The notes under the pieces: model-generated
Databases searched by the model: none
The model's input: the letters and a program-made list of their open reading frames with translations, nothing else
Told to the model about the DNA's origin: nothing
Shown: piece by piece, positions 1 through 64,000 of the stretch
How the letters are laid out: every line of letters begins with the position of its first letter
Numbering within the stretch: the first letter of the stretch is position 1
Made by a program: the position numbers and the translations under genes
Assembly: GCF_029872055.1 (NCBI RefSeq)
Contig: NZ_JARXNQ010000001.1
Span: 1 to 64,000, forward strand
DNA length: 64,000 bases
Reading direction: 5' to 3'
DNA from: Sulfurimonas sp. C5
Lineage (GTDB): Bacteria; Campylobacterota; Campylobacteria; Campylobacterales; Sulfurimonadaceae

Positions 1-120
1 TGACGCAAATACTAAGAAACCTTTCGCACCTGTTACTAACCTTCTATTGAGTAAAAAGAAATAGATGAAAAATGTTATCGGTAGAAAGAAAAATATGTAC
101 TCGTAGCTGTTAAATAGCAT
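1..120 (-). CDS. MBOAT-family O-acyltransferase, N-terminal fragment (runs off the window)
   Basis: Reading the minus strand from an ATG at 120 gives 40 codons without a stop up to the window edge. The peptide begins MLFNSYEYIFFFLPITFF, the typical opening of AlgI/DltB-like membrane-bound O-acyltransferases, with a first hydrophobic helix at about residues 9-25. An AGGA ribosome-binding site overlaps the stop codon of the upstream glycosyltransferase, only 8 bases away, so the gene is probably the next member of the rhamnose/glycan operon. By family, it would acetylate or otherwise acylate a surface polysaccharide. The catalytic His lies beyond the window, so the family call rests on the N-terminus only. 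Confidence 0.7.
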   Translation of the reverse strand, partial: MLFNSYEYIFFFLPITFFIYFFLLNRRLVTGAKGFLVFAS

Positions 121-128
121 CTATTATC

Positions 129-1010
129 CTAAACGATATATTTACCAAATTTGTTTGTAAAAAAATGAAGTAATCCAATAAACTTAGCACGTAATTTTGC
201 GCCTTTTTGATCTTCATATAAAAGGATCTTTGTTACTTCATGAATAAACAGGATGTTGAGAATTTTTAACATATTTAATTCTTTTGGAAAATACTTGCCG
301 TATTTACTTGAAAGATATAAATAATTCCTAGCAAAGTAATAAGTTCTTTGAGGATTGTGTTCTCTTTTTGCTCTAGTTTTTTTAGTAAATAGATTTTTTC
401 TTAAAAATACTGTTCCTAATGCATGCTTGACAAAGATATTTGGAAAATATAGAACTTTGAAATTATGTATTTGTGCTTTTATACAATAGTCATAATCAAC
501 AAGATCAATAAAGAGTTTGTCTTCAAATTTTCCAATTTTTTCAAATAGTTTTAAATTCAATAGGTTAGCTGATGTAATAGCAGAGAATTTTTCTTCATAA
601 CTGCATATAGCTTCATTTGGAATTTCCATCTCTTCATTATAATTAGTGTTTGCACTTAAGATCGCTATCTCATCAGTGTTTTTTAAATTTTCTAGACATG
701 ACAAGTAATGAGAAAAATTAATAAATCTGCTATCTTGATCCATTGTTAAGATCCAATCATAACCATCTTCTAAAGCTTTATTACATCCAATGTTTAGAGC
801 TGTCGCTATACCTAGATTGTCATGATTATTGATATATTCTATATTTTGAAAAGTATCCAATATTTTTTGTATAAGTGTTTGGTTGTGCACTGTAGAATTG
901 TCAACTATAATTAATGAACCTACATGTGCAACGTATGAAGAAATATTTTCAAAAATATCATCTTCAGGGTTGAATAAAACAACACATGCAGCAACTTTAG
1001 TTCTTTCCAT
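129..1010 (-). CDS. Family 2 glycosyltransferase, rhamnosyltransferase-like
   Basis: A 293-residue GT-A fold enzyme. The N-terminus (VAACVVLFNPEDD), the VDNST segment and the TMDQDS motif near residue 90 match the rhamnosyltransferase (RfbF-like) branch of GT2, which uses dTDP-L-rhamnose. Its start overlaps the end of rmlB by 14 bases, so it is translationally linked to the genes that make that donor. The likely role is cytoplasmic transfer of rhamnose onto a lipid-linked O-antigen or capsule intermediate. The C-terminus has basic and hydrophobic stretches suited to membrane association. The acceptor cannot be read from sequence. Confidence 0.82.
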   Translation of the reverse strand: MERTKVAACVVLFNPEDDIFENISSYVAHVGSLIIVDNSTVHNQTLIQKILDTFQNIEYINNHDNLGIATALNIGCNKALEDGYDWILTMDQDSRFINFSHYLSCLENLKNTDEIAILSANTNYNEEMEIPNEAICSYEEKFSAITSANLLNLKLFEKIGKFEDKLFIDLVDYDYCIKAQIHNFKVLYFPNIFVKHALGTVFLRKNLFTKKTRAKREHNPQRTYYFARNYLYLSSKYGKYFPKELNMLKILNILFIHEVTKILLYEDQKGAKLRAKFIGLLHFFTNKFGKYIV

Positions 1011-2019
1011 ATTTTTCCAAGTACCAATCTATAGTTTTCACAATACCAGTATCAAAGTTTTCATCAGCTTTCCAACCAAGAGTATTTTCCAGTTTTGTAG
1101 CATCTATTGCATAACGGCGGTCATGTCCTGCTCTATCTTCTACGAAAGTAATTAACTCTTTATAACTTTTACTATCTTGTGGTACTTTTTCATCTAATAT
1201 TGTACAAATACGATCTACTATCTGTAAGTTTGTTCTTTCATTTCTTCCACCAATATTATATACATTGGCTTCTAAACCTGTATGGTACACTAGGTCGATC
1301 CCTTTACAGTGGTCTAGTACATATAACCAATCACGAATATTTTTACCGTCACCATAGATTGGAATTGGTTCATTCGCAAGTGCTTTACGGATGATTGTTG
1401 GAATCAACTTTTCATCATGTTGCTTAGGACCATAGTTATTTGAACAGTTTGTAATAACAGTGTTAAGTCCGTAAGTTTCTTGATATGAACGTACAACCAT
1501 ATCAGAACTAGCTTTACTTGCACTATATGGTGAATTTGGAGCATATGGAGTCTCTTCTGTAAATAGATCTTTTGGATCATCACTGAGTGTACCATATACT
1601 TCATCAGTAGAAATATGGTGGAATCTGCATTTATTGTACTTTTCTTTATATGTAAACGGTTTTTCCATCCAATATTTGTATGCTACGTCTATTAAAGTAA
1701 AAGTACCGTTAACATTTGTCTCTATAAAGACACCAGGATTTTTAATAGAGTTGTCAACATGAGATTCTGCTGCAAAGTGAATTACCCCTTGAATATCGTA
1801 TTCATTAAAGATAAACTCTACTAATTCACGATTACAAATATCTCCTTTGATAAATTTATATCTAGGATTGCCTTCACACTCTTTTAGATTATCTAAGTTT
1901 CCTGCATAAGTTAACAGGTCTAAATTAACTAGCTTGTATTCCGGATATTTTTCTAAAAAATATGGTACAAAGTTTGAGCCAATAAAGCCTGCTGTTCCTG
2001 TTAATAAAATTGATTTCAT
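997..2019 (-). CDS. rmlB: dTDP-glucose 4,6-dehydratase
   Basis: Second enzyme of dTDP-L-rhamnose synthesis, converting dTDP-glucose to dTDP-4-keto-6-deoxyglucose with bound NAD. It is an extended SDR with the GTAGFIGSNF nucleotide-binding loop at the N-terminus, the STDEVYG segment and the catalytic YSASKA (YxxxK). An in-frame ATG at 2049 exists, but the ATG at 2019 is preferred: it gives the standard MKSILLTG start, is preceded by GGGAGAAAG, and forms a TAATG junction with the rmlD stop. Length (340 residues) is normal. Gene order in transcription is rmlA-rmlC-rmlD-rmlB with overlapping ends, so the four should be made together. Confidence 0.95.
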   Translation of the reverse strand: MKSILLTGTAGFIGSNFVPYFLEKYPEYKLVNLDLLTYAGNLDNLKECEGNPRYKFIKGDICNRELVEFIFNEYDIQGVIHFAAESHVDNSIKNPGVFIETNVNGTFTLIDVAYKYWMEKPFTYKEKYNKCRFHHISTDEVYGTLSDDPKDLFTEETPYAPNSPYSASKASSDMVVRSYQETYGLNTVITNCSNNYGPKQHDEKLIPTIIRKALANEPIPIYGDGKNIRDWLYVLDHCKGIDLVYHTGLEANVYNIGGRNERTNLQIVDRICTILDEKVPQDSKSYKELITFVEDRAGHDRRYAIDATKLENTLGWKADENFDTGIVKTIDWYLEKYGKN

Positions 2020-2885
2020 TATTTTCTTTCTCCCATTTTTCTTAAACACTCATCGAGTGAATCTTTCCAGTATGGTATCGCAATACTGAAAGTTTGTTTG
2101 ATTTTTGATTTGTTTAGTAAAGAGTAATGCGGTCTTTTTGCCGGTGTTGGGTACTCTTTTGTCTCAATCGGATTGATTGTACAATCAAGCTTTGCCATAC
2201 GCATAATTTCTTTAGCAAAGTCATACCAAGAAAGCACACCTTCATTTGAGTAGTGGTATATGTCGACGTTACTATTTTCAATCTTTGGTAATATCTCTAA
2301 AATTGCTTGTGCTAAATCTTTTGCATATGTAGGAGTCCCTACCTGATCAAAAATAACACCAAGTTGTTCTTTTTCCTTCCCTAAGCGAAGCATTGTTTTT
2401 ACAAAGTTTGCTCCATATGAGCTATATACCCATGATGTCCTGATAATTATAGAGTTTTTAGGATTTATCTCTTGTAATGCTTTTTCTCCACCAAGTTTTG
2501 TTTTTCCATATATACCGTTTGGAGCTACATTATCATCTTCTGTATACGGTTTGTAGTTCTCTCCGTCAAATATATAATCGGTACTAATATGTACGAGCTT
2601 GATATTTTTCTCTTTTGCTATCTCTGCCATATTTTGAACAGCTATATGATTTACCAAGTCTGCACTTACTTCATCAGATTCAGCTTTATCAACTGCCGTG
2701 TATGCTGCACAGTTGATAATTGTGTCTATATTATGCTCTTGAATATAATTAGATAGGATATTTTTGTCTGTAATATCTAAAGATTCTTTATCTGTAAAGA
2801 AATAGTTCGCTGGATAATTATTTGAAAGTTCTTTAATTTCCGAACCTACTTGTCCATTTGAACCAGTAACCAAGATATTAGGCAT
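2019..2885 (-). CDS. rmlD: dTDP-4-dehydrorhamnose reductase
   Basis: Last step of dTDP-L-rhamnose synthesis, an NAD(P)H-dependent reduction of the 4-keto group. The protein has GSNGQVGSE at the N-terminus, STDYIFDG, and a YGKTKLGGE segment carrying the YxxxK catalytic pair. The ATG at 2885 (MPNILVTG) is chosen over an in-frame ATG at 2915, because the latter adds ten residues not expected in the family. The chosen start lies inside the rmlC stop region (ATGCCTAA, 8-base overlap). It ends on the rmlB start codon. Confidence 0.94.
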   Translation of the reverse strand: MPNILVTGSNGQVGSEIKELSNNYPANYFFTDKESLDITDKNILSNYIQEHNIDTIINCAAYTAVDKAESDEVSADLVNHIAVQNMAEIAKEKNIKLVHISTDYIFDGENYKPYTEDDNVAPNGIYGKTKLGGEKALQEINPKNSIIIRTSWVYSSYGANFVKTMLRLGKEKEQLGVIFDQVGTPTYAKDLAQAILEILPKIENSNVDIYHYSNEGVLSWYDFAKEIMRMAKLDCTINPIETKEYPTPAKRPHYSLLNKSKIKQTFSIAIPYWKDSLDECLRKMGERK

Positions 2886-3453
2886 AATAGTTGACTCCAT
2901 ATTCAAAGAGATCATCTGTTTCGTTTAGTTTTGGTTGTGTTTTGTCTTTTGCAGAGAGATTTAGTTTTTCATGTTCAACTATCCAATCTATACCTATTGA
3001 TGGATCATCAAAAGCAATTCCGCGGTCACACTCAGGTGAATAGTAACTATCAACTTTATACGCAAAAACAGTGTCATTTTCAAGTACTACAAAGCCATGG
3101 GCAAATCCACGAGGTACTAGAAGCTGGCGTTTGTTTTCAGCACTTAATTCAACAGCAACATGCTGACCAAATGTAGGACTTCCTTTACGGATATCTACAG
3201 CTACATCTAAAACTTTTCCTTGAATTACACGAACCAGTTTTGTTTGTGCATGTGGAGGAAGTTGGTAATGTAAACCTCTTAAAACTCCATATGAGCTTTT
3301 TGATTCATTGTCTTGGCAAAAGTTGATTTTATATCCTAAAAACTCTGAAAGTTTGTCTTCTCTAAAAGTCTCTACAAAATAACCTCTTGCATCACCATGA
3401 ACAACCGGTTCACAAATAATTACATCAGGAATTTCTGTTCTTATAAAGTTCAT
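2878..3453 (-). CDS. rmlC: dTDP-4-dehydrorhamnose 3,5-epimerase
   Basis: A cupin-fold epimerase of 191 residues acting between RmlB and RmlD. The motifs HGDARGYF, LRGLHYQ, KLVRVIQG and RGFAHGFVVL are those of RmlC; the His in LHYQ is the catalytic base in characterised members. It starts at a TAATG junction with the rmlA stop and overlaps rmlD at its end. The C-terminal extension after the cupin is of usual size. Confidence 0.95.
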   Translation of the reverse strand: MNFIRTEIPDVIICEPVVHGDARGYFVETFREDKLSEFLGYKINFCQDNESKSSYGVLRGLHYQLPPHAQTKLVRVIQGKVLDVAVDIRKGSPTFGQHVAVELSAENKRQLLVPRGFAHGFVVLENDTVFAYKVDSYYSPECDRGIAFDDPSIGIDWIVEHEKLNLSAKDKTQPKLNETDDLFEYGVNYYA

Positions 3454-4346
3454 TACTTACCAATCCTTCTCGGTTGATTAGCACGTTTAATTAAGTATTG
3501 ACCATATTGGTTTTTCTTTAGAGGTTCTGCTAATTCTAGAAGCTGCTCTTTTGAAATATATCCCATTTCATAAGCTATCTCTTCGATACATGCTACTTTT
3601 AAAGATTGTCTATTTTCAATAGTTTGAATAAAACTACTTGCTTCTAAAAGTGATTCATGAGTACCTGTGTCTAGCCATGCATATCCGCGTCCCATCAATT
3701 CGACTTTTAATCTTTCTTCTTTTAAATACATTTCATTCAATGTAGTGATCTCAAGCTCCCCGCGATCTGATGGTTTTACCTCTTTGGCTTTTTTCACAAC
3801 ATCATTCGGATAAAAGTATAGACCTACTACAGCATAATTACTTTTAGGCTCTTCAGGCTTTTCTTCTATGCTGATAACATTACCGTTTTCATCAAATTCT
3901 GCAACACCGTAACGTTCAGGATCGTTTACATAGTATCCAAACACTGTTGCTTTACTTTCATCTTGTACATTTTTAACACTTTGTGCAAGAAGTTGTGTAA
4001 GTCCATGACCGTAAAATATATTATCACCGAGGACTAAACAAGCATCGTCACCGTCTAAAAACTCTTCTCCCAGTAAAAATGCTTGTGCAAGTCCATCAGG
4101 AGATGGTTGAACAATATACTCAAATCTCATTCCTATATGAGTACCATCACCTAAAAGGTTTTTAAAACTTTGTTGGTCTTCAGGAGTCGTAATAATAAGA
4201 ATTTCTTTAATTCCGGCAAGCATTAACACTGATAGCGGATAGTAAATCATAGGTTTATCATAAAGTGGTACAAGTTGTTTAGAAACACCTTTAGTAATAG
4301 GGTAAAGTCTCGTTCCACTACCTCCTGCTAAAATAATACCTTTCAT
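3453..4346 (-). CDS. rmlA: Glucose-1-phosphate thymidylyltransferase
   Basis: First step of the dTDP-rhamnose route, joining dTTP and glucose-1-phosphate. The N-terminal [16 protein letters not shown] contains the nucleotidyltransferase signature; [11 protein letters not shown] and [10 protein letters not shown] further along are typical of RmlA. Length (297) matches the family. The start codon overlaps the stop of the preceding GT2 gene (ATGA), placing it in the same transcript. Allosteric feedback by dTDP-rhamnose is known for the family but is not visible here. Confidence 0.96.
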
Positions 4347-5200
4347 TTTACTGCTCCTTCATTTAGTTTTTCAAGTCCATTAATGCACACATAACGATTT
4401 GCATCAAGATTCTTTTTTAAAATTTTATTATTGATTTCACCTTCATTATTGCCAAAACCTTTTTTATGCCAAAGGTGGTAGACATTTGCAATATTTCTAC
4501 ATGAAACAACCTCTGTCCCACTAGCACGAAAACGCCAATTGATATCTACATCTTCACCGATAGCTGGAAGTTTATAGTCTTCATCAAAACCGTTAATAGC
4601 AACAATGTCTTTTTTAAAGCAAGAAAAATTACATCCGATAAGATAGTTTATATTCTTTTTTGCAATAAAGTGTTTAAAAATAAAGCTGGTAGGTTTTACG
4701 TATATGCCGTCTTCGTAATGTCTTACATTGTCTTTGTGGAGTGAAATAACACGTCTTAAAAAACTATTTGAAAGTTCTTTAATAGACAATTCTTTATCGT
4801 AAAGTTTTTGTGTATACCCTTGTCCAAGTTCAACGCGTTTTCCTGCACATACGCGACCTGGTTTTGCACAGCTCAGATGACCTTCAACAAATTTTTCGTG
4901 AAGTACTACATCTCCATCAATGAAAATAAGATATTCATTAGACGCTTTTTTTATTGACCTATTAAGTGCAATATTCTTTCTCCATCCTAAATCTTCTTGA
5001 GTTAAGTGAATTAAATTTGGAATATTAAGAGAGTCGATAAAAACTCTCATCTCATCAGAATTACCGTCTTCTGACACGATAATTTCATCAATTTTTATAG
5101 ATTGATTCAAGATAGAGTCTAGAACTAATTCTAATGCTTTGACGTTTTTGTAAACAGAAATAATTATAGTTGTTTTTATATCACTTAGCAATGAATTCAA
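4343..5200 (-). CDS. Family 2 glycosyltransferase with galactosyltransferase-type C-terminal region
   Basis: A 285-residue GT-A enzyme with [10 protein letters not shown] at the start, SEDGNSDEM, and [10 protein letters not shown] as the DxD metal-binding motif near residue 95. The segment [14 protein letters not shown] near residue 215 is the ED-containing motif of the galactosyltransferase-like second domain. It probably adds a sugar to lipooligosaccharide or O-antigen in the cytoplasm. The start is uncertain: TTG at 5200 lies very close to an AAGG motif, and a second TTG at 5191 has a better spacing. It overlaps rmlA by 4 bases. Confidence 0.8.
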
Positions 5201-5228
5201 TTACCTTATAATTAAAATTATTTGGATT

Positions 5229-6230
5229 TTACCACAACTTTGCTGATTTTATACTGTTGTAAACCATCTCTGTCGAGATCTGTTTCATACAAATATTATC
5301 ACGACATTGTTTCATTCTTTCAGTTTTATAGCAAGGTGAACACTCTAAATTAACACTTAAAATATGTACTTTATTAAAAGGTGTTTTATATGGACCTGTC
5401 TGTTCAGCAGGTGTAGGTCCAATAAGTGCAAAAACCTCAGTATTCGTAGCTGAAGCGATATGTGCGGTTCCTGTGTCTGTAGCAACTAAAGCAGAAGCAC
5501 CTTCTATCACCCCAATTAAATCGGATAAAGGTGTTTTTCCTACCAGATCAACAACATTTTCAGGGTAGGGGTGAAGTTCTTGAAAGAAAGCTTCTTCTCC
5601 TTTATTCCCAATGACAACAACTTGAATATGTTTGCTAAGAAGACTAATTAATTTAGTCCATTTACTATTCTCCCATGCACGGTAATTTAATCGTTGTTTT
5701 TTTTGATGAGAATTACTAGGACTGATAATTATATATTTTTCTTGAAAAGCATATTTTTTTATTGCATCATCTGATCTTGTTCCAATAATTTTTGGATAAC
5801 TTGAATCAAGAACTTTCTTGGAAACAACATTTCTATATACATGCTTGATAATATCTACCATATGAATGATATTGTCAGGTATGCCATGAAAATCAAAAAA
5901 ACTGCCAAATTTCTTTTTTGCATGAATGGCTGTTGTTAAGTCTTTAAACTGTTTGCCATGTTCAAAGTTGATTAAGATATCATAAGGATGTTGTTTTGAA
6001 TATTTAACAATCTCCCTTTTCTCTTTACTAAAGAAGAGAGGAATCTTTTTATGTTTTAAATTAAAAATTTTATTGATTCTTGGATCGTTTTGAAATAGTT
6101 TTGCACTACCTGGGGTACATACAAAATCTATTGTAGTATCTTCACCATATTCTCGTTTTAATGCATCTATAACGCTCGTTGCATACACTAAATCACCTAG
6201 TGCCCCGCATCTGATTACTATAACTTTCAT
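5229..6230 (-). CDS. Family 9 glycosyltransferase (heptosyltransferase-like)
   Basis: A GT-B protein of 333 residues. The N-terminus VIVIRCGALGDLVYATSVID and the C-terminal donor site ATDTGTAHIASA with FALIGPTPAEQTGP are the GT9/heptosyltransferase signatures (WaaC/WaaF/WaaQ). It would transfer heptose or a similar sugar in the lipopolysaccharide core. Four Cys near the C-terminus (CSPCYKTERMKQCRDNIC) are common in this subfamily. A GGAG site sits in the last codons of the upstream GT9 gene, 3 bases away, so the two are co-translated. Which heptose position it uses cannot be decided. Confidence 0.85.
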   Translation of the reverse strand: MKVIVIRCGALGDLVYATSVIDALKREYGEDTTIDFVCTPGSAKLFQNDPRINKIFNLKHKKIPLFFSKEKREIVKYSKQHPYDILINFEHGKQFKDLTTAIHAKKKFGSFFDFHGIPDNIIHMVDIIKHVYRNVVSKKVLDSSYPKIIGTRSDDAIKKYAFQEKYIIISPSNSHQKKQRLNYRAWENSKWTKLISLLSKHIQVVVIGNKGEEAFFQELHPYPENVVDLVGKTPLSDLIGVIEGASALVATDTGTAHIASATNTEVFALIGPTPAEQTGPYKTPFNKVHILSVNLECSPCYKTERMKQCRDNICMKQISTEMVYNSIKSAKLW

Positions 6231-6233
6231 AAA

Positions 6234-7307
6234 TTAAGACTCCGGGTAAATATGTTTAATTATTTGTTGTGCAATCTCTTCTAGTGAGAAGTCATTTATA
6301 TCGATATTTAAATTATGTTCACCCAATGTTCCATATGCGGCAATAATTGTATGATTAAATAAACCTATAGAAGTCGCTTGAGAAGCAGCGGCTAGATGCA
6401 AAGGACCTGTATCAGCACTGATATACGCATTACACGCTCGGAAAAATGCACCTAACTCTCTTAAGTTTTTATTGGAATATTCAATTACGTCATCATTGAG
6501 CTTTGTAGGAATGTCCGGAGATAAAATATCAATAACAGTGATGTTGCTTTTAAGTTGTTTCATCTGAGCGATTAAATGTTCCCACCATATATCTTCTATT
6601 TTTTTGTCAAATCGTGCATTTCTAAAAATAGCTATAATTTTTTGAGTATCTGTTACATTGTTGTTTTGCAGTAGTGTCTGTAAGGTTTGTTCACCCGTTT
6701 TAATTTCTTCTTGAGTTAATTTAATATCTAGTTCAAGAGGGTGCTTATAATTAGAGATACCAAAACCATCCAATATCTCTAAAGGTTGCAGACTCGCGTG
6801 AGAAAATAGCCATCTATGTGGTACTTTATGTGTGATAGGTACCCAGCTTTTTTCATCTTCAAAACTAAGCGTGTATTTTGAATTTATAAATAAAGTAACT
6901 ATCTGAGAACTTAAAGAACGAGAAGAAATGTTGATGCAAAGATCATATTTTTTCGCTCGAGCATTTTTTATAAAATGAAAAAGTTTGATGGGATTAATAA
7001 GTAGTTTTCTTGAAATATCAATAATTTGATCAACATTTGGCATTGGTTGCACTACTTTTCCAACACTTTGACTGCCTATAAAAAGATCAATCTTTATATC
7101 TGGATTCTGTTCATGTATCTCATTGATAAGTGGTGTTAAAAAAATAATATTTCCTATACGATAGTTAGGTCGAATTAGTGCGATAGTTTTTATGTTCTTG
7201 ATATCTAACAATTCTGTTTGCGCTTTTGGCGGAAAAATTTTTGCTAATAAAGAATTAAATAGAGAATTAAAATTTCTTCTGATTTTTAAATGCAGCGGTA
7301 TTTTCAT
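6234..7307 (-). CDS. Family 9 glycosyltransferase (heptosyltransferase-like), first gene of the glycan operon
   Basis: GT9 protein with ALIRPNYRIGNIIFLTPL at the N-terminal acceptor domain and SADTGPLHLAAASQ in the donor domain. The ATG at 7307 is preferred over ATG 7343: it has a clear AGGAG upstream, whereas 7343 has none. It heads the leftward operon that continues through rmlACDB to the MBOAT gene, and diverges from msbA, whose product would flip the lipid A-core it helps build. It is less similar to classical WaaF than its neighbour, so the acceptor is unknown. Confidence 0.82.
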   Translation of the reverse strand: MKIPLHLKIRRNFNSLFNSLLAKIFPPKAQTELLDIKNIKTIALIRPNYRIGNIIFLTPLINEIHEQNPDIKIDLFIGSQSVGKVVQPMPNVDQIIDISRKLLINPIKLFHFIKNARAKKYDLCINISSRSLSSQIVTLFINSKYTLSFEDEKSWVPITHKVPHRWLFSHASLQPLEILDGFGISNYKHPLELDIKLTQEEIKTGEQTLQTLLQNNNVTDTQKIIAIFRNARFDKKIEDIWWEHLIAQMKQLKSNITVIDILSPDIPTKLNDDVIEYSNKNLRELGAFFRACNAYISADTGPLHLAAASQATSIGLFNHTIIAAYGTLGEHNLNIDINDFSLEEIAQQIIKHIYPES

Positions 7308-7372
7308 TGTTTGTTTGCTCTCCTGATCGTGAAATTGTAGCATAATTTATTGTATCAGAAGTTGTGGTAGTG

Positions 7373-7378
7373 TAGAAT
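7373..7378 (+). promoter_or_regulatory. Probable -10 element of the msbA promoter
   Basis: TAGAAT preceded by TG, 27 bases before the msbA start codon, in the short space between divergent genes. Campylobacterota sigma-70 promoters often show only a good -10 with T-rich upstream sequence. Position and match support it; no start site is known. Confidence 0.4.
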
Positions 7379-7405
7379 GTTATTGAAATTTAATGGAGAG
7401 ATTAT

Positions 7406-9118
7406 TTGAAAGAGATTATTAAAAGATTTTGGCCTTATATTAAAGAGTATAAATTTCATTATATTATGGTCGTATTCGCAGGCTTGTTAATTGTTGCAGC
7501 TACGGCAGGAAATGCACATATTATGAAACCTTTGATGGATGATATGTTTATTGAAAAAAAAGAGGAGATGCTTTATCTTATTCCTCTTGGGCTTATAGGT
7601 ATTTATCTAACTAAAGCTATTGGAAAATATTTACAAACAATTTTTATGGAATATATCGGTCAAAGTATTATTACACGTTTTCGTGAGATACTACTTGAAA
7701 AAATGATCTCTATGGATATGGCTTATTTATATCAAAACAGAAGTGGTGAGCTGATCTCTAGGGTGACAAACGATATTGCTCGTCTCCAATTTTTTGTGTC
7801 AAATATGCTGCCGGATATGTTTCGTGACCTTTTAGCTGTCATCGCTTTGATAGGTTATGTAATTTGGCTAAATCCTGTCTTAGCGTTTTATTCGCTTGTT
7901 GTCGTACCTGTTGTTATTTTACCTATTATGTCTATTGCAAAGAAATTAAAAAAATATTCTCACAGGTCACAGGCTAAAAATGCCGATGTTGTTTCTCGTT
8001 TAACGGAAGTGTTTAACAACTCTGAAGTGATTAAGGCTAATGCTACTGAAAAATTTGAAGTGAGTCGTTTTGCCGAGCAAAACTGGCAGTTCTTTAAAAT
8101 TAATATGAAAGCAGTTTATGTCAGTGCAATTGTTTCTCCAATTCTGGAAATAGTTGGGGTTTGTGGATTGGCAACTGTAATTTATGTTGGTGGACGCGAA
8201 GTGTACGATGGCAATATGACTGTAGGAGAGTTTACTGCTTTTATAACGGCAATTATACTTGTATTTGAGCCGATTCGTAAACTTGGTGGAACATATTCCA
8301 AAATTCAAGATGCTCTTGCAGCAAGTGAGCGTGTGTTTGAAGTGTTAGACGAAGAACCAAACGTTATAAATGGTACAAAAAAATTAGAAGAAGATATTAA
8401 TAAGATTGAATTTGAGAATGTTTCATTACGCTATGAAGGTTCATATGCGCTTGATAATGTAAATATTACGATCAAAGAGGGTGAAAATATTGCACTTGTT
8501 GGAGACAGTGGAGGTGGAAAATCTACATTTATCTCAATGCTACTTCGTTTTTATGATCCAGATAATGGGGTTGTAAAAATTAACGGTGAAGATGTGAAAA
8601 ATTATGATCTTAACTCTCTCAAGCACCATATCTCTTTTGTAACACAGAGAATTTACATTTTTCAAGATACGCTTGCAGCAAATGTTGCATACGGGGAAGA
8701 AAATATTGACGAAGAAAAAGTTTTTGAAGCTTTAAAACTTGCCGATGCATTGACGTTTGTAAATGAGCTTGAAGAGGGAATTCATACTATGATGAGTGAA
8801 GCGGGAACAAATCTTTCAGGCGGACAACGTCAGCGTATAGCAATAGCCCGTGCAATATATAAACACTCTTCACTTATTTTATTTGATGAAGCAACATCGG
8901 CTCTTGATAATGAAACTGAAAAGAGAATCCAAGCTGCACTCGATAGTTATACGAAAGATAAAATTACTATCACAATTGCTCACAGACTCTCTACGATTGA
9001 GCATGCAGATAAAATTTTAGTGATGCAAAAAGGGAAAATAGTAGACAGTGGAACTCATCAAGAACTACTAAAAAGTTCAGAAGTGTATCAACGTTTAGCA
9101 GGTGAGATGAAACAATAG
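7406..9118 (+). CDS. msbA: Lipid A / lipid-linked oligosaccharide ABC exporter
   Basis: A half-size ABC exporter of 570 residues: a six-helix transmembrane domain (about 15-310) followed by an ATPase domain with Walker A GDSGGGKST, signature LSGGQRQR, Walker B LILFDEA and the H-loop IAHRLST. The length and domain order fit MsbA, which flips lipid A-core across the inner membrane. It starts at TTG 7406, supported by GGAGAG 6 bases upstream; no ATG lies in that stretch. The neighbouring LPS genes support MsbA over a drug exporter, although a PglK-like flippase for lipid-linked glycans cannot be excluded. Confidence 0.88.
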   Translation: MKEIIKRFWPYIKEYKFHYIMVVFAGLLIVAATAGNAHIMKPLMDDMFIEKKEEMLYLIPLGLIGIYLTKAIGKYLQTIFMEYIGQSIITRFREILLEKMISMDMAYLYQNRSGELISRVTNDIARLQFFVSNMLPDMFRDLLAVIALIGYVIWLNPVLAFYSLVVVPVVILPIMSIAKKLKKYSHRSQAKNADVVSRLTEVFNNSEVIKANATEKFEVSRFAEQNWQFFKINMKAVYVSAIVSPILEIVGVCGLATVIYVGGREVYDGNMTVGEFTAFITAIILVFEPIRKLGGTYSKIQDALAASERVFEVLDEEPNVINGTKKLEEDINKIEFENVSLRYEGSYALDNVNITIKEGENIALVGDSGGGKSTFISMLLRFYDPDNGVVKINGEDVKNYDLNSLKHHISFVTQRIYIFQDTLAANVAYGEENIDEEKVFEALKLADALTFVNELEEGIHTMMSEAGTNLSGGQRQRIAIARAIYKHSSLILFDEATSALDNETEKRIQAALDSYTKDKITITIAHRLSTIEHADKILVMQKGKIVDSGTHQELLKSSEVYQRLAGEMKQ

Positions 9119-9152
9119 TTTTACTTCATATATCGTTTATGTGTTTTTTTGC

Positions 9153-9158
9153 TATAAT
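9153..9158 (+). promoter_or_regulatory. Promoter -10 of the HD-GYP regulator operon
   Basis: Perfect TATAAT with an upstream TGC and a run of seven T, 24 bases before the chosen start. This is the form usual for sigma-70 promoters in Helicobacter and Campylobacter. Confidence 0.6.
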
Positions 9159-9182
9159 CTATGGCAATGAAAGGTGATGACT

Positions 9183-10232
9183 ATGGAGTTAGTTTATAAT
9201 GTTTTAATTGTAGATGATATAAGCGATAATATTAAAGTTGCGATGAATATCCTTAAAGAGAATAATTATAATTTCTCTTTTGCCCTCAACGGTAAGGAAG
9301 CTTTAGAGGTTGTAACAACTAAAAAGTTTGATCTTATCCTATTAGATATTATGATGCCTGAAATGAATGGTTATGAAGTATGTAAACACCTGAAGGCTGA
9401 TCCTCGAACACAAGATATCCCCGTTATTTTTCTCACTGCAAAAGCTGATGTTGACTCTATCACTGAAGGACTAAAGCTTGGTGCTGTAGATTATATTACA
9501 AAACCTTTTCATTCCGAAGAACTTATAGCAAGGGTGACGACTCATTTAGAGCTTTACCATGCAAAAGAGGTTTTAAAACAGAACAACCTTGATTTAAATG
9601 TCAAGATTGTTGAACGTGAAAAAAGATATTTAAGTGAACTGGAACAAACACAAAAAGAGATTATCTATCTTTTAACAGAGTTAATGGAATCAACTTCTGA
9701 TGAAACAGGCAAACACATAAAAAGAGTTGCTGATGCTTCAAAACTATTAGCAACACTTCACGGATCACTCAGTGAAGAAGAGATTCATGATGTTTATTTT
9801 GCATCACCGCTCCACGATATTGGAAAGGTAACCATCCCGCATGAAGTACTGAATAAGCCGGGCCGTTATACCGATGAAGAGTTTAAGATTATGCAAGAAC
9901 ATACGACAAATGCACATAGGTTCTTACAACATTCCAAAAGAAGGTTGATCAAAGCAGGTGATGTTATTGCTTATCAGCACCATGAAAAATGGGATGGTAC
10001 GGGTTATCCTCAAGGTCTTGCAGGTGAGGAGATTCATATTTATGCTAGGATTGTCGCACTAGCTGATGTCTTAGATGCTTTAACTCATAAACGGGTCTAT
10101 AAAGATGCTTGGAGTTTTGAAGAGGTAGTTAAATACATCACAGGTCTCAAAGGGAAACAGTTTGACCCATATTTGATTGAACTTTTTGAGAACAATTTAG
10201 AAAGTTTTAGAGCAATTATTGAAGAAGAGTAA
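9183..10232 (+). CDS. Response regulator with HD-GYP c-di-GMP phosphodiesterase output
   Basis: Receiver domain (about 5-120) with VLIVDD, phospho-acceptor in LILLDIMMP and KPF; a short coiled coil; then an HD-GYP domain with SPLHDIGK, QHHEKWDGTGYP and LADVLDAL. By family, it hydrolyses cyclic di-GMP when phosphorylated. ATG 9183 is favoured because AGGTG is 6 bases upstream; GTG 9174 and ATG 9177 are alternatives. The stop codon overlaps the start of the downstream hybrid kinase (TAATG), which is therefore the likely partner. All HD and GYP residues are intact. Confidence 0.9.
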   Translation: MELVYNVLIVDDISDNIKVAMNILKENNYNFSFALNGKEALEVVTTKKFDLILLDIMMPEMNGYEVCKHLKADPRTQDIPVIFLTAKADVDSITEGLKLGAVDYITKPFHSEELIARVTTHLELYHAKEVLKQNNLDLNVKIVEREKRYLSELEQTQKEIIYLLTELMESTSDETGKHIKRVADASKLLATLHGSLSEEEIHDVYFASPLHDIGKVTIPHEVLNKPGRYTDEEFKIMQEHTTNAHRFLQHSKRRLIKAGDVIAYQHHEKWDGTGYPQGLAGEEIHIYARIVALADVLDALTHKRVYKDAWSFEEVVKYITGLKGKQFDPYLIELFENNLESFRAIIEEE

Positions 10233-13200
10233 TGAAACTGTTCTTTCGAATTTTTTGTCTTTTTGTTCTCTTAATTGTTAGTGCAGAGGCAAATGTAGTT
10301 TTTACAAATGAGGAAAAAGAGTATATAAAACAACACCCGGTTGTAACATTGGGAAGTGATTACAGATGGCCCCCTTTTGATTTTGTTGATTCACAGGGTA
10401 GGCATAGCGGTTTATCGGAAGATTTTATTCGGCTTATTGAAAAGAAAAGTGGTTTAAAGTTTCGTATAAAATCTGAGGTGTGGGCACAAACACTTCAAAA
10501 TGCAAAAGAGAAAAAGTATGGCGGACTTGTATGTGCCGTTAAAACAAAAGAGAGAGAAAAGTATTTTAATTTTTCAACACCTTATCTTACTGTACCGATG
10601 GTTGTTATTACCCAGATCGGTAAAGATATCCATACCATTGAAGACCTTAAAGGTAAAACAGTTTCTATCAATACGTCCTCTTACATTCATGAATGGCTTC
10701 AAGAAAAATACCCACAAATTAAGATAATCCCATCATCTTCCAATGAAGAATCACTTGAATGGGTTTCCTTAGGCAAAGCAGATGCCTATATAGGAAATTT
10801 AGCTGTTGGAACCTACATAATCAATAAAAATCTTCTAAATAATTTACGTGTTGTAGAGAAGCTCAAAGAGTTCAGTACCTCTGTAAGTATCGCTATTGAT
10901 AAAGATAAAACTGTTTTATACGGTATTATCCAAAAATCTGTTGCTGATGTAGAAGAAAGCGAGATGCAGGAGATTAGATCAAAATGGAGTAAAAGTGCTG
11001 ATTTTACAGGAGGAAGTTTACTCAGTTTAACAAAAAAAGAGCAAGCGTGGATTAAAGAGCACAACACTATTCATTATGTGATTGATAATTATTGGGAACC
11101 AGTAGAGTTTCTTTCAAAAAGTAATGGAAAGTATTCTGGAATTGCAAGCAGTTATATGGACTTGATTGCACAAAAAACAGGTTTGAATTTTGTACTGCTG
11201 CCAACTCAAGAGTGGTCACAAAGTGTTGAGGCTATCAATTCAAGAAAAGCAGATTTATATACATGTGTAGCTAAAACACCTTCAAGAGAAAAGGTGGTTA
11301 ACTTTACAAAGCCCTATATCGATATGCCTTTAGTTTTTGTGGCAAATCAAGACGGTGAATTTCTGACAGATATGCAGCAGTTAAACGATAAAAAAGTTGT
11401 ATTGATTAAAGGGTATGCAATTAATGAGCTTTTGAGAAAAGAGCATCCGCAGATCACTTATATTGAAGTGAATAATCTTTCACAAGCATTTAAAACTATC
11501 GTAAATGGTGAAGCAGATGTATATATAGATCTTTTACCAATAGCAAGTAACTATATACAAAAAAAAGGTTTTTCAAATTTGAAAATATCCGGGGTTACAC
11601 CATATCATCTAAAATTTAGTATGGCTTTACGTAATGACTGGAGTCCTTTAGGGATAAAAATTTTTAACAAGGCAATCGATTCTATTACACCTGAAGAGAA
11701 AAACAAAATATATAACCGATGGGTAGATGTAAAGTATGACCAACAGATCGATTATACAACTATTTTTGAAATAGCAGGAACTCTCTTAGTTCTTATTGCG
11801 GCTTCTCTATTTTGGAACAGAAAACTCTCTTTAGAGATAGGAAAAAGAAGAGAAGCAGAAGAAAAGTTAAAAGATATGAACAAGCAGTTGATCAAAGCGA
11901 TGAATGAAGCAAAAAGTGCAAGTGCCGCAAAATCGATATTCTTATCAAACATGAGTCACGAGATCAGAACACCGATGAACTCCATTTTAGGGTTTACGGA
12001 ACTTTTAGACGAACGAATCGAGGATAAAAAACTCAAATCTTTTATTAAGACAATCCGATCATCGGGACAAACTTTATTGATATTGATTAACGATATTTTA
12101 GATCTTTCAAAAATAGAATCTGGAAAAATGGAGATTATAAAGAAAAAAACAGATCTGAATCAAGTATTGCAAGAGAGTGTAGGACTTTTCAGATTACAAG
12201 CGGAACAAAAAGGACTTACGTTAGCGCTTGAACTTGATAAAGAGATGCCAAAAGCAGTCATTGTAGATGGAATACGTTTAAAACAGGTACTGATTAATCT
12301 TATTGGAAACGCTATGAAGTTTACCGATGAAGGGTTTGTGAAAGTATGTACGAAAGTTTTACCTGTAGAGGGGCATTTAAGTAAAGTTGATTTAGTAATT
12401 CGAGTTATTGACAGCGGAGTGGGAATTAAAAAAGAGGCACAGGAGAAAATTTTTCATCTTTTTGAACAGCAAGAGAACCAAGATGTCAAAAAGTATGGGG
12501 GTACCGGTTTAGGACTTTCAATATGTAGAAAACTTACACTTTTGATGGATGGAAGTTTGGAGGTCGAAAGTAAACTTGGCAAAGGTTCGACTTTTATATT
12601 GAGACTTCAAAATATTCCGATAGCATCAATGCGTGATGAAGGACTTGATAATGAATCGAGTTTTGATATAGAGAGTTTGGAGTTTGATGAAGCAACGATA
12701 TTAGTTGCTGATGATGTAGCAGAAAACAGATTGCTGGTTAAAGAGAGTTTTTCAGGTAGCAAGGTGAATATAGTTGAGGCAGTGGATGGTGAGGATGCAT
12801 TGCAAAAGGTAAAAGAAAATAAGATTGACTTGATTTTTATGGATATACGCATGCCTAAACTAGACGGATACAGTGCTACACGGATGATTAAAGAGGAATT
12901 TGATATTCCTGTTATTGCGCTGACTGCATCGATTATGCAAAGTGATATAGAGAAATTAAAAGAGCAGCGTTTTGATGATTATTTGAGAAAACCTGTAGCA
13001 AAAAAAGATTTATATCAAGTAGTTTCTAAATATTTGAATTATACGAATGAAGCTTCAAAAAGGGAAAAAACAGAGCTCTCTTCAGTACAAAATGAGCAGG
13101 AAATTAGAAGTTTTATTGGCGAATTACCTGAAGATATTATAAGATTATTTAAAGATGCAAAAACTACAAATGACCTTTCTTTAATAGAAAAATTTGCAAA

Positions 13201-13342
13201 ACGTCTTGAAACTAAAGCGCAGGAATTTAATGTTTCTTTTATGGATGAGTTTGCAAAAAGTTTAAGTGAAAAAGTTGAGATATTTGAGATCGAAGAATTG
13301 AAACAGATGATGCAAGAGTTTGAGAAGCTTTTAGAAGAGTAG
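10232..13342 (+). CDS. Hybrid sensor histidine kinase with two periplasmic solute-binding domains
   Basis: 1036 residues. A signal peptide (about 1-20) is followed by two tandem SBP_bac_3-type sensor domains (about 25-255 and 265-500), each with a WPPFDF- or WEPVEF-like opening. Then come a transmembrane helix near 510-528, a coiled coil, HisKA with SNMSHEIRTP, HATPase_c with NAMKFTDEG and GTGLGLS, a receiver with FMDIRMPKLDGY, and a C-terminal helical tail that could be a degenerate HPt. The layout resembles BvgS/EvgS, without an obvious PAS domain. Ligands may be amino acids or small organic acids. It is coupled to the HD-GYP regulator upstream. Confidence 0.88.
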   Translation: MKLFFRIFCLFVLLIVSAEANVVFTNEEKEYIKQHPVVTLGSDYRWPPFDFVDSQGRHSGLSEDFIRLIEKKSGLKFRIKSEVWAQTLQNAKEKKYGGLVCAVKTKEREKYFNFSTPYLTVPMVVITQIGKDIHTIEDLKGKTVSINTSSYIHEWLQEKYPQIKIIPSSSNEESLEWVSLGKADAYIGNLAVGTYIINKNLLNNLRVVEKLKEFSTSVSIAIDKDKTVLYGIIQKSVADVEESEMQEIRSKWSKSADFTGGSLLSLTKKEQAWIKEHNTIHYVIDNYWEPVEFLSKSNGKYSGIASSYMDLIAQKTGLNFVLLPTQEWSQSVEAINSRKADLYTCVAKTPSREKVVNFTKPYIDMPLVFVANQDGEFLTDMQQLNDKKVVLIKGYAINELLRKEHPQITYIEVNNLSQAFKTIVNGEADVYIDLLPIASNYIQKKGFSNLKISGVTPYHLKFSMALRNDWSPLGIKIFNKAIDSITPEEKNKIYNRWVDVKYDQQIDYTTIFEIAGTLLVLIAASLFWNRKLSLEIGKRREAEEKLKDMNKQLIKAMNEAKSASAAKSIFLSNMSHEIRTPMNSILGFTELLDERIEDKKLKSFIKTIRSSGQTLLILINDILDLSKIESGKMEIIKKKTDLNQVLQESVGLFRLQAEQKGLTLALELDKEMPKAVIVDGIRLKQVLINLIGNAMKFTDEGFVKVCTKVLPVEGHLSKVDLVIRVIDSGVGIKKEAQEKIFHLFEQQENQDVKKYGGTGLGLSICRKLTLLMDGSLEVESKLGKGSTFILRLQNIPIASMRDEGLDNESSFDIESLEFDEATILVADDVAENRLLVKESFSGSKVNIVEAVDGEDALQKVKENKIDLIFMDIRMPKLDGYSATRMIKEEFDIPVIALTASIMQSDIEKLKEQRFDDYLRKPVAKKDLYQVVSKYLNYTNEASKREKTELSSVQNEQEIRSFIGELPEDIIRLFKDAKTTNDLSLIEKFAKRLETKAQEFNVSFMDEFAKSLSEKVEIFEIEELKQMMQEFEKLLEE

Positions 13343-13377
13343 CGTTCTATTTAATAGGTTTATTAGTCTTTTTTCGA

Positions 13378-13383
13378 GATAAT
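13378..13383 (+). promoter_or_regulatory. Possible -10 element upstream of hemN
   Basis: GATAAT after a T-rich stretch (TTTTTTCGA), 34 bases before the hemN ATG, in the 75-base gap after the hybrid kinase. The match is one base from consensus. Confidence 0.35.
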
Positions 13384-13417
13384 CGCGGAATACTTAAAAC
13401 AAAACAGAGGGGATGAA

Positions 13418-14788
13418 ATGTCATTAGACTTTGCAAAATTTATAAAATACTCAAAACCGGGACCGAGATATACGTCATATCCAACAGCATTGGAGTTCAG
13501 TGACGGTTTTGGTTATGAAGAGTATTTAAACAAGTTAGCAAGTCAAGATGATTCTCGTCCTTTAAGTTTATATTTTCATCTTCCTTTTTGTAAAAATGCA
13601 TGTTATTTTTGTGGATGTAACGTTGTGTTTACTTCAAAAGAAGACAAAATGCTGCGTTACATCGATTATCTTAAACGTGAACTAAAAATCCTCTCAAAAC
13701 ACCTTAATATGCACCGTGAAGTGATTCAGATGCACTTTGGAGGAGGGACACCGACGTTTTTCTCAGCACCACAGCTAAAAGAGGTTATTGATGAGATTAA
13801 AGCATATTTCCCAAATTTTGCAGAGGGTGCTGAGATCTCATGCGAAATAGATCCACGTCATATTGATGAGGATCAGATGCGTGTAATGAGTGAAGCGGGA
13901 TTTAACCGTGTAAGTTTCGGTATTCAAGATTTTAACGAAAAAGTACAAGTCGCAGTACACCGTGTACAGCCGTATAACATTACAAAAAATGCGATGGATT
14001 TGGCACGTAAATACAACATGGTATCAGTTAACGTTGACCTTATTTACGGACTACCGTATCAAAATCTTGAGACTTTCAAAGAAACGTTGGAGCTTTCTTT
14101 AACTCTTGATCCGGACAGATTTGCAGTATTTAACTATGCACACGTGCCATGGTTGAAAAAGACTATGCGTAAGATTGATGAAACAACACTTCCAGAACCA
14201 GATGAAAAGTTGCAGATTATGCAATACACAATCGATTACCTTACAAGTCATGGGTATAAAATGGTCGGAATGGATCACTTTGCAAAACCTGAGGACGAAC
14301 TTTTCCAAGCGATTGAGAAAGGGGAACTGCATAGGAACTTCCAAGGTTATACGACTAAAGGGGGAGCAGATCTAATTGGTGTTGGGCTTACTTCTATCGG
14401 TGAAGGTGTAGATTATTACGCGCAAAACTTTAAAGATATGAAGCTTTATGAAGAAGCGATAGATGCAGGAAAACTTCCTTTTGAACGTGGAGTAGTTCTG
14501 AGTGAAGATGATTTAATCCGTCAATATGTGATCATGGAATTGATGAGTAATTTCAAGTTAGATATAAAAAGATTTGAGTCAATCTTCAATATTAATTTTA
14601 AAGAGTACTTTAAAGATGCCTTAGAAGAACTGCAAACCTTTGCAAATGAAGAACTTATAACGATAAATGATGATAAAATTGCATGTTCTCAAACGGGAAC
14701 GTTACTGATCAGAAATATAGCAATGCCTTTTGATGCATATATGCATCAACATGCAGGCAGTAAAAAAACATTTTCAAAAACGGTGTAA
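13418..14788 (+). CDS. hemN: Oxygen-independent coproporphyrinogen III oxidase
   Basis: Radical SAM enzyme of heme synthesis, decarboxylating coproporphyrinogen III to protoporphyrinogen IX without oxygen. The cluster motif is C58-x3-C62-x2-C65 (FCKNACYFCGC), with the extra following Cys typical of HemN. The N-terminal GPRYTSYPTA and the HFGGGTPTF motif also fit HemN rather than HemW. Length 456 is normal. A strong AGAGGGGAT site precedes the ATG. The Fe-S gene starts 3 bases downstream; the same pair order is, as I recall, found in Helicobacter pylori. Confidence 0.95.
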   Translation: MSLDFAKFIKYSKPGPRYTSYPTALEFSDGFGYEEYLNKLASQDDSRPLSLYFHLPFCKNACYFCGCNVVFTSKEDKMLRYIDYLKRELKILSKHLNMHREVIQMHFGGGTPTFFSAPQLKEVIDEIKAYFPNFAEGAEISCEIDPRHIDEDQMRVMSEAGFNRVSFGIQDFNEKVQVAVHRVQPYNITKNAMDLARKYNMVSVNVDLIYGLPYQNLETFKETLELSLTLDPDRFAVFNYAHVPWLKKTMRKIDETTLPEPDEKLQIMQYTIDYLTSHGYKMVGMDHFAKPEDELFQAIEKGELHRNFQGYTTKGGADLIGVGLTSIGEGVDYYAQNFKDMKLYEEAIDAGKLPFERGVVLSEDDLIRQYVIMELMSNFKLDIKRFESIFNINFKEYFKDALEELQTFANEELITINDDKIACSQTGTLLIRNIAMPFDAYMHQHAGSKKTFSKTV

Positions 14789-14791
14789 AGA

Positions 14792-16084
14792 GTGAGTGCA
14801 AATAAAAATTTAGAAGAGATATTTAATTTCGATAAAACTGCTGATGATTGTGTAAAGTGCGGGAAGTGTATACCAGTATGTACAATTCATAAAGTAAATG
14901 CTGATGAGGTAACTTCACCTCGTGGTTTTATCGATCTTTTAGGAGCTTACAAACGTGGAAAACTAGAGCTGGATAAAACAGCAAAAGATATTTTTGAAAG
15001 CTGCTTTTTATGTACAAACTGTGTCGATGTATGTCCAAAATCATTACCTACTGATATGGTGATTGAACAAGCTCGTGCTGACATTGCAAAAAAATTCGGT
15101 ATAGCTTGGTATAAAAAACTCTTTTTCTTATTACTTCGCCATAGATGGTTAAATGATATTGCATTTAAACTAGGATGGGTGTTCCAGACTTGTGGATTTA
15201 AAATTCAGTCTGATATAGATTCTATGAAACCAAGATTTTCTCTACCAATGCTCAAAGCGGACAGACTGCTGCCGAGTTTAAGAAAAACATCGTTTTTAAA
15301 TTCATATCCTGAAGAGATTGATAATGGTGGAAAACGTAAAGTTGCCGTATTTATAGGATGTCTTGCAAACTATAACTTCAAATCAATAGGGGATTCTCTT
15401 TTAGAGATTTTAGATACTTTAGGTATTGATGCTTTCTTGGCAAAAGATCAAAAGTGTTGTGGAGCTCCTGCATATTTTACAGGAGATTTTGACACAGTTG
15501 ATTACAATGCAAAGTTTAATATCGAGTATTTTGAATCATTCGGTGATGATATTGAAGCGATTATAGTTCCTGAAGCAACTTGTTCTGCGATGTTAAAGAT
15601 AGATTATGAACATTTCTTTCACGACCAGCCTGAGTGGAAAGAACGTGCGAAAAAAGTTATGTCTAAAGTATACATGGCAACTGAGTGGCTGCAAAACCAT
15701 ACGGAGCTAGAAAAAATTCTAGAATCTAAAAAACAAAATACTCGCATTGTTACTTACCATGATCCTTGTCATGCAAGAAAAATGCAAGGGGTTTATCAAG
15801 AGCCAAGAAACTTGATCTCGAAAAACTATAAAATCGTAGAGATGAGCGATCCAAATGCATGTTGTGGTTTCGGTGGAATCACAATGCAGACAGAAAAACA
15901 TCATTTTGCAAAAGCTGCAGGTGTTCCTAAAGCGGCAATGATTGCTAAAACTGAAGCAGATGTAGTAAGTGCAGAGTGTAGCGCATGTCGTATGCAGATC
16001 AATGCTTCTATGAGTTATGCAGGGAATGAAAAAACTGTCTTTAAAAATCCGATAGAACTTATTGCTGAGGCACTAAGAAAATAA
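14792..16084 (+). CDS. Fe-S oxidoreductase with two 4Fe-4S motifs and two CCG domains (GlpC/GlcF/LutA-like)
   Basis: 430 residues. The N-terminal ferredoxin motifs CVKCGKCIPVC and CFLCTNCVDVCP are followed by two cysteine-rich CCG domains, ending in KCCGAPAYF and ACCGFGG. Proteins of this build are the electron-transfer subunits of glycerol-3-phosphate, glycolate or lactate dehydrogenases, or HdrD-like partners. No flavoprotein subunit lies nearby, so the substrate is open. It starts at GTG 14792, 3 bases after hemN, and its stop overlaps the lgt ATG, forming a hemN-FeS-lgt-DUF1294 operon. Confidence 0.82.
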   Translation: MSANKNLEEIFNFDKTADDCVKCGKCIPVCTIHKVNADEVTSPRGFIDLLGAYKRGKLELDKTAKDIFESCFLCTNCVDVCPKSLPTDMVIEQARADIAKKFGIAWYKKLFFLLLRHRWLNDIAFKLGWVFQTCGFKIQSDIDSMKPRFSLPMLKADRLLPSLRKTSFLNSYPEEIDNGGKRKVAVFIGCLANYNFKSIGDSLLEILDTLGIDAFLAKDQKCCGAPAYFTGDFDTVDYNAKFNIEYFESFGDDIEAIIVPEATCSAMLKIDYEHFFHDQPEWKERAKKVMSKVYMATEWLQNHTELEKILESKKQNTRIVTYHDPCHARKMQGVYQEPRNLISKNYKIVEMSDPNACCGFGGITMQTEKHHFAKAAGVPKAAMIAKTEADVVSAECSACRMQINASMSYAGNEKTVFKNPIELIAEALRK

Positions 16085-16857
16085 TGGACTATTTCGTCTG
16101 GAACGCTGATCCGGTAGCTTTTTCTTTTGGAAGCATGAGGGTGTTCTGGTACGGGATACTCTTTGCAACAGCTATTATCTCTGGTCTGGAGATTATGAAA
16201 TGGATATATAAAAAAGAGTCTAAAGATCTCCAGGAACTTGATACTATTTTTTTATATGTCGTTCTTGGTGTAGTAGTGGGTGCACGTTTGGCACACTGTC
16301 TATTCTACGAACCCTCTTATTATCTAGCACATCCGATCGAAATATTATATGTTTGGAAAGGTGGTCTTGCATCTCATGGCGGCGGGCTCGGTGCATTAAT
16401 AGGTATATATTTATATAAACGCAAACATACGTTGAACCTTCTTTGGTTTTTAGACAGAATTGCTATTGCTACAGCTATGTTTGCTTTCTTTGTACGCCTT
16501 GGTAATTTTATGAATTCTGAGATTTTGGGCAAAGTTACAGATGTATCGTGGGCGATAATTTTTACAAGAGTAGATGAGCTTCCTCGTCATCCTGCACAAC
16601 TTTATGAGGCTTTTTCCTATTTAATAATCACACTAGTTCTTTTCATTGTTTATACTAAGTATAGAGAACGCTTACAAGATGGTTTCTTATTTGGTCTGTT
16701 TTTAACTTTAGTTTTTATTGTGCGTTTCTTAGTTGAGTTTGTTAAAGAGAGACAAGCTGAATATGCAGTAGATATGATGTTCTCAACAGGACAAATATTA
16801 AGCATTCCGTTTATTATATTAGGGCTTTATCTAATTGTAAAAGGGATTAAAAGGTGA
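16084..16857 (+). CDS. lgt: Prolipoprotein diacylglyceryl transferase
   Basis: Inner-membrane enzyme that moves a diacylglyceryl group from phosphatidylglycerol to the lipobox Cys of prolipoproteins. The family signatures WKGGLASHGG (with the essential His) and RLGNFMNSE (with Arg and Asn of the active site) are present, as are about seven hydrophobic helices. At 257 residues it is shorter than the E. coli enzyme but complete. It is joined by a 1-base overlap to the Fe-S gene and by GTGA to the next gene. Confidence 0.94.
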   Translation: MDYFVWNADPVAFSFGSMRVFWYGILFATAIISGLEIMKWIYKKESKDLQELDTIFLYVVLGVVVGARLAHCLFYEPSYYLAHPIEILYVWKGGLASHGGGLGALIGIYLYKRKHTLNLLWFLDRIAIATAMFAFFVRLGNFMNSEILGKVTDVSWAIIFTRVDELPRHPAQLYEAFSYLIITLVLFIVYTKYRERLQDGFLFGLFLTLVFIVRFLVEFVKERQAEYAVDMMFSTGQILSIPFIILGLYLIVKGIKR

Positions 16858-17138
16858 TTGCAGAGGTCATTTTGGCCTGTTTTATATTTATCAACATCAG
16901 TTCTTTTTTCGTTTATGGTTTTGATAAATATAGATCTATGAAGAACGGTACTCGCATAAGTGAACGTGAACTTCATACATTTTCATTGTTAGGTGGCTTT
17001 TTAGGTGCTACACTTGCAATGACTCTTTTTCGACATAAAGTGAGTAAAATCTCTTTTTTAGTAAAACATATCTCTATAATGTTTATATGGATTGTAGGAT
17101 TTACTTATCTGTTTTTTCGAGATTTTTTCTCTTTGTGA
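16854..17138 (+). CDS. DUF1294 family small membrane protein
   Basis: 94 residues starting at a GTG that overlaps the lgt stop (GTGA). The motifs YGFDKYRS and ERELHTFSLLGGFLGA followed by FRHKVSK are those of DUF1294. Hydrophobic helices lie at about 3-20, 43-60 and 72-92. No function is established for the family; in other proteins the domain is fused to a cold-shock domain, which is absent here. Its last 34 bases overlap the convergent DUF2062 gene. Confidence 0.8.
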   Translation: MIAEVILACFIFINISSFFVYGFDKYRSMKNGTRISERELHTFSLLGGFLGATLAMTLFRHKVSKISFLVKHISIMFIWIVGFTYLFFRDFFSL

Positions 17139-17590
17139 ACAGAACTTCTCCAAAAATGATTTACTAAAAGATATCCGGTAATAGAGCCAAAAATAGAGTA
17201 TAAAGCTGTACCGAAATAAAGAGGTATAAATATTTTGCCTAAATTATTTGAAAACCAATCGAGTGTTAACTCTACCGGTTGCGGTTCAATACCTAGTATA
17301 TAAGAGCCCGTTAAATACTCCATATAGTACATCGGTGGCATTGTAAAAGGGTTACTCAGCCAGCACATAGCTAATGCGATCGGAACGTTAAAACGGAAGA
17401 AAGGGATAAACAGAAGAACTGCTGCCATCTGCATAGGCATTGGAATAAAGGCGATAAAGAGCCCTAAAAAAACTCCACGCGATATCATCTTTCTATTACC
17501 CGATAGATATTCCGGGCGGATTTTGTATTTTTTTATAAAGTCATTTAATTTTTTATTTTTTGTCGTTTTTTTGAGAGTTTTTCTAAGCAT
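17105..17590 (-). CDS. DUF2062 family membrane protein
   Basis: 161 residues. A basic N-terminus is followed by the DUF2062 core: RGVFLGLFIAFIPMPMQM and CWLSNPFTMPPMYY, with three or four hydrophobic segments. The family is often linked to lipid or glycan enzymes, but its function is unknown. It converges on and overlaps the DUF1294 gene, so these opposing transcripts share 34 bases at their ends. Confidence 0.8.
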   Translation of the reverse strand: MLRKTLKKTTKNKKLNDFIKKYKIRPEYLSGNRKMISRGVFLGLFIAFIPMPMQMAAVLLFIPFFRFNVPIALAMCWLSNPFTMPPMYYMEYLTGSYILGIEPQPVELTLDWFSNNLGKIFIPLYFGTALYSIFGSITGYLLVNHFWRSSVHKEKKSRKNR

Positions 17591-17631
17591 AAAGCATAAC
17601 TTTTAATTTTTTGCTTATTATACTCAGATTT

Positions 17632-19740
17632 CTATAATTTTTCTTTAGGTTTTTCGATAAAGTAACCTTGTGATTTATCTACACCAAGTTCTTTTAATTT
17701 TTGTTCTATATCTTTATTCTCTACAAATTCACCTATTGTTTTAATATGCATCTGTTGTGCAAAGGCTACAATGATTGATGTGATGAGGGCGGATTTTTTA
17801 TCATGGACTATGTTTTTGATGATACTGCCGTCGATCTTAATATAGTCAGCTTGCAGTCTCATGAGATACTCAAAATTTGAATAGCCTGTACCAAAGTCGT
17901 CAATTGAAATTTTTGCTCCATACGACTTTACAGTTGATATGAATTTTTCAATAACGGCAAATTTTTCTATATTTTCACTTTCCACAATTTCAAAAGAGAC
18001 TTTAGGACCAATTTGGTACTTTTCTAAAGAATCAATAATAAATTGGTTAATTTCAGGTGAGAGAATATCTTCAATAGTAATATTGACTGAAAAGTTATAA
18101 TCTTTATCTTTGAAATATTCAAAACTTTTCGTAATTACAATTTTTGTAAGCTCTTTATAGAGTTTAGATTTTTTTGCAATATCTAAAAAGTTTGCAGGCG
18201 ATATAACTTCTCCCTCTGTATTTAAAAGTCGCATTAAAGTTTCGTATTTATTAATATTGCCGTTTTTATTGTCTTTGATTGCTTGATAATAGAGAACAAC
18301 TCTATCATGTTTAATGGCTGACTTAATCTCTTTTACCCATTTGAGATTGTTTTCATACTCTTTGTTTAACGATATATCTTCCGAGTATATAGCAATGTGC
18401 TTTGAATTTCTTTTTGCAAATTTTAAAGCCATACTTGATGTCTCTAAAAGAGCATTATTCTCTTCTAAGGAGATACCTACTGAAATACTAAGAATAACTT
18501 CCTGATCATCGATGCTAATCGGGTTATCGTGTAGATATTGAATGATCCCTTTTATGTTTTGTTGTAGAAATTCAGGATCTCTTTCTTCAGATAAAATAAC
18601 AAATTCATCACCCGCAAGCCTGTAAAGTTCACACGTCTCTTTTTGTTGCACAGCGCTATGTAAAAAGCTACTAAACTCTAAAAGTACTTTATCTCCGAAA
18701 GTTTCTCCGTATAGATTGTTGATCTGACTAAAGTTGTCAATATTGATCAGAACCAAAGAGAATCTTTTATTGCTACTTTTGTCTTTAAAGAGTGCTTTTC
18801 TGTTTTTTAAACCTGTTAATGTGTCTGTGTAAAGAAGGTTTGTCAGTGTTTCTTGTTTCTGTATCAGTTCTGTAATGTTATAACGGATAGCAATAAACTC
18901 AACTATATTATTATCTTTATCCAAAATAGGTGAGATAGCCGTTTCAACCCAGTAAGTTGAACCATCTTTTGCTCTGTTTTTTAATTGACCGTGCCATGTT
19001 TTTTTATTTAAAATAGTATCCCATATTTCAGTATAAACTTTTGGATCGGTATCGGGATGGCGAACTAGGTTATGTTTTGCACCTAAAGTCTCGTTTGCAT
19101 TATATTGAGAAATTTTGTAAAAATTTTCATTGGCAAAAGTGATTTTACCGTCAAAGTCAGTTTTTGTCACAATTAAATTTGTATCTATCGTAGTTTTGTA
19201 ACTTTGTAAAAATGAGATGTTGTTGTTGACGTCATCTTTGGTTTGACTGATAAAGTACTTTAAAAGGATATAGATTCCTGAAAGAACAGCGGCAGTATTG
19301 ATTAAAAATAAAATCTCTTTCAATGAGTAATGGAGCATTTGTTTTGTAAGAATAGGTTCAATTGCAACTGAAATACTAAGAAGTACTAAAAATGCTACTA
19401 GCCAGTAAAAAGGTTCTTTATTATTTGTATAGAGTAAAGCCATTATCGGTGCCAAAAAAGCCCAAATCATAGTGTTGCTTCCATTCTCAAAACCGCCAAG
19501 TGTCCACATCATGAGAAATGGCAGAAGTAAGATTAAAACCATTTGTATACGAACAAGAAGGGTTTCATTACGTGTACGTTTATATAAAAGAAGACTAGAC
19601 AGAGAAATAAATACATAAATGAGTGTAATAGAAGCGGCAAGTATTTGTCCGAAAAATACATTAGCCAGTGACCAAAATAGAGCAAACGGTAAAATAAATT
19701 TTATAAAAGTAATTATCGAAATATTATGTTTATTTAGCAA
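17632..19740 (-). CDS. Membrane PAS-GGDEF-EAL cyclic di-GMP protein
   Basis: 702 residues. About five to six transmembrane helices (10-165) lead to an Aer-like PAS domain (about 180-295; LVRHPD, GQLKNRAKDG), then GGDEF (about 300-435) and EAL (about 455-700). The GGDEF motif reads AGDEF (376-380), so cyclase activity is uncertain. The EAL domain keeps the main catalytic set (E of ETL, VNITIEDIL, FEIVESE, DDFGTGYS, YIKID), so a phosphodiesterase is the better guess. The Aer-type PAS could bind FAD and sense redox state. The start is TTG 19740, with AAAGGTG 8 bases upstream. Confidence 0.87.
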   Translation of the reverse strand: MLNKHNISIITFIKFILPFALFWSLANVFFGQILAASITLIYVFISLSSLLLYKRTRNETLLVRIQMVLILLLPFLMMWTLGGFENGSNTMIWAFLAPIMALLYTNNKEPFYWLVAFLVLLSISVAIEPILTKQMLHYSLKEILFLINTAAVLSGIYILLKYFISQTKDDVNNNISFLQSYKTTIDTNLIVTKTDFDGKITFANENFYKISQYNANETLGAKHNLVRHPDTDPKVYTEIWDTILNKKTWHGQLKNRAKDGSTYWVETAISPILDKDNNIVEFIAIRYNITELIQKQETLTNLLYTDTLTGLKNRKALFKDKSSNKRFSLVLINIDNFSQINNLYGETFGDKVLLEFSSFLHSAVQQKETCELYRLAGDEFVILSEERDPEFLQQNIKGIIQYLHDNPISIDDQEVILSISVGISLEENNALLETSSMALKFAKRNSKHIAIYSEDISLNKEYENNLKWVKEIKSAIKHDRVVLYYQAIKDNKNGNINKYETLMRLLNTEGEVISPANFLDIAKKSKLYKELTKIVITKSFEYFKDKDYNFSVNITIEDILSPEINQFIIDSLEKYQIGPKVSFEIVESENIEKFAVIEKFISTVKSYGAKISIDDFGTGYSNFEYLMRLQADYIKIDGSIIKNIVHDKKSALITSIIVAFAQQMHIKTIGEFVENKDIEQKLKELGVDKSQGYFIEKPKEKL

Positions 19741-19885
19741 AACTTTTGCACCTTTGTAAGACGTTAAGTATGAAAAAATATTATATCACATTTTTATCAC
19801 CATTTTTACTTTGAAAGATGAAAGTTTATATATGTTAAAATATTATAAAAATATATAGCTTGTTGTTAATATATAAAGGTGAAGA

Positions 19886-21169
19886 ATGTCATTTGAAAAA
19901 TTAGGAGTGTTTAAACCGTTGTTGGATGCTGTGTCGGAGCTCGGATATGAGCAGCCTACACTTATTCAACAGCGTGCAATTCCGCTTATAATGCAAAATA
20001 AAGATCTTTTTGCAACTGCCCAGACAGGTACAGGGAAAACAGCGGCATTTGCATTGCCGTTATTACAAAAATTAAGAAAGAAAGATCCAAATAAAGGTGT
20101 ACGTGCCGTTATAATTTCTCCGACAAGAGAGTTGAGCGTACAAATTTATAAAGATATTAGTGCATATGCTAAATATATGGATATCAAATGTGAAGCGATT
20201 ATTAGTGGAAAAGATATCGTAAAGCAGATTGCAACATTAAAAGGGGGAGCAGAGGTTATTGTAGCAACTCCGGGACGTCTTTTAGAGTTGACTCAAAATG
20301 GGTTAAGACTGAATGATGTTGAAGTATTCGTTCTTGATGAAGCGGACAGAATGCTCGATATGGGTTTTAGTAAAGATATCAAAGCAATTCATCCACTGCT
20401 TCCAAAAAGACATCAGACACTTCTGTTTTCAGCAACATTTTCAGAAAAAGTGAGAAAGCTTTCAAAGCTGATCCTTTCATCACCTGCTTTTATAGAAACA
20501 GCAAAGAAAAATACGACGGTAGATACGATCAACCAAGTTGCATATCTGGTAGATGCTAATAGAAAAGCGGAACTCTTAGCATACCTGATCGGATCAAGAA
20601 ACTTTCCGCAGGTACTTGTTTTTACACGTACAAAGCAGAGTGCAGATCTACTAGGAAAAGAACTTGAAAAAGACGGTTTAAAAACAGGTGTTATTCACGG
20701 GGATAAAACAAAAGCGAACCGTTTAAAAACTCTTAACCAGTTTATGGAAGGAAAGTTCCGAGTACTTGTAGCGACAGATATAGCTTCTCGCGGACTTGAC
20801 ATTGAAGAGTTGCCGTATGTTATCAACTACGAACTTCCGTCTATTCCTGAAGATTATGTACATCGTGTTGGTCGTACAGGACGTGCAGGACGCGAAGGGG
20901 AGGCTATTTCTCTTCTTGATGTATATGAAAAATTTGAGATTCGCGATATCGAAAAACTAATCGGGCAGAAGATCGACAAAGAAGTTATCGAAGGTTTTGA
21001 ACCAGACCCTAATATCAGACGTGTAGACCGTGATGAAGTGAAACTTAAAGCTGAGCATAAAAAGCAAGAAAAATCTTATTTTCAACCGAAAAAAGCACCA
21101 AAGAAAACGACAGCAAAAACTATAAAACAAGCTAAAAAAAGAAAAACAACTAAAAGAGATCCACGCTAA
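19886..21169 (+). CDS. DEAD-box ATP-dependent RNA helicase (RhlE-like)
   Basis: 427 residues with the complete DEAD-box set: Q motif (QPTLIQQRAIP), AQTGTGKT, PTRELS, TPGRLL, DEAD, SAT, and HRVGRTGRAGREG. The lysine-rich tail after about residue 385 is typical of RhlE/CsdA-type helicases that bind structured RNA. It probably acts in ribosome assembly or mRNA decay at low temperature. The pseudouridine synthase gene begins at the base after its stop codon, which suggests linked roles in RNA metabolism. Confidence 0.92.
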   Translation: MSFEKLGVFKPLLDAVSELGYEQPTLIQQRAIPLIMQNKDLFATAQTGTGKTAAFALPLLQKLRKKDPNKGVRAVIISPTRELSVQIYKDISAYAKYMDIKCEAIISGKDIVKQIATLKGGAEVIVATPGRLLELTQNGLRLNDVEVFVLDEADRMLDMGFSKDIKAIHPLLPKRHQTLLFSATFSEKVRKLSKLILSSPAFIETAKKNTTVDTINQVAYLVDANRKAELLAYLIGSRNFPQVLVFTRTKQSADLLGKELEKDGLKTGVIHGDKTKANRLKTLNQFMEGKFRVLVATDIASRGLDIEELPYVINYELPSIPEDYVHRVGRTGRAGREGEAISLLDVYEKFEIRDIEKLIGQKIDKEVIEGFEPDPNIRRVDRDEVKLKAEHKKQEKSYFQPKKAPKKTTAKTIKQAKKRKTTKRDPR

Positions 21170-21904
21170 TTGTTTGCAAACTACACATTAGAGATAATTT
21201 ATCAAGATAAATATCTTGTAGCTATTAATAAACCAAGTGGACTCTTGGTCCACAAATCGATGATAGACCGCCATGAGATCTATTATGCGATGAAGATGCT
21301 GCGTGATCAAATAGGGCAGTGGGTGTATCCGATTCACCGACTTGATAAACCTACAAGCGGAGTACTCCTTTTTGCACTCGATAAAGATACAGCAAGACTT
21401 TTAAATGAACAGTTTCGCTTACGTGAGCCGAAAAAAACATATTTGGCTGTTGTTCGAGGATGGCTGGAAAACGGAATTATAGATTATCCCCTAAAAGAGA
21501 AGCTTGACAAAATTGCCGACAAAGATGCTAAAGAAGATAAAGAAGCACAAGAAGCAGTGACTGAGTACAAATCTTTAGGACAAATAGAACTGCACGGGGC
21601 TGTAGGAAAATACGATACCGTAAGATATTCATTAGTAGAATTAAAACCGCAAACAGGAAGAAAACATCAACTCCGTCGTCATATGAAACATATTTCCCAT
21701 CATATGTTAGGAGATACAAAATATGGACGCGGTGAACATAACAAGTTTATCCGAAAAGAATATAATGTGCATAGATTATTATTGCATTGTACAAGTTTGG
21801 AGTTTGTACATCCGTACAGTGAAGAGACAATCGTGCTAAAAGCAAAGCTTGATGATACATTTAAAGAGTTATTGAATAAATTTAATTGGAGTATAGATGA
21901 GTAG
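21170..21904 (+). CDS. RluA-family pseudouridine synthase (TruC-like)
   Basis: 244 residues. IHRLDKPTSGVLLFA holds the catalytic Asp of the RluA/TruC family, with INKPSGLLVHKS before it and PQTGRKHQLRRHM after it. The RRHM-type ending and short length suggest TruC (tRNA U65) rather than RluC/D; there is no S4 domain. The start must be TTG 21170, directly after the helicase stop, because conserved sequence begins within ten residues and the next Met lies beyond it. The end overlaps pepN by 8 bases. Confidence 0.87.
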   Translation: MFANYTLEIIYQDKYLVAINKPSGLLVHKSMIDRHEIYYAMKMLRDQIGQWVYPIHRLDKPTSGVLLFALDKDTARLLNEQFRLREPKKTYLAVVRGWLENGIIDYPLKEKLDKIADKDAKEDKEAQEAVTEYKSLGQIELHGAVGKYDTVRYSLVELKPQTGRKHQLRRHMKHISHHMLGDTKYGRGEHNKFIRKEYNVHRLLLHCTSLEFVHPYSEETIVLKAKLDDTFKELLNKFNWSIDE

Positions 21905-24452
21905 TGAAGTAAAAGAGATATTTTTAAAAGATTATACAAAGCCTAGTTTCAAAATAGAAAGTGTTAATTTGACATTTGAGCTTTTCGAAGAGGAAACAAA
22001 TGTTACAAATATTATGAAGATTGAAAAACTTGATTCTAGTGCAAACCTAGTACTAGATACGCAAGAGCTAGAACTTAAAGAGATAGTCCTAAACGGCGAA
22101 GTGCTTGGAAGTGCTCGATATACACATGATGATGAAACACTTACTATTCTAGACGTACCGCAAACATTTACTTTGGAGATCAGAAATAGAATCTATCCGC
22201 AAAAAAATACGGAACTTGAAGGACTGTATAAGTCGGGTGACATTTTTTGTACGCAGTGTGAACCTGAAGGGTTCCGAAGAATAACTCCATATTTAGATCG
22301 CCCGGATGTGATGAGTGTATTTACGACGACGGTAATTGCAGAGAAGTCAAAATATCCAATTTTACTCAGTAACGGAAACAAGATCCACTGTCATGAAAGT
22401 TTTGATACTCGCCATGGTGTGACTTGGCATGATCCGCATCCAAAACCATCTTATCTTTTTGCATTGGTTGCAGGAGATTTGGATTTTATTACAGATGATT
22501 TTACTACAGCCAGCGGAAATAATGTTGAGTTGAATATTTATGTGGATAAAGGCAACAGTTCAAAAGCTGGGCATGCAATGACAAGTCTCATTAATGCTAT
22601 GAAATGGGATGAAGAGAAATATGGTCGTGAATATGATCTCGATATCTATAACATTGTCGCAGTAGATAGTTTCAATATGGGTGCTATGGAGAATAAAGGT
22701 CTCAATGTCTTTAACTCTGCGTACGTACTCGCCGATGCAGATACAGCGACTGATGCAAATTTTATGGGAATTGAGTCGGTAATCGCTCATGAGTATTTTC
22801 ATAACTGGACAGGAAACAGAATTACATGTAGAAACTGGTTCCAACTTACACTAAAAGAAGGGCTTACGGTATTCCGTGATCAATCATTCTCTGCAGATAT
22901 GAATTCCGCTGAGGTGCAACGCATTGAAGATGTAAAAGCACTGCGAGAGCGTCAATTTGTTGAAGATGCTTCACCGACGGCACATCCGATCCAGCCTAAG
23001 TCATATATCTCTATGAATAACTTTTATACGGCAACTGTTTATGAAAAGGGTGCAGAAGTGATTAGAATGCTGCACACTCTTTTAGGTGAAGAGAATTATC
23101 GCAAGGCAACAGATCTTTATTTTGAGACTTTTGACGGTCAGGCAGTAACGACAGATGACTTTTTATGGGCTATGAAAGAAAACGGAGAGTTTGATCTTGA
23201 GCATTTTAAACTCTGGTATGATCAAAGCGGTACGCCGACATTGGAAGTAGAAGAGGGGTTTGAAAACGCTACTTATTCATTAACGCTTACACAAAAAGTT
23301 CCAAATAAAGTAGATGGTACAAAGCAAGAAGCGATGTATTTTCCTCTAAAAATAGCATTGTTAGATGCTACGGGAGAAGAACTACAAGCAACGACACTCA
23401 TCATCTCGAAAGAGAAAGAGACATTTAGTTTTGAAGGTTTTGCTGAAAAACCTGTACTCTCTATTAACAGAGATTTCTCTGCACCTGTCATTGTAGAACA
23501 TAAAAATGTAGATTATCCATTTTTAATGAAACATGATGCAAACAGTTTTACAAAGTACGAAGCGGCTCAGGAATTTGCAATCGAGTCTATCTTTAAACTT
23601 ATTGATAATGCAGAAATAGAACAGTATATAGAAACTTACGGATATCTTTTAGATTTAGATGTAGATCTTTCTTACAAGGCACTTCTGTTAGAACTCCCTT
23701 CAATTTCAACATTGATGCAAAAGCAGGAAGTTGTTGATTTTGAACCTTTATATAGTGCAAAAGAGAAATTGTTAAAAGCGATCGCAAAAAAATATGAAGC
23801 AAAACTACTAAAACTCTACTTTGCAAACCATGAAGCCGATAACAGTGAACTTGATAGTGAAAGCGTAGGAAAGCGTACACTTAAAAATAGAATTCTTTCA
23901 CTTCTTTCAACTCTTAAATCTAAAGAGATAGTACATATTGCAAAAGAGCAATATGAAAATGCTGTGACTATGACAGATAAAATAACGGCACTGGATGTTT
24001 TAGAGTCTTGTGATGCACAGCAAAGTGAAATAGCATTTAACGACTTCTACAACAGATATAAAACAAATACTCTGGTTATGAACAAATATTTCGCATTGTT
24101 GGCGGCATCTCCTAGAGAAGGTGTACTTGATCGTGTAATGGCACTTCAAAATGATCCCGTATATGATGAAAAAGTTCCAAACTTGGTGCGTTCATTAATC
24201 GGTGTTTTTGCGAGAAACTACAAGTACTTTCATTCTAAAGACGGTCATGGGTATGAATTTGTAGCTAATAAGATCATAGAGATAGATAAAATCAATCCTC
24301 AGATGGCTTCAGCACTCTCGGGAGCATTTAAAATCTATCCGAAAATGAATGAAACAAATAAAAAATTGATGAAAAAAAGCTTGGAATGTATCGTTTCTAC
24401 ACAAGATTTGTCAAAAAATACATTTGAGATTGTAAGTAAAATTTTAAAGTAA
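21897..24452 (+). CDS. pepN: Aminopeptidase N (M1 family)
   Basis: Zinc metallo-aminopeptidase of 851 residues that removes N-terminal residues from peptides in the cytoplasm. The substrate-binding GAMEN motif (near residue 260) and the zinc site HEYFHNWTGNR followed by LKEGLTVFRD (HExxH-x18-E) are intact. The DUF3458-type and ERAP-like C-terminal helical domains are present. The ATG lies in an ATGAGTAG overlap with the upstream gene, so it is the last gene of a three-gene run with the helicase. Confidence 0.95.
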   Translation: MSSEVKEIFLKDYTKPSFKIESVNLTFELFEEETNVTNIMKIEKLDSSANLVLDTQELELKEIVLNGEVLGSARYTHDDETLTILDVPQTFTLEIRNRIYPQKNTELEGLYKSGDIFCTQCEPEGFRRITPYLDRPDVMSVFTTTVIAEKSKYPILLSNGNKIHCHESFDTRHGVTWHDPHPKPSYLFALVAGDLDFITDDFTTASGNNVELNIYVDKGNSSKAGHAMTSLINAMKWDEEKYGREYDLDIYNIVAVDSFNMGAMENKGLNVFNSAYVLADADTATDANFMGIESVIAHEYFHNWTGNRITCRNWFQLTLKEGLTVFRDQSFSADMNSAEVQRIEDVKALRERQFVEDASPTAHPIQPKSYISMNNFYTATVYEKGAEVIRMLHTLLGEENYRKATDLYFETFDGQAVTTDDFLWAMKENGEFDLEHFKLWYDQSGTPTLEVEEGFENATYSLTLTQKVPNKVDGTKQEAMYFPLKIALLDATGEELQATTLIISKEKETFSFEGFAEKPVLSINRDFSAPVIVEHKNVDYPFLMKHDANSFTKYEAAQEFAIESIFKLIDNAEIEQYIETYGYLLDLDVDLSYKALLLELPSISTLMQKQEVVDFEPLYSAKEKLLKAIAKKYEAKLLKLYFANHEADNSELDSESVGKRTLKNRILSLLSTLKSKEIVHIAKEQYENAVTMTDKITALDVLESCDAQQSEIAFNDFYNRYKTNTLVMNKYFALLAASPREGVLDRVMALQNDPVYDEKVPNLVRSLIGVFARNYKYFHSKDGHGYEFVANKIIEIDKINPQMASALSGAFKIYPKMNETNKKLMKKSLECIVSTQDLSKNTFEIVSKILK

Positions 24453-24455
24453 GAT

Positions 24456-24480
24456 AAGATTTTTCAATTAATCTTTTCTT
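24456..24480 (+). terminator. Weak intrinsic terminator after pepN
   Basis: A 6-base stem AAGATT/AATCTT (24456-24461 and 24470-24475) with an 8-base loop, followed by TTCTT. It is AT-rich and short, so only suggestive, but it lies directly after the pepN stop. Confidence 0.35.
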
Positions 24481-24522
24481 GTTAGAGCGATAGCTTGGGA
24501 ATTTGGAAAATCTGCGACTATT

Positions 24523-24556
24523 ATAACCTTAGGATATGAGAAATATTTAAGGTTAT
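24523..24556. promoter_or_regulatory. Inverted repeat upstream of the sqr-like gene
   Basis: Perfect 9-base arms ATAACCTTA (24523-24531) and TAAGGTTAT (24548-24556) separated by 16 bases, about 65-100 bases before the start codon, within a 170-base gene-free interval. The spacing suits binding by a dimeric regulator better than an RNA terminator, since no U tract follows. The regulator is unknown. Confidence 0.4.
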
Positions 24557-24622
24557 TATTGTGATAATAATGTGATTTAATTCTGTTAAAGTTGTACTAG
24601 AACTTATTAAAGGGGAATGTAA

Positions 24623-26092
24623 ATGGCAAGATTAGTCGTACTAGGCGGAGGTGTTGCAGGTCATACTGCAGCAACATTTGCCGCAAGATGGTTAGGCTCA
24701 GCTCATGAAGTTGTTGTTGTGACTCCAAATGCTAAATGGAACTGGATTCCTTCAAATATCTGGGTTGGTGTCGGTGAAATGACGAAAGATGATGTTACTT
24801 TCGAATTAGCACCTGTTTACGCAAAAGCTGGAATTACGTATAAACAAGCTAAAGCAGTTTCTATTAATCCTGAAGGAAGTGAATCAACTGACAAACCTTT
24901 TGTTACTGTTGAATATACGGGACAGGATAAAGAAGGACAAAGTGAAAACGTTGAATATGATTATCTTATTAATGCAACAGGTCCAAAACTAAATTTTGGT
25001 GCAACTCCGGGTCTTGGTGAAGGAAGCCAATTAGGTGAACATACTGTTTCTGTATGTACGGCTGACCATGCTGTTCACGCATCTGAAGAGTTTGAAAAGT
25101 GCATTGAAAAAATGAAAAAGGGTGAGCGTCAAAAGTTCTTAATCGGAACTGGACACGGAATGTGTACATGTCAAGGTGCTGCCTTTGAATATATGTTTAA
25201 CGTTGAACATGAACTAAGAAAAGCAGGTTTACGCGATATGGCAGATATCAAGTGGATCTCAAATGAATCTTTCCTTGGTGACTTTGGTATGGGTGGTCTT
25301 CATATGAAAGTTGGCGGTTATGTAGTAAGTTCTAAACTTTTCGCAGAATCTCTTTATGCTGAAAGAAATGTTGACTGGATTGTAGGTGCACATGTTTCTA
25401 AAGTTGAAAAAGGAAAAGTTGAATATGAACTCTTAGATGGTTCAAAAGGTGAAGAAACATTCGATTTCTCTATGCTAATTCCACCATTTGCAGGTGTAGG
25501 ATTAAAAGCTTATAATAAAGTCGGTGAAGATATTACAGCTACTGTATTTGCTCCAAACGGTTTTATGAAAGTAGATGCTGATTATACGGCAAAACCTTAT
25601 GCAGAATGGACAGCAAGTGACTGGCCAAGGACATACCAAAATCCGACATACAGAAATATGTTTGCAGCGGGTATCGCATTTGCACCACCACATCTTATCT
25701 CTGAGCCTATGAGTTCACCAAACGGTACACCAATTAACCCGACTCCTCCAAGAACAGGTATGCCTTCTGGGATTATCGGTAAAGCGGTAGCACACTCGGT
25801 GTGTGATCTGATCACTAAAGGTGAGGGTGCACATCTTCATGAAGCATCAATGGCAGAAATGGGTGCAGCGTGTGTTGCTTCTGCAGGTAAAGGTTGGTTT
25901 GACGGCCAAGCAGCTGCAATGACTGTATATCCAGTAGTGCCTGATTTTGAAAAATATCCTGGAACTGGACGTGATACAGATCATACATTTGGAGAGATTG
26001 GTCTTGCTGGACACTGGATTAAACATATACTACACTATATGTTTATCTACAAAGCTAAACTAAAACCAGGCTGGACGCTAATTCCAGAATAA
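24623..26092 (+). CDS. sqr: Sulfide:quinone oxidoreductase-family flavoprotein
   Basis: 489 residues with an FAD-binding GGGVAGHTAA (8-17), NATGP near 117-121 and the SQR segments SVCTADHA (C145) and HGMCTCQGAAFEY (C181, C183). SQRs oxidise sulfide to polysulfide and pass electrons to quinone at the membrane; the C-terminal hydrophobic amphipathic segment (about 460-478) could anchor it. The third catalytic Cys expected around AAGIAFAPP (348-356) is absent, unlike in type I enzymes, so it belongs to a divergent SQR type or has another substrate. AAAGGGG precedes the ATG. A 53-residue gene follows 13 bases downstream. Confidence 0.8.
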   Translation: MARLVVLGGGVAGHTAATFAARWLGSAHEVVVVTPNAKWNWIPSNIWVGVGEMTKDDVTFELAPVYAKAGITYKQAKAVSINPEGSESTDKPFVTVEYTGQDKEGQSENVEYDYLINATGPKLNFGATPGLGEGSQLGEHTVSVCTADHAVHASEEFEKCIEKMKKGERQKFLIGTGHGMCTCQGAAFEYMFNVEHELRKAGLRDMADIKWISNESFLGDFGMGGLHMKVGGYVVSSKLFAESLYAERNVDWIVGAHVSKVEKGKVEYELLDGSKGEETFDFSMLIPPFAGVGLKAYNKVGEDITATVFAPNGFMKVDADYTAKPYAEWTASDWPRTYQNPTYRNMFAAGIAFAPPHLISEPMSSPNGTPINPTPPRTGMPSGIIGKAVAHSVCDLITKGEGAHLHEASMAEMGAACVASAGKGWFDGQAAAMTVYPVVPDFEKYPGTGRDTDHTFGEIGLAGHWIKHILHYMFIYKAKLKPGWTLIPE

Positions 26093-26105
26093 GAAAGGGG
26101 AGATT

Positions 26106-26267
26106 ATGAAAAAAGAAGAAGTAAATTTTGCTAAAAACAGACATTTTAATTTGACTATGATTCCAGGAAAGTTTGCAAGAGCAATGAGAACATGCGTGCT
26201 TTGGCAAATTATCAGATTTATTATTATTAATATTAAAATGATTATAGTGGTTGGAAAAAGTCACTAA
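26106..26267 (+). CDS. Small basic protein, co-transcribed with the sqr-like gene
   Basis: A 53-residue reading frame, ATG 26106 to TAA 26265-26267. It has one of the strongest ribosome-binding sites in the window (AAAGGGGAG, about 5 bases upstream). The N-terminal half is polar and basic (KKEEVNFAKNRHF, IPGKFARAMRT); the C-terminal half is a hydrophobic stretch (WQIIRFIIINIKMIIVVG) that could be a membrane helix. I recognise no family. Position 13 bases after the flavoprotein suggests an accessory or anchoring subunit. It could be spurious, but the Shine-Dalgarno and codon pattern argue against that. Confidence 0.6.
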   Translation: MKKEEVNFAKNRHFNLTMIPGKFARAMRTCVLWQIIRFIIINIKMIIVVGKSH

Positions 26268-26274
26268 GTTTCTT

Positions 26275-26295
26275 TATCCGGGTATTTCCCGGATA
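26275..26295 (+). terminator. GC-rich stem-loop after the sqr operon
   Basis: Perfect 8-base arms TATCCGGG and CCCGGATA with a TATTT loop, 8 bases after the stop of the small gene and 15 bases before the next start. No long U tract follows, so it may be an attenuator or an RNA-stabilising hairpin instead of a full terminator. Confidence 0.5.
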
Positions 26296-26310
26296 ATTCG
26301 TTAGGTTGGT

Positions 26311-27123
26311 ATGGTAAAAGAAATAATAAAATATCCTACACCGTTAAGTGTTGAATATGGTATAAACGTACGTGTGTTTAATAAAGAGTTGTTTGCATTG
26401 ATAGATGATCTCAAAGATACTATCAATGAAAATAATTTAGATGCACTGGCTGCTTTTCAAATAGGCAGTTATTTTAATGTCGTTGTTATAAAACAAGATG
26501 ATGGTACTTTTTTAGAACTTATTAATCCTAAAGTAATTTCCCATAGTGGGGAAGTTGTTACTCAAGAAGTAACGGCTTATTATCCAAATATGAATGCCGA
26601 AGTAAAAAGATATGCAGCTATAAGTGTTGTATATCAAGATCGTTTTGGTGAAAAACAAGTTTTAAAAGCAGATGGAAATCTTGCAATTTTAATACAAAGA
26701 AAAATTGACTATACTTTTGGTTCAACGTTTCTACCGAAACTTTCTCAAGAAGAGAGAAAACGTTTTGAAGATAGTTTGGAATATGGAATAGATGTAGGAT
26801 ATTCAAACTATTGTCCTACCTCTTTTTTTAAAGATAAAATTATAAGATTTATCAATATCATTATTGCTTTACTTTTCTTTGTTTTTTTAATATCATTCTT
26901 TATAGAAGATAAGAAAATATTATCCAGTATTTGGGAATATCAACTTTATACATCATATGCAACAACATTTTTTACTTTAGTGTATGTAGTTTATGGACGG
27001 TATGAAGGAACAAAGTATACAAGCTGTACAAGTTGTCAAATAGGTAATATTTTGGGGACAGCATTTCTAGCTCTTGTAAGGTTGTCAATAGTGATGATAC
27101 TCTCATATATCTTCGTTAAATAA
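26311..27123 (+). CDS. Membrane-anchored peptide-deformylase-like protein lacking the metal site
   Basis: 270 residues. Residues 1-155 follow the peptide deformylase fold: IIKYPTPL at the start, LAAFQIG (46-52), LELINPKVI, and a final IDYTFGSTFLPKLS. All catalytic elements are changed: the EGCLS motif reads QEVTAYYP (85-92), so the metal Cys is gone, and HExxH reads QRKIDY (129-134), so both His and the Glu are gone. It cannot be a working deformylase by known chemistry. Residues 178-268 form three hydrophobic helices with a short CTSC motif (239-242). It lies 11 bases before a hybrid kinase gene, hinting at a sensory or regulatory role. Confidence 0.72.
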   Translation: MVKEIIKYPTPLSVEYGINVRVFNKELFALIDDLKDTINENNLDALAAFQIGSYFNVVVIKQDDGTFLELINPKVISHSGEVVTQEVTAYYPNMNAEVKRYAAISVVYQDRFGEKQVLKADGNLAILIQRKIDYTFGSTFLPKLSQEERKRFEDSLEYGIDVGYSNYCPTSFFKDKIIRFINIIIALLFFVFLISFFIEDKKILSSIWEYQLYTSYATTFFTLVYVVYGRYEGTKYTSCTSCQIGNILGTAFLALVRLSIVMILSYIFVK

Positions 27124-27134
27124 GATCATAAAGA

Positions 27135-29426
27135 ATGAGTATGGCAGAAAATATAGCGGCTTTACGTAGCTTTAAAGAGACCTTTTCCAAATCAAAAAAT
27201 AATATATTGCAGCAATGGGTTGAATACGAAACTTCTGCAGCAATTTTAGAGCTTCATGAAATCGATCAAAACTATTTTGTAGAAGCATTTGGAAGTGGCG
27301 TCTTTGACTATTTTATGGGAGTTATATCCGGTGAAGTAGAAATAGGTAATTGTCCCGTTATGCAGGATTTTTTGGCATATTTGAAAAATCGTGAGATCAG
27401 TGCAGATGAACTGTTTGAGCTTTGTAGCCATTTTCGTCGTTCTATGATTGATTTTTCTTACGATGCAAAGATTAACTCCAAAGAGGTTTTTGATGCTATC
27501 TCTTATATATTCGATCAGAACTTCAGAGGTATTTTAAAGTACTATACCGATGCAATTTTTCAGAAGCTGGTCGATGCAAGACAAGAAGCACTACTTGCTT
27601 CACAAGCAAAAGAATATTTTTTATCAAATATGTCGCATGAGATTAGAACACCTCTCAACGCAATTTTAGGATTTGTAAACCTTTTATTAGATGATGAACT
27701 TCCCAAAAAACATAGAAATTATTTAGAGATTATTTTAAATAGTGGGGAAAACTTATTAAGTATTATTAATGATATTTTAGACTTTTCAAAACTTCGCAGC
27801 GGTGAATTCCATATCGAAGCGAAAAATTTCTATTTGCATGATGAAATTTCTCATACGATGGAATTGTTTGTAGCAAGTGCCAAGATTAAAAATATCACTA
27901 TAACATCTTTTATCGATCCGAAAATTCCTGTTGAATTGAATGCAGATGTTTTAAGAATCAAGCAAATACTTTCTAATTTTTTAAGTAATGCTATCAAGTT
28001 TACTCCAAACGGCGGGCATATTCATGTACAAGTTTCTTATGATGCTCCGCTTCTTAAAATCAATGTGAAAGACAGCGGGATAGGCATCTCAAAAGAAGAT
28101 CAGGAAAATATTTTCTTGGCATTTGCACAAGCTCAAGATGCGCAAGAAAGTAGAAGTGACGGCACAGGTCTTGGTCTTTCAATCTCATGTCAGCTTGCAG
28201 AATTGATGCAGGGTAATGTAGGTGTTGAGTCTGAAGTGGGTCAAGGAAGTAATTTTTGGATGGAGATTCCCGTTACTGTCCAGACAAACAAACATCTGTT
28301 TTTTGATGAAGTAGAGCAGCTAAAAAACTATTCAATAGTTGTTCATGCAAAAAATTATACACTCAACTATAAACACAAATCTTTTCTTGATTATACAAAA
28401 GTATTTGATATGGATATCTCTATTGTTAACTCCATAGATATGGATTATGATATCTGTATCTTTTTACATGAAGAGATGAGTTCAGACGAGATTAGAAAAA
28501 TTATTAGTTCCGACAAAAAATATCTTGCAATCCTTTCTCAAGAGTGTGATATTTATGATAACTACATGCATATAAATACACTTACGTTCCCACTTTATTG
28601 TGAGAAGATGAAAGTGAGTTTTGAAGAGTTGTTATATCCACAGGAGTATTTAGAGCATCGTAAAAAAATCTCTAAATTATTCAAGGGAAAGATCTTGGTT
28701 GCTGAAGATAATGAAGCGAATCAAGAGCTTATTAAAATTATCCTTTCAAAATACGGTTTAGATTTTGAAATTGTGAACAATGGAGTTGATGCGGTAGAGC
28801 TGTACAAACACAACAAGTATGATTTAATACTTATGGATGAGCAAATGCCTCAAATGGACGGTACTGAAGCAGTAGAGAAGATCAGAAAATATGAACAGAA
28901 AAACAAACTTAAACATACTCCTATTGCAGCACTTACAGCGAATGTTCTAAAAGGTGCTAAAGAGAAGGGTTTGTCACATGGATATGATGCATTTTTGGGA
29001 AAACCAATCATTTTAAAAGATTTAGAACATGTTTTTGATACTTATTTAGAACCTGATTTTAAGAATATATCCTTACAAAAAGAAGATGAAGATAATCAAA
29101 CACATATTATAGGTTTAGATGCAGAAAAATTGACAAAAGATTTGATGCTAAGTATGGATGAATTAACTATGCTTTTAAACCTTTTTGTCAATAAAATGGA
29201 ACAGGTTTTACCTGTTTTAGAAGAAGCAATTGAAGAAAAAAATTATCAACTTATTGCCAAAAAAGCACATAATATCAAAGGTTCAAGTGGGAATTTCAGA
29301 ATAGAGTTTTTACAAAAAACAGCAAGCGAAATGGAACATATGGCAAAAAATAAAGAAGAAAACTATGATTATTTGGAGAGTCTTAAAAAAATTGAAGAAG
29401 CCGTAGCTTCTATAAAAGTTGTATAA
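27135..29426 (+). CDS. Soluble hybrid histidine kinase with receiver and HPt domains
   Basis: 763 residues with no transmembrane segment. An all-helical N-terminal sensor region (about 10-145; resembling RsbR-type or globin-like folds, not identified) is followed by HisKA (SNMSHEIRTP), HATPase_c (LSNAIKF, DSGIGI, DGTGLGLS), a divergent receiver-like stretch (about 390-510), a true receiver (ILVAEDNEAN, LILMDEQMPQMDG) and an HPt domain with KKAHNIKGSSGNF. It is thus a complete internal phosphorelay. ATG 27135 or 27141 could be the start. Its gene follows the deformylase-like gene and converges on a response regulator gene 5 bases away. Confidence 0.87.
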   Translation: MSMAENIAALRSFKETFSKSKNNILQQWVEYETSAAILELHEIDQNYFVEAFGSGVFDYFMGVISGEVEIGNCPVMQDFLAYLKNREISADELFELCSHFRRSMIDFSYDAKINSKEVFDAISYIFDQNFRGILKYYTDAIFQKLVDARQEALLASQAKEYFLSNMSHEIRTPLNAILGFVNLLLDDELPKKHRNYLEIILNSGENLLSIINDILDFSKLRSGEFHIEAKNFYLHDEISHTMELFVASAKIKNITITSFIDPKIPVELNADVLRIKQILSNFLSNAIKFTPNGGHIHVQVSYDAPLLKINVKDSGIGISKEDQENIFLAFAQAQDAQESRSDGTGLGLSISCQLAELMQGNVGVESEVGQGSNFWMEIPVTVQTNKHLFFDEVEQLKNYSIVVHAKNYTLNYKHKSFLDYTKVFDMDISIVNSIDMDYDICIFLHEEMSSDEIRKIISSDKKYLAILSQECDIYDNYMHINTLTFPLYCEKMKVSFEELLYPQEYLEHRKKISKLFKGKILVAEDNEANQELIKIILSKYGLDFEIVNNGVDAVELYKHNKYDLILMDEQMPQMDGTEAVEKIRKYEQKNKLKHTPIAALTANVLKGAKEKGLSHGYDAFLGKPIILKDLEHVFDTYLEPDFKNISLQKEDEDNQTHIIGLDAEKLTKDLMLSMDELTMLLNLFVNKMEQVLPVLEEAIEEKNYQLIAKKAHNIKGSSGNFRIEFLQKTASEMEHMAKNKEENYDYLESLKKIEEAVASIKVV

Positions 29427-29431
29427 AGCTT

Positions 29432-30184
29432 TTAATCTTCTATATAATAACCTATGCCAGAAGCATTTTTAATAATATCTGTAGCAAGTTTATTTCTAAG
29501 TCTCCATACAAGTGTACGTACGCTGTTTTCTGTTGCACCCTTGTCTTCCCAAACATAGTTTACTGCCTGATCAAATGTTACAACAGAACCCAGCTGTGCT
29601 ACTAAAAGGCGTAAAAAAGCATTCTCTTTTTTTGTAAGTTTTAATTTTTTACCTTGATAGAATGTCTCACAAATACTGATATCTAAATGGTAGTTATCTC
29701 CAAAAGGAACAATAGGTTCATCGGATGAACGCTTTGCATACAGCATCTTCTCTAAATTTACCTTATCAACTTTAAGATTATCTATATCATGTTGTCTTTC
29801 ATTTTCAACCTGGAATTTAAAGAGTGCCATTTGAATAGTTGCATGAAGTGAATTTGGATCAAAAGGTTTTACTATATAACCGTAAGGTTCAGTAACTTTT
29901 GCTTGAGTAATAATATCATCGTCAGTGTAAGATGTAAGATAAATAAACGGAATATTATGGTTTTCTTTGATATATTTTGCAAGCTCTATACCGTCATCAC
30001 TCTCTTGTAGAGAAATATCGATAATAACAACATCAGGGTTGTGAGTAGAGATCTTACTTTTTGCCTGTTCTATGTTATCACATACACCGATAACACTGTA
30101 ACCATGCTTTTGTAAAGATATGTTGAGATTAAGTGAAGTTATTTCATCATCTTCAACGACCAAGATTTTTGCTTTTGGATTCAT
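29432..30184 (-). CDS. Response regulator with winged-helix DNA-binding domain
   Basis: 250 residues. Receiver (about 5-120) with ILVVEDDE, phospho-acceptor in VVIIDISLQ, and KPFDPNS; linker coiled coil; C-terminal OmpR-type winged helix (about 160-249) with LTKKENAFLRLL, ATENSVRTLVWRLRNKL and GIGYYIE. It acts as a transcription factor. The insertion SDDGIE after the active-site strand resembles PdtaR/Spo0F-like receivers more than PhoB. It converges on the hybrid kinase, which is a plausible partner, and diverges from msrBA. Confidence 0.87.
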   Translation of the reverse strand: MNPKAKILVVEDDEITSLNLNISLQKHGYSVIGVCDNIEQAKSKISTHNPDVVIIDISLQESDDGIELAKYIKENHNIPFIYLTSYTDDDIITQAKVTEPYGYIVKPFDPNSLHATIQMALFKFQVENERQHDIDNLKVDKVNLEKMLYAKRSSDEPIVPFGDNYHLDISICETFYQGKKLKLTKKENAFLRLLVAQLGSVVTFDQAVNYVWEDKGATENSVRTLVWRLRNKLATDIIKNASGIGYYIED

Positions 30185-30320
30185 CTTTACACTTCCTATA
30201 TCAAAAAAATAATTACTTTGTGATATTACACAATTACTAAAATTATAATATAACTTTTTTTTATTTACAATACTTAATCTAAATAAGTGTAAAATTTGTT
30301 ACAAAATGACACTAACAAAT

Positions 30321-30326
30321 TATAAT
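30321..30326 (+). promoter_or_regulatory. -10 element of the msrBA promoter
   Basis: Perfect TATAAT 22 bases before the ATG at 30348. It lies downstream of the alternative ATG at 30306, which therefore should not be the start. A TGTTACA heptamer at 30297-30303 falls around the -35 position. Confidence 0.6.
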
Positions 30327-30347
30327 ATATTTATCAAAGGGGCTCAC

Positions 30348-31274
30348 ATGCGCGTTTTTATTGCATTTATATTCATGGCATTTTCAAATTTTGTGATAGC
30401 AAACGAGATAGAAAATTTACCTGCTTTAAAGTTGAATCAATTAACAGAAAAAGAAAAATATGTGATTATTGACAAAGGAACTGAAAGACCTTTTAGCGGA
30501 AAATATTACAATTTTGATGAAAAAGGAATCTTCCTTTGTAAACAGTGCGGTGCACAACTTTTTATATCAAAAGACAAATTTCACAGTGGTTGCGGCTGGC
30601 CTAGTTTTGACGATGCAATTAAAGGAGCTGTGAAAAGGGTAAAAGATGCTGATGGTAAACGAACAGAGATCATTTGTGCAAGATGCGGGGCACATTTGGG
30701 TCATGTTTTTGAAGGGGAAGGATTTACTGCTAAAGACACAAGATATTGTGTTAATTCTATCTCTTTAAATTTTCAAAAAGATTTTGCAAATAATCTTAAA
30801 AAAGCATACTTTGCCGGAGGGTGTTTCTGGGGTGTTGAATATTATCTTGAAAAGCAAAAAGGTGTACTTAGCGTTGTTTCTGGATACATGGGAGGTAAAA
30901 AGCCAAATCCTTCATACAGAGATGTCTCTAGAGGTGATAGCGGCTACTTTGAAACAGTTGAAGTGACTTATGATCCAAAACTTGTTGATTATGAAACGTT
31001 AGCGAAACTGTTCTTTGAGATTCACGATCCGACGCAAAAAAATGGACAAGGACCTGACATAGGGTCTCAGTACCATTCAGCAATTTTTGTTAGTAATATA
31101 CAAGAACGCAACATTATTAAAAAATTGATTAGGGTTTTAAAGTTAAAAGGGTATGATGTCGCAACAGTTATCCGAGACAAAAAAGAGTTTTACAAAGCTG
31201 AAGAGTATCATCAAAATTATTATGATAGAAAAGGGAAAAAGCCTTATTGTCATGGGTATGTAAAAAGATTTTAA
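30348..31274 (+). CDS. msrAB: Exported methionine sulfoxide reductase, MsrB-MsrA fusion
   Basis: 308 residues repairing both epimers of oxidised methionine. A signal peptide (about 1-19, MRVFIAFIF..VIA) sends it to the periplasm. The MsrB domain (about 30-145) has two CxxC zinc pairs (CKQC, CARC) and the catalytic Cys in TRYCVNS. The MsrA domain (about 150-305) has GGCFWG. The order B then A is opposite to the common MsrA-MsrB fusion. The start ATG 30348 has AAAGGGG upstream and the TATAAT at 30321 supports it. The gene diverges from the response regulator and is followed by an S4 gene. Confidence 0.93.
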   Translation: MRVFIAFIFMAFSNFVIANEIENLPALKLNQLTEKEKYVIIDKGTERPFSGKYYNFDEKGIFLCKQCGAQLFISKDKFHSGCGWPSFDDAIKGAVKRVKDADGKRTEIICARCGAHLGHVFEGEGFTAKDTRYCVNSISLNFQKDFANNLKKAYFAGGCFWGVEYYLEKQKGVLSVVSGYMGGKKPNPSYRDVSRGDSGYFETVEVTYDPKLVDYETLAKLFFEIHDPTQKNGQGPDIGSQYHSAIFVSNIQERNIIKKLIRVLKLKGYDVATVIRDKKEFYKAEEYHQNYYDRKGKKPYCHGYVKRF

Positions 31275-31286
31275 AAGGTTAAGCAA

Positions 31287-31496
31287 GTGATAGAATATGC
31301 TTTAATGGATGAATATATAGAGTTATATAAACTAATTAAATTATTAGATCTTGTAGACAGTGGTGCTGAAGCAAAGCAGGTTGTTGCTAATGGATATGTA
31401 ATACGTAACGGTGAAGTAGAAACAAGAAAAAGAGCAAAAATTATTAAAGGCGATGTTCTAAATATCGGTGATGAAGTGACTATAAAAGTTATCTAA
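31287..31496 (+). CDS. Small S4-domain RNA-binding protein
   Basis: 69 residues made almost wholly of an S4 domain (YbcJ-like): IELYKLIKLLDLVDSG, EAKQVVANGYVIRNGE and KRAKIIKGD. It probably binds structured RNA, perhaps on the ribosome. It starts at GTG 31287 with AAAGG upstream, 12 bases after msrBA. Its stop codon lies in the loop of a large inverted repeat. Confidence 0.8.
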   Translation: MIEYALMDEYIELYKLIKLLDLVDSGAEAKQVVANGYVIRNGEVETRKRAKIIKGDVLNIGDEVTIKVI

Positions 31497-31507
31497 ACTT
31501 TTATAGT
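31479..31507. terminator. Bidirectional terminator between the S4 and DUF445 genes
   Basis: Perfect 12-base arms ACTATAAAAGTT and AACTTTTATAGT with a 5-base loop. The stem spans the last codons of the S4 gene and the end of the convergent DUF445 gene, so it can act on both strands. Confidence 0.6.
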
Positions 31508-32217
31508 ACAAACGAACTTATAAGTCCTATAACTCCTCCAAAAACTCCACCCCATACAATGAGCCATTCAAGATGCTCACGAATCAGTTTTTGAACCATC
31601 TCTTTAACCATTTGCGGTGTAAATTCATCAAGACGTGTATCAATTACCCCTTCAATCGATTGGAGCATATCATCGTTTAAAGAGGAGTTTTTCAGATGAT
31701 TATTAAGCGTTGCATGAAACTCTGGAGCTGTAACTATATGCATAATGGCAGATTTGAGTTTATTTGTAAAAGGCTCTCTTAAACCCTCTAGTGCTTTCTC
31801 TCCTCCAAACATCCCAAGCATGCCGCCAAAAGAAGAATCCATAACTGTTTTTGTTAAAGCATCATAGGCCGGTGAAAAGTCGCTTTCTTGAATAATAGGT
31901 GTCAGGTCTATTTTCTTTTCCTCTTCCTGAAAAAAATTATCAAGTTGCTCTTGAGTAAAGAATTGCTCCATTAAAAGATTTTTGATTGCCAGTTTAAAGG
32001 CTTCAAAACGAAGAGGGATAACTCCTGAACCATACAAAAAAGGTACTTTTTCAAACAGCATATAGACAGCCAGTTGATTTGTAAGCGCTCCTGAAAGAGC
32101 AAATAAACCTGTATAAAGTAGGGCTTGGGAGAAAATTTTTTCTAACGGAAATAAAAATGCTACAGCTATAAAAACTACTGCAATAGTGTTAGTTATAAAA
32201 CTTTTATTTAATATCAA
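31501..32217 (-). CDS. DUF445 family membrane protein
   Basis: About 238 residues. The segment FALSGALTNQLAVYMLFEK and the PFLYGSGVIPLR motif are those of DUF445 (YheB/YjiN-like) proteins. Hydrophobic helices lie at each end, with a helical domain between. Function is unknown. The start is taken as TTG 32217 because GGAGG lies 5 bases upstream; a longer form from TTG 32241 would place that GGAGG inside the gene and has no site of its own. Confidence 0.78.
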   Translation of the reverse strand: MILNKSFITNTIAVVFIAVAFLFPLEKIFSQALLYTGLFALSGALTNQLAVYMLFEKVPFLYGSGVIPLRFEAFKLAIKNLLMEQFFTQEQLDNFFQEEEKKIDLTPIIQESDFSPAYDALTKTVMDSSFGGMLGMFGGEKALEGLREPFTNKLKSAIMHIVTAPEFHATLNNHLKNSSLNDDMLQSIEGVIDTRLDEFTPQMVKEMVQKLIREHLEWLIVWGGVFGGVIGLISSFVL

Positions 32218-32284
32218 ATTATCCTCCAAATTTTTGCACAATTATATATTAAAATAGTATTATTACAAAAAAATAGAGGGTGTT

Positions 32285-32758
32285 ATGAAAGAAGAATCAT
32301 ATAAACTATTTGCAACAGCGACACTTGAAGAGATAGTACAACAGATAATTACAGAATTAGATAAAAGAAATGAATCTCCATTTTGGACAGAAAAAGTCGG
32401 TCCCTTTACAACAGCAATTTTATCTGTCTTGATACCGTTAAGAGATAATGGAATTTTATTCGATCCGCAAGGTGATTATGTAGATGTTTTAACACCGGAA
32501 CTCTTTTTGGAGTGGAGCGATTTTGTTTCGCTAAAGATGCTGGTTTTTACGATCGCAAAATCAAATGAAGCAAATGAATTGTTAAGAACAAAGCTTTCTA
32601 AAGATGTATGTCAAAAATATAAGCCGATAGATATTGAAAAGCTAGGGACATACTTAAGTAGGTATAGTGTCAATTTGGAAAATGAAGCATTAGATTTTCC
32701 TATTGCTAATTACAACTTACATCAGGGAGTAAGTAACGTTATAAAATCGTTACTTTAA
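32285..32758 (+). CDS. Hypothetical protein, 157 residues
   Basis: A soluble protein with no signal peptide or membrane segment and AGAGGG before the ATG. Visible segments include LEEIVQQIITELDKR, PFWTEKVGPF and VDVLTPELFLEW. The content is mostly helical with many Leu and Glu. I recognise no family and no catalytic motif. It stands alone between the divergent DUF445 gene and sodB. Codon use looks like its neighbours, so it is likely a real, lineage-specific gene. Confidence 0.7.
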   Translation: MKEESYKLFATATLEEIVQQIITELDKRNESPFWTEKVGPFTTAILSVLIPLRDNGILFDPQGDYVDVLTPELFLEWSDFVSLKMLVFTIAKSNEANELLRTKLSKDVCQKYKPIDIEKLGTYLSRYSVNLENEALDFPIANYNLHQGVSNVIKSLL

Positions 32759-32804
32759 AAAGAAAACTAAATTTATTAATAATATAAATTTTCTTTTTCT
32801 GTGT

Positions 32805-32810
32805 TAAGAT
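32805..32810 (+). promoter_or_regulatory. Possible -10 element of sodB
   Basis: TAAGAT following TGTGT and a T-rich stretch, 42 bases before the sodB ATG in the 94-base gap. Two bases differ from consensus. Confidence 0.35.
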
Positions 32811-32852
32811 TAGGTTAGAGTGACTTTATATTTATTTATAAGGAGTTGAGTC

Positions 32853-33539
32853 ATGAAACATATACTACCGGCTTTACCTTATGGTACAAAAGCCCTAGAA
32901 CCTTTCTTATCGGAACAAACACTTTTATATCATCACAAAAAACATCATGCAGGGTATATTAACAAGTTAAATGCTTTAATAGAAGGAACAGAGTATGAGG
33001 ATATGAGTTTGGAACATATCATATCTCAATCTGATGGTGCTCTGTTTAACAATGCTGCTCAAGCTTTTAACCATAATTTTTATTGGAATTGTCTTTCTCC
33101 AAATAAATCAGTACCGTCTGATCCTCTTGTACAAAAAATCTCTGATGTATTTGGTAGTTTTGAAGAGTTCAAAAGTAGATTTTTAGATGCAGCTTTGACA
33201 AATTTTGGCTCTGGCTGGACATGGTTGGTTATGGATCAACACGAACATTTGAAGATTCTAAATACATCCAATGCTCAAACGCCAATCGCACATTCTCTAA
33301 CACCGCTTTTAACATGTGATGTATGGGAACATGCTTATTATCTTGATTATAAAAATGAAAGAGCAAAATATCTTGAAGGTTTCTGGGAACATATTAATTG
33401 GGAAAATGTTTCAAAGATATATGCAGATAAAGAACATTTGAATGTTATCGGACTGACGGGGATTGTCAATAATGATCCAGATGATCCGTTATCGGATTAT
33501 TTGGATGATTTACAGCATCAAGAAGAGATAACTTCTTAA
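32853..33539 (+). CDS. sodB: Superoxide dismutase (Fe type)
   Basis: Converts superoxide to hydrogen peroxide and oxygen. Metal ligands lie in LLYHHKKHHAGY, AFNHNFYWN and DVWEHAYYLDY, all intact; FNNAAQAFNH is the pattern of iron enzymes. At 228 residues it is about 30 longer than most SodB because of an acidic C-terminal tail after about residue 192 (ending DDLQHQEEITS). AAGGAG precedes the ATG. It has its own gap and is probably monocistronic. Confidence 0.94.
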   Translation: MKHILPALPYGTKALEPFLSEQTLLYHHKKHHAGYINKLNALIEGTEYEDMSLEHIISQSDGALFNNAAQAFNHNFYWNCLSPNKSVPSDPLVQKISDVFGSFEEFKSRFLDAALTNFGSGWTWLVMDQHEHLKILNTSNAQTPIAHSLTPLLTCDVWEHAYYLDYKNERAKYLEGFWEHINWENVSKIYADKEHLNVIGLTGIVNNDPDDPLSDYLDDLQHQEEITS

Positions 33540-33548
33540 ATATATCTC

Positions 33549-33665
33549 TTAATAAAATAAAAGATATAAAGCTCCCCATAACAAGAAGATAAAAAAGCCT
33601 AATACTGCGAAAGTGATAAGTAAACGCAGTATTAGGTGGAAGAAGAATTTTAAAAACGTTTTCAT
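33549..33665 (-). CDS. Possible 38-residue hydrophobic peptide after the rhodanese gene
   Basis: ATG 33665 overlaps the rhodanese stop codon (ATGA) and opens a 38-codon frame with a short basic-aromatic N-terminus (MKTFLKFFFH) and a single membrane helix (LLITFAVLGFFIFLLW). The overlap would allow translational coupling. Against it: no ribosome-binding site is visible and a 12-base inverted repeat with a T tract, which looks like the rhodanese terminator, lies inside it. Treat as a candidate only. Confidence 0.28.
   Translation of the reverse strand: MKTFLKFFFHLILRLLITFAVLGFFIFLLWGALYLLFY
33598..33636 (-). terminator. Stem-loop between sodB and the rhodanese gene
   Basis: Perfect 12-base arms CCTAATACTGCG and CGCAGTATTAGG with a 15-base loop. 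On the minus strand the stem is followed by CTTTTTT, as in an intrinsic terminator for the rhodanese transcript. The loop is larger than usual. Confidence 0.5.
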
Positions 33666-34060
33666 GGTCTATACGGATATGTAGGAAGTTTTAAACCTTT
33701 TGTCGCATAGTCCATCCCACCTTGTAAATTAATCACTTTATAACCGAGTTTTTGTGCCATCCAAGGGCCAACTATAGATGTACGACTTCCCGTATGGCAA
33801 ATAATAGCAAAAGGTTTTGACGTGTCCACTTTATTATTTAGTTCCTGTAAAAAACGATCTATATTGTAACCGCCTCTCTGATCAAAAAACATAATAGGAA
33901 TAGCACCTTTTAAAAGACCCGTTTCTCTCCATTCTGGAGGTGTACGGATATCAACTATCGGAGTTTTGGAATTTACAAGTTCTTGCGTGACATATTGACT
34001 TTTATAATCTGCAAAAAGAGAGAGTGTAAAGAGTGTTAGAAATAAAATGATTTTTTTCAA
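33662..34060 (-). CDS. Exported rhodanese-domain protein
   Basis: About 132 residues: a signal peptide (MKKIILFLTLFTLSLFA) followed by a single rhodanese domain with VDIRTPPEW and an active-site loop CHTGSRTS, containing the sulfur-accepting Cys. It likely carries sulfane sulfur in the periplasm, which would fit a sulfur-oxidising cell. The start is TTG 34060 with GGGAG 8 bases upstream; a longer reading from 34153 would overlap the divergent neighbour and hide the signal peptide. Confidence 0.85.
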   Translation of the reverse strand: MKKIILFLTLFTLSLFADYKSQYVTQELVNSKTPIVDIRTPPEWRETGLLKGAIPIMFFDQRGGYNIDRFLQELNNKVDTSKPFAIICHTGSRTSIVGPWMAQKLGYKVINLQGGMDYATKGLKLPTYPYRP

Positions 34061-34084
34061 TTTTTTTTCTCCCGAATAAAATTG

Positions 34085-34094
34085 TATAATTATA
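34085..34094. promoter_or_regulatory. Overlapping divergent -10 elements
   Basis: TATAATTATA is a palindrome giving TATAAT on the plus strand (34085-34090) and on the minus strand (34094-34089). It lies between the rhodanese start (34060) and the next plus-strand start (34120), at suitable distances for both. Confidence 0.5.
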
Positions 34095-34119
34095 ACTATT
34101 TTAGACAAATAGGAATACA

Positions 34120-34491
34120 ATGGCAGCTTCGAAAAAAGCGATAGATAATGCAAATAGATTACGCTATATCAGGGCACTGGAAAGATTTCACAAAAGTATA
34201 AATTCGTATCTTGCAAACTCTCAGGAGTTATCTAAAGAACAGTTTATTAAGAAAGTTGATAATGGTCTAAAGCTTTTAAATAGAGTAGAAGAAACTCAAC
34301 TCTATAAGGGTGAACTGCAGGATCTTCAAACTTTGGTAAAAAAGATTATTTCTTATAAAGAGAGTGATGAAGATATTGAAAAAATTAAAGAAGATATTAC
34401 TTATGCGTCAAACCAGTTAGATAAAAGTAAGAATGCCAGACGTTATAAAAAAGATAAACATACCCAGTCTAAATATCAAGACTGGGAGTAG
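34120..34491 (+). CDS. Hypothetical basic coiled-coil protein, 123 residues
   Basis: A Lys-rich, helical protein without signal peptide or membrane segment. Heptad-like Leu and Ile spacing (about 45-105) suggests a coiled coil, and the C-terminus is strongly basic (NARRYKKDKH). AGGA precedes the ATG. No family recognised; RNA or protein binding is possible but unproven. An 8-base inverted repeat sits in its last codons. Confidence 0.65.
   Translation: MAASKKAIDNANRLRYIRALERFHKSINSYLANSQELSKEQFIKKVDNGLKLLNRVEETQLYKGELQDLQTLVKKIISYKESDEDIEKIKEDITYASNQLDKSKNARRYKKDKHTQSKYQDWE
34463..34486. terminator. Stem-loop at the end of convergent genes
   Basis: Perfect 8-base arms CCCAGTCT and AGACTGGG with an 8-base loop, inside the last codons of the 123-residue gene and 12 bases from the end of the convergent chemoreceptor gene. 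T tracts occur nearby on both strands (ATTTTTC on plus, CTTTTTT on minus), but 12-18 bases away. Confidence 0.45.
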
Positions 34492-34497
34492 ATAAAA

Positions 34498-36429
34498 TTA
34501 TTTTTCTGTTGATGGTGTATTTTCACCATGTGCTTCTACAATCATATGGTCAAGTAAATCAAATAGTTCATTTGATGCTACTTCCATTTTATCGAAGTTT
34601 TCTATGATTGTATCTTCATGTTCAATAAGCACTTGTTCAGGATTAGCCATATCAATATATTGAAGATTCGTATTTGCTTTATCATGAACAACAGCATGTG
34701 CAGACTCTGTTCTTTTGTAAGAAGATGTAGAGCTAAATCTTCTTTTACCTTCACCGCTATACCATTGTCCAAGATTACATTCTGTATGAGAAGTCGGTTT
34801 AAGTGCTTTTTGTAATGTCATTAATGAATTATATGCACGCGCTTTATAAAGAATATGGTCAATTTTAGCAAGTACGATAAAGATACTGTTTTCCATATGG
34901 TAAGACTGATCAACGATTTTTGAAGAGTTAGAACTTAATTCAATTAATGTATCTTCAAACTGTTCTATTTTTTCTGTTGATTCATCAACAGTTGTTTTCA
35001 TAGCTTCAGAACTTTCTTGAATTTCGTTCATACCTTGTTGTAGAGACTTGATAGAAACAGAAATTTCACTTGTTGCTTTATGTGTGCGTTCTGCAAGTTT
35101 TCTTACTTCATCAGCAACAACTGCAAATCCACGACCGTGTTCACCTGCACGTGCAGCTTCAATAGCAGCATTAAGAGCTAAAAGGTTAGTTTGATCAGCA
35201 ATATCAGTAATTAGGTCGATAACTGTTGTAATACTGCTTGTTTGTGAAGCTAGTTCTTCAATACTGCCATTATTAGCTGTTACTTGTTGGTGAAGTGTAT
35301 GGAGTTCACTTACCACTGAAGTGATATTGTCACGAGAATCATTTGCCAAGTCAGATGCAAACTTAGTAGAAGACGTTACAGCTTTTAAGTTCTCAATATT
35401 CGTTTTAAGATTTGTTTGAATAAGGCTTAGAGATTCAGTAACATTTGTACTCTTAACACTTAGTTTGGAATTGAATGCATCACGTTTAACTTTTTGACTT
35501 TGTTTTTTCATAAAATCAAGGCTTTGTGCAACACTATCGATAGCTAAAACAAATTCACCTTTAAGACCTTCAGAAGAGATGGCTTTTGAAAAGTCACCTT
35601 TAGAAGCATTTGTAATAGTTGTGTTGATTTCACTAATGAGTTTTTCTACATGCTCTAGAAGTTCTGACAGGTGGCTGCCCATAATACCAAGCTCTGTTGT
35701 ATGGTTAGTTTCAATGTTCGATTTATTTGTAAAGTTACCGTTTGCAGCATCCGTAATTAATTCTGTAAAGTTTTGGATACCGCCAGTAATAGATTTTCTA
35801 ATAATCCATGCTGCAATAAGTACAATAATACCTACGATGACACCTGACACCAGTACAAAATATTTATAAAAAGATATTTTAGTTTGCATATCTTGTGAAT
35901 CTTGATCAAGTTGTGTTTTCTTTAACTGTACAAGTTCTTTAAAATATTTTCTTGATTCTTCTGCATAAGGAGTCAATTCTTTTCTATATTTTGCATAAAT
36001 TTCTGCTTTAGAGTTTTCGATCTCGTCAGGTGTTAACGAAGATACCATTTTATATGCATTATTGAGGAAAAGAAGTGTTGAATCTTTAGCTTTTACAGAA
36101 AGTTCGTATGAAGAGTCACCTTCTAGAAGTGCATCTAGCTTTTCAAAGTCACTTTTGATTGTTTTTATTGTATTTCTTAGTCTTTCAAGATCTTTTTCAC
36201 GATCACCGCCTAACATCACAGCTCTATCTGTTCTGCTAACGTAATTCATGTTTTTTTCGATTGCCAATGTCAGTAAGCCAGCTTGTAAAGAGCTTTCATG
36301 AAGTTTTTCATAATCGCTGTCCAGATCGCTCATTGCAAAAAATACAAAAATAGTTGCTGCCAAAATTGCAAATGTAGCGATTGATATGAGGTAGTTCATC
36401 TTTTGTTTGATACTTAAACCGTTGAACAT
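34498..36429 (-). CDS. Methyl-accepting chemotaxis protein with C-terminal CZB domain
   Basis: About 643 residues: two membrane helices (about 11-32 and 190-212) enclosing a four-helix periplasmic ligand domain, HAMP-like linkers, the MCP signalling domain with the conserved tip [20 protein letters not shown], and a CZB zinc-binding domain ([21 protein letters not shown]). CZB domains in other bacteria respond to zinc or hypochlorous acid through the Cys ligand. ATG 36429 has GGTGGA 7 bases upstream; ATG 36435 would be too close to it. It probably steers the flagellar motor through CheA/CheW. Confidence 0.9.
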
Positions 36430-36530
36430 ATACATTCCACCTTTTTTCCGTTGTTTATTGCTATTCTAACACACTCAGCTGAATTATTTGTTTAAAAGAA
36501 AAAAAATTTTAAAAAAAATATCTTTTGTGA

Positions 36531-36536
36531 TACAAT
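36531..36536 (+). promoter_or_regulatory. Probable -10 element of gdhA
   Basis: TACAAT preceded by TGTGA, 51 bases upstream of the gdhA ATG, in an A/T-rich divergent interval. Confidence 0.4.
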
Positions 36537-36586
36537 TGTTGATATAAAAAATAATTATTAACAATCTATAATTTAAGGTAATCAAT

Positions 36587-37942
36587 ATGAGCTTCGTGGA
36601 AGCAGAAATTAAAAAATTTGAAAGTTCAAACGGGTCAGGGACAAATCTCTTTTATCAAGCTTTAGAAGAAGTGATATACTCAATTGCTCCGCTGCTGGAG
36701 TCTGATCCAAAATATACGGAACATGCTATATTGGAGCGTTTAGTCGTTCCTGACAGAATGATAGAATTTAAAGTAACTTGGTTGGATGACAATAACAAGA
36801 TTCAAGTAAATACAGGGTATCGCGTACAGTTTAATAATGCTTTGGGACCTTATAAAGGTGGTTTACGTTTTCATCCAACCGTGAATGAAGGAATTTTGAA
36901 GTTTTTAGGATTTGAGCAGATTTTAAAAAATTCCCTCACTGGCTTACCTATAGGTGGTGCAAAAGGTGGAAGTGACTTTGATCCAAAAGGAAAAAGCGAT
37001 TTTGAGATCATGAAATTTTGTTCTGCATTCATGACGGAATTGCATAAATACATAGGCCCTAGAATGGATGTCCCTGCAGGGGATATCGGAGTGGGAAGTA
37101 AAGAGATCGGATACCTTTTTGGAGAGTATAAAAAGATTACTTCTACATATGAAGGTGTATTAACTGGAAAACCCTTTATATTTAGCGGTTCCTTAATGCG
37201 GCCGGAAGCAACTGGATACGGTGTTGTTTATTTTACAGAAACGATGCTGGATATAGAGAATAAAGAACCTCTGCAGGGGAAAGTATGTACTGTAAGCGGT
37301 GCGGGTAATGTAGCACTGCATGCTATAGAAAAGTTATATCAGGTTGGAGCTCTGCCTGTAAGTTGTTCAGATTCTCAAGGTACTATTCATGATCCTAGAG
37401 GAGTTAATTTAGATCTCTTAAAACAGCTTAAACTAGAGAAACGACAATCTTTGGAATTATATTTGGAAACACACCCCGAAGCAAAATATATACCTGTAGA
37501 AGAGTATCCTGAAGGTGGACATGCTGTTTGGGATATCCCTTGTTATGCTGCTTTTCCTTGTGCAACACAGAATGAGTTAACAGAGCTTGATGCACAAAAC
37601 TTGATTACTAACGGATGTGTCAGTGTCACCGAAGGAGCAAACATGCCTTCTACTCCTGATGCTATCGAATTGCTTCAAACACATAATGTTTGTTTTGGAC
37701 CAGCAAAAGCAGCCAATGCAGGCGGCGTTGCTGTAAGTGAATTTGAAATGAGTCAAAATGCATCGATGAGTACATGGACATTTGAAGAGGTTGATGAAAA
37801 GCTCAAGTTGACAATGCAGAGAATTTGTAAAAGGGTAGCACTCACTGCAAAAGATTACGGTGTTGAAGGAAACTATGTGGATGGTGCAAATATTTCAGGG
37901 TTTAAGAAGGTTGCAGACGCAATGATTGCGGAGGGAATCTAA
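36587..37942 (+). CDS. gdhA: Glutamate dehydrogenase (NADP type, hexameric)
   Basis: 451 residues, the small bacterial class. It forms glutamate from 2-oxoglutarate and ammonium. Motifs: YKGGLRFHP, PIGGAKGGSDFDPKGKSD with the catalytic Lys, PAGDIGVG, and the Rossmann segment VSGAGNVALHA. The Ser after AGNV and the general pattern fit the NADP(H) biosynthetic enzyme. TAAGG precedes the ATG. It is monocistronic, with its own promoter and no gene directly after it. Confidence 0.95.
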   Translation: MSFVEAEIKKFESSNGSGTNLFYQALEEVIYSIAPLLESDPKYTEHAILERLVVPDRMIEFKVTWLDDNNKIQVNTGYRVQFNNALGPYKGGLRFHPTVNEGILKFLGFEQILKNSLTGLPIGGAKGGSDFDPKGKSDFEIMKFCSAFMTELHKYIGPRMDVPAGDIGVGSKEIGYLFGEYKKITSTYEGVLTGKPFIFSGSLMRPEATGYGVVYFTETMLDIENKEPLQGKVCTVSGAGNVALHAIEKLYQVGALPVSCSDSQGTIHDPRGVNLDLLKQLKLEKRQSLELYLETHPEAKYIPVEEYPEGGHAVWDIPCYAAFPCATQNELTELDAQNLITNGCVSVTEGANMPSTPDAIELLQTHNVCFGPAKAANAGGVAVSEFEMSQNASMSTWTFEEVDEKLKLTMQRICKRVALTAKDYGVEGNYVDGANISGFKKVADAMIAEGI

Positions 37943-37988
37943 GGCCGCTTCGAGTCAAGAAAAATAAATAATCTTTATTTTAGTATTT

Positions 37989-37994
37989 TATGAT
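37989..37994 (+). promoter_or_regulatory. Possible -10 element of the TorD-like operon
   Basis: TATGAT within TTTTATGATAAAAT, 40 bases before the ATG at 38035, in the 92-base gap after gdhA. Confidence 0.4.
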
Positions 37995-38034
37995 AAAATC
38001 ACCACTTTGAAAAATTACTAGCTAAAGAGAATCT

Positions 38035-38652
38035 ATGGAAGAAACACAAGCAAGGATAAATATATACGCTTTATTATCACGTATTTTATTACAAGAACTC
38101 GATTTAGAAACTTTAAAACTTATTAAAAAAGATGCAAATATTTTAGAGTTTTTTCCTGTTTTAAAAGAATGGGAACCTTTTAATACATTAGATGATAAAA
38201 CACTTTTAGAAGAGCACATTAATCCAGATTTTGTTAATCTATCGATCTTACACCTTATCCCGTATGAAACATTTTATACACGTGAAGATCAAATGGTAGA
38301 AACAGGAGGAGCAAATCCTGTAACTGATATGTATAGTGCTTATGACTTTATGGTTGATTTTGAAGCTGCACGTACAGTTTCATCTGATCATATCGGTGTT
38401 GAATTAGAATTTATGCACCACTTGGCAACAGCTGAATTAAAAGCACTTGAAGAAAATGACACAGAAGCGGTAAAAGAGCTGCAAACTGTGCAACATGAGT
38501 TTTTAAATAAACACTTAATTAAATGGGCACCAATGTACTTGATTAATATGAAGTATGAGTCAAGAACACCATTATATTATGAAACAGCAGATATGGCATT
38601 AGAATTTATTTTAAGTGATAATGAATATCTTACAAAAGAGATCGCTGCGTAG
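38035..38652 (+). CDS. TorD/DmsD-family molybdoenzyme chaperone
   Basis: 205-residue all-helical protein. The segment IPYETFYTREDQMVETG and the later GVELEFMHHLATAELKAL match the TorD-like Redox Enzyme Maturation Proteins, which bind the Tat signal peptide of molybdo- or tungstoenzymes and hold them for cofactor insertion. The next gene begins on the base after its stop. No molybdoenzyme gene lies in this window; in relatives such chaperones precede formate dehydrogenase genes, so that is the likely client (inference). Confidence 0.82.
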   Translation: MEETQARINIYALLSRILLQELDLETLKLIKKDANILEFFPVLKEWEPFNTLDDKTLLEEHINPDFVNLSILHLIPYETFYTREDQMVETGGANPVTDMYSAYDFMVDFEAARTVSSDHIGVELEFMHHLATAELKALEENDTEAVKELQTVQHEFLNKHLIKWAPMYLINMKYESRTPLYYETADMALEFILSDNEYLTKEIAA

Positions 38653-39753
38653 ATGCTTACATTAAATGCAGGATTATGTGTTCGCTCACTCAGTGTTGAC
38701 AGTGGATGTAACAAATGTGAAGTTGTTTGCCCCACTAATGCTATAGTGATTAAAGAAGGCAACCCTTTACCTGCAATAAATTTTTCTGAATGTGTAAGTT
38801 GTGGCGCTTGCGGGGGAATATGTCCAAGTGAAGCATTGACACTTGAAGAATTTTCACTGACTGATTTCTTTTTTAATTTTGTACAAGAGAAAGAGATACT
38901 TTTATCTTGTAGAAAAAATATTCCATGTATAGCGGCACTCAGTGTTGAACATATTATCTCAATGGCAGTTCTGAAAAAAGAGCTTGTTTTTGATATGGGA
39001 CATTGTTCAGAGTGTGAAATCGCTTCTACATGTAAAGCACAGATCGAAGCAAATTTCGAAGAAGCAACATATATTTTAGAAGCAATGGAGAGTGATGCCG
39101 TTATCTCTATGCAAGATGTAAAATATGAAAATGATGAAATTAACACTAAAGATCGTAGAGAGTTTTTAAATTCACTTAATTTGAAGACAGTGGCAAAAGC
39201 AAGAAAATCTTTTGAAGATGAAGTGCAAAAAGCTACAGATGAATTGGTTGAACATAGCCTGCAAAAAACAGATATAGCATTGTTAAAGAAAAAGATTATT
39301 CCAGATAAAAGAAAAATCTTTTTTACTGCTATAAAAAGGCTTGAAAAACCTTCTCAGTTTCATATAATTGATGCAACAGAAGTAAGCTTTACATCGCAAA
39401 AGCTAATGGATGAAGAGAGTTGTACGGCATGCCAAATGTGTTATAGAGTTTGTCCAACGGGAGCGCTTAGTTCCGATGTAAAAAACTCTAAGATAGATTT
39501 TGATCCGTTTTTATGTATAAAGTGTCATATCTGTCACGATGTATGTGTACCGGATGCGATTACTCTGTCCAGTTCATATAAAGTAAAAGAATTTTTTGAA
39601 CCGGAAGTGGTGAATTTAATCAGTTTCAATGTTAAAAGATGTAATGAATGTAACGTGATTTTTAGTACGACAGGTAATGAAAAGCTTTGTTACAGATGTA
39701 AATGTGAAGAGGAAGAAGCCCGAGAATTATGGGGCATTTCAGAGGATATGTAA
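38653..39753 (+). CDS. Multi-cluster 4Fe-4S ferredoxin protein
   Basis: 366 residues. Cys motifs in order: CNKCEVVCP, CVSCGACGGICP, CSECEIASTC, CTACQMCYRVCP, CIKCHICHDVCVP, then a CNEC...CYRC pair that looks like a zinc ribbon. That predicts four or more 4Fe-4S clusters. A DRREFLNSL segment in the middle (near residue 168) resembles a twin-arginine motif but is internal. It is probably a cytoplasmic electron carrier or maturation factor acting with the TorD-like chaperone; no signal peptide is seen. The next gene follows directly. Confidence 0.82.
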   Translation: MLTLNAGLCVRSLSVDSGCNKCEVVCPTNAIVIKEGNPLPAINFSECVSCGACGGICPSEALTLEEFSLTDFFFNFVQEKEILLSCRKNIPCIAALSVEHIISMAVLKKELVFDMGHCSECEIASTCKAQIEANFEEATYILEAMESDAVISMQDVKYENDEINTKDRREFLNSLNLKTVAKARKSFEDEVQKATDELVEHSLQKTDIALLKKKIIPDKRKIFFTAIKRLEKPSQFHIIDATEVSFTSQKLMDEESCTACQMCYRVCPTGALSSDVKNSKIDFDPFLCIKCHICHDVCVPDAITLSSSYKVKEFFEPEVVNLISFNVKRCNECNVIFSTTGNEKLCYRCKCEEEEARELWGISEDM

Positions 39754-39754
39754 A

Positions 39755-40510
39755 ATGATGAATAACGATAATAAGATCTCAACTCAAACAAAACTATTTG
39801 GTTATATAGGAGAACATGCCGGAGTCAGTCGTTTTTCTGCACTAATCAATAAGATGTTTAAAGAAAATAATGATGATGTTATGATGATTCCGATGAACAT
39901 CCGCGCGGATGATCTTTATTTTACAGTGAGCAACATGAAGAATTCTCACGTTAATGGAGCGGTGATTTCAAGTGAATACGTAACTGAAGTCGTAGAAATT
40001 TTAGATGATGCTTCATCATTGGTAAAAAGAAGTGGTATGTGCGATATCATTTACCGCGAAGAGAACTCTCTTAAAGGTGATATATTTTCTATCCGTGTAT
40101 TAACAGAACATCTAAAAGACCTTTACGCATCGAAGATTGCTATTATCGGGACAAATCATTATGCAAAAGCATTTTCTTTTTTAGCATGTGGATTTAACGT
40201 GAGCTACTTTAACGATAATTTAGAAGAACTTCTGGCTTTTACTGAAGAAGTTGAAATAAAAGATGCGGATTTAAACCGTATTGCACCGGATATGGAGATT
40301 GATTTTTCTAATTTTGACGCAGTACTTGATTTTTCAAATATGCAAGATCTTTCAAGTGCAGTAAAATTAGCAAAATACAATCTAGATATGAAAAACACAA
40401 AGCAGTTCTCAGCACTGAAAAAACGTTCTGAGGAACTTGGTACATCATATACAAGTTATGATGATCTACTAGAAAAATTAACAAAAAAAGCGTATAGTTT
40501 AATTAAGTAA
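39755..40510 (+). CDS. AroE-like (shikimate dehydrogenase fold) protein of unknown function
   Basis: About 251 residues from ATG 39755 (AGAGG 9 bases upstream). The start KLFGYIGEHAGVSRFSALIN resembles the AroE substrate domain, and KIAIIGTNHYAKAFSFLACG resembles its Rossmann domain. The catalytic Lys region (normally NVTxPxK) reads GAVISSEYV and the NTD motif is not kept, so shikimate dehydrogenase activity is unlikely. Its place after the TorD-like chaperone and polyferredoxin suggests a role in enzyme maturation. The fold call is moderate; catalysis is unknown. Confidence 0.6.
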   Translation: MMNNDNKISTQTKLFGYIGEHAGVSRFSALINKMFKENNDDVMMIPMNIRADDLYFTVSNMKNSHVNGAVISSEYVTEVVEILDDASSLVKRSGMCDIIYREENSLKGDIFSIRVLTEHLKDLYASKIAIIGTNHYAKAFSFLACGFNVSYFNDNLEELLAFTEEVEIKDADLNRIAPDMEIDFSNFDAVLDFSNMQDLSSAVKLAKYNLDMKNTKQFSALKKRSEELGTSYTSYDDLLEKLTKKAYSLIK

Positions 40511-40520
40511 AGGAAAAAAT

Positions 40521-41027
40521 ATGAATCATGAAGATTTAGCTGATTTAAGAGCAGAGTTTGATAAATTTGTACAAGATAAATGTTCATTACAACCTGATGA
40601 AAATGTTGTACAAAATCCTGATATCGGAGATAAAGAAGATGAAGAACCGGTACCACAGTTTGTTGATGCTTTAACATCAAAACTTTTAGCACCGGCAATT
40701 AGCGGTGTATACCTTTCGCGTTTGGATATCAAAAGAATTGCGGAAGGTATAGATGAATCGTTACCTATTAAAGAACGTCTAAAAATGATTAGAGCACTTT
40801 TCAGACATACTAATTCGAAAGATTTTTTACGTACAGCATTTGATGAGATCAATAAACACATCAATGGACGTATTGTTATTTATACACAATTAGGTGAAGC
40901 ATTCCCTGCATCAAAATCTGTATTTGATGAGAATATTGAAAAAGCGAAAAAAACGCAAAAGATGTTTGAACAAATTGTAGAAGATTTTGAAGAGATCGAA
41001 CCGACTGATGATCCGTTGTTAATCTGA
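40521..41027 (+). CDS. Hypothetical acidic protein, 168 residues
   Basis: A soluble, strongly acidic protein (DIGDKEDEEPVPQF; EDFEEIEPTDDPLLI at the end) with no Cys-rich or membrane region apart from one Cys near residue 21. The middle (LAPAISGVYLSRLDIKRIAEGI to LFRHTNSKDF) is helical and basic. It is the last gene of the TorD-like operon, 10 bases after the AroE-like gene, with AAAGGA upstream. I do not recognise the family. Confidence 0.65.
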   Translation: MNHEDLADLRAEFDKFVQDKCSLQPDENVVQNPDIGDKEDEEPVPQFVDALTSKLLAPAISGVYLSRLDIKRIAEGIDESLPIKERLKMIRALFRHTNSKDFLRTAFDEINKHINGRIVIYTQLGEAFPASKSVFDENIEKAKKTQKMFEQIVEDFEEIEPTDDPLLI

Positions 41028-41040
41028 AAATAAAGAAGCG

Positions 41041-41058
41041 AACTCTTAAAAAAGAGTT
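41041..41058. terminator. Bidirectional terminator, TorD-like operon versus pgpA operon
   Basis: Perfect 7-base arms AACTCTT and AAGAGTT with an AAAA loop, covering the pgpA stop codon and 14 bases after the stop of the acidic protein gene. T-rich sequence follows on both strands. Confidence 0.5.
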
Positions 41059-41552
41059 GCTGCTTTTAACCAGCCTTGCCAAAGCAGGGCAGAACTGATT
41101 CCTGCTGCAAATCCTGCAATAATATCATCACCCATTACTCCGATACCACCTTTGGCTTCTCTATCGATTCTACCTATTATTGAAGGTTTTGTAATATCAA
41201 AATATCTAAAGAGTACAAAAGATAATAATGACTGGACTAAAAAGCCGTTATCAAGTGTCAGTACCTGATCAAAACTTATTTGCATTGCTGGTGCTACACT
41301 AAGGGCAAACCACATCCCTGCGAGTTCATCTATAACTATTTGTTGGTTGTCATGAATGCCTGAAGCTGTTTCATAGTTATTGATAGCTTTGATCGCAATA
41401 ACTGAAATTAAAAGTGTTGCTAGAAATAGAGTACCGGCACCGAAATATATAAGTATTAACATTCCAAGAGGAAGAGAAACTAAAGTTCCCATTGTTCCTG
41501 GTGCTTTTGGTGAAAGACCACTATAGCCTAGTGTTAAAAAAAACCAATTCAT
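41046..41552 (-). CDS. pgpA: Phosphatidylglycerophosphatase A
   Basis: 168-residue membrane phosphatase that makes phosphatidylglycerol from its 3-phosphate. Family features: GLSPKAPGTMGTL near the N-terminus, HDNQQIVIDELAGMW with the acidic catalytic residues, and DIIAGFAAG near the end, with about four hydrophobic helices. It is the last gene of a minus-strand set with the ATP-sulfurylase-like, HP1021-like and ispDF genes, 8 bases after the previous one. I remember the same neighbours in Campylobacter jejuni. Confidence 0.93.
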   Translation of the reverse strand: MNWFFLTLGYSGLSPKAPGTMGTLVSLPLGMLILIYFGAGTLFLATLLISVIAIKAINNYETASGIHDNQQIVIDELAGMWFALSVAPAMQISFDQVLTLDNGFLVQSLLSFVLFRYFDITKPSIIGRIDREAKGGIGVMGDDIIAGFAAGISSALLWQGWLKAATLF

Positions 41553-41560
41553 TAAATTCC

Positions 41561-42751
41561 TTATGTCAGCGATGTTGTTTGGTAAAGTTTCATCAGTTCA
41601 AGATAAAAATCTTTTTCCGTATGCTCTTCAAGTAGACCCGTTACCGGGAAAGTATCATAATAGAGCTTTTCAAGATTTTTAAATCTGTTTGGAAATATCT
41701 TTGATAATACAAAAGATGAAATCTCTTTTCTGATTAGTACTGCTGGTGGGAGTAAACCGTACTCAAGAATTTCTAAAATAGAATCTGCATGGTAAGAGAT
41801 CTGATGATGTTGCCCGTGTGGACATGTGTTTTTACTTACAAGCGTTCTACATTGATCGCAGTATACATATTCACTTGCAACTGTAATCTCAATATCAATA
41901 CCAGTTACCCTGTCAATGATAGACTTATTGGAATTACAATCATAAAACATACCAAGCCCTGCATGATTACGTCCAATTGTCAGCCTGTTACAACCATAAT
42001 TTTTGGCAACAATGGCATCAATAATGATCTCATTATATCCTGCAAAAATATAGCTGTTTTCAAGTGGAACTATAAGCACTTTATTTTTAGGTAAATAGTT
42101 ATTGATAAAATATTCCAGAGCTTCTTTTCTGATATCAAAACTAAGATTTGCATTATCATACGGTTTAAGAAGAAAAATAACTAAAAGATCAGTACTTTCC
42201 AGTGTTTGTCTAATTAACTTTTCATGAGCACGGTGTAGAGGATTCGCACCCATCACGAGAGATGTTACATGTTTTGCTTCTAAAATCTCTTTTGCATTTT
42301 GGATAGCTACTTTCGATTCATTTGGCTTTGGATGTAAAAGTTCATATTCCCCTGAAAGTGCCCATTTTCCAAGTCTTTTGATTGTAGTCATTACACCGGG
42401 ATGTGTTAGGTCATCTGTCCCGTATATTTGTTTGACTCTCTCTTTGGGATCGATTTCAAAAACTTCATCTACTACCATCGTTGCATATTCTACACCGTCA
42501 CAAATGATCGAGATCTCTTCACCTGGAGTTAAAGATGTAATAACCTCTTCATTCTTTTTACCTGAAGGTGCTAAAATGAAAGGGAAAGGAAATGTTTTAC
42601 CATCAATCAAGCCCGTTTTTAAAACGTCCTCAGCCTCTTTTTTATTCATTAATTTAGTTACAGGTAACAATAACCCGTCTTTGACAAGCTCTAAAGCAGA
42701 AGCAGCCTCTTTATCAATATATAAAGTTTTATTTTTTCTTGATGATGTCAT
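41561..42751 (-). CDS. ATP-sulfurylase-like protein with altered active site
   Basis: 396 residues with the PUA-like and nucleotidyltransferase domains of sulfate adenylyltransferase: KRLGKWALSGEYEL, NPLHRAHE, NYGCNRLTIGRNHAG, and a zinc-type CDQC...CPHGQHH (298-315). Key sulfate-site residues are changed: the usual QTRNPxH reads MGANPLH (167-173), so Gln and Arg are missing; GRDHAG reads GRNHAG (260-265); and the SGTxxR segment reads YHADSI. The ATP-handling HxxH remains. It may adenylylate another compound or bind nucleotide. No other sulfate-assimilation gene is nearby. It overlaps the regulator gene by 23 bases. Confidence 0.7.
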   Translation of the reverse strand: MTSSRKNKTLYIDKEAASALELVKDGLLLPVTKLMNKKEAEDVLKTGLIDGKTFPFPFILAPSGKKNEEVITSLTPGEEISIICDGVEYATMVVDEVFEIDPKERVKQIYGTDDLTHPGVMTTIKRLGKWALSGEYELLHPKPNESKVAIQNAKEILEAKHVTSLVMGANPLHRAHEKLIRQTLESTDLLVIFLLKPYDNANLSFDIRKEALEYFINNYLPKNKVLIVPLENSYIFAGYNEIIIDAIVAKNYGCNRLTIGRNHAGLGMFYDCNSNKSIIDRVTGIDIEITVASEYVYCDQCRTLVSKNTCPHGQHHQISYHADSILEILEYGLLPPAVLIRKEISSFVLSKIFPNRFKNLEKLYYDTFPVTGLLEEHTEKDFYLELMKLYQTTSLT

Positions 42752-43616
42752 ATTTCTTTCGCTTCTCCCACAAGCTTTTACGACTAATACCTAGTTTTTT
42801 TGATAATTCCGTGTCAGGGTATTTATCTTGATAATTTAAAACTATATATTTTACATAGTCCTCGATAGGTAATATTTCATTTTTATCAAAAACATTACTA
42901 TCACTTTTTATCTCAATAACCCTGTGTACCACTTCATCAATTTTGTCTGTTGAAGATATAATCGCTTTCTTATCGGCTATCAGTTCACAAAAAGCTTTTT
43001 TATCTGTTTTTTTAAGTGCTTGATAGTCTATTAAATAGATTATACTGTTTTGTGGCAGATTTTCTATCTCTGTCAGTGCTTTTGGATCACTAAGTGTTAC
43101 AAAATGTATAGGTAGATTTTGTACTTTTGCATATTCAAATGCAAAAGCATCCGCATATTTTTGAAAATTGGAAGATATAAAGAGTGGTAGTTCAACATTT
43201 TCTAAAGAGATTTCATTCTTGACGTTTGCAAAAGTGTAGTCAAGATATTTTTCATAAGCGAGGTTACGCTTTTTTAGTCTTTCATAATCTTGATAATGAT
43301 CTATTTTTCTGATAAGCTCTTCGATCATAAAAGGTTTTAATATATAATCTTTTGCACCTGCACTAAGAGGTTTTGAAACAGTATCATTACTGATATACGA
43401 TACCATTAAAATAACGATAGAATTTTTAAACGTTTCAATAACTGGATTGAAATCTTGACCGTTGATATTTGTAGATAAGAGTACTACATCATAGTTGTTA
43501 CCACGGATTGCATCTTTTGTAGATGTACACATTTCACATACGTGACCAAGTTCACCAAGCTTTGTCGCAATACTTTGCGCTAAATATACTTCATTTTCAA
43601 TAATTAATATCTTCAA
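42729..43616 (-). CDS. HP1021-type atypical orphan response regulator
   Basis: 295 residues. Receiver-like domain (about 1-115) in which the phospho-acceptor Asp is Ser48 (DVVLLSTN) and the acidic pocket is IIENE; KPF is kept. A middle domain (about 140-215) of unknown fold precedes a C-terminal Fis-like helix-turn-helix (TELSKKLGISRKSLWEKRKKY). Length and layout fit the H. pylori HP1021 / C. jejuni Cj1608 family, which acts without phosphorylation, regulates many genes including redox and metabolic ones, and binds at the chromosome origin. It sits directly after ispDF, as in those species. Confidence 0.82.
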   Translation of the reverse strand: MKILIIENEVYLAQSIATKLGELGHVCEMCTSTKDAIRGNNYDVVLLSTNINGQDFNPVIETFKNSIVILMVSYISNDTVSKPLSAGAKDYILKPFMIEELIRKIDHYQDYERLKKRNLAYEKYLDYTFANVKNEISLENVELPLFISSNFQKYADAFAFEYAKVQNLPIHFVTLSDPKALTEIENLPQNSIIYLIDYQALKKTDKKAFCELIADKKAIISSTDKIDEVVHRVIEIKSDSNVFDKNEILPIEDYVKYIVLNYQDKYPDTELSKKLGISRKSLWEKRKKYDIIKKK

Positions 43617-43617
43617 T

Positions 43618-44736
43618 TTACATCTTCCAATTAAAATATTTTAAATTTGCATTCGACCAAACACCTACACCTTCGGCTCTTCCAATAAAGCCAAGTTTTT
43701 CAGTTGTCGTTGCTTTGATATTGACTTTTGCCATTTCAATATTCATAATTGATGCCAAAGTCTCACGTATTTTTTCTTTGTAAGCAGATAAACGTGGTTT
43801 TTCTGCTGCAATTGTAATGTCTACATTGATAATTACAAAGCCAAAATTGTTTATTTTTTTAACTACTTTTTTCAAAAGTTCTTTAGAATCAATACCTTTG
43901 TATTGAGCATCGTTATCCGGAAACATCATTCCGATATCTCCCATCCCTGCCGCACCGAGTAGTGCATCTATCAACGAGTGGATAGCGACATCTCCGTCAC
44001 TGTGTGCTTTAAAACCAAAGTCAGATTCAATCTTAACACCACCCAGCCACATCTCACCTTTGTCATCAAAGGCGTGAACATCAAACCCATTACCGCTGAA
44101 AGTATCGTTTGACGGTGCACTCAAACAAGGAATTTTATTGAGATCTTCTATATAAGTGATTTTATGTGCTTCTTCATCACCTAAAATAAATTCTCTTGTT
44201 CCACCGGCTGCTACAATGGCACTACTTTCATCTGTAAACTCTTGCTCTGTTTGGAGTGCTTTTTTTAACATTTGAGTATTAGAAAGCTGAGGCGTTTGTA
44301 CTCTTTTTACTTTGTCGCGATCGATTGTTTCATTTTCATAAACAATAGTATCATTTGCTTTAAGATAGGGTACAAGACAATCTGCATCTGTTACATAAGT
44401 AGTAATACGCGTTAGAAATTCTTCATTGATGCAAGCACGTGCTATATCACTAACAAGTACAGATTCACTCTTAACATATTCAAGAGCATTTTTAAGAGAC
44501 TGCTGTCTTGTTTCTCCACCACATACAAATTTGTACGAAGCATAGTTTGGCATAAATGCAATATCTTCTTGTGAAGCAACAATAATGATCTCTGAAAACT
44601 TTTGTGTTTGTTCAAAACTTTTGGCTACATGGAACCACAATGGTTTGTCATCTATACGCAGCCATTGCTTTTTAACTCCCATTTCAAATCTAGTGGAGTT
44701 TCCAGCAGCAAGTAATATCAGTGTCAAGTTTGACAA
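43618..44736 (-). CDS. ispDF: Bifunctional IspD-IspF isoprenoid enzyme
   Basis: 372 residues fusing two MEP-pathway activities: IspD (about 1-205; LLAAGNSTRF, LVSDIARA) makes CDP-methylerythritol, and IspF (about 215-372; GNGFDVHAF, HSDGDVAIHSLIDALLGA, TTTEKLGFIGR) forms the 2,4-cyclodiphosphate. The fusion is typical of Campylobacterota. It starts at TTG 44736, supported by AGGAG 5-6 bases upstream. The regulator follows after one base. Confidence 0.94.
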   Translation of the reverse strand: MSNLTLILLAAGNSTRFEMGVKKQWLRIDDKPLWFHVAKSFEQTQKFSEIIIVASQEDIAFMPNYASYKFVCGGETRQQSLKNALEYVKSESVLVSDIARACINEEFLTRITTYVTDADCLVPYLKANDTIVYENETIDRDKVKRVQTPQLSNTQMLKKALQTEQEFTDESSAIVAAGGTREFILGDEEAHKITYIEDLNKIPCLSAPSNDTFSGNGFDVHAFDDKGEMWLGGVKIESDFGFKAHSDGDVAIHSLIDALLGAAGMGDIGMMFPDNDAQYKGIDSKELLKKVVKKINNFGFVIINVDITIAAEKPRLSAYKEKIRETLASIMNIEMAKVNIKATTTEKLGFIGRAEGVGVWSNANLKYFNWKM

Positions 44737-44897
44737 AGAAGCTCCTAATCCTTAAAAGTGTTACGAAATTATACAGTTCAAATACTTTTGAAATCTTAAA
44801 TTAGGAGATTATTTGTCTCTTTTTGCAAAATCTTTTAGGTTAAATTAACTTTATTTGACTATATTTCCAATATATATATAAAATTTTAGGAGAGAAT

Positions 44898-46274
44898 ATG
44901 AGATCTTCATGGGTAAAAGAGCGTGAGAATGATTCTGTTCGTACACAGATGTATTACGCTAAACAAGGCATTATTACACCAGAGATGGAATATGTCGCAA
45001 AAATCGAAGATTTATCTCCTGAACTAGTTCGTAGTGAGATAGCTCGTGGTAGGCTAATCATTCCAGCCAATGTAAATCACACTTCACTAGAACCGATGGC
45101 TATAGGTCTTGCAGCTAAATGTAAGATCAATGCAAATATTGGTTCATCTGCAATCGCTTCAGATGTTCAGGGTGAGATAGAAAAAGTTCAAGTATCACAA
45201 CACTATAAAGCTGATACTGCAATGGACCTTTCTACTGGTGGTGATCTTGATGAGATTAGAAAAGCAGTTATTGCAAATTCTAAAATTCCTATCGGAACAG
45301 TACCAATCTATCAAATTCTTCATGATGTAAACAACAAGATTGAAGATTTAAGTATAGATGTAATGCTGGAAGTATTAGAGCGTCAGGCACAACAAGGTGT
45401 TTCATATTTTACAATTCACGCAGGTTTCTTATTAGAGACTATGCCAAAAGTTGCAAAACGTAAAATGGGTATCGTATCTCGCGGTGGTTCACTAATGGCT
45501 GCTTGGATGATGCACTATCATAGAGAAAATCCATTTTATACAGCATTTGATGATATCTTAGATATTTGTGCGAAATATGATGTTTCTTTATCATTAGGTG
45601 ATTCACTTCGTCCTGGTTGTTTAGCTGATGCATCAGATGATGCACAACTTGGCGAGTTAAAAGTTCTTGGTGAATTAACACTGCGTGCTTGGGAGAAAAA
45701 TGTTCAAGTAATGATCGAAGGTCCCGGACATGTTCCATTGAATCAAATCGAACGTAATATGAAAATTCAACGTGAGCTTTGTCATGAAGCACCTTTTTAC
45801 ATCCTTGGGCCACTAGTTACTGATATTGCTGCAGGGTATGACCATATCTCTTCAGCAATCGGTGCTGCTGTTGGTGGATGGCACGGTGCTTCAATGTTAT
45901 GTTATGTAACTCCTAAAGAACACTTAGGTCTTCCAAATGCAGAAGATGTTCGTGAAGGAATTATTGCATATAAAATTGCTGCACACGCTGCTGATATTGC
46001 TCGTGGACGTAAAGGTGCTAGAGATATTGATGATGAGATGAGTGATGCTCGTTATACGTTTGACTGGGAAAAACAGTTCGAACTTGCACTTGATAGTGAA
46101 CGTGCTCGTGAATATCATGATGAAACTCTTCCACAAGATGTATTTAAAGAAGCGGAATTTTGTTCTATGTGTGGACCAAAATTCTGTTCTTACAAAATTA
46201 CTCAAGAAATTATGGATAATCCTGAAGCAATTGCAAAAATTGCAGAAGAAGCAAAGTTAGCGGAAGCTCACTAG
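44898..46274 (+). CDS. thiC: Phosphomethylpyrimidine synthase (thiamine)
   Basis: Radical SAM-type enzyme that rearranges AIR to HMP-phosphate for thiamine. 458 residues, the short bacterial class. [11 protein letters not shown], the EGPGHVPL motif and the C-terminal cluster CSMCGPKFC (C422, C425, C430) are intact. The upstream 161 bases were read for a TPP riboswitch (CTGAGA and related boxes), which is not evident, so control may be by another route. TTAGGAGAG precedes the ATG. mrp follows after 24 bases. Confidence 0.95.
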
Positions 46275-46298
46275 AAAATTTTAGAAAAGGAAAAAACA

Positions 46299-47468
46299 AT
46301 GACTGAAGAAATCGTAAAGTCAGCACTTTCAAAAGTTGCATATCCGGGTTTTACTAAAGATATCGTAACTTTCGGATTTGTGAAAGATATCGTAATTAAC
46401 GGAACAGATGTAAGTTGTACAGTAGATATTACTTCATCTGCTCCTGAAGTAGCACAGCAAATTACTGATGAAGCTACTACAGAATTAAAAAGAGCAGGTG
46501 CTACAAATGTTGCTATTAACATTAAAGCTCCTGTAATGCCAAGAGAGTCTTCTTCTCGCGGCAAAAACATTGCTCCACAAGTAAAAAACTTCCTAATGGT
46601 AAGTTCTGGTAAGGGTGGGGTTGGTAAATCAACTACATCTGTAAATATTGCTGTTTCATTAGCTAAGATGGGTAAAAAAGTTGGTCTTTTAGATGCAGAT
46701 ATCTATGGTCCAAACATTCCTCGTATGCTTGGTGTTTCAGATATTAAGCCTGAAGTAAACGGCAATAAAGTTCTTCCAATAAAAGCTTATGGTATTGAGA
46801 TGATGTCTATGGGTTCACTTATGGAAGAGGGACAATCTTTAATCTGGCGTGGTGCTATGATTATGAAAGCAATTGAGCAATTTTTACGTGACATCTTATG
46901 GTCGGAACTTGATGTACTAGTTATCGATATGCCACCGGGAACTGGTGATGCTCAATTAACTTTAGCGCAAAGTGTACCTGTAACTGCTGGTCTTACGGTA
47001 ACTACTCCGCAAACAGTATCGTTAGATGACTCTAAACGTTCACTGGATATGTTTAAAAAATTACATATCCCTATCGCTGGTGTTATTGAAAATATGAGTG
47101 GATTTATTGCTCCAGATACTGGTGTTGAATATGACATTTTCGGAAAAGGTACATCTGAGCCAATGGCTAAACAATTCGACACTACAGTAATTGCTGAAGT
47201 TCCAATCGAACCAGCAATCAGAACTGGTGGGGATGAAGGTAAACCTGTAAGTTTTGTAGCTCCTGAGAGTGAAAGTGCAAAACGTTATATGCAAGCTGCT
47301 GAGTCTATCTGGAACTTCATTGAAGAGATCAATGCAAGCGGTGGCGTTGACAATGCTGCAGTTCAGCCTACAACACCTCCAGGTGTAAGTGCTTGTTCTA
47401 CAGGTGGAGCAGCTCCACAACAACAATCAAGCGGCGAAAGCTGCGGTACTGGATGTGGTTGTCACTAA
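46299..47468 (+). CDS. mrp: Mrp/NBP35-family Fe-S cluster carrier ATPase
   Basis: 389 residues. N-terminal MIP18 (DUF59) domain (about 1-80) and a P-loop ATPase domain with the deviant Walker A SSGKGGVGKSTT (102-113) and NIPRMLGV. In most Mrp proteins a CxxC pair follows ENMSxF and bridges a cluster between subunits; here the spot reads ENMSGFIAPDTG, without Cys. Instead the tail ends in ESCGTGCGCH, with three Cys (382, 386, 388) that could take over. It should deliver Fe-S clusters to cytoplasmic proteins, perhaps ThiC next door. Confidence 0.9.
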   Translation: MTEEIVKSALSKVAYPGFTKDIVTFGFVKDIVINGTDVSCTVDITSSAPEVAQQITDEATTELKRAGATNVAINIKAPVMPRESSSRGKNIAPQVKNFLMVSSGKGGVGKSTTSVNIAVSLAKMGKKVGLLDADIYGPNIPRMLGVSDIKPEVNGNKVLPIKAYGIEMMSMGSLMEEGQSLIWRGAMIMKAIEQFLRDILWSELDVLVIDMPPGTGDAQLTLAQSVPVTAGLTVTTPQTVSLDDSKRSLDMFKKLHIPIAGVIENMSGFIAPDTGVEYDIFGKGTSEPMAKQFDTTVIAEVPIEPAIRTGGDEGKPVSFVAPESESAKRYMQAAESIWNFIEEINASGGVDNAAVQPTTPPGVSACSTGGAAPQQQSSGESCGTGCGCH

Positions 47469-47681
47469 TGTGACAGCTTCATTCGCTGTATTTTCTTCCT
47501 CTTTTCCTTTTTATAAACAATCATATCTTTTAAATTTGTTCAAAATCTAGCGTAGATAGATATTCGCATGAGTTTTTTTAGTATTGATTTTGCAGGAATA
47601 TTTACTGGGTAAATAGTTATGTATAGAGTGAATGGAAAATTTATTTATATATTATAAAGAAATATGAGGGAAGGAATATAT

Positions 47682-47717
47682 ATGTTCCAGGGATTAAAAG
47701 TTTTCCCCTTGGAACAT
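47682..47717 (-). terminator. Stem-loop at the end of the diguanylate cyclase gene
   Basis: Arms ATGTTCCA (47682-47689) and TGGAACAT (47710-47717), extended inward by GGGA/TCCC with a bulge. It spans the last codons and stop of the minus-strand gene. No clear U tract follows, so it could instead protect the mRNA end. The rest of 47469-47681 holds only a weak ACAGC/GCTGT hairpin after mrp. Confidence 0.4.
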
Positions 47718-49535
47718 CTCTTTCTGGAATTCTACGATTTTATTTCTACCAGTGTTTTTTGCTTCATATAAAGCTGTATCTGCAAATTTGATTGTTTTCC
47801 AGATACTATCTGCATCCTCAGGATATTTTGCAATACCAATACTGATCGTTTTTTTCATAGTTTCACCGTTACCGACATCAAATGTAAGAGCCGAGAATGC
47901 TCTATGGATTTTACCTGCAACATTTAATGCTCCTTCAGCACTTGCATTATGAAGAAGTACTAAGAACTCTTCTCCTCCGTAACGGATAGCAAGATCAGCT
48001 TCACGGATATTGTCTTTAAGCACACCGGCAAGAGCAACAATAACTTTATCACCTATATCATGCCCATAAGTATCGTTAACCATTTTGAAGAAATCTACAT
48101 CAAGCATCATAATAGTATATGTTTCATCTTTACGGTTTGACTGAGCAATTACTTGATCGATAAACTCTTCTAAAAATCTTCTATTGTATAAACCTGTCAT
48201 ACTATCTCTTAAAGAAGTATCACGAAGTTTTGCAGTAAGAATTCTACTTTCAATAACAGGTTTTGCAGCTTCAAGATAGTTTTTAATACTTGGTGTCAGT
48301 GCATTAATGCGATTTACATCACTTTCATCTTTTGCAGCGATATTAAGAACTACACTGTATTCATCATTAATAAGGAAAGGGATACATACGTAATAATCAT
48401 CTTGCTTATGACATTCTGGACATAGATCGATGTATTCTGTTGAGATTACATCTGATTGTGTTCTAAAGGCACGGCATATATTTGCATTTAAATTTACAGT
48501 ATTACCACACATCGCCTTATCACTAGTTGCATAAATAAGTTTTCTTTCATTTCTTGCTTGATCTATTTGATAAAATGCAAAATGAAGAACTTCAAATTTA
48601 TGCTCTAAAGCATCGATAAATCTTTTATAAACAGCTTCTTTATCAAGATCCAATTCTATGGTCTTTTTAAATTTATAAATATCTGAGAGTTCCCCAATAA
48701 TAGATTTTGCTTCGTGAAGCGGGTCTTTAGATGATACACATCCTTGAGGAATAAACGTAGAGAGATTATATTTGATATTTCCAAATGTCTCTTGCATTTT
48801 TGTAAAGAGAGTATTGAGTTGCTCGGCAATATTTCTTGCATCACCTTTAACATTTGTAAAGAATTGGTGTGTAAAATCACCGCTATATGCTTTTGTAATA
48901 CCTTCTTGCATACTTGAAAAAAGTTTCATATAAGGAGATACATAATGATTTAATAGATAAAGAACGATAACGATAAAGCCAAGATTGATAGCTAGAATTT
49001 TTAAGATCGTTACCATACCTGCATTACGCATGTTAGTAATATCGAATTCCATACTAATTGCTCCAAGAGTATCACCTCTTTGCACATCATGACATTGAAG
49101 ACAGTTTGGTTGAGATGTTGTTGCTTTATAAGGAATAGAAACTCTTAATACAATAGAGTCTGTTCCTTCTTGAATGGTTTCAACCGTTGTTCCGGTTTTA
49201 AGTACCTCTTTATCAATATCGTCACGTAATGTTTCGTTTGCAAAACCTTTACCGTATTGTGTAATGACTTTTGGAGAACGAACTATCCATAAAGATTTTA
49301 CTTCACTGTTATTAATAGAAATTTGGTCCAAAAAGTACTGACGTTTATCCATCATTCCGTTAACCATATGAGCTGTTAAACCATCTTTTACAATTGCTGC
49401 GGTCATAACCGCTTTCTCTGTAGCACCTTTTATACTATATTCTCTAAAATTTAGTGATACATTTACAATTGTCGCGACAGCAAGTGCTAGCAACATTATA
49501 GTTACAATAAATAACAGTTTAAACTTCGTTCCCAT
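47694..49535 (-). CDS. Heme-binding membrane sensor with GAF and diguanylate cyclase domains
   Basis: 613 residues. Membrane helices at about 7-29 and 174-196 enclose a periplasmic DUF3365/Tll0287-like domain with a covalent heme motif CLQCH (145-149). A HAMP-like linker and coiled coil lead to a GAF-like domain with five Cys (343, 354, 372, 375, 384, including CPECH), then GGDEF (about 440-605) with intact GGEEF (520-524) and an inhibitory-site RxxD (511-514). It likely makes cyclic di-GMP in response to redox state, oxygen or NO sensed by heme. It ends convergent to mrp; glmS lies directly upstream. Confidence 0.87.
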   Translation of the reverse strand: MGTKFKLLFIVTIMLLALAVATIVNVSLNFREYSIKGATEKAVMTAAIVKDGLTAHMVNGMMDKRQYFLDQISINNSEVKSLWIVRSPKVITQYGKGFANETLRDDIDKEVLKTGTTVETIQEGTDSIVLRVSIPYKATTSQPNCLQCHDVQRGDTLGAISMEFDITNMRNAGMVTILKILAINLGFIVIVLYLLNHYVSPYMKLFSSMQEGITKAYSGDFTHQFFTNVKGDARNIAEQLNTLFTKMQETFGNIKYNLSTFIPQGCVSSKDPLHEAKSIIGELSDIYKFKKTIELDLDKEAVYKRFIDALEHKFEVLHFAFYQIDQARNERKLIYATSDKAMCGNTVNLNANICRAFRTQSDVISTEYIDLCPECHKQDDYYVCIPFLINDEYSVVLNIAAKDESDVNRINALTPSIKNYLEAAKPVIESRILTAKLRDTSLRDSMTGLYNRRFLEEFIDQVIAQSNRKDETYTIMMLDVDFFKMVNDTYGHDIGDKVIVALAGVLKDNIREADLAIRYGGEEFLVLLHNASAEGALNVAGKIHRAFSALTFDVGNGETMKKTISIGIAKYPEDADSIWKTIKFADTALYEAKNTGRNKIVEFQKEMFQGENF

Positions 49536-49541
49536 ACTTTT

Positions 49542-51356
49542 CTACTCCACAGTTACACTTTTTGCTAAGTTTCTTGGCATATCTACATCATTGCCCAGTC
49601 TGATTGAAACTTCTAATGACAGCAATTGTACCACAACCATCATCTCAAAAAACTCTAACATGTAAAATTCGTGTTTTTTTGTTGCAATAAAGTCATCAGC
49701 CTTTTCAAATTGTAACGGACTGATAGCACAAATTGTTGAATCTCGTGCACTTAACTCCTCAACATTACTTTTTGCTTTTTCATAAAGCATATGTTCTGGT
49801 AAAAGTGCTATAGTAAAAAGCTCAGGATCTGCAAGTGCAATTGGTCCATGTTTCATCTCTCCACTTGGATAACCTTCTGCATGAAGATAAGAGATCTCTT
49901 TAAGTTTTAAAGCACCTTCAAGAGCTAAAGGATAGAAGATATCTCTCCCAATAAAGAAAAACCCATGTCCATGTAGATATCTTTTTGATAACCTTTTAAT
50001 TTTCTCATGAATCTCATCACGAACTTTTACTGCAGAAGGGATTTGACGAATAAGTTCAATCTGTTTTGTGATCTCATCACTCGTTAGTGTTTTTCTTAAA
50101 CTTGCCAGATGTAGTGATAACATCCAAAAAATTGTTACTTGTGTTGCAAAAGCTTTTGTAGAAGCTACACCTTTTTCAACACCTGCACGCGTTAAAATTG
50201 TCGCATCTGAAAGTCTTACCATAGAAGAGTTGTCGACATTACAGATCGTAAGAGTTTTAAGACCTGCATTTTTTGCCATTTTTAAAGTTTCTAAAGTGTC
50301 TGCAGTTTCACCGCTTTGAGAGATAGCAACAAAAAGAGTATCTGGTGTCATTATTGGATCACGATATCTAAATTCACTTGCAACTTCAATAGAAGTTTTT
50401 ACTCTGGAGTAACGTTCAAAAAGATATGAAGCCGATAGAGCAGCATGATAACTTGTTCCACATGCACATAGTTTTATTTCATTAATTCCGTCAAAAAGTT
50501 TTGGATCTAACTCTTCAAAAATTACTTCATTCGTTCCTAGTCTTCCAAGTAAAGTATCTGTGATAACATCATGTTGTTCATAGATCTCTTTTTCCATAAA
50601 GAATCTATATCCGTCTTTTTGTGCAGAAAGTTTATTTGTTGCTAATTTTGTAAAATGAGGTTGCTTCTCTTGTTTATTTTTATCAAAAATTTTGATCTCA
50701 TCAGGTGTTACATATCCGTAGTCACCGTCATCAAAATAGTTAACATCTTCACAATGGCCAATCAATGGAGTATCTGAAGAAGCAAAGTACTTTTCATTGT
50801 CGTTATTTTTACCTACAAGCATCGGTGAACCGAGTTTAGCAAAGTAGATAGTATCCTCTTTTGATTTTGTAACAAGTAAGATCGCATAAGCTCCTTGAAG
50901 CTGTGATACAGTTTTTTCAAATGCTTCAAATTCTGATGCTGCAGTTTTGAGGTTTTTTTCAAACTGATGTACGATCACTTCCGTATCTGTTTGACTTAGA
51001 AAACGTACACCGTCAGCTTCAAGCTCTTTTTTTAATTCAGCATAGTTTTCTATAATACCGTTATGAACAACGTAAGAACACTCGCCTACATGTGGATGTG
51101 CATTTAATTCTGTAGGCTTTCCATGGGTAGCCCATCTCGTGTGTCCAATACCCACGGCAAAATGATCCGTAATAAAATCTTTTGTCTTTTCTTCTAGGTT
51201 AACGAGTTTACCTACAGCTTTGAAGTTATTGAATTCACCATCACTTAAAACTGCTATTCCTGCCGAATCGTAACCTCTGTACTCTAATTCCTTAAGACCA
51301 TCCAATAAAATATTTTTTGTATCTTTTGCTCCAATATACCCAACAATTCCACACAT
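49542..51356 (-). CDS. glmS: Glutamine-fructose-6-phosphate aminotransferase
   Basis: First step of UDP-GlcNAc synthesis. The N-terminal amidotransferase domain starts MCGIVGYIG with the nucleophile Cys2; then come two SIS domains (about 285-420 and 455-590) with CGTSYHA, ISQSGETADT and the C-terminal LAKSVTVE. Length 604 is normal. Placed between the diguanylate cyclase and glnD, 6 and 18 bases apart, suggesting one transcript from glnD. No glmS ribozyme is expected or seen. Confidence 0.96.
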   Translation of the reverse strand: MCGIVGYIGAKDTKNILLDGLKELEYRGYDSAGIAVLSDGEFNNFKAVGKLVNLEEKTKDFITDHFAVGIGHTRWATHGKPTELNAHPHVGECSYVVHNGIIENYAELKKELEADGVRFLSQTDTEVIVHQFEKNLKTAASEFEAFEKTVSQLQGAYAILLVTKSKEDTIYFAKLGSPMLVGKNNDNEKYFASSDTPLIGHCEDVNYFDDGDYGYVTPDEIKIFDKNKQEKQPHFTKLATNKLSAQKDGYRFFMEKEIYEQHDVITDTLLGRLGTNEVIFEELDPKLFDGINEIKLCACGTSYHAALSASYLFERYSRVKTSIEVASEFRYRDPIMTPDTLFVAISQSGETADTLETLKMAKNAGLKTLTICNVDNSSMVRLSDATILTRAGVEKGVASTKAFATQVTIFWMLSLHLASLRKTLTSDEITKQIELIRQIPSAVKVRDEIHEKIKRLSKRYLHGHGFFFIGRDIFYPLALEGALKLKEISYLHAEGYPSGEMKHGPIALADPELFTIALLPEHMLYEKAKSNVEELSARDSTICAISPLQFEKADDFIATKKHEFYMLEFFEMMVVVQLLSLEVSIRLGNDVDMPRNLAKSVTVE

Positions 51357-51374
51357 ACATCAAACCCTAAAATC

Positions 51375-53888
51375 TTATTTTGTTAACAAATCATAAATTT
51401 TGTTGATATTATTACATATATTGTTTTGTTTTTCCATTAAAAAACTATCTCTTACTTTAAATTTACTAGAGTGTATTTTTGCCGTAACAATGTTAATTCC
51501 TAGTTGTTCAAACTTATGCATAACATAGGCCAGTAAACCTATCTGATTTTTAGTATGAATGTTTATCTCAGCATCGGTAAGGGAGTGTTCACAATCAATA
51601 GTAATATCTTCTTTTTTGATCTCAACATCTCTTAGTTTGACCTCTTTTGTCATATCAAAAGCATCTTCGATTACTGCCGTAATATCTTCCAAAATAGTTG
51701 GATCGACATTATGCATAAAATCTATTTTGAAATATTTCACTCCGTCAAAAAGTGTAAAAATTTCCATAGAAACAACATTTAAGTGAGCGAGAGTTGAGAG
51801 TAGATAACCTACATTAAGAGGAATCTTTCTAAAAATTTCTATACTTAAAGTCTGATCGTTTGTTATATTGTAAGAATATTTATCGGTTTGTTTTGCCTGA
51901 AGTGCGATTTTGACAATATCTTTTGGAGAATTTTTAAAGAAAAACAGATTTGATACAATCGATAAAATCTTATTCTGTAAAAGTTTTGTCTGTTCTTTAA
52001 ATTCAGGGAGGTTTTTTACTCTTTTTTCAATTATCGTACGTTTTTTAGCATCAGTAATTCGTTCAGTGTTCTGAGCAATTTCTAAAGCATTTATATAAAG
52101 CTCATGAAGTAGTTTAGAACTAAAAGTTGTGTACGTATGTCCACCTACACCATCAACACCGTTAATATCTGCATATGTAAGTACATATAATAGTTTCAGA
52201 TTTTTTTCATCGCCGACGTTAGACATAAATTTATAAAGAGTTTTTTCATTGTGGATGTTGTCTTTAAAAGCAACGGAACTCATTAAAATATGATGTTTGA
52301 CAAGGTTAATAGCCCTAGAAGTTGCATCACCGTCAAGCTGCATTTTTTTTGTAAATTGTGCGATCAGTTTTGCACCTACTTCACTATGATCCTGTTTTCT
52401 TCCTTTACCGCTGTCATGAAATAAAACAATAATTTTGAGTAAAAACTTATCTTTTTCATCCATTTCATCATAGAGTTTTTTGATAAAAGGTTCTCGAATG
52501 TTTTCAAGAGCTTCAATACATTTTACAGAATGAAGATCTACAGGAAAATGGTGATAACCGTCAAACTGTGGAAGGTGTAATACCTTTTTAAAATTAGGAA
52601 AAAGCTCGTGCAGGATTCCCGCATCGTAAAAAAGTTTTAAAAATGAATAGATATGTTCTTTTTTAAGTAATCGTTTAATCAATGTATATGTTTTTTGAGT
52701 TAATGGATGAGGGATATGTGTATAAGTGAACTGATTTAAAAAACCTGCATCATATTTATAATCTTTGTCCTCTAAATTAACTAAAAGTTCCAGAAGTTCA
52801 TTAATAGGTCTAGGAGTAAGATTGTAAGAAGCAAAGAGTCTGCCGTCTCTTTCATAAATTCCTTTTTGTAGACGTTGAACTCTAAATGCAGCAATGTTTT
52901 TTGTATCGTAAACAAAGCTACGAACCATTTTTTTAACAAATATCTGTGTAAAGTTATTAATACGCCAGCCTGCTTCTAATACTTTGCTTGAAAGTTTTTT
53001 CTGTGTAGTAAAGCCTAGAAGTTTTGTCACCTGAGGAATATGTTCAAGACGCAGTGTATCTTCTTGTTTTCCAGTAATAAGATGTAATGCACTTCTTACA
53101 CGAAAAAGTAGTTCGAGTGCTATGCGATACTCTTTATACTCTTCTTCTGTAAAAAGTTCACCGCTTAACTCTTTAATAGATTCCACACCGTAAATTGTTT
53201 TGGCAACCCAAAAAATAAGTTGTGCATCACGAAGTCCGCCAACACCCTCTTTAATGTTTGGTTCCATTGAGATAGAGAATTTTTTTCTTCTTTCCTGAGC
53301 TTCTTCGATCTTGTTTAAAATATATTCTTTTTGATTATAAAGTCTCATACTGTGTAGTGCTCTACTTGCGGCATGCCAAGTAAAAGTGGAACCACATATA
53401 AAACGGGCTTCCATCAAAGCAGTACGAATTGTGATATCTTCATTTGAAGCTTTAAACAAATCTTGAACTTCATGTACACGATGTCCAAGTTTAAGTCCTG
53501 CATCAAGTGCCAGGTAAAACAGTTTTTCAATAATAAGTTCGGAGTTATAACCGTGGACATCTTCATAGACGATTAGTAGATCGATGTCACTATGTACACA
53601 GAGCTGTTCACGTCCATAACTCCCAAGAGCAACAATGGCAATAGGAATTGAGCTTCTCATAGGAAGGTAATTTCCAAATGTACGGCGTAGTACTGTCTTG
53701 TACATAAGCTCTATAATAGAGTCAAGCTGTCTTGTATGACGCACCAGAAAATCTTTTCCCTGATTTTTTTCAAAAAGTTGGTGCAACGAATCTTTATACT
53801 CTTTTATATACTGTTTAAAAAGTTTTGAAAGTTCAAAATCTGAACCGTTTTTTTCAATAATATCTTCTATTTGTAATAATATATCCAT
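51375..53888 (-). CDS. glnD: PII uridylyltransferase / uridylyl-removing enzyme-like protein
   Basis: 837 residues with the GlnD layout: nucleotidyltransferase domain (LGSYGREQLCVHSDIDLL), helical domain, HD domain (VLFHDSGKG) and two C-terminal ACT domains (second: KNQIGLLAYVMHKFEQLGI). It adds or removes UMP on PII proteins according to glutamine level. The PII target is not in this window. The gene heads the minus-strand glnD-glmS group and diverges from the ABM/aldolase/kinase cassette. Confidence 0.88.
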   Translation of the reverse strand: MDILLQIEDIIEKNGSDFELSKLFKQYIKEYKDSLHQLFEKNQGKDFLVRHTRQLDSIIELMYKTVLRRTFGNYLPMRSSIPIAIVALGSYGREQLCVHSDIDLLIVYEDVHGYNSELIIEKLFYLALDAGLKLGHRVHEVQDLFKASNEDITIRTALMEARFICGSTFTWHAASRALHSMRLYNQKEYILNKIEEAQERRKKFSISMEPNIKEGVGGLRDAQLIFWVAKTIYGVESIKELSGELFTEEEYKEYRIALELLFRVRSALHLITGKQEDTLRLEHIPQVTKLLGFTTQKKLSSKVLEAGWRINNFTQIFVKKMVRSFVYDTKNIAAFRVQRLQKGIYERDGRLFASYNLTPRPINELLELLVNLEDKDYKYDAGFLNQFTYTHIPHPLTQKTYTLIKRLLKKEHIYSFLKLFYDAGILHELFPNFKKVLHLPQFDGYHHFPVDLHSVKCIEALENIREPFIKKLYDEMDEKDKFLLKIIVLFHDSGKGRKQDHSEVGAKLIAQFTKKMQLDGDATSRAINLVKHHILMSSVAFKDNIHNEKTLYKFMSNVGDEKNLKLLYVLTYADINGVDGVGGHTYTTFSSKLLHELYINALEIAQNTERITDAKKRTIIEKRVKNLPEFKEQTKLLQNKILSIVSNLFFFKNSPKDIVKIALQAKQTDKYSYNITNDQTLSIEIFRKIPLNVGYLLSTLAHLNVVSMEIFTLFDGVKYFKIDFMHNVDPTILEDITAVIEDAFDMTKEVKLRDVEIKKEDITIDCEHSLTDAEINIHTKNQIGLLAYVMHKFEQLGINIVTAKIHSSKFKVRDSFLMEKQNNICNNINKIYDLLTK

Positions 53889-53913
53889 AGTTTAATTATA
53901 TATAATATTTTGC

Positions 53914-53919
53914 TATAAT
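53914..53919 (+). promoter_or_regulatory. Promoter -10 of the ABM-aldolase-LsrK cassette
   Basis: Perfect TATAAT with an upstream TTTTGC, 24 bases before the ATG at 53944. It is the only clear plus-strand promoter until at least mqnE. Confidence 0.6.
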
Positions 53920-53943
53920 TGCTTAAAAAAAGTGAATAAAAAA

Positions 53944-54231
53944 ATGGCAATTACAAAAAGAGTAACATTTATAGCTAAAGAGGGCAGTGAAGGAAAAATG
54001 AAAGAGCTCCTGGCTGCAATGGTAAAACCTAGTAAAGCTGAAAAAGGGTGTGTGTTTTACGAGATAGTGCAATATAAAGAGAATCCAAGAAAATTCATGG
54101 CAGTGGAAACTTGGGAAGATGAAGCTGCACTTGACGGACATAGAGCATCAGCTCATTATGCAGTATACAAATCATCATATGAACCGTATTGTGAAGATAA
54201 GTATACTAATGAATTAGAAGTTTTAGGATAA
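53944..54231 (+). CDS. ABM-domain protein (LsrG / quinol-monooxygenase-like)
   Basis: 95 residues forming one antibiotic-biosynthesis monooxygenase (ABM) domain: KRVTFIAKEGSEGKMKELL, GCVFYEIVQYKENP, FMAVETWEDEAALDGH and SAHYAVYKSS with the His typical of the fold. ABM proteins include LsrG, the phospho-AI-2 isomerase, and YgiN. Since an LsrK homologue lies two genes downstream, an LsrG-like role is a reasonable guess. GTG 53932 is an alternative start; neither has a clear ribosome site. The aldolase gene follows 3 bases later. Confidence 0.75.
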   Translation: MAITKRVTFIAKEGSEGKMKELLAAMVKPSKAEKGCVFYEIVQYKENPRKFMAVETWEDEAALDGHRASAHYAVYKSSYEPYCEDKYTNELEVLG

Positions 54232-54234
54232 AGA

Positions 54235-55398
54235 ATGAAAAATTTATGGGATGAGAAAGCGGCTGCAAAATGTGTGGATCAATTAGATTTTAGAGTATAT
54301 ACATCAAATCTTTTAGGTGCAAATGACGAGTTGGTATTGCACGGCGGTGGGAATACATCTGTAAAAATAGAAGATATCCTTTATGTCAAAGGAAGCGGCT
54401 GGGACCTAAGCAATATTCAAAGAGAAGGCTTCTCTCCCGTAAAACTGGATACTCTCTTAGAAATGGCTCAACTTGAAAAACTTAGTGACAGTGATATGGT
54501 GAACTTACAACGTGCAGCAATGACAGATAAAGAAGCACCAAATCCTTCTGTTGAGGCTATTTTACATGCGCTTATTCCATGTAAGTTTGTTGATCATACG
54601 CATGCAGATGCAGTTGTGACTATTTCAAACTCGAAAAATGGCAAAGAGTATATTGAAAAACTCTATCCAAATTTTTTAATAGTTGATTATGTGATGCCTG
54701 GATTTGTTTTAGCTCATAAAATATATGTGATGACAAAAGGGCTTGACTGGGATAGTATTGAGGGAATTATATTACATAATCACGGTATAATTACTTTTGA
54801 TGACGATGCGAAAAAGTCGTATGACAAGATGATTGAAGCAGTAACTAAAGCTGAAGAGTTTTTAGATGAAAATGCTGCACTTGAGATCCAAAGAAGTTAC
54901 GAGCACAGCGGTTGTGATATTGCAAAGATTACAAAAACTTTTTCTAAATACAAAGGATATGAAGTTCATATCAATATCAACCAGTCACCTTTGGCATCAT
55001 ATTATGCATCACAACCAAATTTAAAAGAGTTTGCATCCCGTGGTGTTTTAACACCTGAACATATCATTAGAACAAAAAGAGCACCGCTTGTGATGGAAGA
55101 TACAAATCTTGAAGCGGGAATTGAAAATTTCATTAAAGAGTATGAAGAATATTATATGCGTTATGAAAATGGTGAAATTATGCTGAACCCTGCACCAAAC
55201 TATATGATCATAAAAAATCTTGCCGTTATCTCTTTTGGCGCAACGAAAAAAGAGTCGGATATTGTCAATGATATTGTAGAACATACAATGAAGGCAGTAT
55301 TAAGAGCTGATAAACTTGGCGGCTACGTAAGTATTAGCGAAAAAGATAGTTTTGCTATGGAATACTGGGAATTAGAACAAGCAAAATTAAAAAAATAA
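54235..55398 (+). CDS. Class II aldolase, SDR-less form of the RhaD/YuxG-type protein
   Basis: 387 residues. The class II aldolase domain (about 5-235) has GGGNTS (37-42), Glu107 in PSVEAILH, and zinc ligands HTH (121-123) and HNHG (181-184). The following part (about 240-387) matches the linker of long bifunctional aldolase/short-chain dehydrogenases (TPEHIIRTKRAP, NPAPNYMI, GGYVSISEKDSF, EYWELEQAK) and stops where their dehydrogenase domain would begin. It probably cleaves a phosphorylated keto-sugar. Its stop overlaps the kinase start (TAATG), so its substrate is likely the kinase product. Confidence 0.78.
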   Translation: MKNLWDEKAAAKCVDQLDFRVYTSNLLGANDELVLHGGGNTSVKIEDILYVKGSGWDLSNIQREGFSPVKLDTLLEMAQLEKLSDSDMVNLQRAAMTDKEAPNPSVEAILHALIPCKFVDHTHADAVVTISNSKNGKEYIEKLYPNFLIVDYVMPGFVLAHKIYVMTKGLDWDSIEGIILHNHGIITFDDDAKKSYDKMIEAVTKAEEFLDENAALEIQRSYEHSGCDIAKITKTFSKYKGYEVHININQSPLASYYASQPNLKEFASRGVLTPEHIIRTKRAPLVMEDTNLEAGIENFIKEYEEYYMRYENGEIMLNPAPNYMIIKNLAVISFGATKKESDIVNDIVEHTMKAVLRADKLGGYVSISEKDSFAMEYWELEQAKLKK

Positions 55399-56963
55399 TG
55401 GAAAAGTATTTACTTGCCATAGATGCCGGAACAGGGAGTATCCGTGCGGTACTTTTTGATATTTTAGGAAATCAGCTTTGTGTTTCTCAGCAAGAGTGGA
55501 CACACTTGGAAGAAGAGGGTGTCCCTAACTCTATGAGTTTTGACTTTACAAAAAATTGGCAGTTCACTTGCAATTGTATCCAAGGTGTAATAGAAGCATC
55601 GAATGTGAATCCTGAAGATATTTTAGCTTTAAGTGCAACTAGTATGCGTGAGGGGATTGTCCTTTACGATAAAGATGGAAATGAGCTCTGGGGTGTAGCA
55701 AATGTAGATGCAAGAGCTTCAGAAGAAGTAAAATATTTAAAAGAAAATTTTCCGGAGATTGAAGAAAAATTTTACCAAACAAGTGGACAGACTTTTGCAC
55801 TTGGAGCACTTCCAAGGCTTTTATGGCTGAAAAACAATCGTCCTGATATTTATAAACAAGTAGCTTCTATCTCTATGATTGGAGATTGGATCTTGGCAAA
55901 ACTTTCTGGTGTAATCGCTAGTGATCCAAGTAATGGCGGTACTACGGGAATATTTAGCTTGTCTGATCGAACTTGGGATAGTTATATGGCTCAAAGCATA
56001 GGATTAAAAGATGATATTTTTCCAAAAGTGTATGAAGTTGGAGAAGTTCTAGGCAATGTAACGAAAAAAGCTTCTCAAGAGACATCTTTATCAGAAACTA
56101 CAAAAGTTGTGATGGGCGGTGGAGATGTTCAATTGGGCTCTGCCGGACTCGGTGTTGTAAAAGAGGGTGATGTAGCAGTTTTAGGCGGCAGTTTTTGGCA
56201 ACAGGTTGTGAACATTAGTTCATATGTAAAACCGCCTAAAGATATGAGTCTGCGTGTAAATCCTCATGTAGTAAATGGTCTTTCGCAAGCTGAGGGGATT
56301 ACATTTTTCTCTGGACTAATCATGCGCTGGTTTAGAGATGCTTTTTGTGATTTGGAAAAGTTAGAAGCAGAAAAAGAAAATAGAGATGTCTATGAACTTT
56401 TAGAAGAAAAAGCTAAAAATGTACCTGCCGGTTCTTACGGGATATTACCAATTTTTTCAGATGCTATGAAATACGGAAAATGGTACCATGCAGCTCCAAG
56501 CTTTTTAAACTTGAATATTGACAGTACTAAATCAAATAAAATTTCAATGTTTCGATCACTGGAAGAAAATGCCGCAATAGTTTCAAGTATTAATTTGGAA
56601 AATATAAAAAAATTTAGCGGTGTAGAATTTGATACTATTGTTTTTGCTGGCGGTGCAAGTAAAGGTACTCTATGGTCACAGATCTTAGCAGACGTGACCG
56701 GATATACGGTAAAAATTCCAAAAGTGACTGAGGCAACTGCACTTGGTGCTGCTATGGCGGCAGGTGTTGGGGCTGAAATATATGAAAACTTAGTAGTGGC
56801 ATCAGAAAAATTGGTTCAATGGGACAAAACATATACTCCTAACTTTGAAAATAAAAAAGTTTATGATGAGCTAAAAGAAAAATGGCAAAGTGCTTATGAA
56901 GAGCAATTAAAGCTAGTTGATGATAATATCACGACTTCTATGTGGAAAGCTCCTGGAGTATAA
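55398..56963 (+). CDS. lsrK: Autoinducer-2 kinase (FGGY family)
   Basis: 521 residues, FGGY carbohydrate-kinase fold. It matches E. coli LsrK as I remember it along the whole length: DAGTGSIRAVLFD (9-21), SMREGIVLY, NVDARAS, GGGDVQLGSAGLG (240-252) with the likely catalytic Asp243, GGSFWQQVVN, RVNPHVV, RWFRDAFC, FAGGASKGTLWSQILADV, and the ending TTSMWKAPG. LsrK phosphorylates AI-2 (DPD) in the cytoplasm. No lsrACDB, lsrR or lsrF is nearby. Another five-carbon keto-sugar as substrate is possible. Confidence 0.83.
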   Translation: MEKYLLAIDAGTGSIRAVLFDILGNQLCVSQQEWTHLEEEGVPNSMSFDFTKNWQFTCNCIQGVIEASNVNPEDILALSATSMREGIVLYDKDGNELWGVANVDARASEEVKYLKENFPEIEEKFYQTSGQTFALGALPRLLWLKNNRPDIYKQVASISMIGDWILAKLSGVIASDPSNGGTTGIFSLSDRTWDSYMAQSIGLKDDIFPKVYEVGEVLGNVTKKASQETSLSETTKVVMGGGDVQLGSAGLGVVKEGDVAVLGGSFWQQVVNISSYVKPPKDMSLRVNPHVVNGLSQAEGITFFSGLIMRWFRDAFCDLEKLEAEKENRDVYELLEEKAKNVPAGSYGILPIFSDAMKYGKWYHAAPSFLNLNIDSTKSNKISMFRSLEENAAIVSSINLENIKKFSGVEFDTIVFAGGASKGTLWSQILADVTGYTVKIPKVTEATALGAAMAAGVGAEIYENLVVASEKLVQWDKTYTPNFENKKVYDELKEKWQSAYEEQLKLVDDNITTSMWKAPGV

Positions 56964-57012
56964 CAGGACTTCTCGAAATTATTAAATATTTAGAAAAAAA
57001 GAATGAGCAAGA

Positions 57013-58047
57013 ATGGATAGAATAGATTTTAATACAGCACTAAAACTTTACGATGAAGATCTCTTTGTTTTAGGGGAAATGGCAGATAAAAAACGTAAAG
57101 AGCTTCATGGCAATAAAACATATTTTAATATTAACCGCCATATTAATCCGACAAATATTTGTGCTGATGTATGTAAATTTTGTGCCTATGCTGCCAATAG
57201 AAAAAATCCAAATCCTTATACAATGACACATGAAGAGATTATGGAAATTGTAGATAAGATTGTAGAAGATGGTGTAAAAGAGGTTCATATTGTTTCAGCT
57301 CATAACCCAGATACTGGAATAGAGTGGTATCTTGATATATTTAAAAAGATTAAAGATAAATATCCACAATTACATGTAAAGGCACTAACTGCAGCAGAAG
57401 TAGACTTTTTAGCACGTCATTACGGAAAAACATACGATGAAATTTTAGATATGATGGTTGATGCTGGAGTAGATTCTATGCCAGGCGGTGGAGCAGAGAT
57501 TTTTGATGAAAAAGTGCGTGATTATATTTGTAAAGGGAAAGTAACATCCGATCAATGGATAGAGATCCATAAAAAATGGCATGAACGCGGTAAAAAATCA
57601 AATGTAACGATGCTGTTTGGTCATGTAGAGAATCGTGAGCACAGAATAGATCATATGATGCGTATCCGTGCATTACAAGATCAAACAGGTGGATTTAACT
57701 GCTTTATCCCACTTGTGTATCAAACAGAAAACAATTACCTGAAAATTGAACATCCGATTACAGCAGATGAGGTACTTCGTACTATGGCTATTTCTCGCCT
57801 TGTTCTTGATAACGTACCGAATTTAAAAGCATACTGGGTGACTTCTACCGTAAATCTTGCACTTGTTGCTCAAGAGTTCGGAGCAAATGACTTAGACGGG
57901 ACTATTCAAAAAGAGTCTATCAATTCAGCTGCTGGAGCAAAGAGTGCTAACGGAATCGAATTAGACGAGTTCGTAGGCCTTATTAAAGATAGCGGGTTTA
58001 CACCTGTCGAGAGAGACAGTATATATAATGAAATTAAGGTGTGGTAA
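57013..58047 (+). CDS. mqnE: Aminofutalosine synthase (radical SAM)
   Basis: 344 residues. Cluster motif C50-x3-C54-x2-C57 (CADVCKFC). The segments MPGGGAEIFDEKVRDYIC, SNVTMLFGHVEN, QDQTGGFNCFIPL and LKAYWV with FGANDLDGT identify MqnE, not the related MqnC or CofH. It joins SAM-derived adenosyl to the carboxyvinyloxybenzoate made by MqnA, for menaquinone. It is shorter at the C-terminus than some homologues but complete. It follows lsrK after 49 bases and abuts the next glycosyltransferase gene. Confidence 0.92.
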   Translation: MDRIDFNTALKLYDEDLFVLGEMADKKRKELHGNKTYFNINRHINPTNICADVCKFCAYAANRKNPNPYTMTHEEIMEIVDKIVEDGVKEVHIVSAHNPDTGIEWYLDIFKKIKDKYPQLHVKALTAAEVDFLARHYGKTYDEILDMMVDAGVDSMPGGGAEIFDEKVRDYICKGKVTSDQWIEIHKKWHERGKKSNVTMLFGHVENREHRIDHMMRIRALQDQTGGFNCFIPLVYQTENNYLKIEHPITADEVLRTMAISRLVLDNVPNLKAYWVTSTVNLALVAQEFGANDLDGTIQKESINSAAGAKSANGIELDEFVGLIKDSGFTPVERDSIYNEIKVW

Positions 58048-58869
58048 TTGGAGATAACAGTTGTTATCCCTACATTTAACCGCTATGAACTTTTAAAAAG
58101 AGCAGTACAATCTGTTCTTCAACAAACTTTTCAAGCTAAAGAGATTATTGTTGTAGATGACGGTTCTACCGATGATACTTCAAGAATTCAAAATGATTTT
58201 CCTCAAATAAAATATATATATCAAGAGAATAAAGGGGTTTCTAGTGCTAGAAATCTTGGGATACAACATGCAGTATATGATTGGATTGCATTTTTGGATT
58301 CTGATGATAGATTTGTAGAGGAAAAATTAGAAAAACAAGTTGATTTTCATCAATCAAATTTAGACTGTCTAGTAAGTTATACTGATGAAATATGGATTCG
58401 GAATAATCAAGAAATAAAAATTCCAAAAAAATTTCAAAAAATCGGTCAACATGTTTTTGAAGAAAATATAGCTTACTGCAATATTGCCCCATCGTCAGTA
58501 CTTATACACAAAAATGTTTTTGAAAAAGTCGGTTATTTCGATGAAGCTTTAGAAGTATGTGAAGATTATGATTTGTGGTTAAGAATTTCTTTACAATTTC
58601 AAATTGCCTTAGTTAATGAGAAGTTGATTAGAAAATATGCGGGACATGATGATCAGCTTAGTTTTAAACATTGGGGAATGGACCGTTTTCGTATAGCTAC
58701 TTTGGAAAAATTATTACATTTAACAACAGATCAGAAAAAAATAGAAAAAATTAATCATGAACTGTTAAAAAAGTACCAATTATTATTAAAAGGTGCAATC
58801 AAATATGATAAAATACACAACATTTCAATCTACAGGAAAAAACTTGAACAGCTTAACAAGAGAGACTAA
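58048..58869 (+). CDS. Family 2 glycosyltransferase beside pglB
   Basis: 273 residues, GT-A fold: ITVVIPTFNRYELL, VDDGSTDDTS, and FLDSDDRF as the DxD site; a C-terminal helical tail follows EDYDLWLRIS. It starts at TTG 58048, the base after the mqnE stop, with AAGGTG about 8 bases before it. By location it likely builds the lipid-linked glycan used by PglB, but the sugar is not readable. Its last 26 bases overlap pglB. Confidence 0.84.
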   Translation: MEITVVIPTFNRYELLKRAVQSVLQQTFQAKEIIVVDDGSTDDTSRIQNDFPQIKYIYQENKGVSSARNLGIQHAVYDWIAFLDSDDRFVEEKLEKQVDFHQSNLDCLVSYTDEIWIRNNQEIKIPKKFQKIGQHVFEENIAYCNIAPSSVLIHKNVFEKVGYFDEALEVCEDYDLWLRISLQFQIALVNEKLIRKYAGHDDQLSFKHWGMDRFRIATLEKLLHLTTDQKKIEKINHELLKKYQLLLKGAIKYDKIHNISIYRKKLEQLNKRD

Positions 58870-60979
58870 ACTTACAATATTTTATATCCTGTTAGCATTT
58901 ATATTTTCAGTATCTATGAGAATGATTTGGGTATATCAGTTCAATGACTTCACTCCATTTAAATACAATGACCAGTTTATGATTAACACAAACGATGGTT
59001 ATTTGTGGGCAGAGGGTGCAAGAGATATTCTTGGTAATACTGTGTATAGGGAGGGGATAGATCAAACACCTGTTACAAGTGCCCCTTCTATACTTACAGC
59101 ACTTTTTGCTAAAGTTTTACCATTTTCTTTTGAAAGTATTATATTCTATCTACCGGTTTTTCTCTCATCTTTAATTGTAATTCCTATTATTCTTATTGCA
59201 AAGCTTCTTAAAAATTTAGAGATGGGGCTTATTGCGGCAATGCTTGCATCAATTGCATGGAGTTATTATAACCGTACAATGGCAGGATATTATGATACTG
59301 ATATGCTTAATATTGTTCTTCCAATGTTTTTGCTATGGTCTATCATATGGGCTGTAAAAACAAACCAAAATATTTATCTTTTTTTGACTGCTTTAGATAT
59401 TTTACTATATCGTTTGTGGTATCCTCAAAGTTACTCTTTGGAATTTGCATTTTTTGGACTTATATTAGCATATACACTTCTCTTTGACCGTAAAAATATT
59501 TTTAACTATAAACTGCTGGCTATTATGATGTTTGCTATGATGGGACTTGATGGTTATACACGTCTGGCATTGGTGGCAATTTCATATTATATTTTTACAC
59601 AAGAGAAGTTTAATAAATATGGGTATTATCTTTTAGGTATTGCTGTTATTACTTTTTTTGTTACAGGTGGTTTTAATCCGATTTGGATGCAGTTAAAAGG
59701 ATATGTCTTCAGTGAAAGCGTAAGTGTAGAACAAGAAGGCTTAGGACTCCACTTTTTTACAGTCATGCAAACTGTAAGAGAAGCTGGGAAAATTCCATTT
59801 GAAATGTTTGCCAACCGTATCAGTGGGCATACTTTAGTATTTATTATATCCTTTATCGGATATCTATACTTACTTTTCAAACATAGAATAATGCTGTTGT
59901 CACTTCCTCTTGTAGGGCTTGGCTTTTTAGCCTATATTGGAGGATTAAGATTTACAATCTATGCTGTACCTATCTTGGCTTTTGGTGTGGCATTTTTAAT
60001 TACTGAGATTGCTGCAAAACTTCCAACCACTAAGTTGAAATTTCTTGCAATGATAGCCTTAACATTAGTAATGTTATATCCAAATTATAAGCATATAGAT
60101 TCGTATAAAATACCGACTGTATTTAATAATGATGAGGTAGATGTTTTGAAACAACTCTCTCAAATTGCAACACCAAATGATTATACTGTAGCCTGGTGGG
60201 ATTACGGATACCCAATTAGATATTATGCAAATACACAAACTTTAATTGACGGTGGAAAACATAGTGGTGCTGTTAACTTTCCTGTGAGTTTTATATTAAC
60301 ACATCCTCAAGATGTTGCAGCGAAAATGGCACGTTTAGATGTGGAATACACTGAAAAAAATTTAATGAGAAATAAAAAAATTAAAGATGGAGAACTCGAA
60401 GGTAATGTCTCTACAATATCGAATATTGAACAAATGACAAGAGATTATGGATTTAAAGATACTAATCAATTCTTAGCATCTTTAAAACAAGATATAAAGT
60501 TACCTGTGCAAACAACAGATATATATTTATACCTACCATTTAGAATGACAAATATTTATCCAACAATTACATATTTTTCAAATCTCAATCTAATGAATGG
60601 AGTAAAATACCAAGATCCTTTTTTCTATATGAGTAGAAATTTTCAAGAGATTGGCAATAAAATAGTGTTGGGAGAAAATATATTTTTAGATAAATCTAAT
60701 TTAAGCATTACTATCGGAAATAAATCAGTACCTATTAGAAGATTTGTTAGAACTGCTTATTCTCAAGATAAAAAACTTCATGTTCAATCTCAGCTTGTTA
60801 ATTTTACATCAAATATGAATCTTATATATTTGGCTTCTTATAATGTTTTTATAGTTTTAGATGAAGCAACATACAATTCGACTTTTGTTCAGTTATTTAT
60901 TTTGGAAAACTATGATAAAGAGCTTTATGATATGGTTATTAATACTCCAGGTGCAAAAGTATTTAAATTAAAAATATAA
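58844..60979 (+). CDS. pglB: Oligosaccharyltransferase for N-linked protein glycosylation
   Basis: About 712 residues, STT3 family. Thirteen or so membrane helices (to about 425), then a periplasmic domain with the WWDYG motif followed by PIRYY. NDGYLWAEGARD and YYDTDM hold the metal-binding acids, and the protein ends KVFKLKI as does Campylobacter PglB. It moves a lipid-linked oligosaccharide to Asn in sequons. TTG 58844 is chosen as start: AGGA is 6 bases upstream and the distance to the first helix matches C. jejuni PglB. GTG 58793 and ATG 58805 are longer alternatives. Confidence 0.93.
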   Translation: MNSLTRETKLTIFYILLAFIFSVSMRMIWVYQFNDFTPFKYNDQFMINTNDGYLWAEGARDILGNTVYREGIDQTPVTSAPSILTALFAKVLPFSFESIIFYLPVFLSSLIVIPIILIAKLLKNLEMGLIAAMLASIAWSYYNRTMAGYYDTDMLNIVLPMFLLWSIIWAVKTNQNIYLFLTALDILLYRLWYPQSYSLEFAFFGLILAYTLLFDRKNIFNYKLLAIMMFAMMGLDGYTRLALVAISYYIFTQEKFNKYGYYLLGIAVITFFVTGGFNPIWMQLKGYVFSESVSVEQEGLGLHFFTVMQTVREAGKIPFEMFANRISGHTLVFIISFIGYLYLLFKHRIMLLSLPLVGLGFLAYIGGLRFTIYAVPILAFGVAFLITEIAAKLPTTKLKFLAMIALTLVMLYPNYKHIDSYKIPTVFNNDEVDVLKQLSQIATPNDYTVAWWDYGYPIRYYANTQTLIDGGKHSGAVNFPVSFILTHPQDVAAKMARLDVEYTEKNLMRNKKIKDGELEGNVSTISNIEQMTRDYGFKDTNQFLASLKQDIKLPVQTTDIYLYLPFRMTNIYPTITYFSNLNLMNGVKYQDPFFYMSRNFQEIGNKIVLGENIFLDKSNLSITIGNKSVPIRRFVRTAYSQDKKLHVQSQLVNFTSNMNLIYLASYNVFIVLDEATYNSTFVQLFILENYDKELYDMVINTPGAKVFKLKI

Positions 60980-60990
60980 AGGTAAAACGT

Positions 60991-61836
60991 ATGCAGAAGA
61001 ACCACACTATAAGAAAATGTTTATTCCCGGCAGCAGGCTATGGTACAAGGTTTTTACCAGCAACAAAAGCAATGCCAAAAGAGATGTTGCCAATATTAAC
61101 AAAACCTCTTATTCAATATGGTGTAGAAGAAGCTATGGAAGCTGGATGTGATGTTATGGCAATCATCACAGGACGCGGAAAACGTGCAATCACAGACCAT
61201 TTTGATATATCTTATGAGCTTGAGCATCAAATCAAAGGTTCTTCAAAAGAGAAAATGTTAGATGGAATTCGACATATAATTAAACATTGTACTTTTACGT
61301 ATACACGTCAAAATGAGATGAAGGGTTTAGGTGATGCTATTTACAAAGGGAATGTACTAGTAGGATTTGCCAACCCTTTTGCTGTTGTTTTAGCAGATGA
61401 TTTATGTGTCAATCCAGATGGTGATGGTGTATTAAAGCAAATGGTCAAACTATATGAAAAATATAAATGCTGTATAGTAGCTACTATGGAAGTTCCTAAT
61501 GAAGAGGTACATAAATATGGTGTTATTGAAGGCAGTGAAATAGAAGATAGCGTGTTTATGGTTTCAAATATGGTTGAAAAACCAGATAATGATAAAGCGC
61601 CTTCTAATCAGGCAGTAATAGGACGTTATATCTTAACACCAGATATTTTTGATGTAATTCAAAATACAAAACCTGGGAAAAACGGCGAACTGCAAATTAC
61701 CGATGCTCTGTGTCAACAAGCAAAAAACGGTATGGTAATAGCATATCAGTTTAAAGGCAAACGTTTTGATTGTGGCAGTGTAGAGGGATTTGTAGAAGCG
61801 ACAAACTATTTTTATAACCAAGAGAAAGGAAAATAA
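60991..61836 (+). CDS. galU: UTP-glucose-1-phosphate uridylyltransferase
   Basis: 281 residues making UDP-glucose. CLFPAAGYGTRFLPATKA and the following PKEMLPI are the GalU signature; VEKPDNDKAPSN and RFDCGSVEGFVEA are also typical. AAAGG precedes the ATG, 11 bases after pglB. pgi follows 4 bases later; the galU-pgi pair also occurs, as I recall, in C. jejuni. It supplies sugar nucleotide for glycan and LPS synthesis. Confidence 0.95.
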   Translation: MQKNHTIRKCLFPAAGYGTRFLPATKAMPKEMLPILTKPLIQYGVEEAMEAGCDVMAIITGRGKRAITDHFDISYELEHQIKGSSKEKMLDGIRHIIKHCTFTYTRQNEMKGLGDAIYKGNVLVGFANPFAVVLADDLCVNPDGDGVLKQMVKLYEKYKCCIVATMEVPNEEVHKYGVIEGSEIEDSVFMVSNMVEKPDNDKAPSNQAVIGRYILTPDIFDVIQNTKPGKNGELQITDALCQQAKNGMVIAYQFKGKRFDCGSVEGFVEATNYFYNQEKGK

Positions 61837-61840
61837 AGTT

Positions 61841-63049
61841 ATGCACTATAAACATAATTTTAATCCAACAATATCAGATGAAGAGATTTTTGAAAAAATT
61901 GTAGCAGAAAAAGAAGATATAGGATATTATTCTCTTCCTTTACAAGATTCGTCAACGTATAAAGAATATGCACAAACGGTTAAACAAAAGAATATAGTTG
62001 TAATAGGTATTGGCGGAAGTACATTAGGTACATATGCCATTTATAAATATCTTAAACATTCAAAAAAATTAGATAAAAAACTTTATTTTTTAGAAACAAC
62101 TGATCCAATCGATATTCAATCAAAATTAGAGCAAGTAGAACTAGAAGATACATTGTTTATCGTAATTTCAAAATCTGGAACAACAGTTGAAACAGTATCA
62201 ATTTTTAAATATGTACATTCCCTTGTAAAAATTGATCATAATAATTGTGTGGTAGTTACGGAAAATGATTCAAAACTAAGAAAATATGCGGATGCAAATG
62301 GGATGAAAAGTTTTGAAATTCCTAAAAATGTTGGTGGAAGATTTTCCGTATTTTCAGCAGTGGGGCTATTACCTTTAGCAATAGTAGGTATTAATATCGA
62401 TGATATTTTAAAAGGTGCAAAGCTAGTACATGATTCATTCTTCAGTCAAAGAAGTTTTTATTCACGTTTAATTAATAAAGCAAGATTTTTAGTTGAATAT
62501 AAAAATAGTTTTAATGTTAATGTCGTATTTTCTTATTCTTCACGTTTAGAAGGGTTTAACAAATGGTATATCCAGTTATGGGGTGAGTCTTTAGGAAAAG
62601 TCGATATTAATTCAACAAGACAGGGATTGACACCAATAGGTATTATAGGACCGATAGATCAGCACTCGTTCTTACAACTTATTATCGAAGGTAAAAGAGA
62701 TAAAACTGTTACAGTAATCAAAGTAGAGAATTTTTCTAATGATCTAAAAATACCATCTGTAAATTTAGAAGGTTTAGAAGAATTAAATTATCTGGATGAC
62801 TTAGAGTTTTCTTCTTTAATTAATAAACAAGCTGACGCTACAATAGAATCAATAAATGCATTAAACGATATACCATGTGATGTGATTACAATTGACGGTA
62901 TGTGCGAAAGTGCTATTGCATCACTAATGTATGAGTATGAACTATTAACATCATTATGTGCTAAATTTATGTATATAAACGCATACGATCAGCCTGGTGT
63001 TGAAAGTGGTAAAAAAATTCTCAAAGAAAAACTTATACAAAAAAAATAA
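61841..63049 (+). CDS. pgi: Glucose-6-phosphate isomerase, short form
   Basis: 402 residues, the compact class seen in Campylobacterota, against about 550 in E. coli. SIS-fold signatures IGIGGSTLGTYA, SKSGTTVET and NVGGRFSVFSAVGLLP are present, and the C-terminal YDQPGVESGK contains the conserved Gln/Gly pair. It interconverts glucose-6-phosphate and fructose-6-phosphate, linking gluconeogenesis with galU and glmS. It closes the co-directional run that began at 53944. Confidence 0.95.
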   Translation: MHYKHNFNPTISDEEIFEKIVAEKEDIGYYSLPLQDSSTYKEYAQTVKQKNIVVIGIGGSTLGTYAIYKYLKHSKKLDKKLYFLETTDPIDIQSKLEQVELEDTLFIVISKSGTTVETVSIFKYVHSLVKIDHNNCVVVTENDSKLRKYADANGMKSFEIPKNVGGRFSVFSAVGLLPLAIVGINIDDILKGAKLVHDSFFSQRSFYSRLINKARFLVEYKNSFNVNVVFSYSSRLEGFNKWYIQLWGESLGKVDINSTRQGLTPIGIIGPIDQHSFLQLIIEGKRDKTVTVIKVENFSNDLKIPSVNLEGLEELNYLDDLEFSSLINKQADATIESINALNDIPCDVITIDGMCESAIASLMYEYELLTSLCAKFMYINAYDQPGVESGKKILKEKLIQKK

Positions 63050-63087
63050 CAAATTGCAATATTTTTACTGTTAAAGGCAAAAAATAT

Positions 63088-63093
63088 TATAAT
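63088..63093 (+). promoter_or_regulatory. -10 element of the ComEA-like gene
   Basis: Perfect TATAAT in AAAATATTATAATAAACC, 28 bases before the ATG at 63122, in the 72-base gap after pgi. Confidence 0.5.
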
Positions 63094-63121
63094 AAACCAG
63101 ATTTTAACAAAAAGGAATAAA

Positions 63122-63370
63122 ATGAAAGTTTTATTAGGTCTGGTTTTAGGATTTAGTTTTTTGTTTTCTGCAGTTGATATAAACAATGCAAATCAAAAAG
63201 AGCTTATGAGCATCAAAGGAATTGGTGTGACAAAAGCGAAAGCAATTATTACTTATAGAGAAACTCATTGTTTCCAGAATGTTAATGAATTGCAAAAAGT
63301 AAAAGGTATAGGAAAAAAGTTTTTACAACAACATAAAAGTGAACTAAGTGCTGGAAGTTGTAAAAACTAA
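63122..63370 (+). CDS. Secreted helix-hairpin-helix protein (ComEA-like)
   Basis: 82 residues: signal peptide (about 1-17, ending FLFSA), then one ComEA-type double helix-hairpin-helix (DINNANQKELMSIKGIG, TKAKAIITYR, LQKVKGIGKKFL). ComEA binds incoming double-stranded DNA in the periplasm during natural transformation. The short single-domain form is usual in Gram-negative competence systems. No other competence gene is in the window. Confidence 0.87.
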   Translation: MKVLLGLVLGFSFLFSAVDINNANQKELMSIKGIGVTKAKAIITYRETHCFQNVNELQKVKGIGKKFLQQHKSELSAGSCKN

Positions 63371-63377
63371 GAAAATG

Positions 63378-63396
63378 TCCAGAGTTTATCTCTGGA
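63378..63396. terminator. Intrinsic terminator between the ComEA-like and GSP-synthase-like genes
   Basis: Perfect 7-base arms TCCAGAG and CTCTGGA with a TTTAT loop, followed on the plus strand by TTTATTTAA and on the minus strand by CATTTTC. It serves two convergent genes. Confidence 0.65.
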
Positions 63397-63397
63397 T

Positions 63398-64000
63398 TTA
63401 TTTAATAATATGTCCTACAAATTTAGACATGTTATCTAAGATTTCACCGCCTTTTCTAAAGCTGAGACCGCATGCTTCATAAGCAAAAAATACTCCTGCC
63501 TGATATTTATCCCCATTATTATCTTTTGCAAATTCTATATACTCTTGATATACCTTTTTATAATTGCCGTAAGGGCCTTCTGTTTGAGAAATAACTTCGG
63601 TATTACCATCTAAAACTTTAGTATTTGCCCCTTCACGTCCAAAAACTGGTTTTTCGACCTGTTTAACTTTAAGTGGTTCAAAAGAAGTTTGAAGTAAATA
63701 CGATGAATCAGGAAAGAGATCACATAAAATTTTTAGCATCCCTTTTGATTGGAATAAAAGAGTGTATGCTGGATTTAAGATAATTGCTTCTTGATTGAGC
63801 ATAATAGATGTAAGCGTAGTTGCAAGTTCAGGTTCATCTATTGCTATATCTTCCCAAGGGAATAGTTTAAACCAATACTCATATTTATTTTCATGAGCAT
63901 CATAGATACCATTTTCATCAAACTTGACATTTTGTAAAAATTCAAACGATGTTGCAAAACCTGCATCAGTTGCCATTTGTTGTAACAACTTCGTTGTTGC
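63398..64000 (-). CDS. Glutathionylspermidine synthase-family ATP-grasp protein, C-terminal part
   Basis: Open reading frame continuing past the right window edge; about 200 C-terminal residues are visible. WFKLFPWEDI, NPAYTLLFQSKGML, LLQTSFEP and KPVFGREGANT are the GspS ATP-grasp core. TTG 63988 could be read as a start, but family alignment shows that the protein extends further upstream (TKLLQQMA continues a known helix), so it is partial. Many such proteins lack the amidase half and act on unknown peptides or amines. Confidence 0.82.
   Translation of the reverse strand, partial: ATTKLLQQMATDAGFATSFEFLQNVKFDENGIYDAHENKYEYWFKLFPWEDIAIDEPELATTLTSIMLNQEAIILNPAYTLLFQSKGMLKILCDLFPDSSYLLQTSFEPLKVKQVEKPVFGREGANTKVLDGNTEVISQTEGPYGNYKKVYQEYIEFAKDNNGDKYQAGVFFAYEACGLSFRKGGEILDNMSKFVGHIIK

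Follow-up and report, generated by a model that had tools for sequence, protein, structure and literature searches.

A membrane-anchored relative of peptide deformylase with a replaced metal site, encoded beside sulfide:quinone reductase in Campylobacterota

Peptide deformylase (PDF) is an essential, drug-targeted enzyme of which, to our knowledge, hardly any non-catalytic relatives have been reported. The PDFs (PF01327; for example Helicobacter pylori 2ew5 and Escherichia coli 1bs4) have Cys90, His132, His136 and Glu133, all of which are missing from a protein encoded in the window, the 64,000-nucleotide stretch of Sulfurimonas sp. C5 DNA analyzed here. This protein, which we call pseudo-PDF, resembles the PDFs in its fold, in the length of its domain and in Gln50, and has in common with them the structural equivalents of Glu88, Arg102, Gln131 and Asp135 as well as glycines; it differs in that the glycine positions facing the peptide backbone are relaxed and in that it carries, in addition, a three-helix membrane module with three invariant cysteines. 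The pseudo-PDF gene also shares the sulfide:quinone reductase (SQR) loci of Sulfurimonas and other Campylobacterota, where it stands directly behind the genes for SQR and a 53-residue protein (Table 1). Several types of SQR, their roles unclear, are distinguished in reviews on Sulfurimonas, whose relevant passages name no deformylase-like protein and no small protein as a partner (PMC4584964, PMC7952632). Within the open-licence literature, we found no paper on a PDF pseudoenzyme or a deformylase beside a Sulfurimonas SQR, which is weak evidence.

Table 1. Features of the pseudo-PDF locus in the window
Feature	Coordinates	Strand	Remarks
SQR-like flavoprotein, 489 aa	24623..26092	+	Most conserved operon member
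53-aa conserved protein, partner of SQR	26106..26267	+	No Pfam match
RNA hairpin, 9-bp stem, 5-nt loop, no T-run	26274..26296	+	Between 53-aa ORF and pseudo-PDF
Pseudo-PDF membrane protein, 270 aa	26311..27123	+	PDF-fold domain, residues 1-~155, and three predicted C-terminal membrane helices
Gln50 (equivalent of E. coli Gln50)	26458..26460	+	Kept in 100/106
Residues 86-90, E-V-T-A-Y, where PDFs have EGCLS	26566..26580	+	Cys90 to Thr88, Ser92 to Tyr90; Glu86 kept in 106/106
Residues 129-134, Q-R-K-I-D-Y, where PDFs have QHExDH	26695..26712	+	Metal His pair and catalytic Glu replaced by Arg130, Lys131, Tyr134
Cys168, just ahead of TM1	26812..26814	+	Invariant, 106/106
CTSCQIGN motif, residues 239-246, start of TM3	27025..27048	+	Cys239, Ser241, Cys242, Gln243, Asn246 invariant, 106/106
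Soluble hybrid histidine kinase, HisKA-HATPase-REC-Hpt	27135..29426	+	Lineage-specific addition to operon
OmpR-type response regulator	29432..30184	-	Convergent with kinase, conserved beside it

An earlier note on this DNA had described the open reading frame at 26311-27123 (+), which is indeed present and encodes 270 residues, as a repurposed, membrane-anchored deformylase pseudoenzyme. Pfam, AlphaFold2 and Foldseek all assign the PDF fold to it: PF01327 (Pep_deformylase) covers residues 2-149 with E=7e-29; the AlphaFold2 model, for which 78 homologues were used, has a mean pLDDT of 88.9; and the top Foldseek matches of this model in the PDB are PDFs, the first of them the H. pylori enzyme 2ew5 (E=2.5e-15, 35% identity). 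The structure prediction proposed in the note thus agrees with the fold it had claimed, and the three additional C-terminal membrane helices are likewise predicted, as long hydrophobic helices at residues 173-195, 201-235 and 240-268. Pseudo-PDF scores below the cut-off of every NCBIfam PDF model that it matches (72.6 bits versus 103.95 for TIGR00079).

The metal ligands and the catalytic glutamate, all said in the note to be replaced, are so in our alignments, in which Cys90 becomes Thr88, His132 becomes Arg130, His136 becomes Tyr134 and Glu133 becomes Lys131, given the E. coli PDF residue numbers (C90, S92, H132, E133, H136) that we take to apply to the motif positions. While the note had recognized the correct motifs, its register (QEVTAYYP for EGCLS, QRKIDY for HEIDH) had to be shifted slightly, EVTAY corresponding to EGCLS and RKIDY to HEIDH. 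Position by position, we set 105 pseudo-PDFs against 16 true PDFs from Campylobacterota, calling a position fixed if it was conserved in at least 90% of the true PDFs. Of 54 such positions, pseudo-PDFs retain 17, among them Gln50 and the equivalents of Glu88, Arg102, Gln131 and Asp135, relax 32 and switch five. These five (C90T, S92Y, H132R, E133K and H136Y), the only ones re-fixed to a different residue, all belong to the active site; three of them are metal ligands and a fourth is the catalytic glutamate.

Across the 106 members of the family, Cys90, Glu133 and His136 are never kept and a histidine is found at the 132 site in three; lysine (Lys131) occupies the site of the catalytic Glu133 in 97 members, and glutamate in none. 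The GxGLAAxQ motif is not preserved as such, Gln50 being kept in 100 of 106 members and Gly43 and Gly45 being relaxed. These two glycines, as well as Gly89 and Leu91, do not vary among the true Campylobacterota PDFs of the comparison and are relaxed in the pseudo-PDFs; since true PDFs hold the backbone of the substrate through these residues, their relaxation speaks against binding of a formyl peptide. Ninety of the 106 members share the signature Q50 E86 T88 Y90 R130 K131 Y134 unchanged, with drift in Sulfuricurvum-type and other divergent members (MESYHQY, QESYQQF, LESYQYY). Because the switched positions are strongly fixed and the signature is so widely identical, the pocket has been re-specified and has not decayed. 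Together with the predicted PDF-like structure, the conserved substitutions support the pseudoenzyme proposed in the note, and, judged from its sequences, the family is a novel, PDF-derived form of this fold that lacks the features by which a deformylase enzyme is defined.

Flanking sequence sufficient to define the neighbourhood on both sides is available for 90 of the 104 distinct family members. SQR and the 53-aa ORF lie directly upstream of pseudo-PDF in 68 of these 90 loci, the window included, and in the other 22 pseudo-PDF is not beside SQR, so that the link is not strictly positional. In a set of 397 good genomes drawn evenly from the Campylobacterota, the 53-aa protein is encoded by 79 of the 79 genomes with pseudo-PDF and by 33 of the 318 without it (p=5e-57, a value that ignores shared ancestry and therefore overstates the evidence). 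Pseudo-PDF is thus associated with SQR, both by conserved adjacency and by co-occurrence, as an accessory of SQR would be. About 29% of the genomes encoding the 53-aa protein have no pseudo-PDF, however, which indicates that SQR does not need it.

The SQR-like flavoprotein shows a mean column identity of 85% across the group; its best match among solved structures is the Aquifex aeolicus SQR (E=3e-40), which, together with the Acidithiobacillus ferrooxidans SQR, is its closest solved relative. Relatives with 63-64% identity are found in Thiodictyon (Chromatiaceae) and Marivivens (Rhodobacterales), on plasmids of which the SQR/53-aa pair occurs without pseudo-PDF, and a plasmid of Sulfurovum mangrovi has the same gene order as the window. 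The pseudo-PDF copy on the latter (L153:8001-8816, NZ_CP087125.1) bears two adjacent peptide deformylase annotations, apparently reflecting a split frame. Copies of the 53-aa protein directly 3' of SQR were located at 26106-26267 of the window, L155:5507-5665, L156:5420-5578 and L153:7734-7895, and this protein is possibly an overlooked small subunit of SQR. Between its ORF and pseudo-PDF, most homologous loci have a strong hairpin of varying sequence, with a stem of at least eight pairs in 74% of loci versus 5.5% of shuffles. A terminator was considered and rejected; as the hairpin of the window has no T-run and is not called by the terminator scan, it is consistent with an mRNA processing or stabilizing element inside one transcript.

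Conservation is high in part of the membrane module, the mean frequency of the major residue in pseudo-PDFs being 0.84 for residues 225-250, 0.65 for the PDF domain and 0.95 for nine pocket positions. Pseudo-PDFs have on average 3.2 lysine and arginine residues before TM1, and the TM1-TM2 loop is acidic; applying the positive-inside rule to this charge bias, we infer that the PDF domain and the CxxC loop likely lie on the same, cytoplasmic side of the membrane. The membrane modules have no Pfam family in common, and a fold search returned no solved structure with E below 0.001. Nor did the 397 Campylobacterota genomes yield a clear case of the module as a separate protein without PDF: the one strong match in a short frame (G292, C134; 111 aa) probably belongs to a copy that is interrupted by a contig end (C32) and of which it is the second part, and the weak matches are RlmN. 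In Campylobacter, these radical-SAM enzymes (YTVCVSCQIGCQVGCSFC) briefly resemble the pseudo-PDF sequence EGKxYTSCTSCQIGN; for instance, YTVCVSCQIGCQVGC of a Campylobacter-family RlmN (locus L154, from G105) resembles KYTSCTSCQIGN of pseudo-PDF. As the match extends over only 26 residues (E about 3e-4 to 8e-4) and differs in both protein and position, we judge the likeness to be due to chance.

Taken together, these observations lead us to propose, with confidence evenly balanced between acceptance and doubt, that pseudo-PDF is a metal-free pseudoenzyme of PDF descent which, with its three-helix membrane module, assists the SQR unit as an accessory or acts as its sensor; its real job would then probably be to assist or to sense sulfide oxidation. 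With the PDF domain facing the cytoplasm, the old active site (Arg130, Lys131, Tyr134, Thr88, Tyr90 and Gln50) would hold a small anion or anionic group, most simply, to guess from the chemistry of these residues, a reduced-sulfur species or the acidic peptide end of a partner. Binding of this ligand might alter the state of a thiol or metal site formed by C168, C239 and C242 beside SQR, and the altered cysteine site might in turn adjust SQR assembly, activity or sulfur hand-off. In the Sulfurimonadaceae, the soluble hybrid kinase and the response regulator could read out the state of this site. One consideration counts against an SQR accessory: bacterial SQRs often sit on the periplasmic face, in which case the membrane would separate SQR from a PDF domain in the cytoplasm. 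A more elaborate form, which we consider distinctly less likely than not, is a three-protein complex of SQR, the 53-aa subunit and pseudo-PDF. The fold of a translation enzyme would then have been recruited once, in sulfur-oxidizing Campylobacterota, as a membrane sensor or a subunit handling sulfur; a sulfur anion would bind where the metal once sat, and the cysteines of CTSCQIGN would relay sulfur or a redox signal.

Alternatively, the PDF fold might act mainly as a docking scaffold and the membrane module be the working part, with C168, C239 and C242 forming a metal or persulfide site that takes up or passes on SQR-derived sulfane sulfur. The invariance of the three cysteines in all 106 members, the stronger conservation of residues 225-250 than of the PDF domain, and the SQR and DsrE-like neighbours would all fit this proposal. 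It nevertheless strikes us as doubtful, given that the module lacks a structural match and that the pocket positions are fixed more strongly still, suggesting that the PDF domain is probably not a scaffold only. The re-fixing of the active-site positions could also signify a new enzyme in which the Thr, Tyr, Arg, Lys, Tyr and Gln of the pocket catalyze a metal-free reaction. We regard this as improbable, for the searches made turned up no metal-free enzyme on the PDF fold, and the drift of the pocket set in divergent members fits binding better than catalysis.

The earlier note had instead linked pseudo-PDF to the hybrid kinase 11 bases downstream (the pseudo-PDF stop ends at 27123 and the kinase begins at 27135) and had suggested a sensor of formyl peptides or another ligand. 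The N-terminal ~150 residues of this kinase (window 27135-27611) have no Pfam match (best E 0.26) and form an unclassified soluble input domain. In part, the survey of co-occurrence called for in the note bears out the link, as a hybrid kinase lies downstream in 51 of the 68 SQR-linked pseudo-PDF loci, these 51 being of the Sulfurimonas/Sulfuricurvum type; the remaining 17 lack it, so that the partnership is not obligate, and SQR and the 53-aa ORF are the stronger and more constant partners. Moreover, the kinase follows SQR in a genome without pseudo-PDF (L133) and stands beside SQR where pseudo-PDF is several kilobases away (L142, L150). Accordingly, SQR and the 53-aa protein are the core pair, which is commonly joined by pseudo-PDF as a third member and, in particular lineages, by the kinase as a fourth, and the neighbourhood counts led us to reject the kinase as the primary partner. 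That the pocket binds formyl peptides or the N-termini of nascent chains without catalysis, and feeds the kinase, is weakly suggested by the retained equivalents of Gln50, Glu88 and Arg102 and by the position and frequency of the kinase gene. However, the equivalents of Gly43, Gly45, Gly89 and Leu91 are relaxed, the metal-site positions are re-fixed as T/Y/R/K/Y, so that the pocket gains arginine and lysine, and the kinase is absent from Hydrogenimonas, Sulfurovum and other loci; the claim of formyl-peptide binding is therefore one we do not uphold, and a sensor of this kind seems quite improbable.

The 106 near-full-length relatives recovered by genome searches all come from Campylobacterota where the organism is named, mostly from Sulfurimonas, Sulfuricurvum, Sulfurovum, Hydrogenimonas and related groups. 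A pseudo-PDF-type match, with an E-value clearly apart from those of true PDFs, occurs in 79 of the 397 genomes, as counted from the matches listed; as to other phyla, a search of a plasmid collection gave only the Sulfurovum copy over most of the length. A PDF-domain tree unites the pseudo-PDFs in a single clade with 100/100 support and a long stem, which is consistent with a single origin, and the recurrence of the substitutions across the 106 homologues is beyond chance. The window genome (2.06 Mb, 25 contigs) encodes a second, better-scoring PDF with the motifs EGCLS and QHEMDH on another contig, and the true PDFs of its relatives have EGCLS and, in nearly all readable cases, HExDH. Although Pfam scores pseudo-PDF as a PDF and a public record labels it peptide deformylase, it is so improbable that the gene encodes a normal deformylase or is a copy in decay that we reject this reading, the metal ligands having been lost family-wide save for the histidine at one site in three members, the new residues being strongly conserved, and intact PDFs being encoded elsewhere in the window genome and in its relatives.

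A large family in which the fold persists, precisely the metal site is rewired and the protein has moved into the membrane next to SQR would clearly exemplify the conversion of an enzyme into a non-enzyme. The family also points to unrecognized SQR partners in the dominant bacteria of many sulfidic vents and sediments. Labelling its members as peptide deformylase is a source of error both when PDF genes are counted and when PDF inhibitors are studied in these bacteria.

Unlinked pseudo-PDF copies stand beside MerR, AhpD-like, DsrE-like, YceI-like and pirin-like genes, named by sequence inspection, and by the same inspection their MerR/AhpD-like/DsrE-like surroundings would also be a sulfur or redox setting. 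Second copies near genes for a MerR regulator, AhpD-like and DsrE-like proteins, with no SQR adjacent, occur at L142, L150, L152, L146 and others, and at L146 the copy is paired with a 53-aa-type protein in the absence of SQR. In another group (L080, L082, L084-L086, L096, L108 and L111), pseudo-PDF adjoins recR/aroE/trpE-like housekeeping genes, again with no SQR adjacent. Finally, methionine sulfoxide reductase-like genes lie near the unit in the window (30306-31274) and adjoin pseudo-PDF in Hydrogenimonas-type loci (L029, L089, L090 and L104).

Follow-up and report, generated by a model that had tools for sequence, protein, structure and literature searches.

LuxS is widespread, and autoinducer-2 (AI-2), a side product of this enzyme, is frequently taken to be a signal of universal use. 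A survey of receptors found that most luxS-bearing bacteria are without a known AI-2 receptor (PMC2561040). The established chemistry of the Lsr system proceeds in three steps, in which LsrK makes phosphorylated DPD (P-DPD), LsrG isomerises P-DPD to P-TPO, and LsrF transfers an acetyl group to CoA and thereby frees DHAP (PMC8016206). In E. coli LsrK, the putative DPD site is made up of T21, S91, M92, R93, D253, V254, F276, Q278, E308 and I310, and Glu122 contacts His15 of HPr (PMC8016206). Another described pathway with a related final enzyme is the DHAP shunt, consisting of MtnK, MtnA and Ald2 (PMC10986504).

Complete lsrACDB-lsrR-lsrK operons are found in S. meliloti (on pSymB), Thalassospira marina, Paracoccus aminophilus and Alloyangia pacifica. 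In all four of these alphaproteobacterial operons an ABM protein, 41-54% identical to E. coli LsrG, is encoded after lsrK, and the gene that follows lsrB, in the place of lsrF in E. coli, encodes a class II aldolase of 413-416 amino acids. The lsr cluster on a Lacticaseibacillus plasmid has lsrF instead of the class II aldolase. The locus in Sulfurimonas sp. C5 described below was taken for an AI-2 processing cassette in a preliminary description, and with its kinase in the LsrK family this is most likely what it is.

Layout and distribution of the cassette

The window is the whole 64,000-nucleotide stretch of Sulfurimonas sp. C5 DNA that was analysed, and the cassette consists of three genes, all on the plus strand. 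The first (53944..54231) encodes a protein of 95 amino acids with the ABM fold (PF03992, 57.7 bits), for which a GTG at 53932, in frame, is an alternative start. The second (54235..55398) encodes a class II aldolase of 387 amino acids with an Aldolase_II domain, corresponding to the aldolase part of PRK08324-type proteins and lacking an SDR domain. The third (55398..56963) encodes the predicted LsrK, an autoinducer-2 (DPD) kinase of 521 amino acids. The gap between the first two genes is 3 bases and the last two overlap by 1 base, and the open reading frames are thus packed exactly as had been claimed. The 55 bp between the divergent glnD and the cassette (53889..53943, plus strand) constitute the sole intergenic room for a promoter shared by the three genes; TATAAT occurs here at 53914-53919 and the single promoter named in the preliminary description is presumed, and a promoter scan gave promoter-like matches at the level of shuffled sequence (16 versus 12.6 ± 3.8).

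Downstream, the cassette is flanked by mqnE (57013..58047, plus strand), encoding the radical-SAM enzyme aminofutalosine synthase (NF006276, 640 bits, cut-off 560). This gene was found no more than 1.5 kb from the LsrK gene in 17 of 56 loci and is a neighbour conserved within the genus; it is not proposed as a member of the pathway. Further downstream, at 58793-60979 and beside a family 2 glycosyltransferase, a multi-pass membrane protein of 728 amino acids is encoded, which we take to resemble oligosaccharyltransferases of the STT3/PglB type.

LsrK was detected in 62 of 397 high-quality Campylobacterota genomes, representing 20 genera. The aldolase was detected in 64 of the 397, being present in all 62 genomes with LsrK and in 2 of the 335 without it (Fisher's test, 7e-71, on genomes that are not phylogenetically independent). 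This co-occurrence holds also when the genes are located on different contigs or kilobases apart. Within the 200 genomes of the family to which the window belongs, LsrK and the aldolase were found together in 141, LsrK alone in 3 and the aldolase alone in 10. The survey of gene order that had been suggested at the outset showed that the cassette arrangement recurs across dozens of genomes. Chance clustering of the cassette genes was considered and is rejected on account of this recurrence and of the joint presence of kinase and aldolase in 62 of the 64 carriers phylum-wide. A metagenome-assembled contig labelled Helicobacter pylori PMSS1 has ABM and aldolase genes 61-78% identical to those of the window, and this label is probably wrong.

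The kinase

The kinase scored 879 bits against the NCBIfam equivalog model for autoinducer-2 kinase (NF008187, cut-off 528), the next model reaching 196 bits, and its sole close relative in the PDB is E. coli LsrK (640 bits), followed by glycerol kinase at 102 bits. As noticed from the start, the match to E. coli LsrK reaches the C-terminus, and it amounts to 55% identity across 519 residues. At the putative DPD site it is identical to E. coli LsrK in each of the ten residues, as are 64 of 64 LsrKs examined from Campylobacterota and Shewanella, and E. coli AraB, GlpK, RhaB, XylB and FucK share between one and four of the ten. Kinase phylogeny, named beforehand as a test that could refute the assignment, placed the window kinase inside the LsrK clade (SH-aLRT 96), with E. 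coli LsrK nested among other LsrKs and long outgroup branches. Judged by model, tree and predicted pocket, the window kinase is a member of the LsrK family, and its genome, which is 99.97% complete, encodes no other FGGY kinase. In the position of Glu122 of E. coli LsrK, the window kinase and 40 of 64 relatives have a tyrosine, and because of this replacement the control by HPr is probably not conserved.

The aldolase and the DHAP shunt

Over its whole length the window aldolase matches the N-terminal approximately 400 residues of the PRK08324/RhaD_aldol-ADH family, and it scores below every curated cut-off. Glu107, His121, His123 and His183 are invariant in 62 sequences, the three histidines being the predicted zinc ligands and Glu107 the putative catalytic residue, whose exact role is assumed. 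The predicted structure (pLDDT 93.6) matches the class II aldolases 3m4r and FucA and the Bacillus thuringiensis aldolase for radical-SAM products (6btd/6btg). The product of the second gene is by residues and fold a class II (metal-dependent) aldolase, and its sequence is of the Aldolase_II kind and not the DhnA-type class I sequence of LsrF. That an aldolase stands in the position of LsrF had been pointed out in the preliminary description, and this idea is strengthened because the four alphaproteobacterial lsr operons carry, after lsrB, a homologue of the window aldolase over its full length. It is proposed that the window aldolase takes the role of LsrF and cleaves P-TPO/P-HPD to DHAP and acetate.

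In the aldolase tree, the stand-alone enzymes of Campylobacterota, the aldolase-SDR fusions and the aldolases of the alphaproteobacterial lsr operons form three separate groups. The window aldolase is closer to the aldolase-SDR of the DHAP shunt (53% identity) than to the alphaproteobacterial enzymes (36-37%). The fused lineage is sister to the window aldolase, sits with mtnK-mtnA in Sulfurimonas and goes with the DHAP shunt. Fusions with a full-length frame were in genomes with mtnA in 30 of 30 cases, four further genomes have short-frame fusions and a more distant mtnA, and the rule linking fusion and mtnA is one-way only. Where fusions occur in the LsrK loci of three genomes lacking mtnA, and in Shewanella, the SDR is degenerate and without YxxxK. 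Since the window aldolase has no SDR and that of its fused relatives is degenerate, the SDR would seem not to be needed for an LsrK-linked aldolase. The genome of the window has the stand-alone aldolase only and no mtnA, and the aldolase is therefore probably dedicated to the LsrK branch.

The genes for the ABM protein and LsrK, metK, mtnK-mtnA and aldolase-SDR all lie within one block in loci L081, L088 and L090, where genes handling by-products of S-adenosylmethionine of the pentose type seem to be gathered. Among relatives of Sulfurimonas, mtnK-mtnA-aldolase/SDR genes were observed in the ABM-lsrK loci L080, L081, L088, L090 and L091, with metK near in most of them, and they apparently make up a variant of the DHAP shunt with a dehydrogenase-fused aldolase. 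The gene directly before lsrK in Shewanella sp. UCD-KL12 encodes an aldolase-SDR fusion. Decay of the SDR half (no YxxxK, deletions) next to an intact aldolase half was observed in five loci, comprising LsrK loci without mtnA and Shewanella.

These neighbourhoods raise the question of whether the cassette is itself a variant of the DHAP shunt, salvaging 5-deoxyribose or methylthioribose from radical-SAM 5′-deoxyadenosine or from MTA with an LsrK-like kinase in place of MtnK. The SDR-fused sister lineage of the aldolase beside mtnK-mtnA, the radical-SAM gene mqnE adjoining the cassette and the lack of mtnA in a genome where an alternative kinase is imaginable all agree with such salvage, which is nevertheless considered improbable, as the cassette has no isomerase gene, the putative DPD pocket of LsrK is intact and LsrK and the ABM protein are kept alongside a complete mtnK-mtnA-aldolase/SDR set in L080, L081 and L090. 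The occurrence of the aldolase type in true lsr operons and the adjacency of luxS also speak against it.

luxS and the origin of DPD

The genome search that had been called for revealed luxS in the same genome and gave no match for LsrF or LsrB with the E. coli proteins as queries, in searches run without a positive control. The neighbourhood of the cassette was inspected for the transporter (LsrACD) and LsrR, and neither was found in or beside the cassette. In the phylum luxS is near-universal, and it was present in 62 of 62 genomes with LsrK versus 288 of 335 without LsrK (Fisher's test, 4e-4, uncorrected for relatedness). Of 56 loci, 20 had luxS at a distance of 3.5 kb or less from the LsrK gene. 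The cassette is adjoined by luxS in Sulfuricurvum and some of its related genera, with lsrK and luxS in one orientation and the ABM and aldolase genes between them in the other (lsrK> <ABM <aldolase luxS>). Two small open reading frames of about 100 and 160 amino acids follow luxS at L003:1492-2809 and in the luxS loci of Sulfuricurvum, in differing contexts, and these pairs were matched by size and position only.

Uptake and destruction of the AI-2 of other species (quorum quenching), or the use of exogenous AI-2 as a carbon source, had been put forward in the preliminary description. Such a route would require LsrK and an enzyme for cleavage, and the alphaproteobacterial lsr operons, which have these enzymes, also encode by annotation an importer of AI-2, but a cell with its own luxS, no LsrB detected in the genome and neither transporter nor LsrR in or beside the cassette leaves uptake and quenching unsupported and, like salvage by a DHAP shunt, improbable. 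Given the luxS of the cell itself, the lack of a detected LsrB and the luxS genes adjoining the cassette in several genera, among them Sulfuricurvum, it is simpler to suppose that the cell disposes of DPD of its own making. Catabolism of a deoxyhexose through rhamnulose- or fuculose-1-phosphate, brought to mind by the annotation of the aldolase family as rhamnulose-1-phosphate aldolase/dehydrogenase and by the kinase-aldolase pairs typical of RhaB/RhaD and FucK/FucA, is very improbable with a kinase far from RhaB and FucK in both tree and pocket, no sugar isomerase or transporter gene adjacent, and linkage to luxS.

The ABM protein

The first protein was said to have the same ABM fold as LsrG, which agrees with PF03992 and with the AlphaFold model (pLDDT 95.5), whose TM-score of 0.92 to E. 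coli LsrG (3qmq) is equalled by other ABM proteins and is not specific to LsrG. Its residues E33, E55, H66, H71 and Y72 are found also in all LsrG compared, and its identity to E. coli LsrG is 26%. Against the LsrG model NF007791 the protein scored 24.5 bits, below the cut-off of 135. In the ABM tree it belongs to a clade apart from LsrG, with one branch going with LsrK-type loci and the other with aldolase/luxS loci. At L097:6856-7494 two different ABM paralogues lie back to back, the first towards lsrK and the second towards the aldolase and luxS.

A role as P-DPD isomerase, equivalent to that of LsrG and carried out by a separate ABM subfamily, is proposed from gene position and is plausible; of the earlier view of an LsrG-like enzyme, the support from context stands and membership in LsrG itself does not. 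Given a score below the LsrG cut-off and a fold that fits many ABM proteins equally, the isomerase step is uncertain; it could proceed spontaneously, be of another kind or not occur at all. Of the route proposed below, the ABM protein is the weakest link.

Discussion

With a probability of about 0.72, the cassette serves to catabolise, in the cytosol, the DPD/AI-2 made by the LuxS of the cell itself, with LsrK, the ABM protein and the aldolase catalysing the steps leading to DHAP and acetate; we infer the individual reactions, the formation of acetate and the origin of the DPD. LuxS of the same cell would supply DPD, and LsrK would phosphorylate it at C5 to give P-DPD, trapped in the cell. The ABM protein would, as LsrG does, isomerise P-DPD to P-TPO, the hydrated 3-hydroxy-2,4-pentanedione-5-phosphate, whereupon the zinc-type class II aldolase would cut the same C-C bond as LsrF and yield DHAP and an acetyl unit. 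This unit would most simply be released as acetate, through attack by water (retro-Claisen) instead of formation of acetyl-CoA.

P-HPD, the dehydrated form of P-TPO, is CH3-CO-CHOH-CO-CH2-OPO3, and 5-deoxyribulose-1-phosphate is CH3-CHOH-CHOH-CO-CH2-OPO3, the sole difference being a keto group versus a hydroxyl at the carbon beside the methyl group. Since the related aldolase of the DHAP shunt acts on 5-deoxyribulose-1-phosphate, of which P-HPD is the 4-keto analogue, P-HPD may be open to cleavage by a class II aldolase as well. An aldolase that stabilises the enediolate of DHAP should cut either compound, 5-deoxyribulose-1-phosphate to an aldehyde and DHAP, and P-HPD via the hydrated ketone to acetate and DHAP. 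Cleavage without a redox partner would, on this presumed chemistry, fit the missing or decayed SDR.

The wider proposal is that a previously undescribed end route of AI-2 operates across sulfur- and hydrogen-oxidising Campylobacterota as a receptor-less recycling of LuxS-derived DPD. In this route P-HPD would be split into DHAP and acetate by retro-Claisen cleavage without CoA, the enzyme being a metal-dependent class II aldolase with an ancestor in common with that of the DHAP shunt, and the proposal is given slightly better than even odds. In the open-licence literature the cassette, as LsrK with a class II aldolase or as LsrK in Sulfurimonas or Arcobacter, was not found described. The likely function of the cassette is disposal of self-made DPD and recovery of its carbon. 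If this is true, many luxS-bearing vent bacteria would recycle the AI-2 'signal' rather than listen to it, and the cassette would give a direct and testable metabolic answer to the fate of DPD in Campylobacterota of vents and sediments. The cassette also cautions against inferring quorum sensing in these bacteria from luxS alone.

The cassette can be regarded as a variant, with neither receptor nor transporter, of the AI-2 catabolism known from Lsr systems. It has in common with the lsr systems of E. coli and Salmonella a kinase of the LsrK family, a second enzyme with the ABM fold and a C-C cleavage enzyme of the aldolase type, and differs from them in having no transporter, receptor or repressor, in a class II aldolase in place of the DhnA-type class I LsrF, in an ABM protein outside the LsrG model, in the tyrosine replacing Glu122 of LsrK and in the presence of luxS in the cassette locus in several genera of relatives. 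Compared to the bifunctional PRK08324/RhaD_aldol-ADH enzymes, the window aldolase is the aldolase part only, without the dehydrogenase half. In the DHAP shunt, as in the proposed route, a class II aldolase frees DHAP from a 5-deoxypentulose phosphate, whereas the window has a kinase of a different family, no MtnA in cassette or genome and no SDR, and the proposed substrate of its aldolase is one oxidation level above that of the shunt. The S. meliloti-type lsr operons share with the window LsrK, an ABM/LsrG protein and a class II aldolase of full-length homology in place of LsrF, but unlike the window they have a complete import set with LsrB and LsrR, and their ABM proteins are closer to E. 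coli LsrG (41-54%) than that of the window (26%). For the missing LsrF step in these operons, the class II aldolase is a candidate enzyme class.
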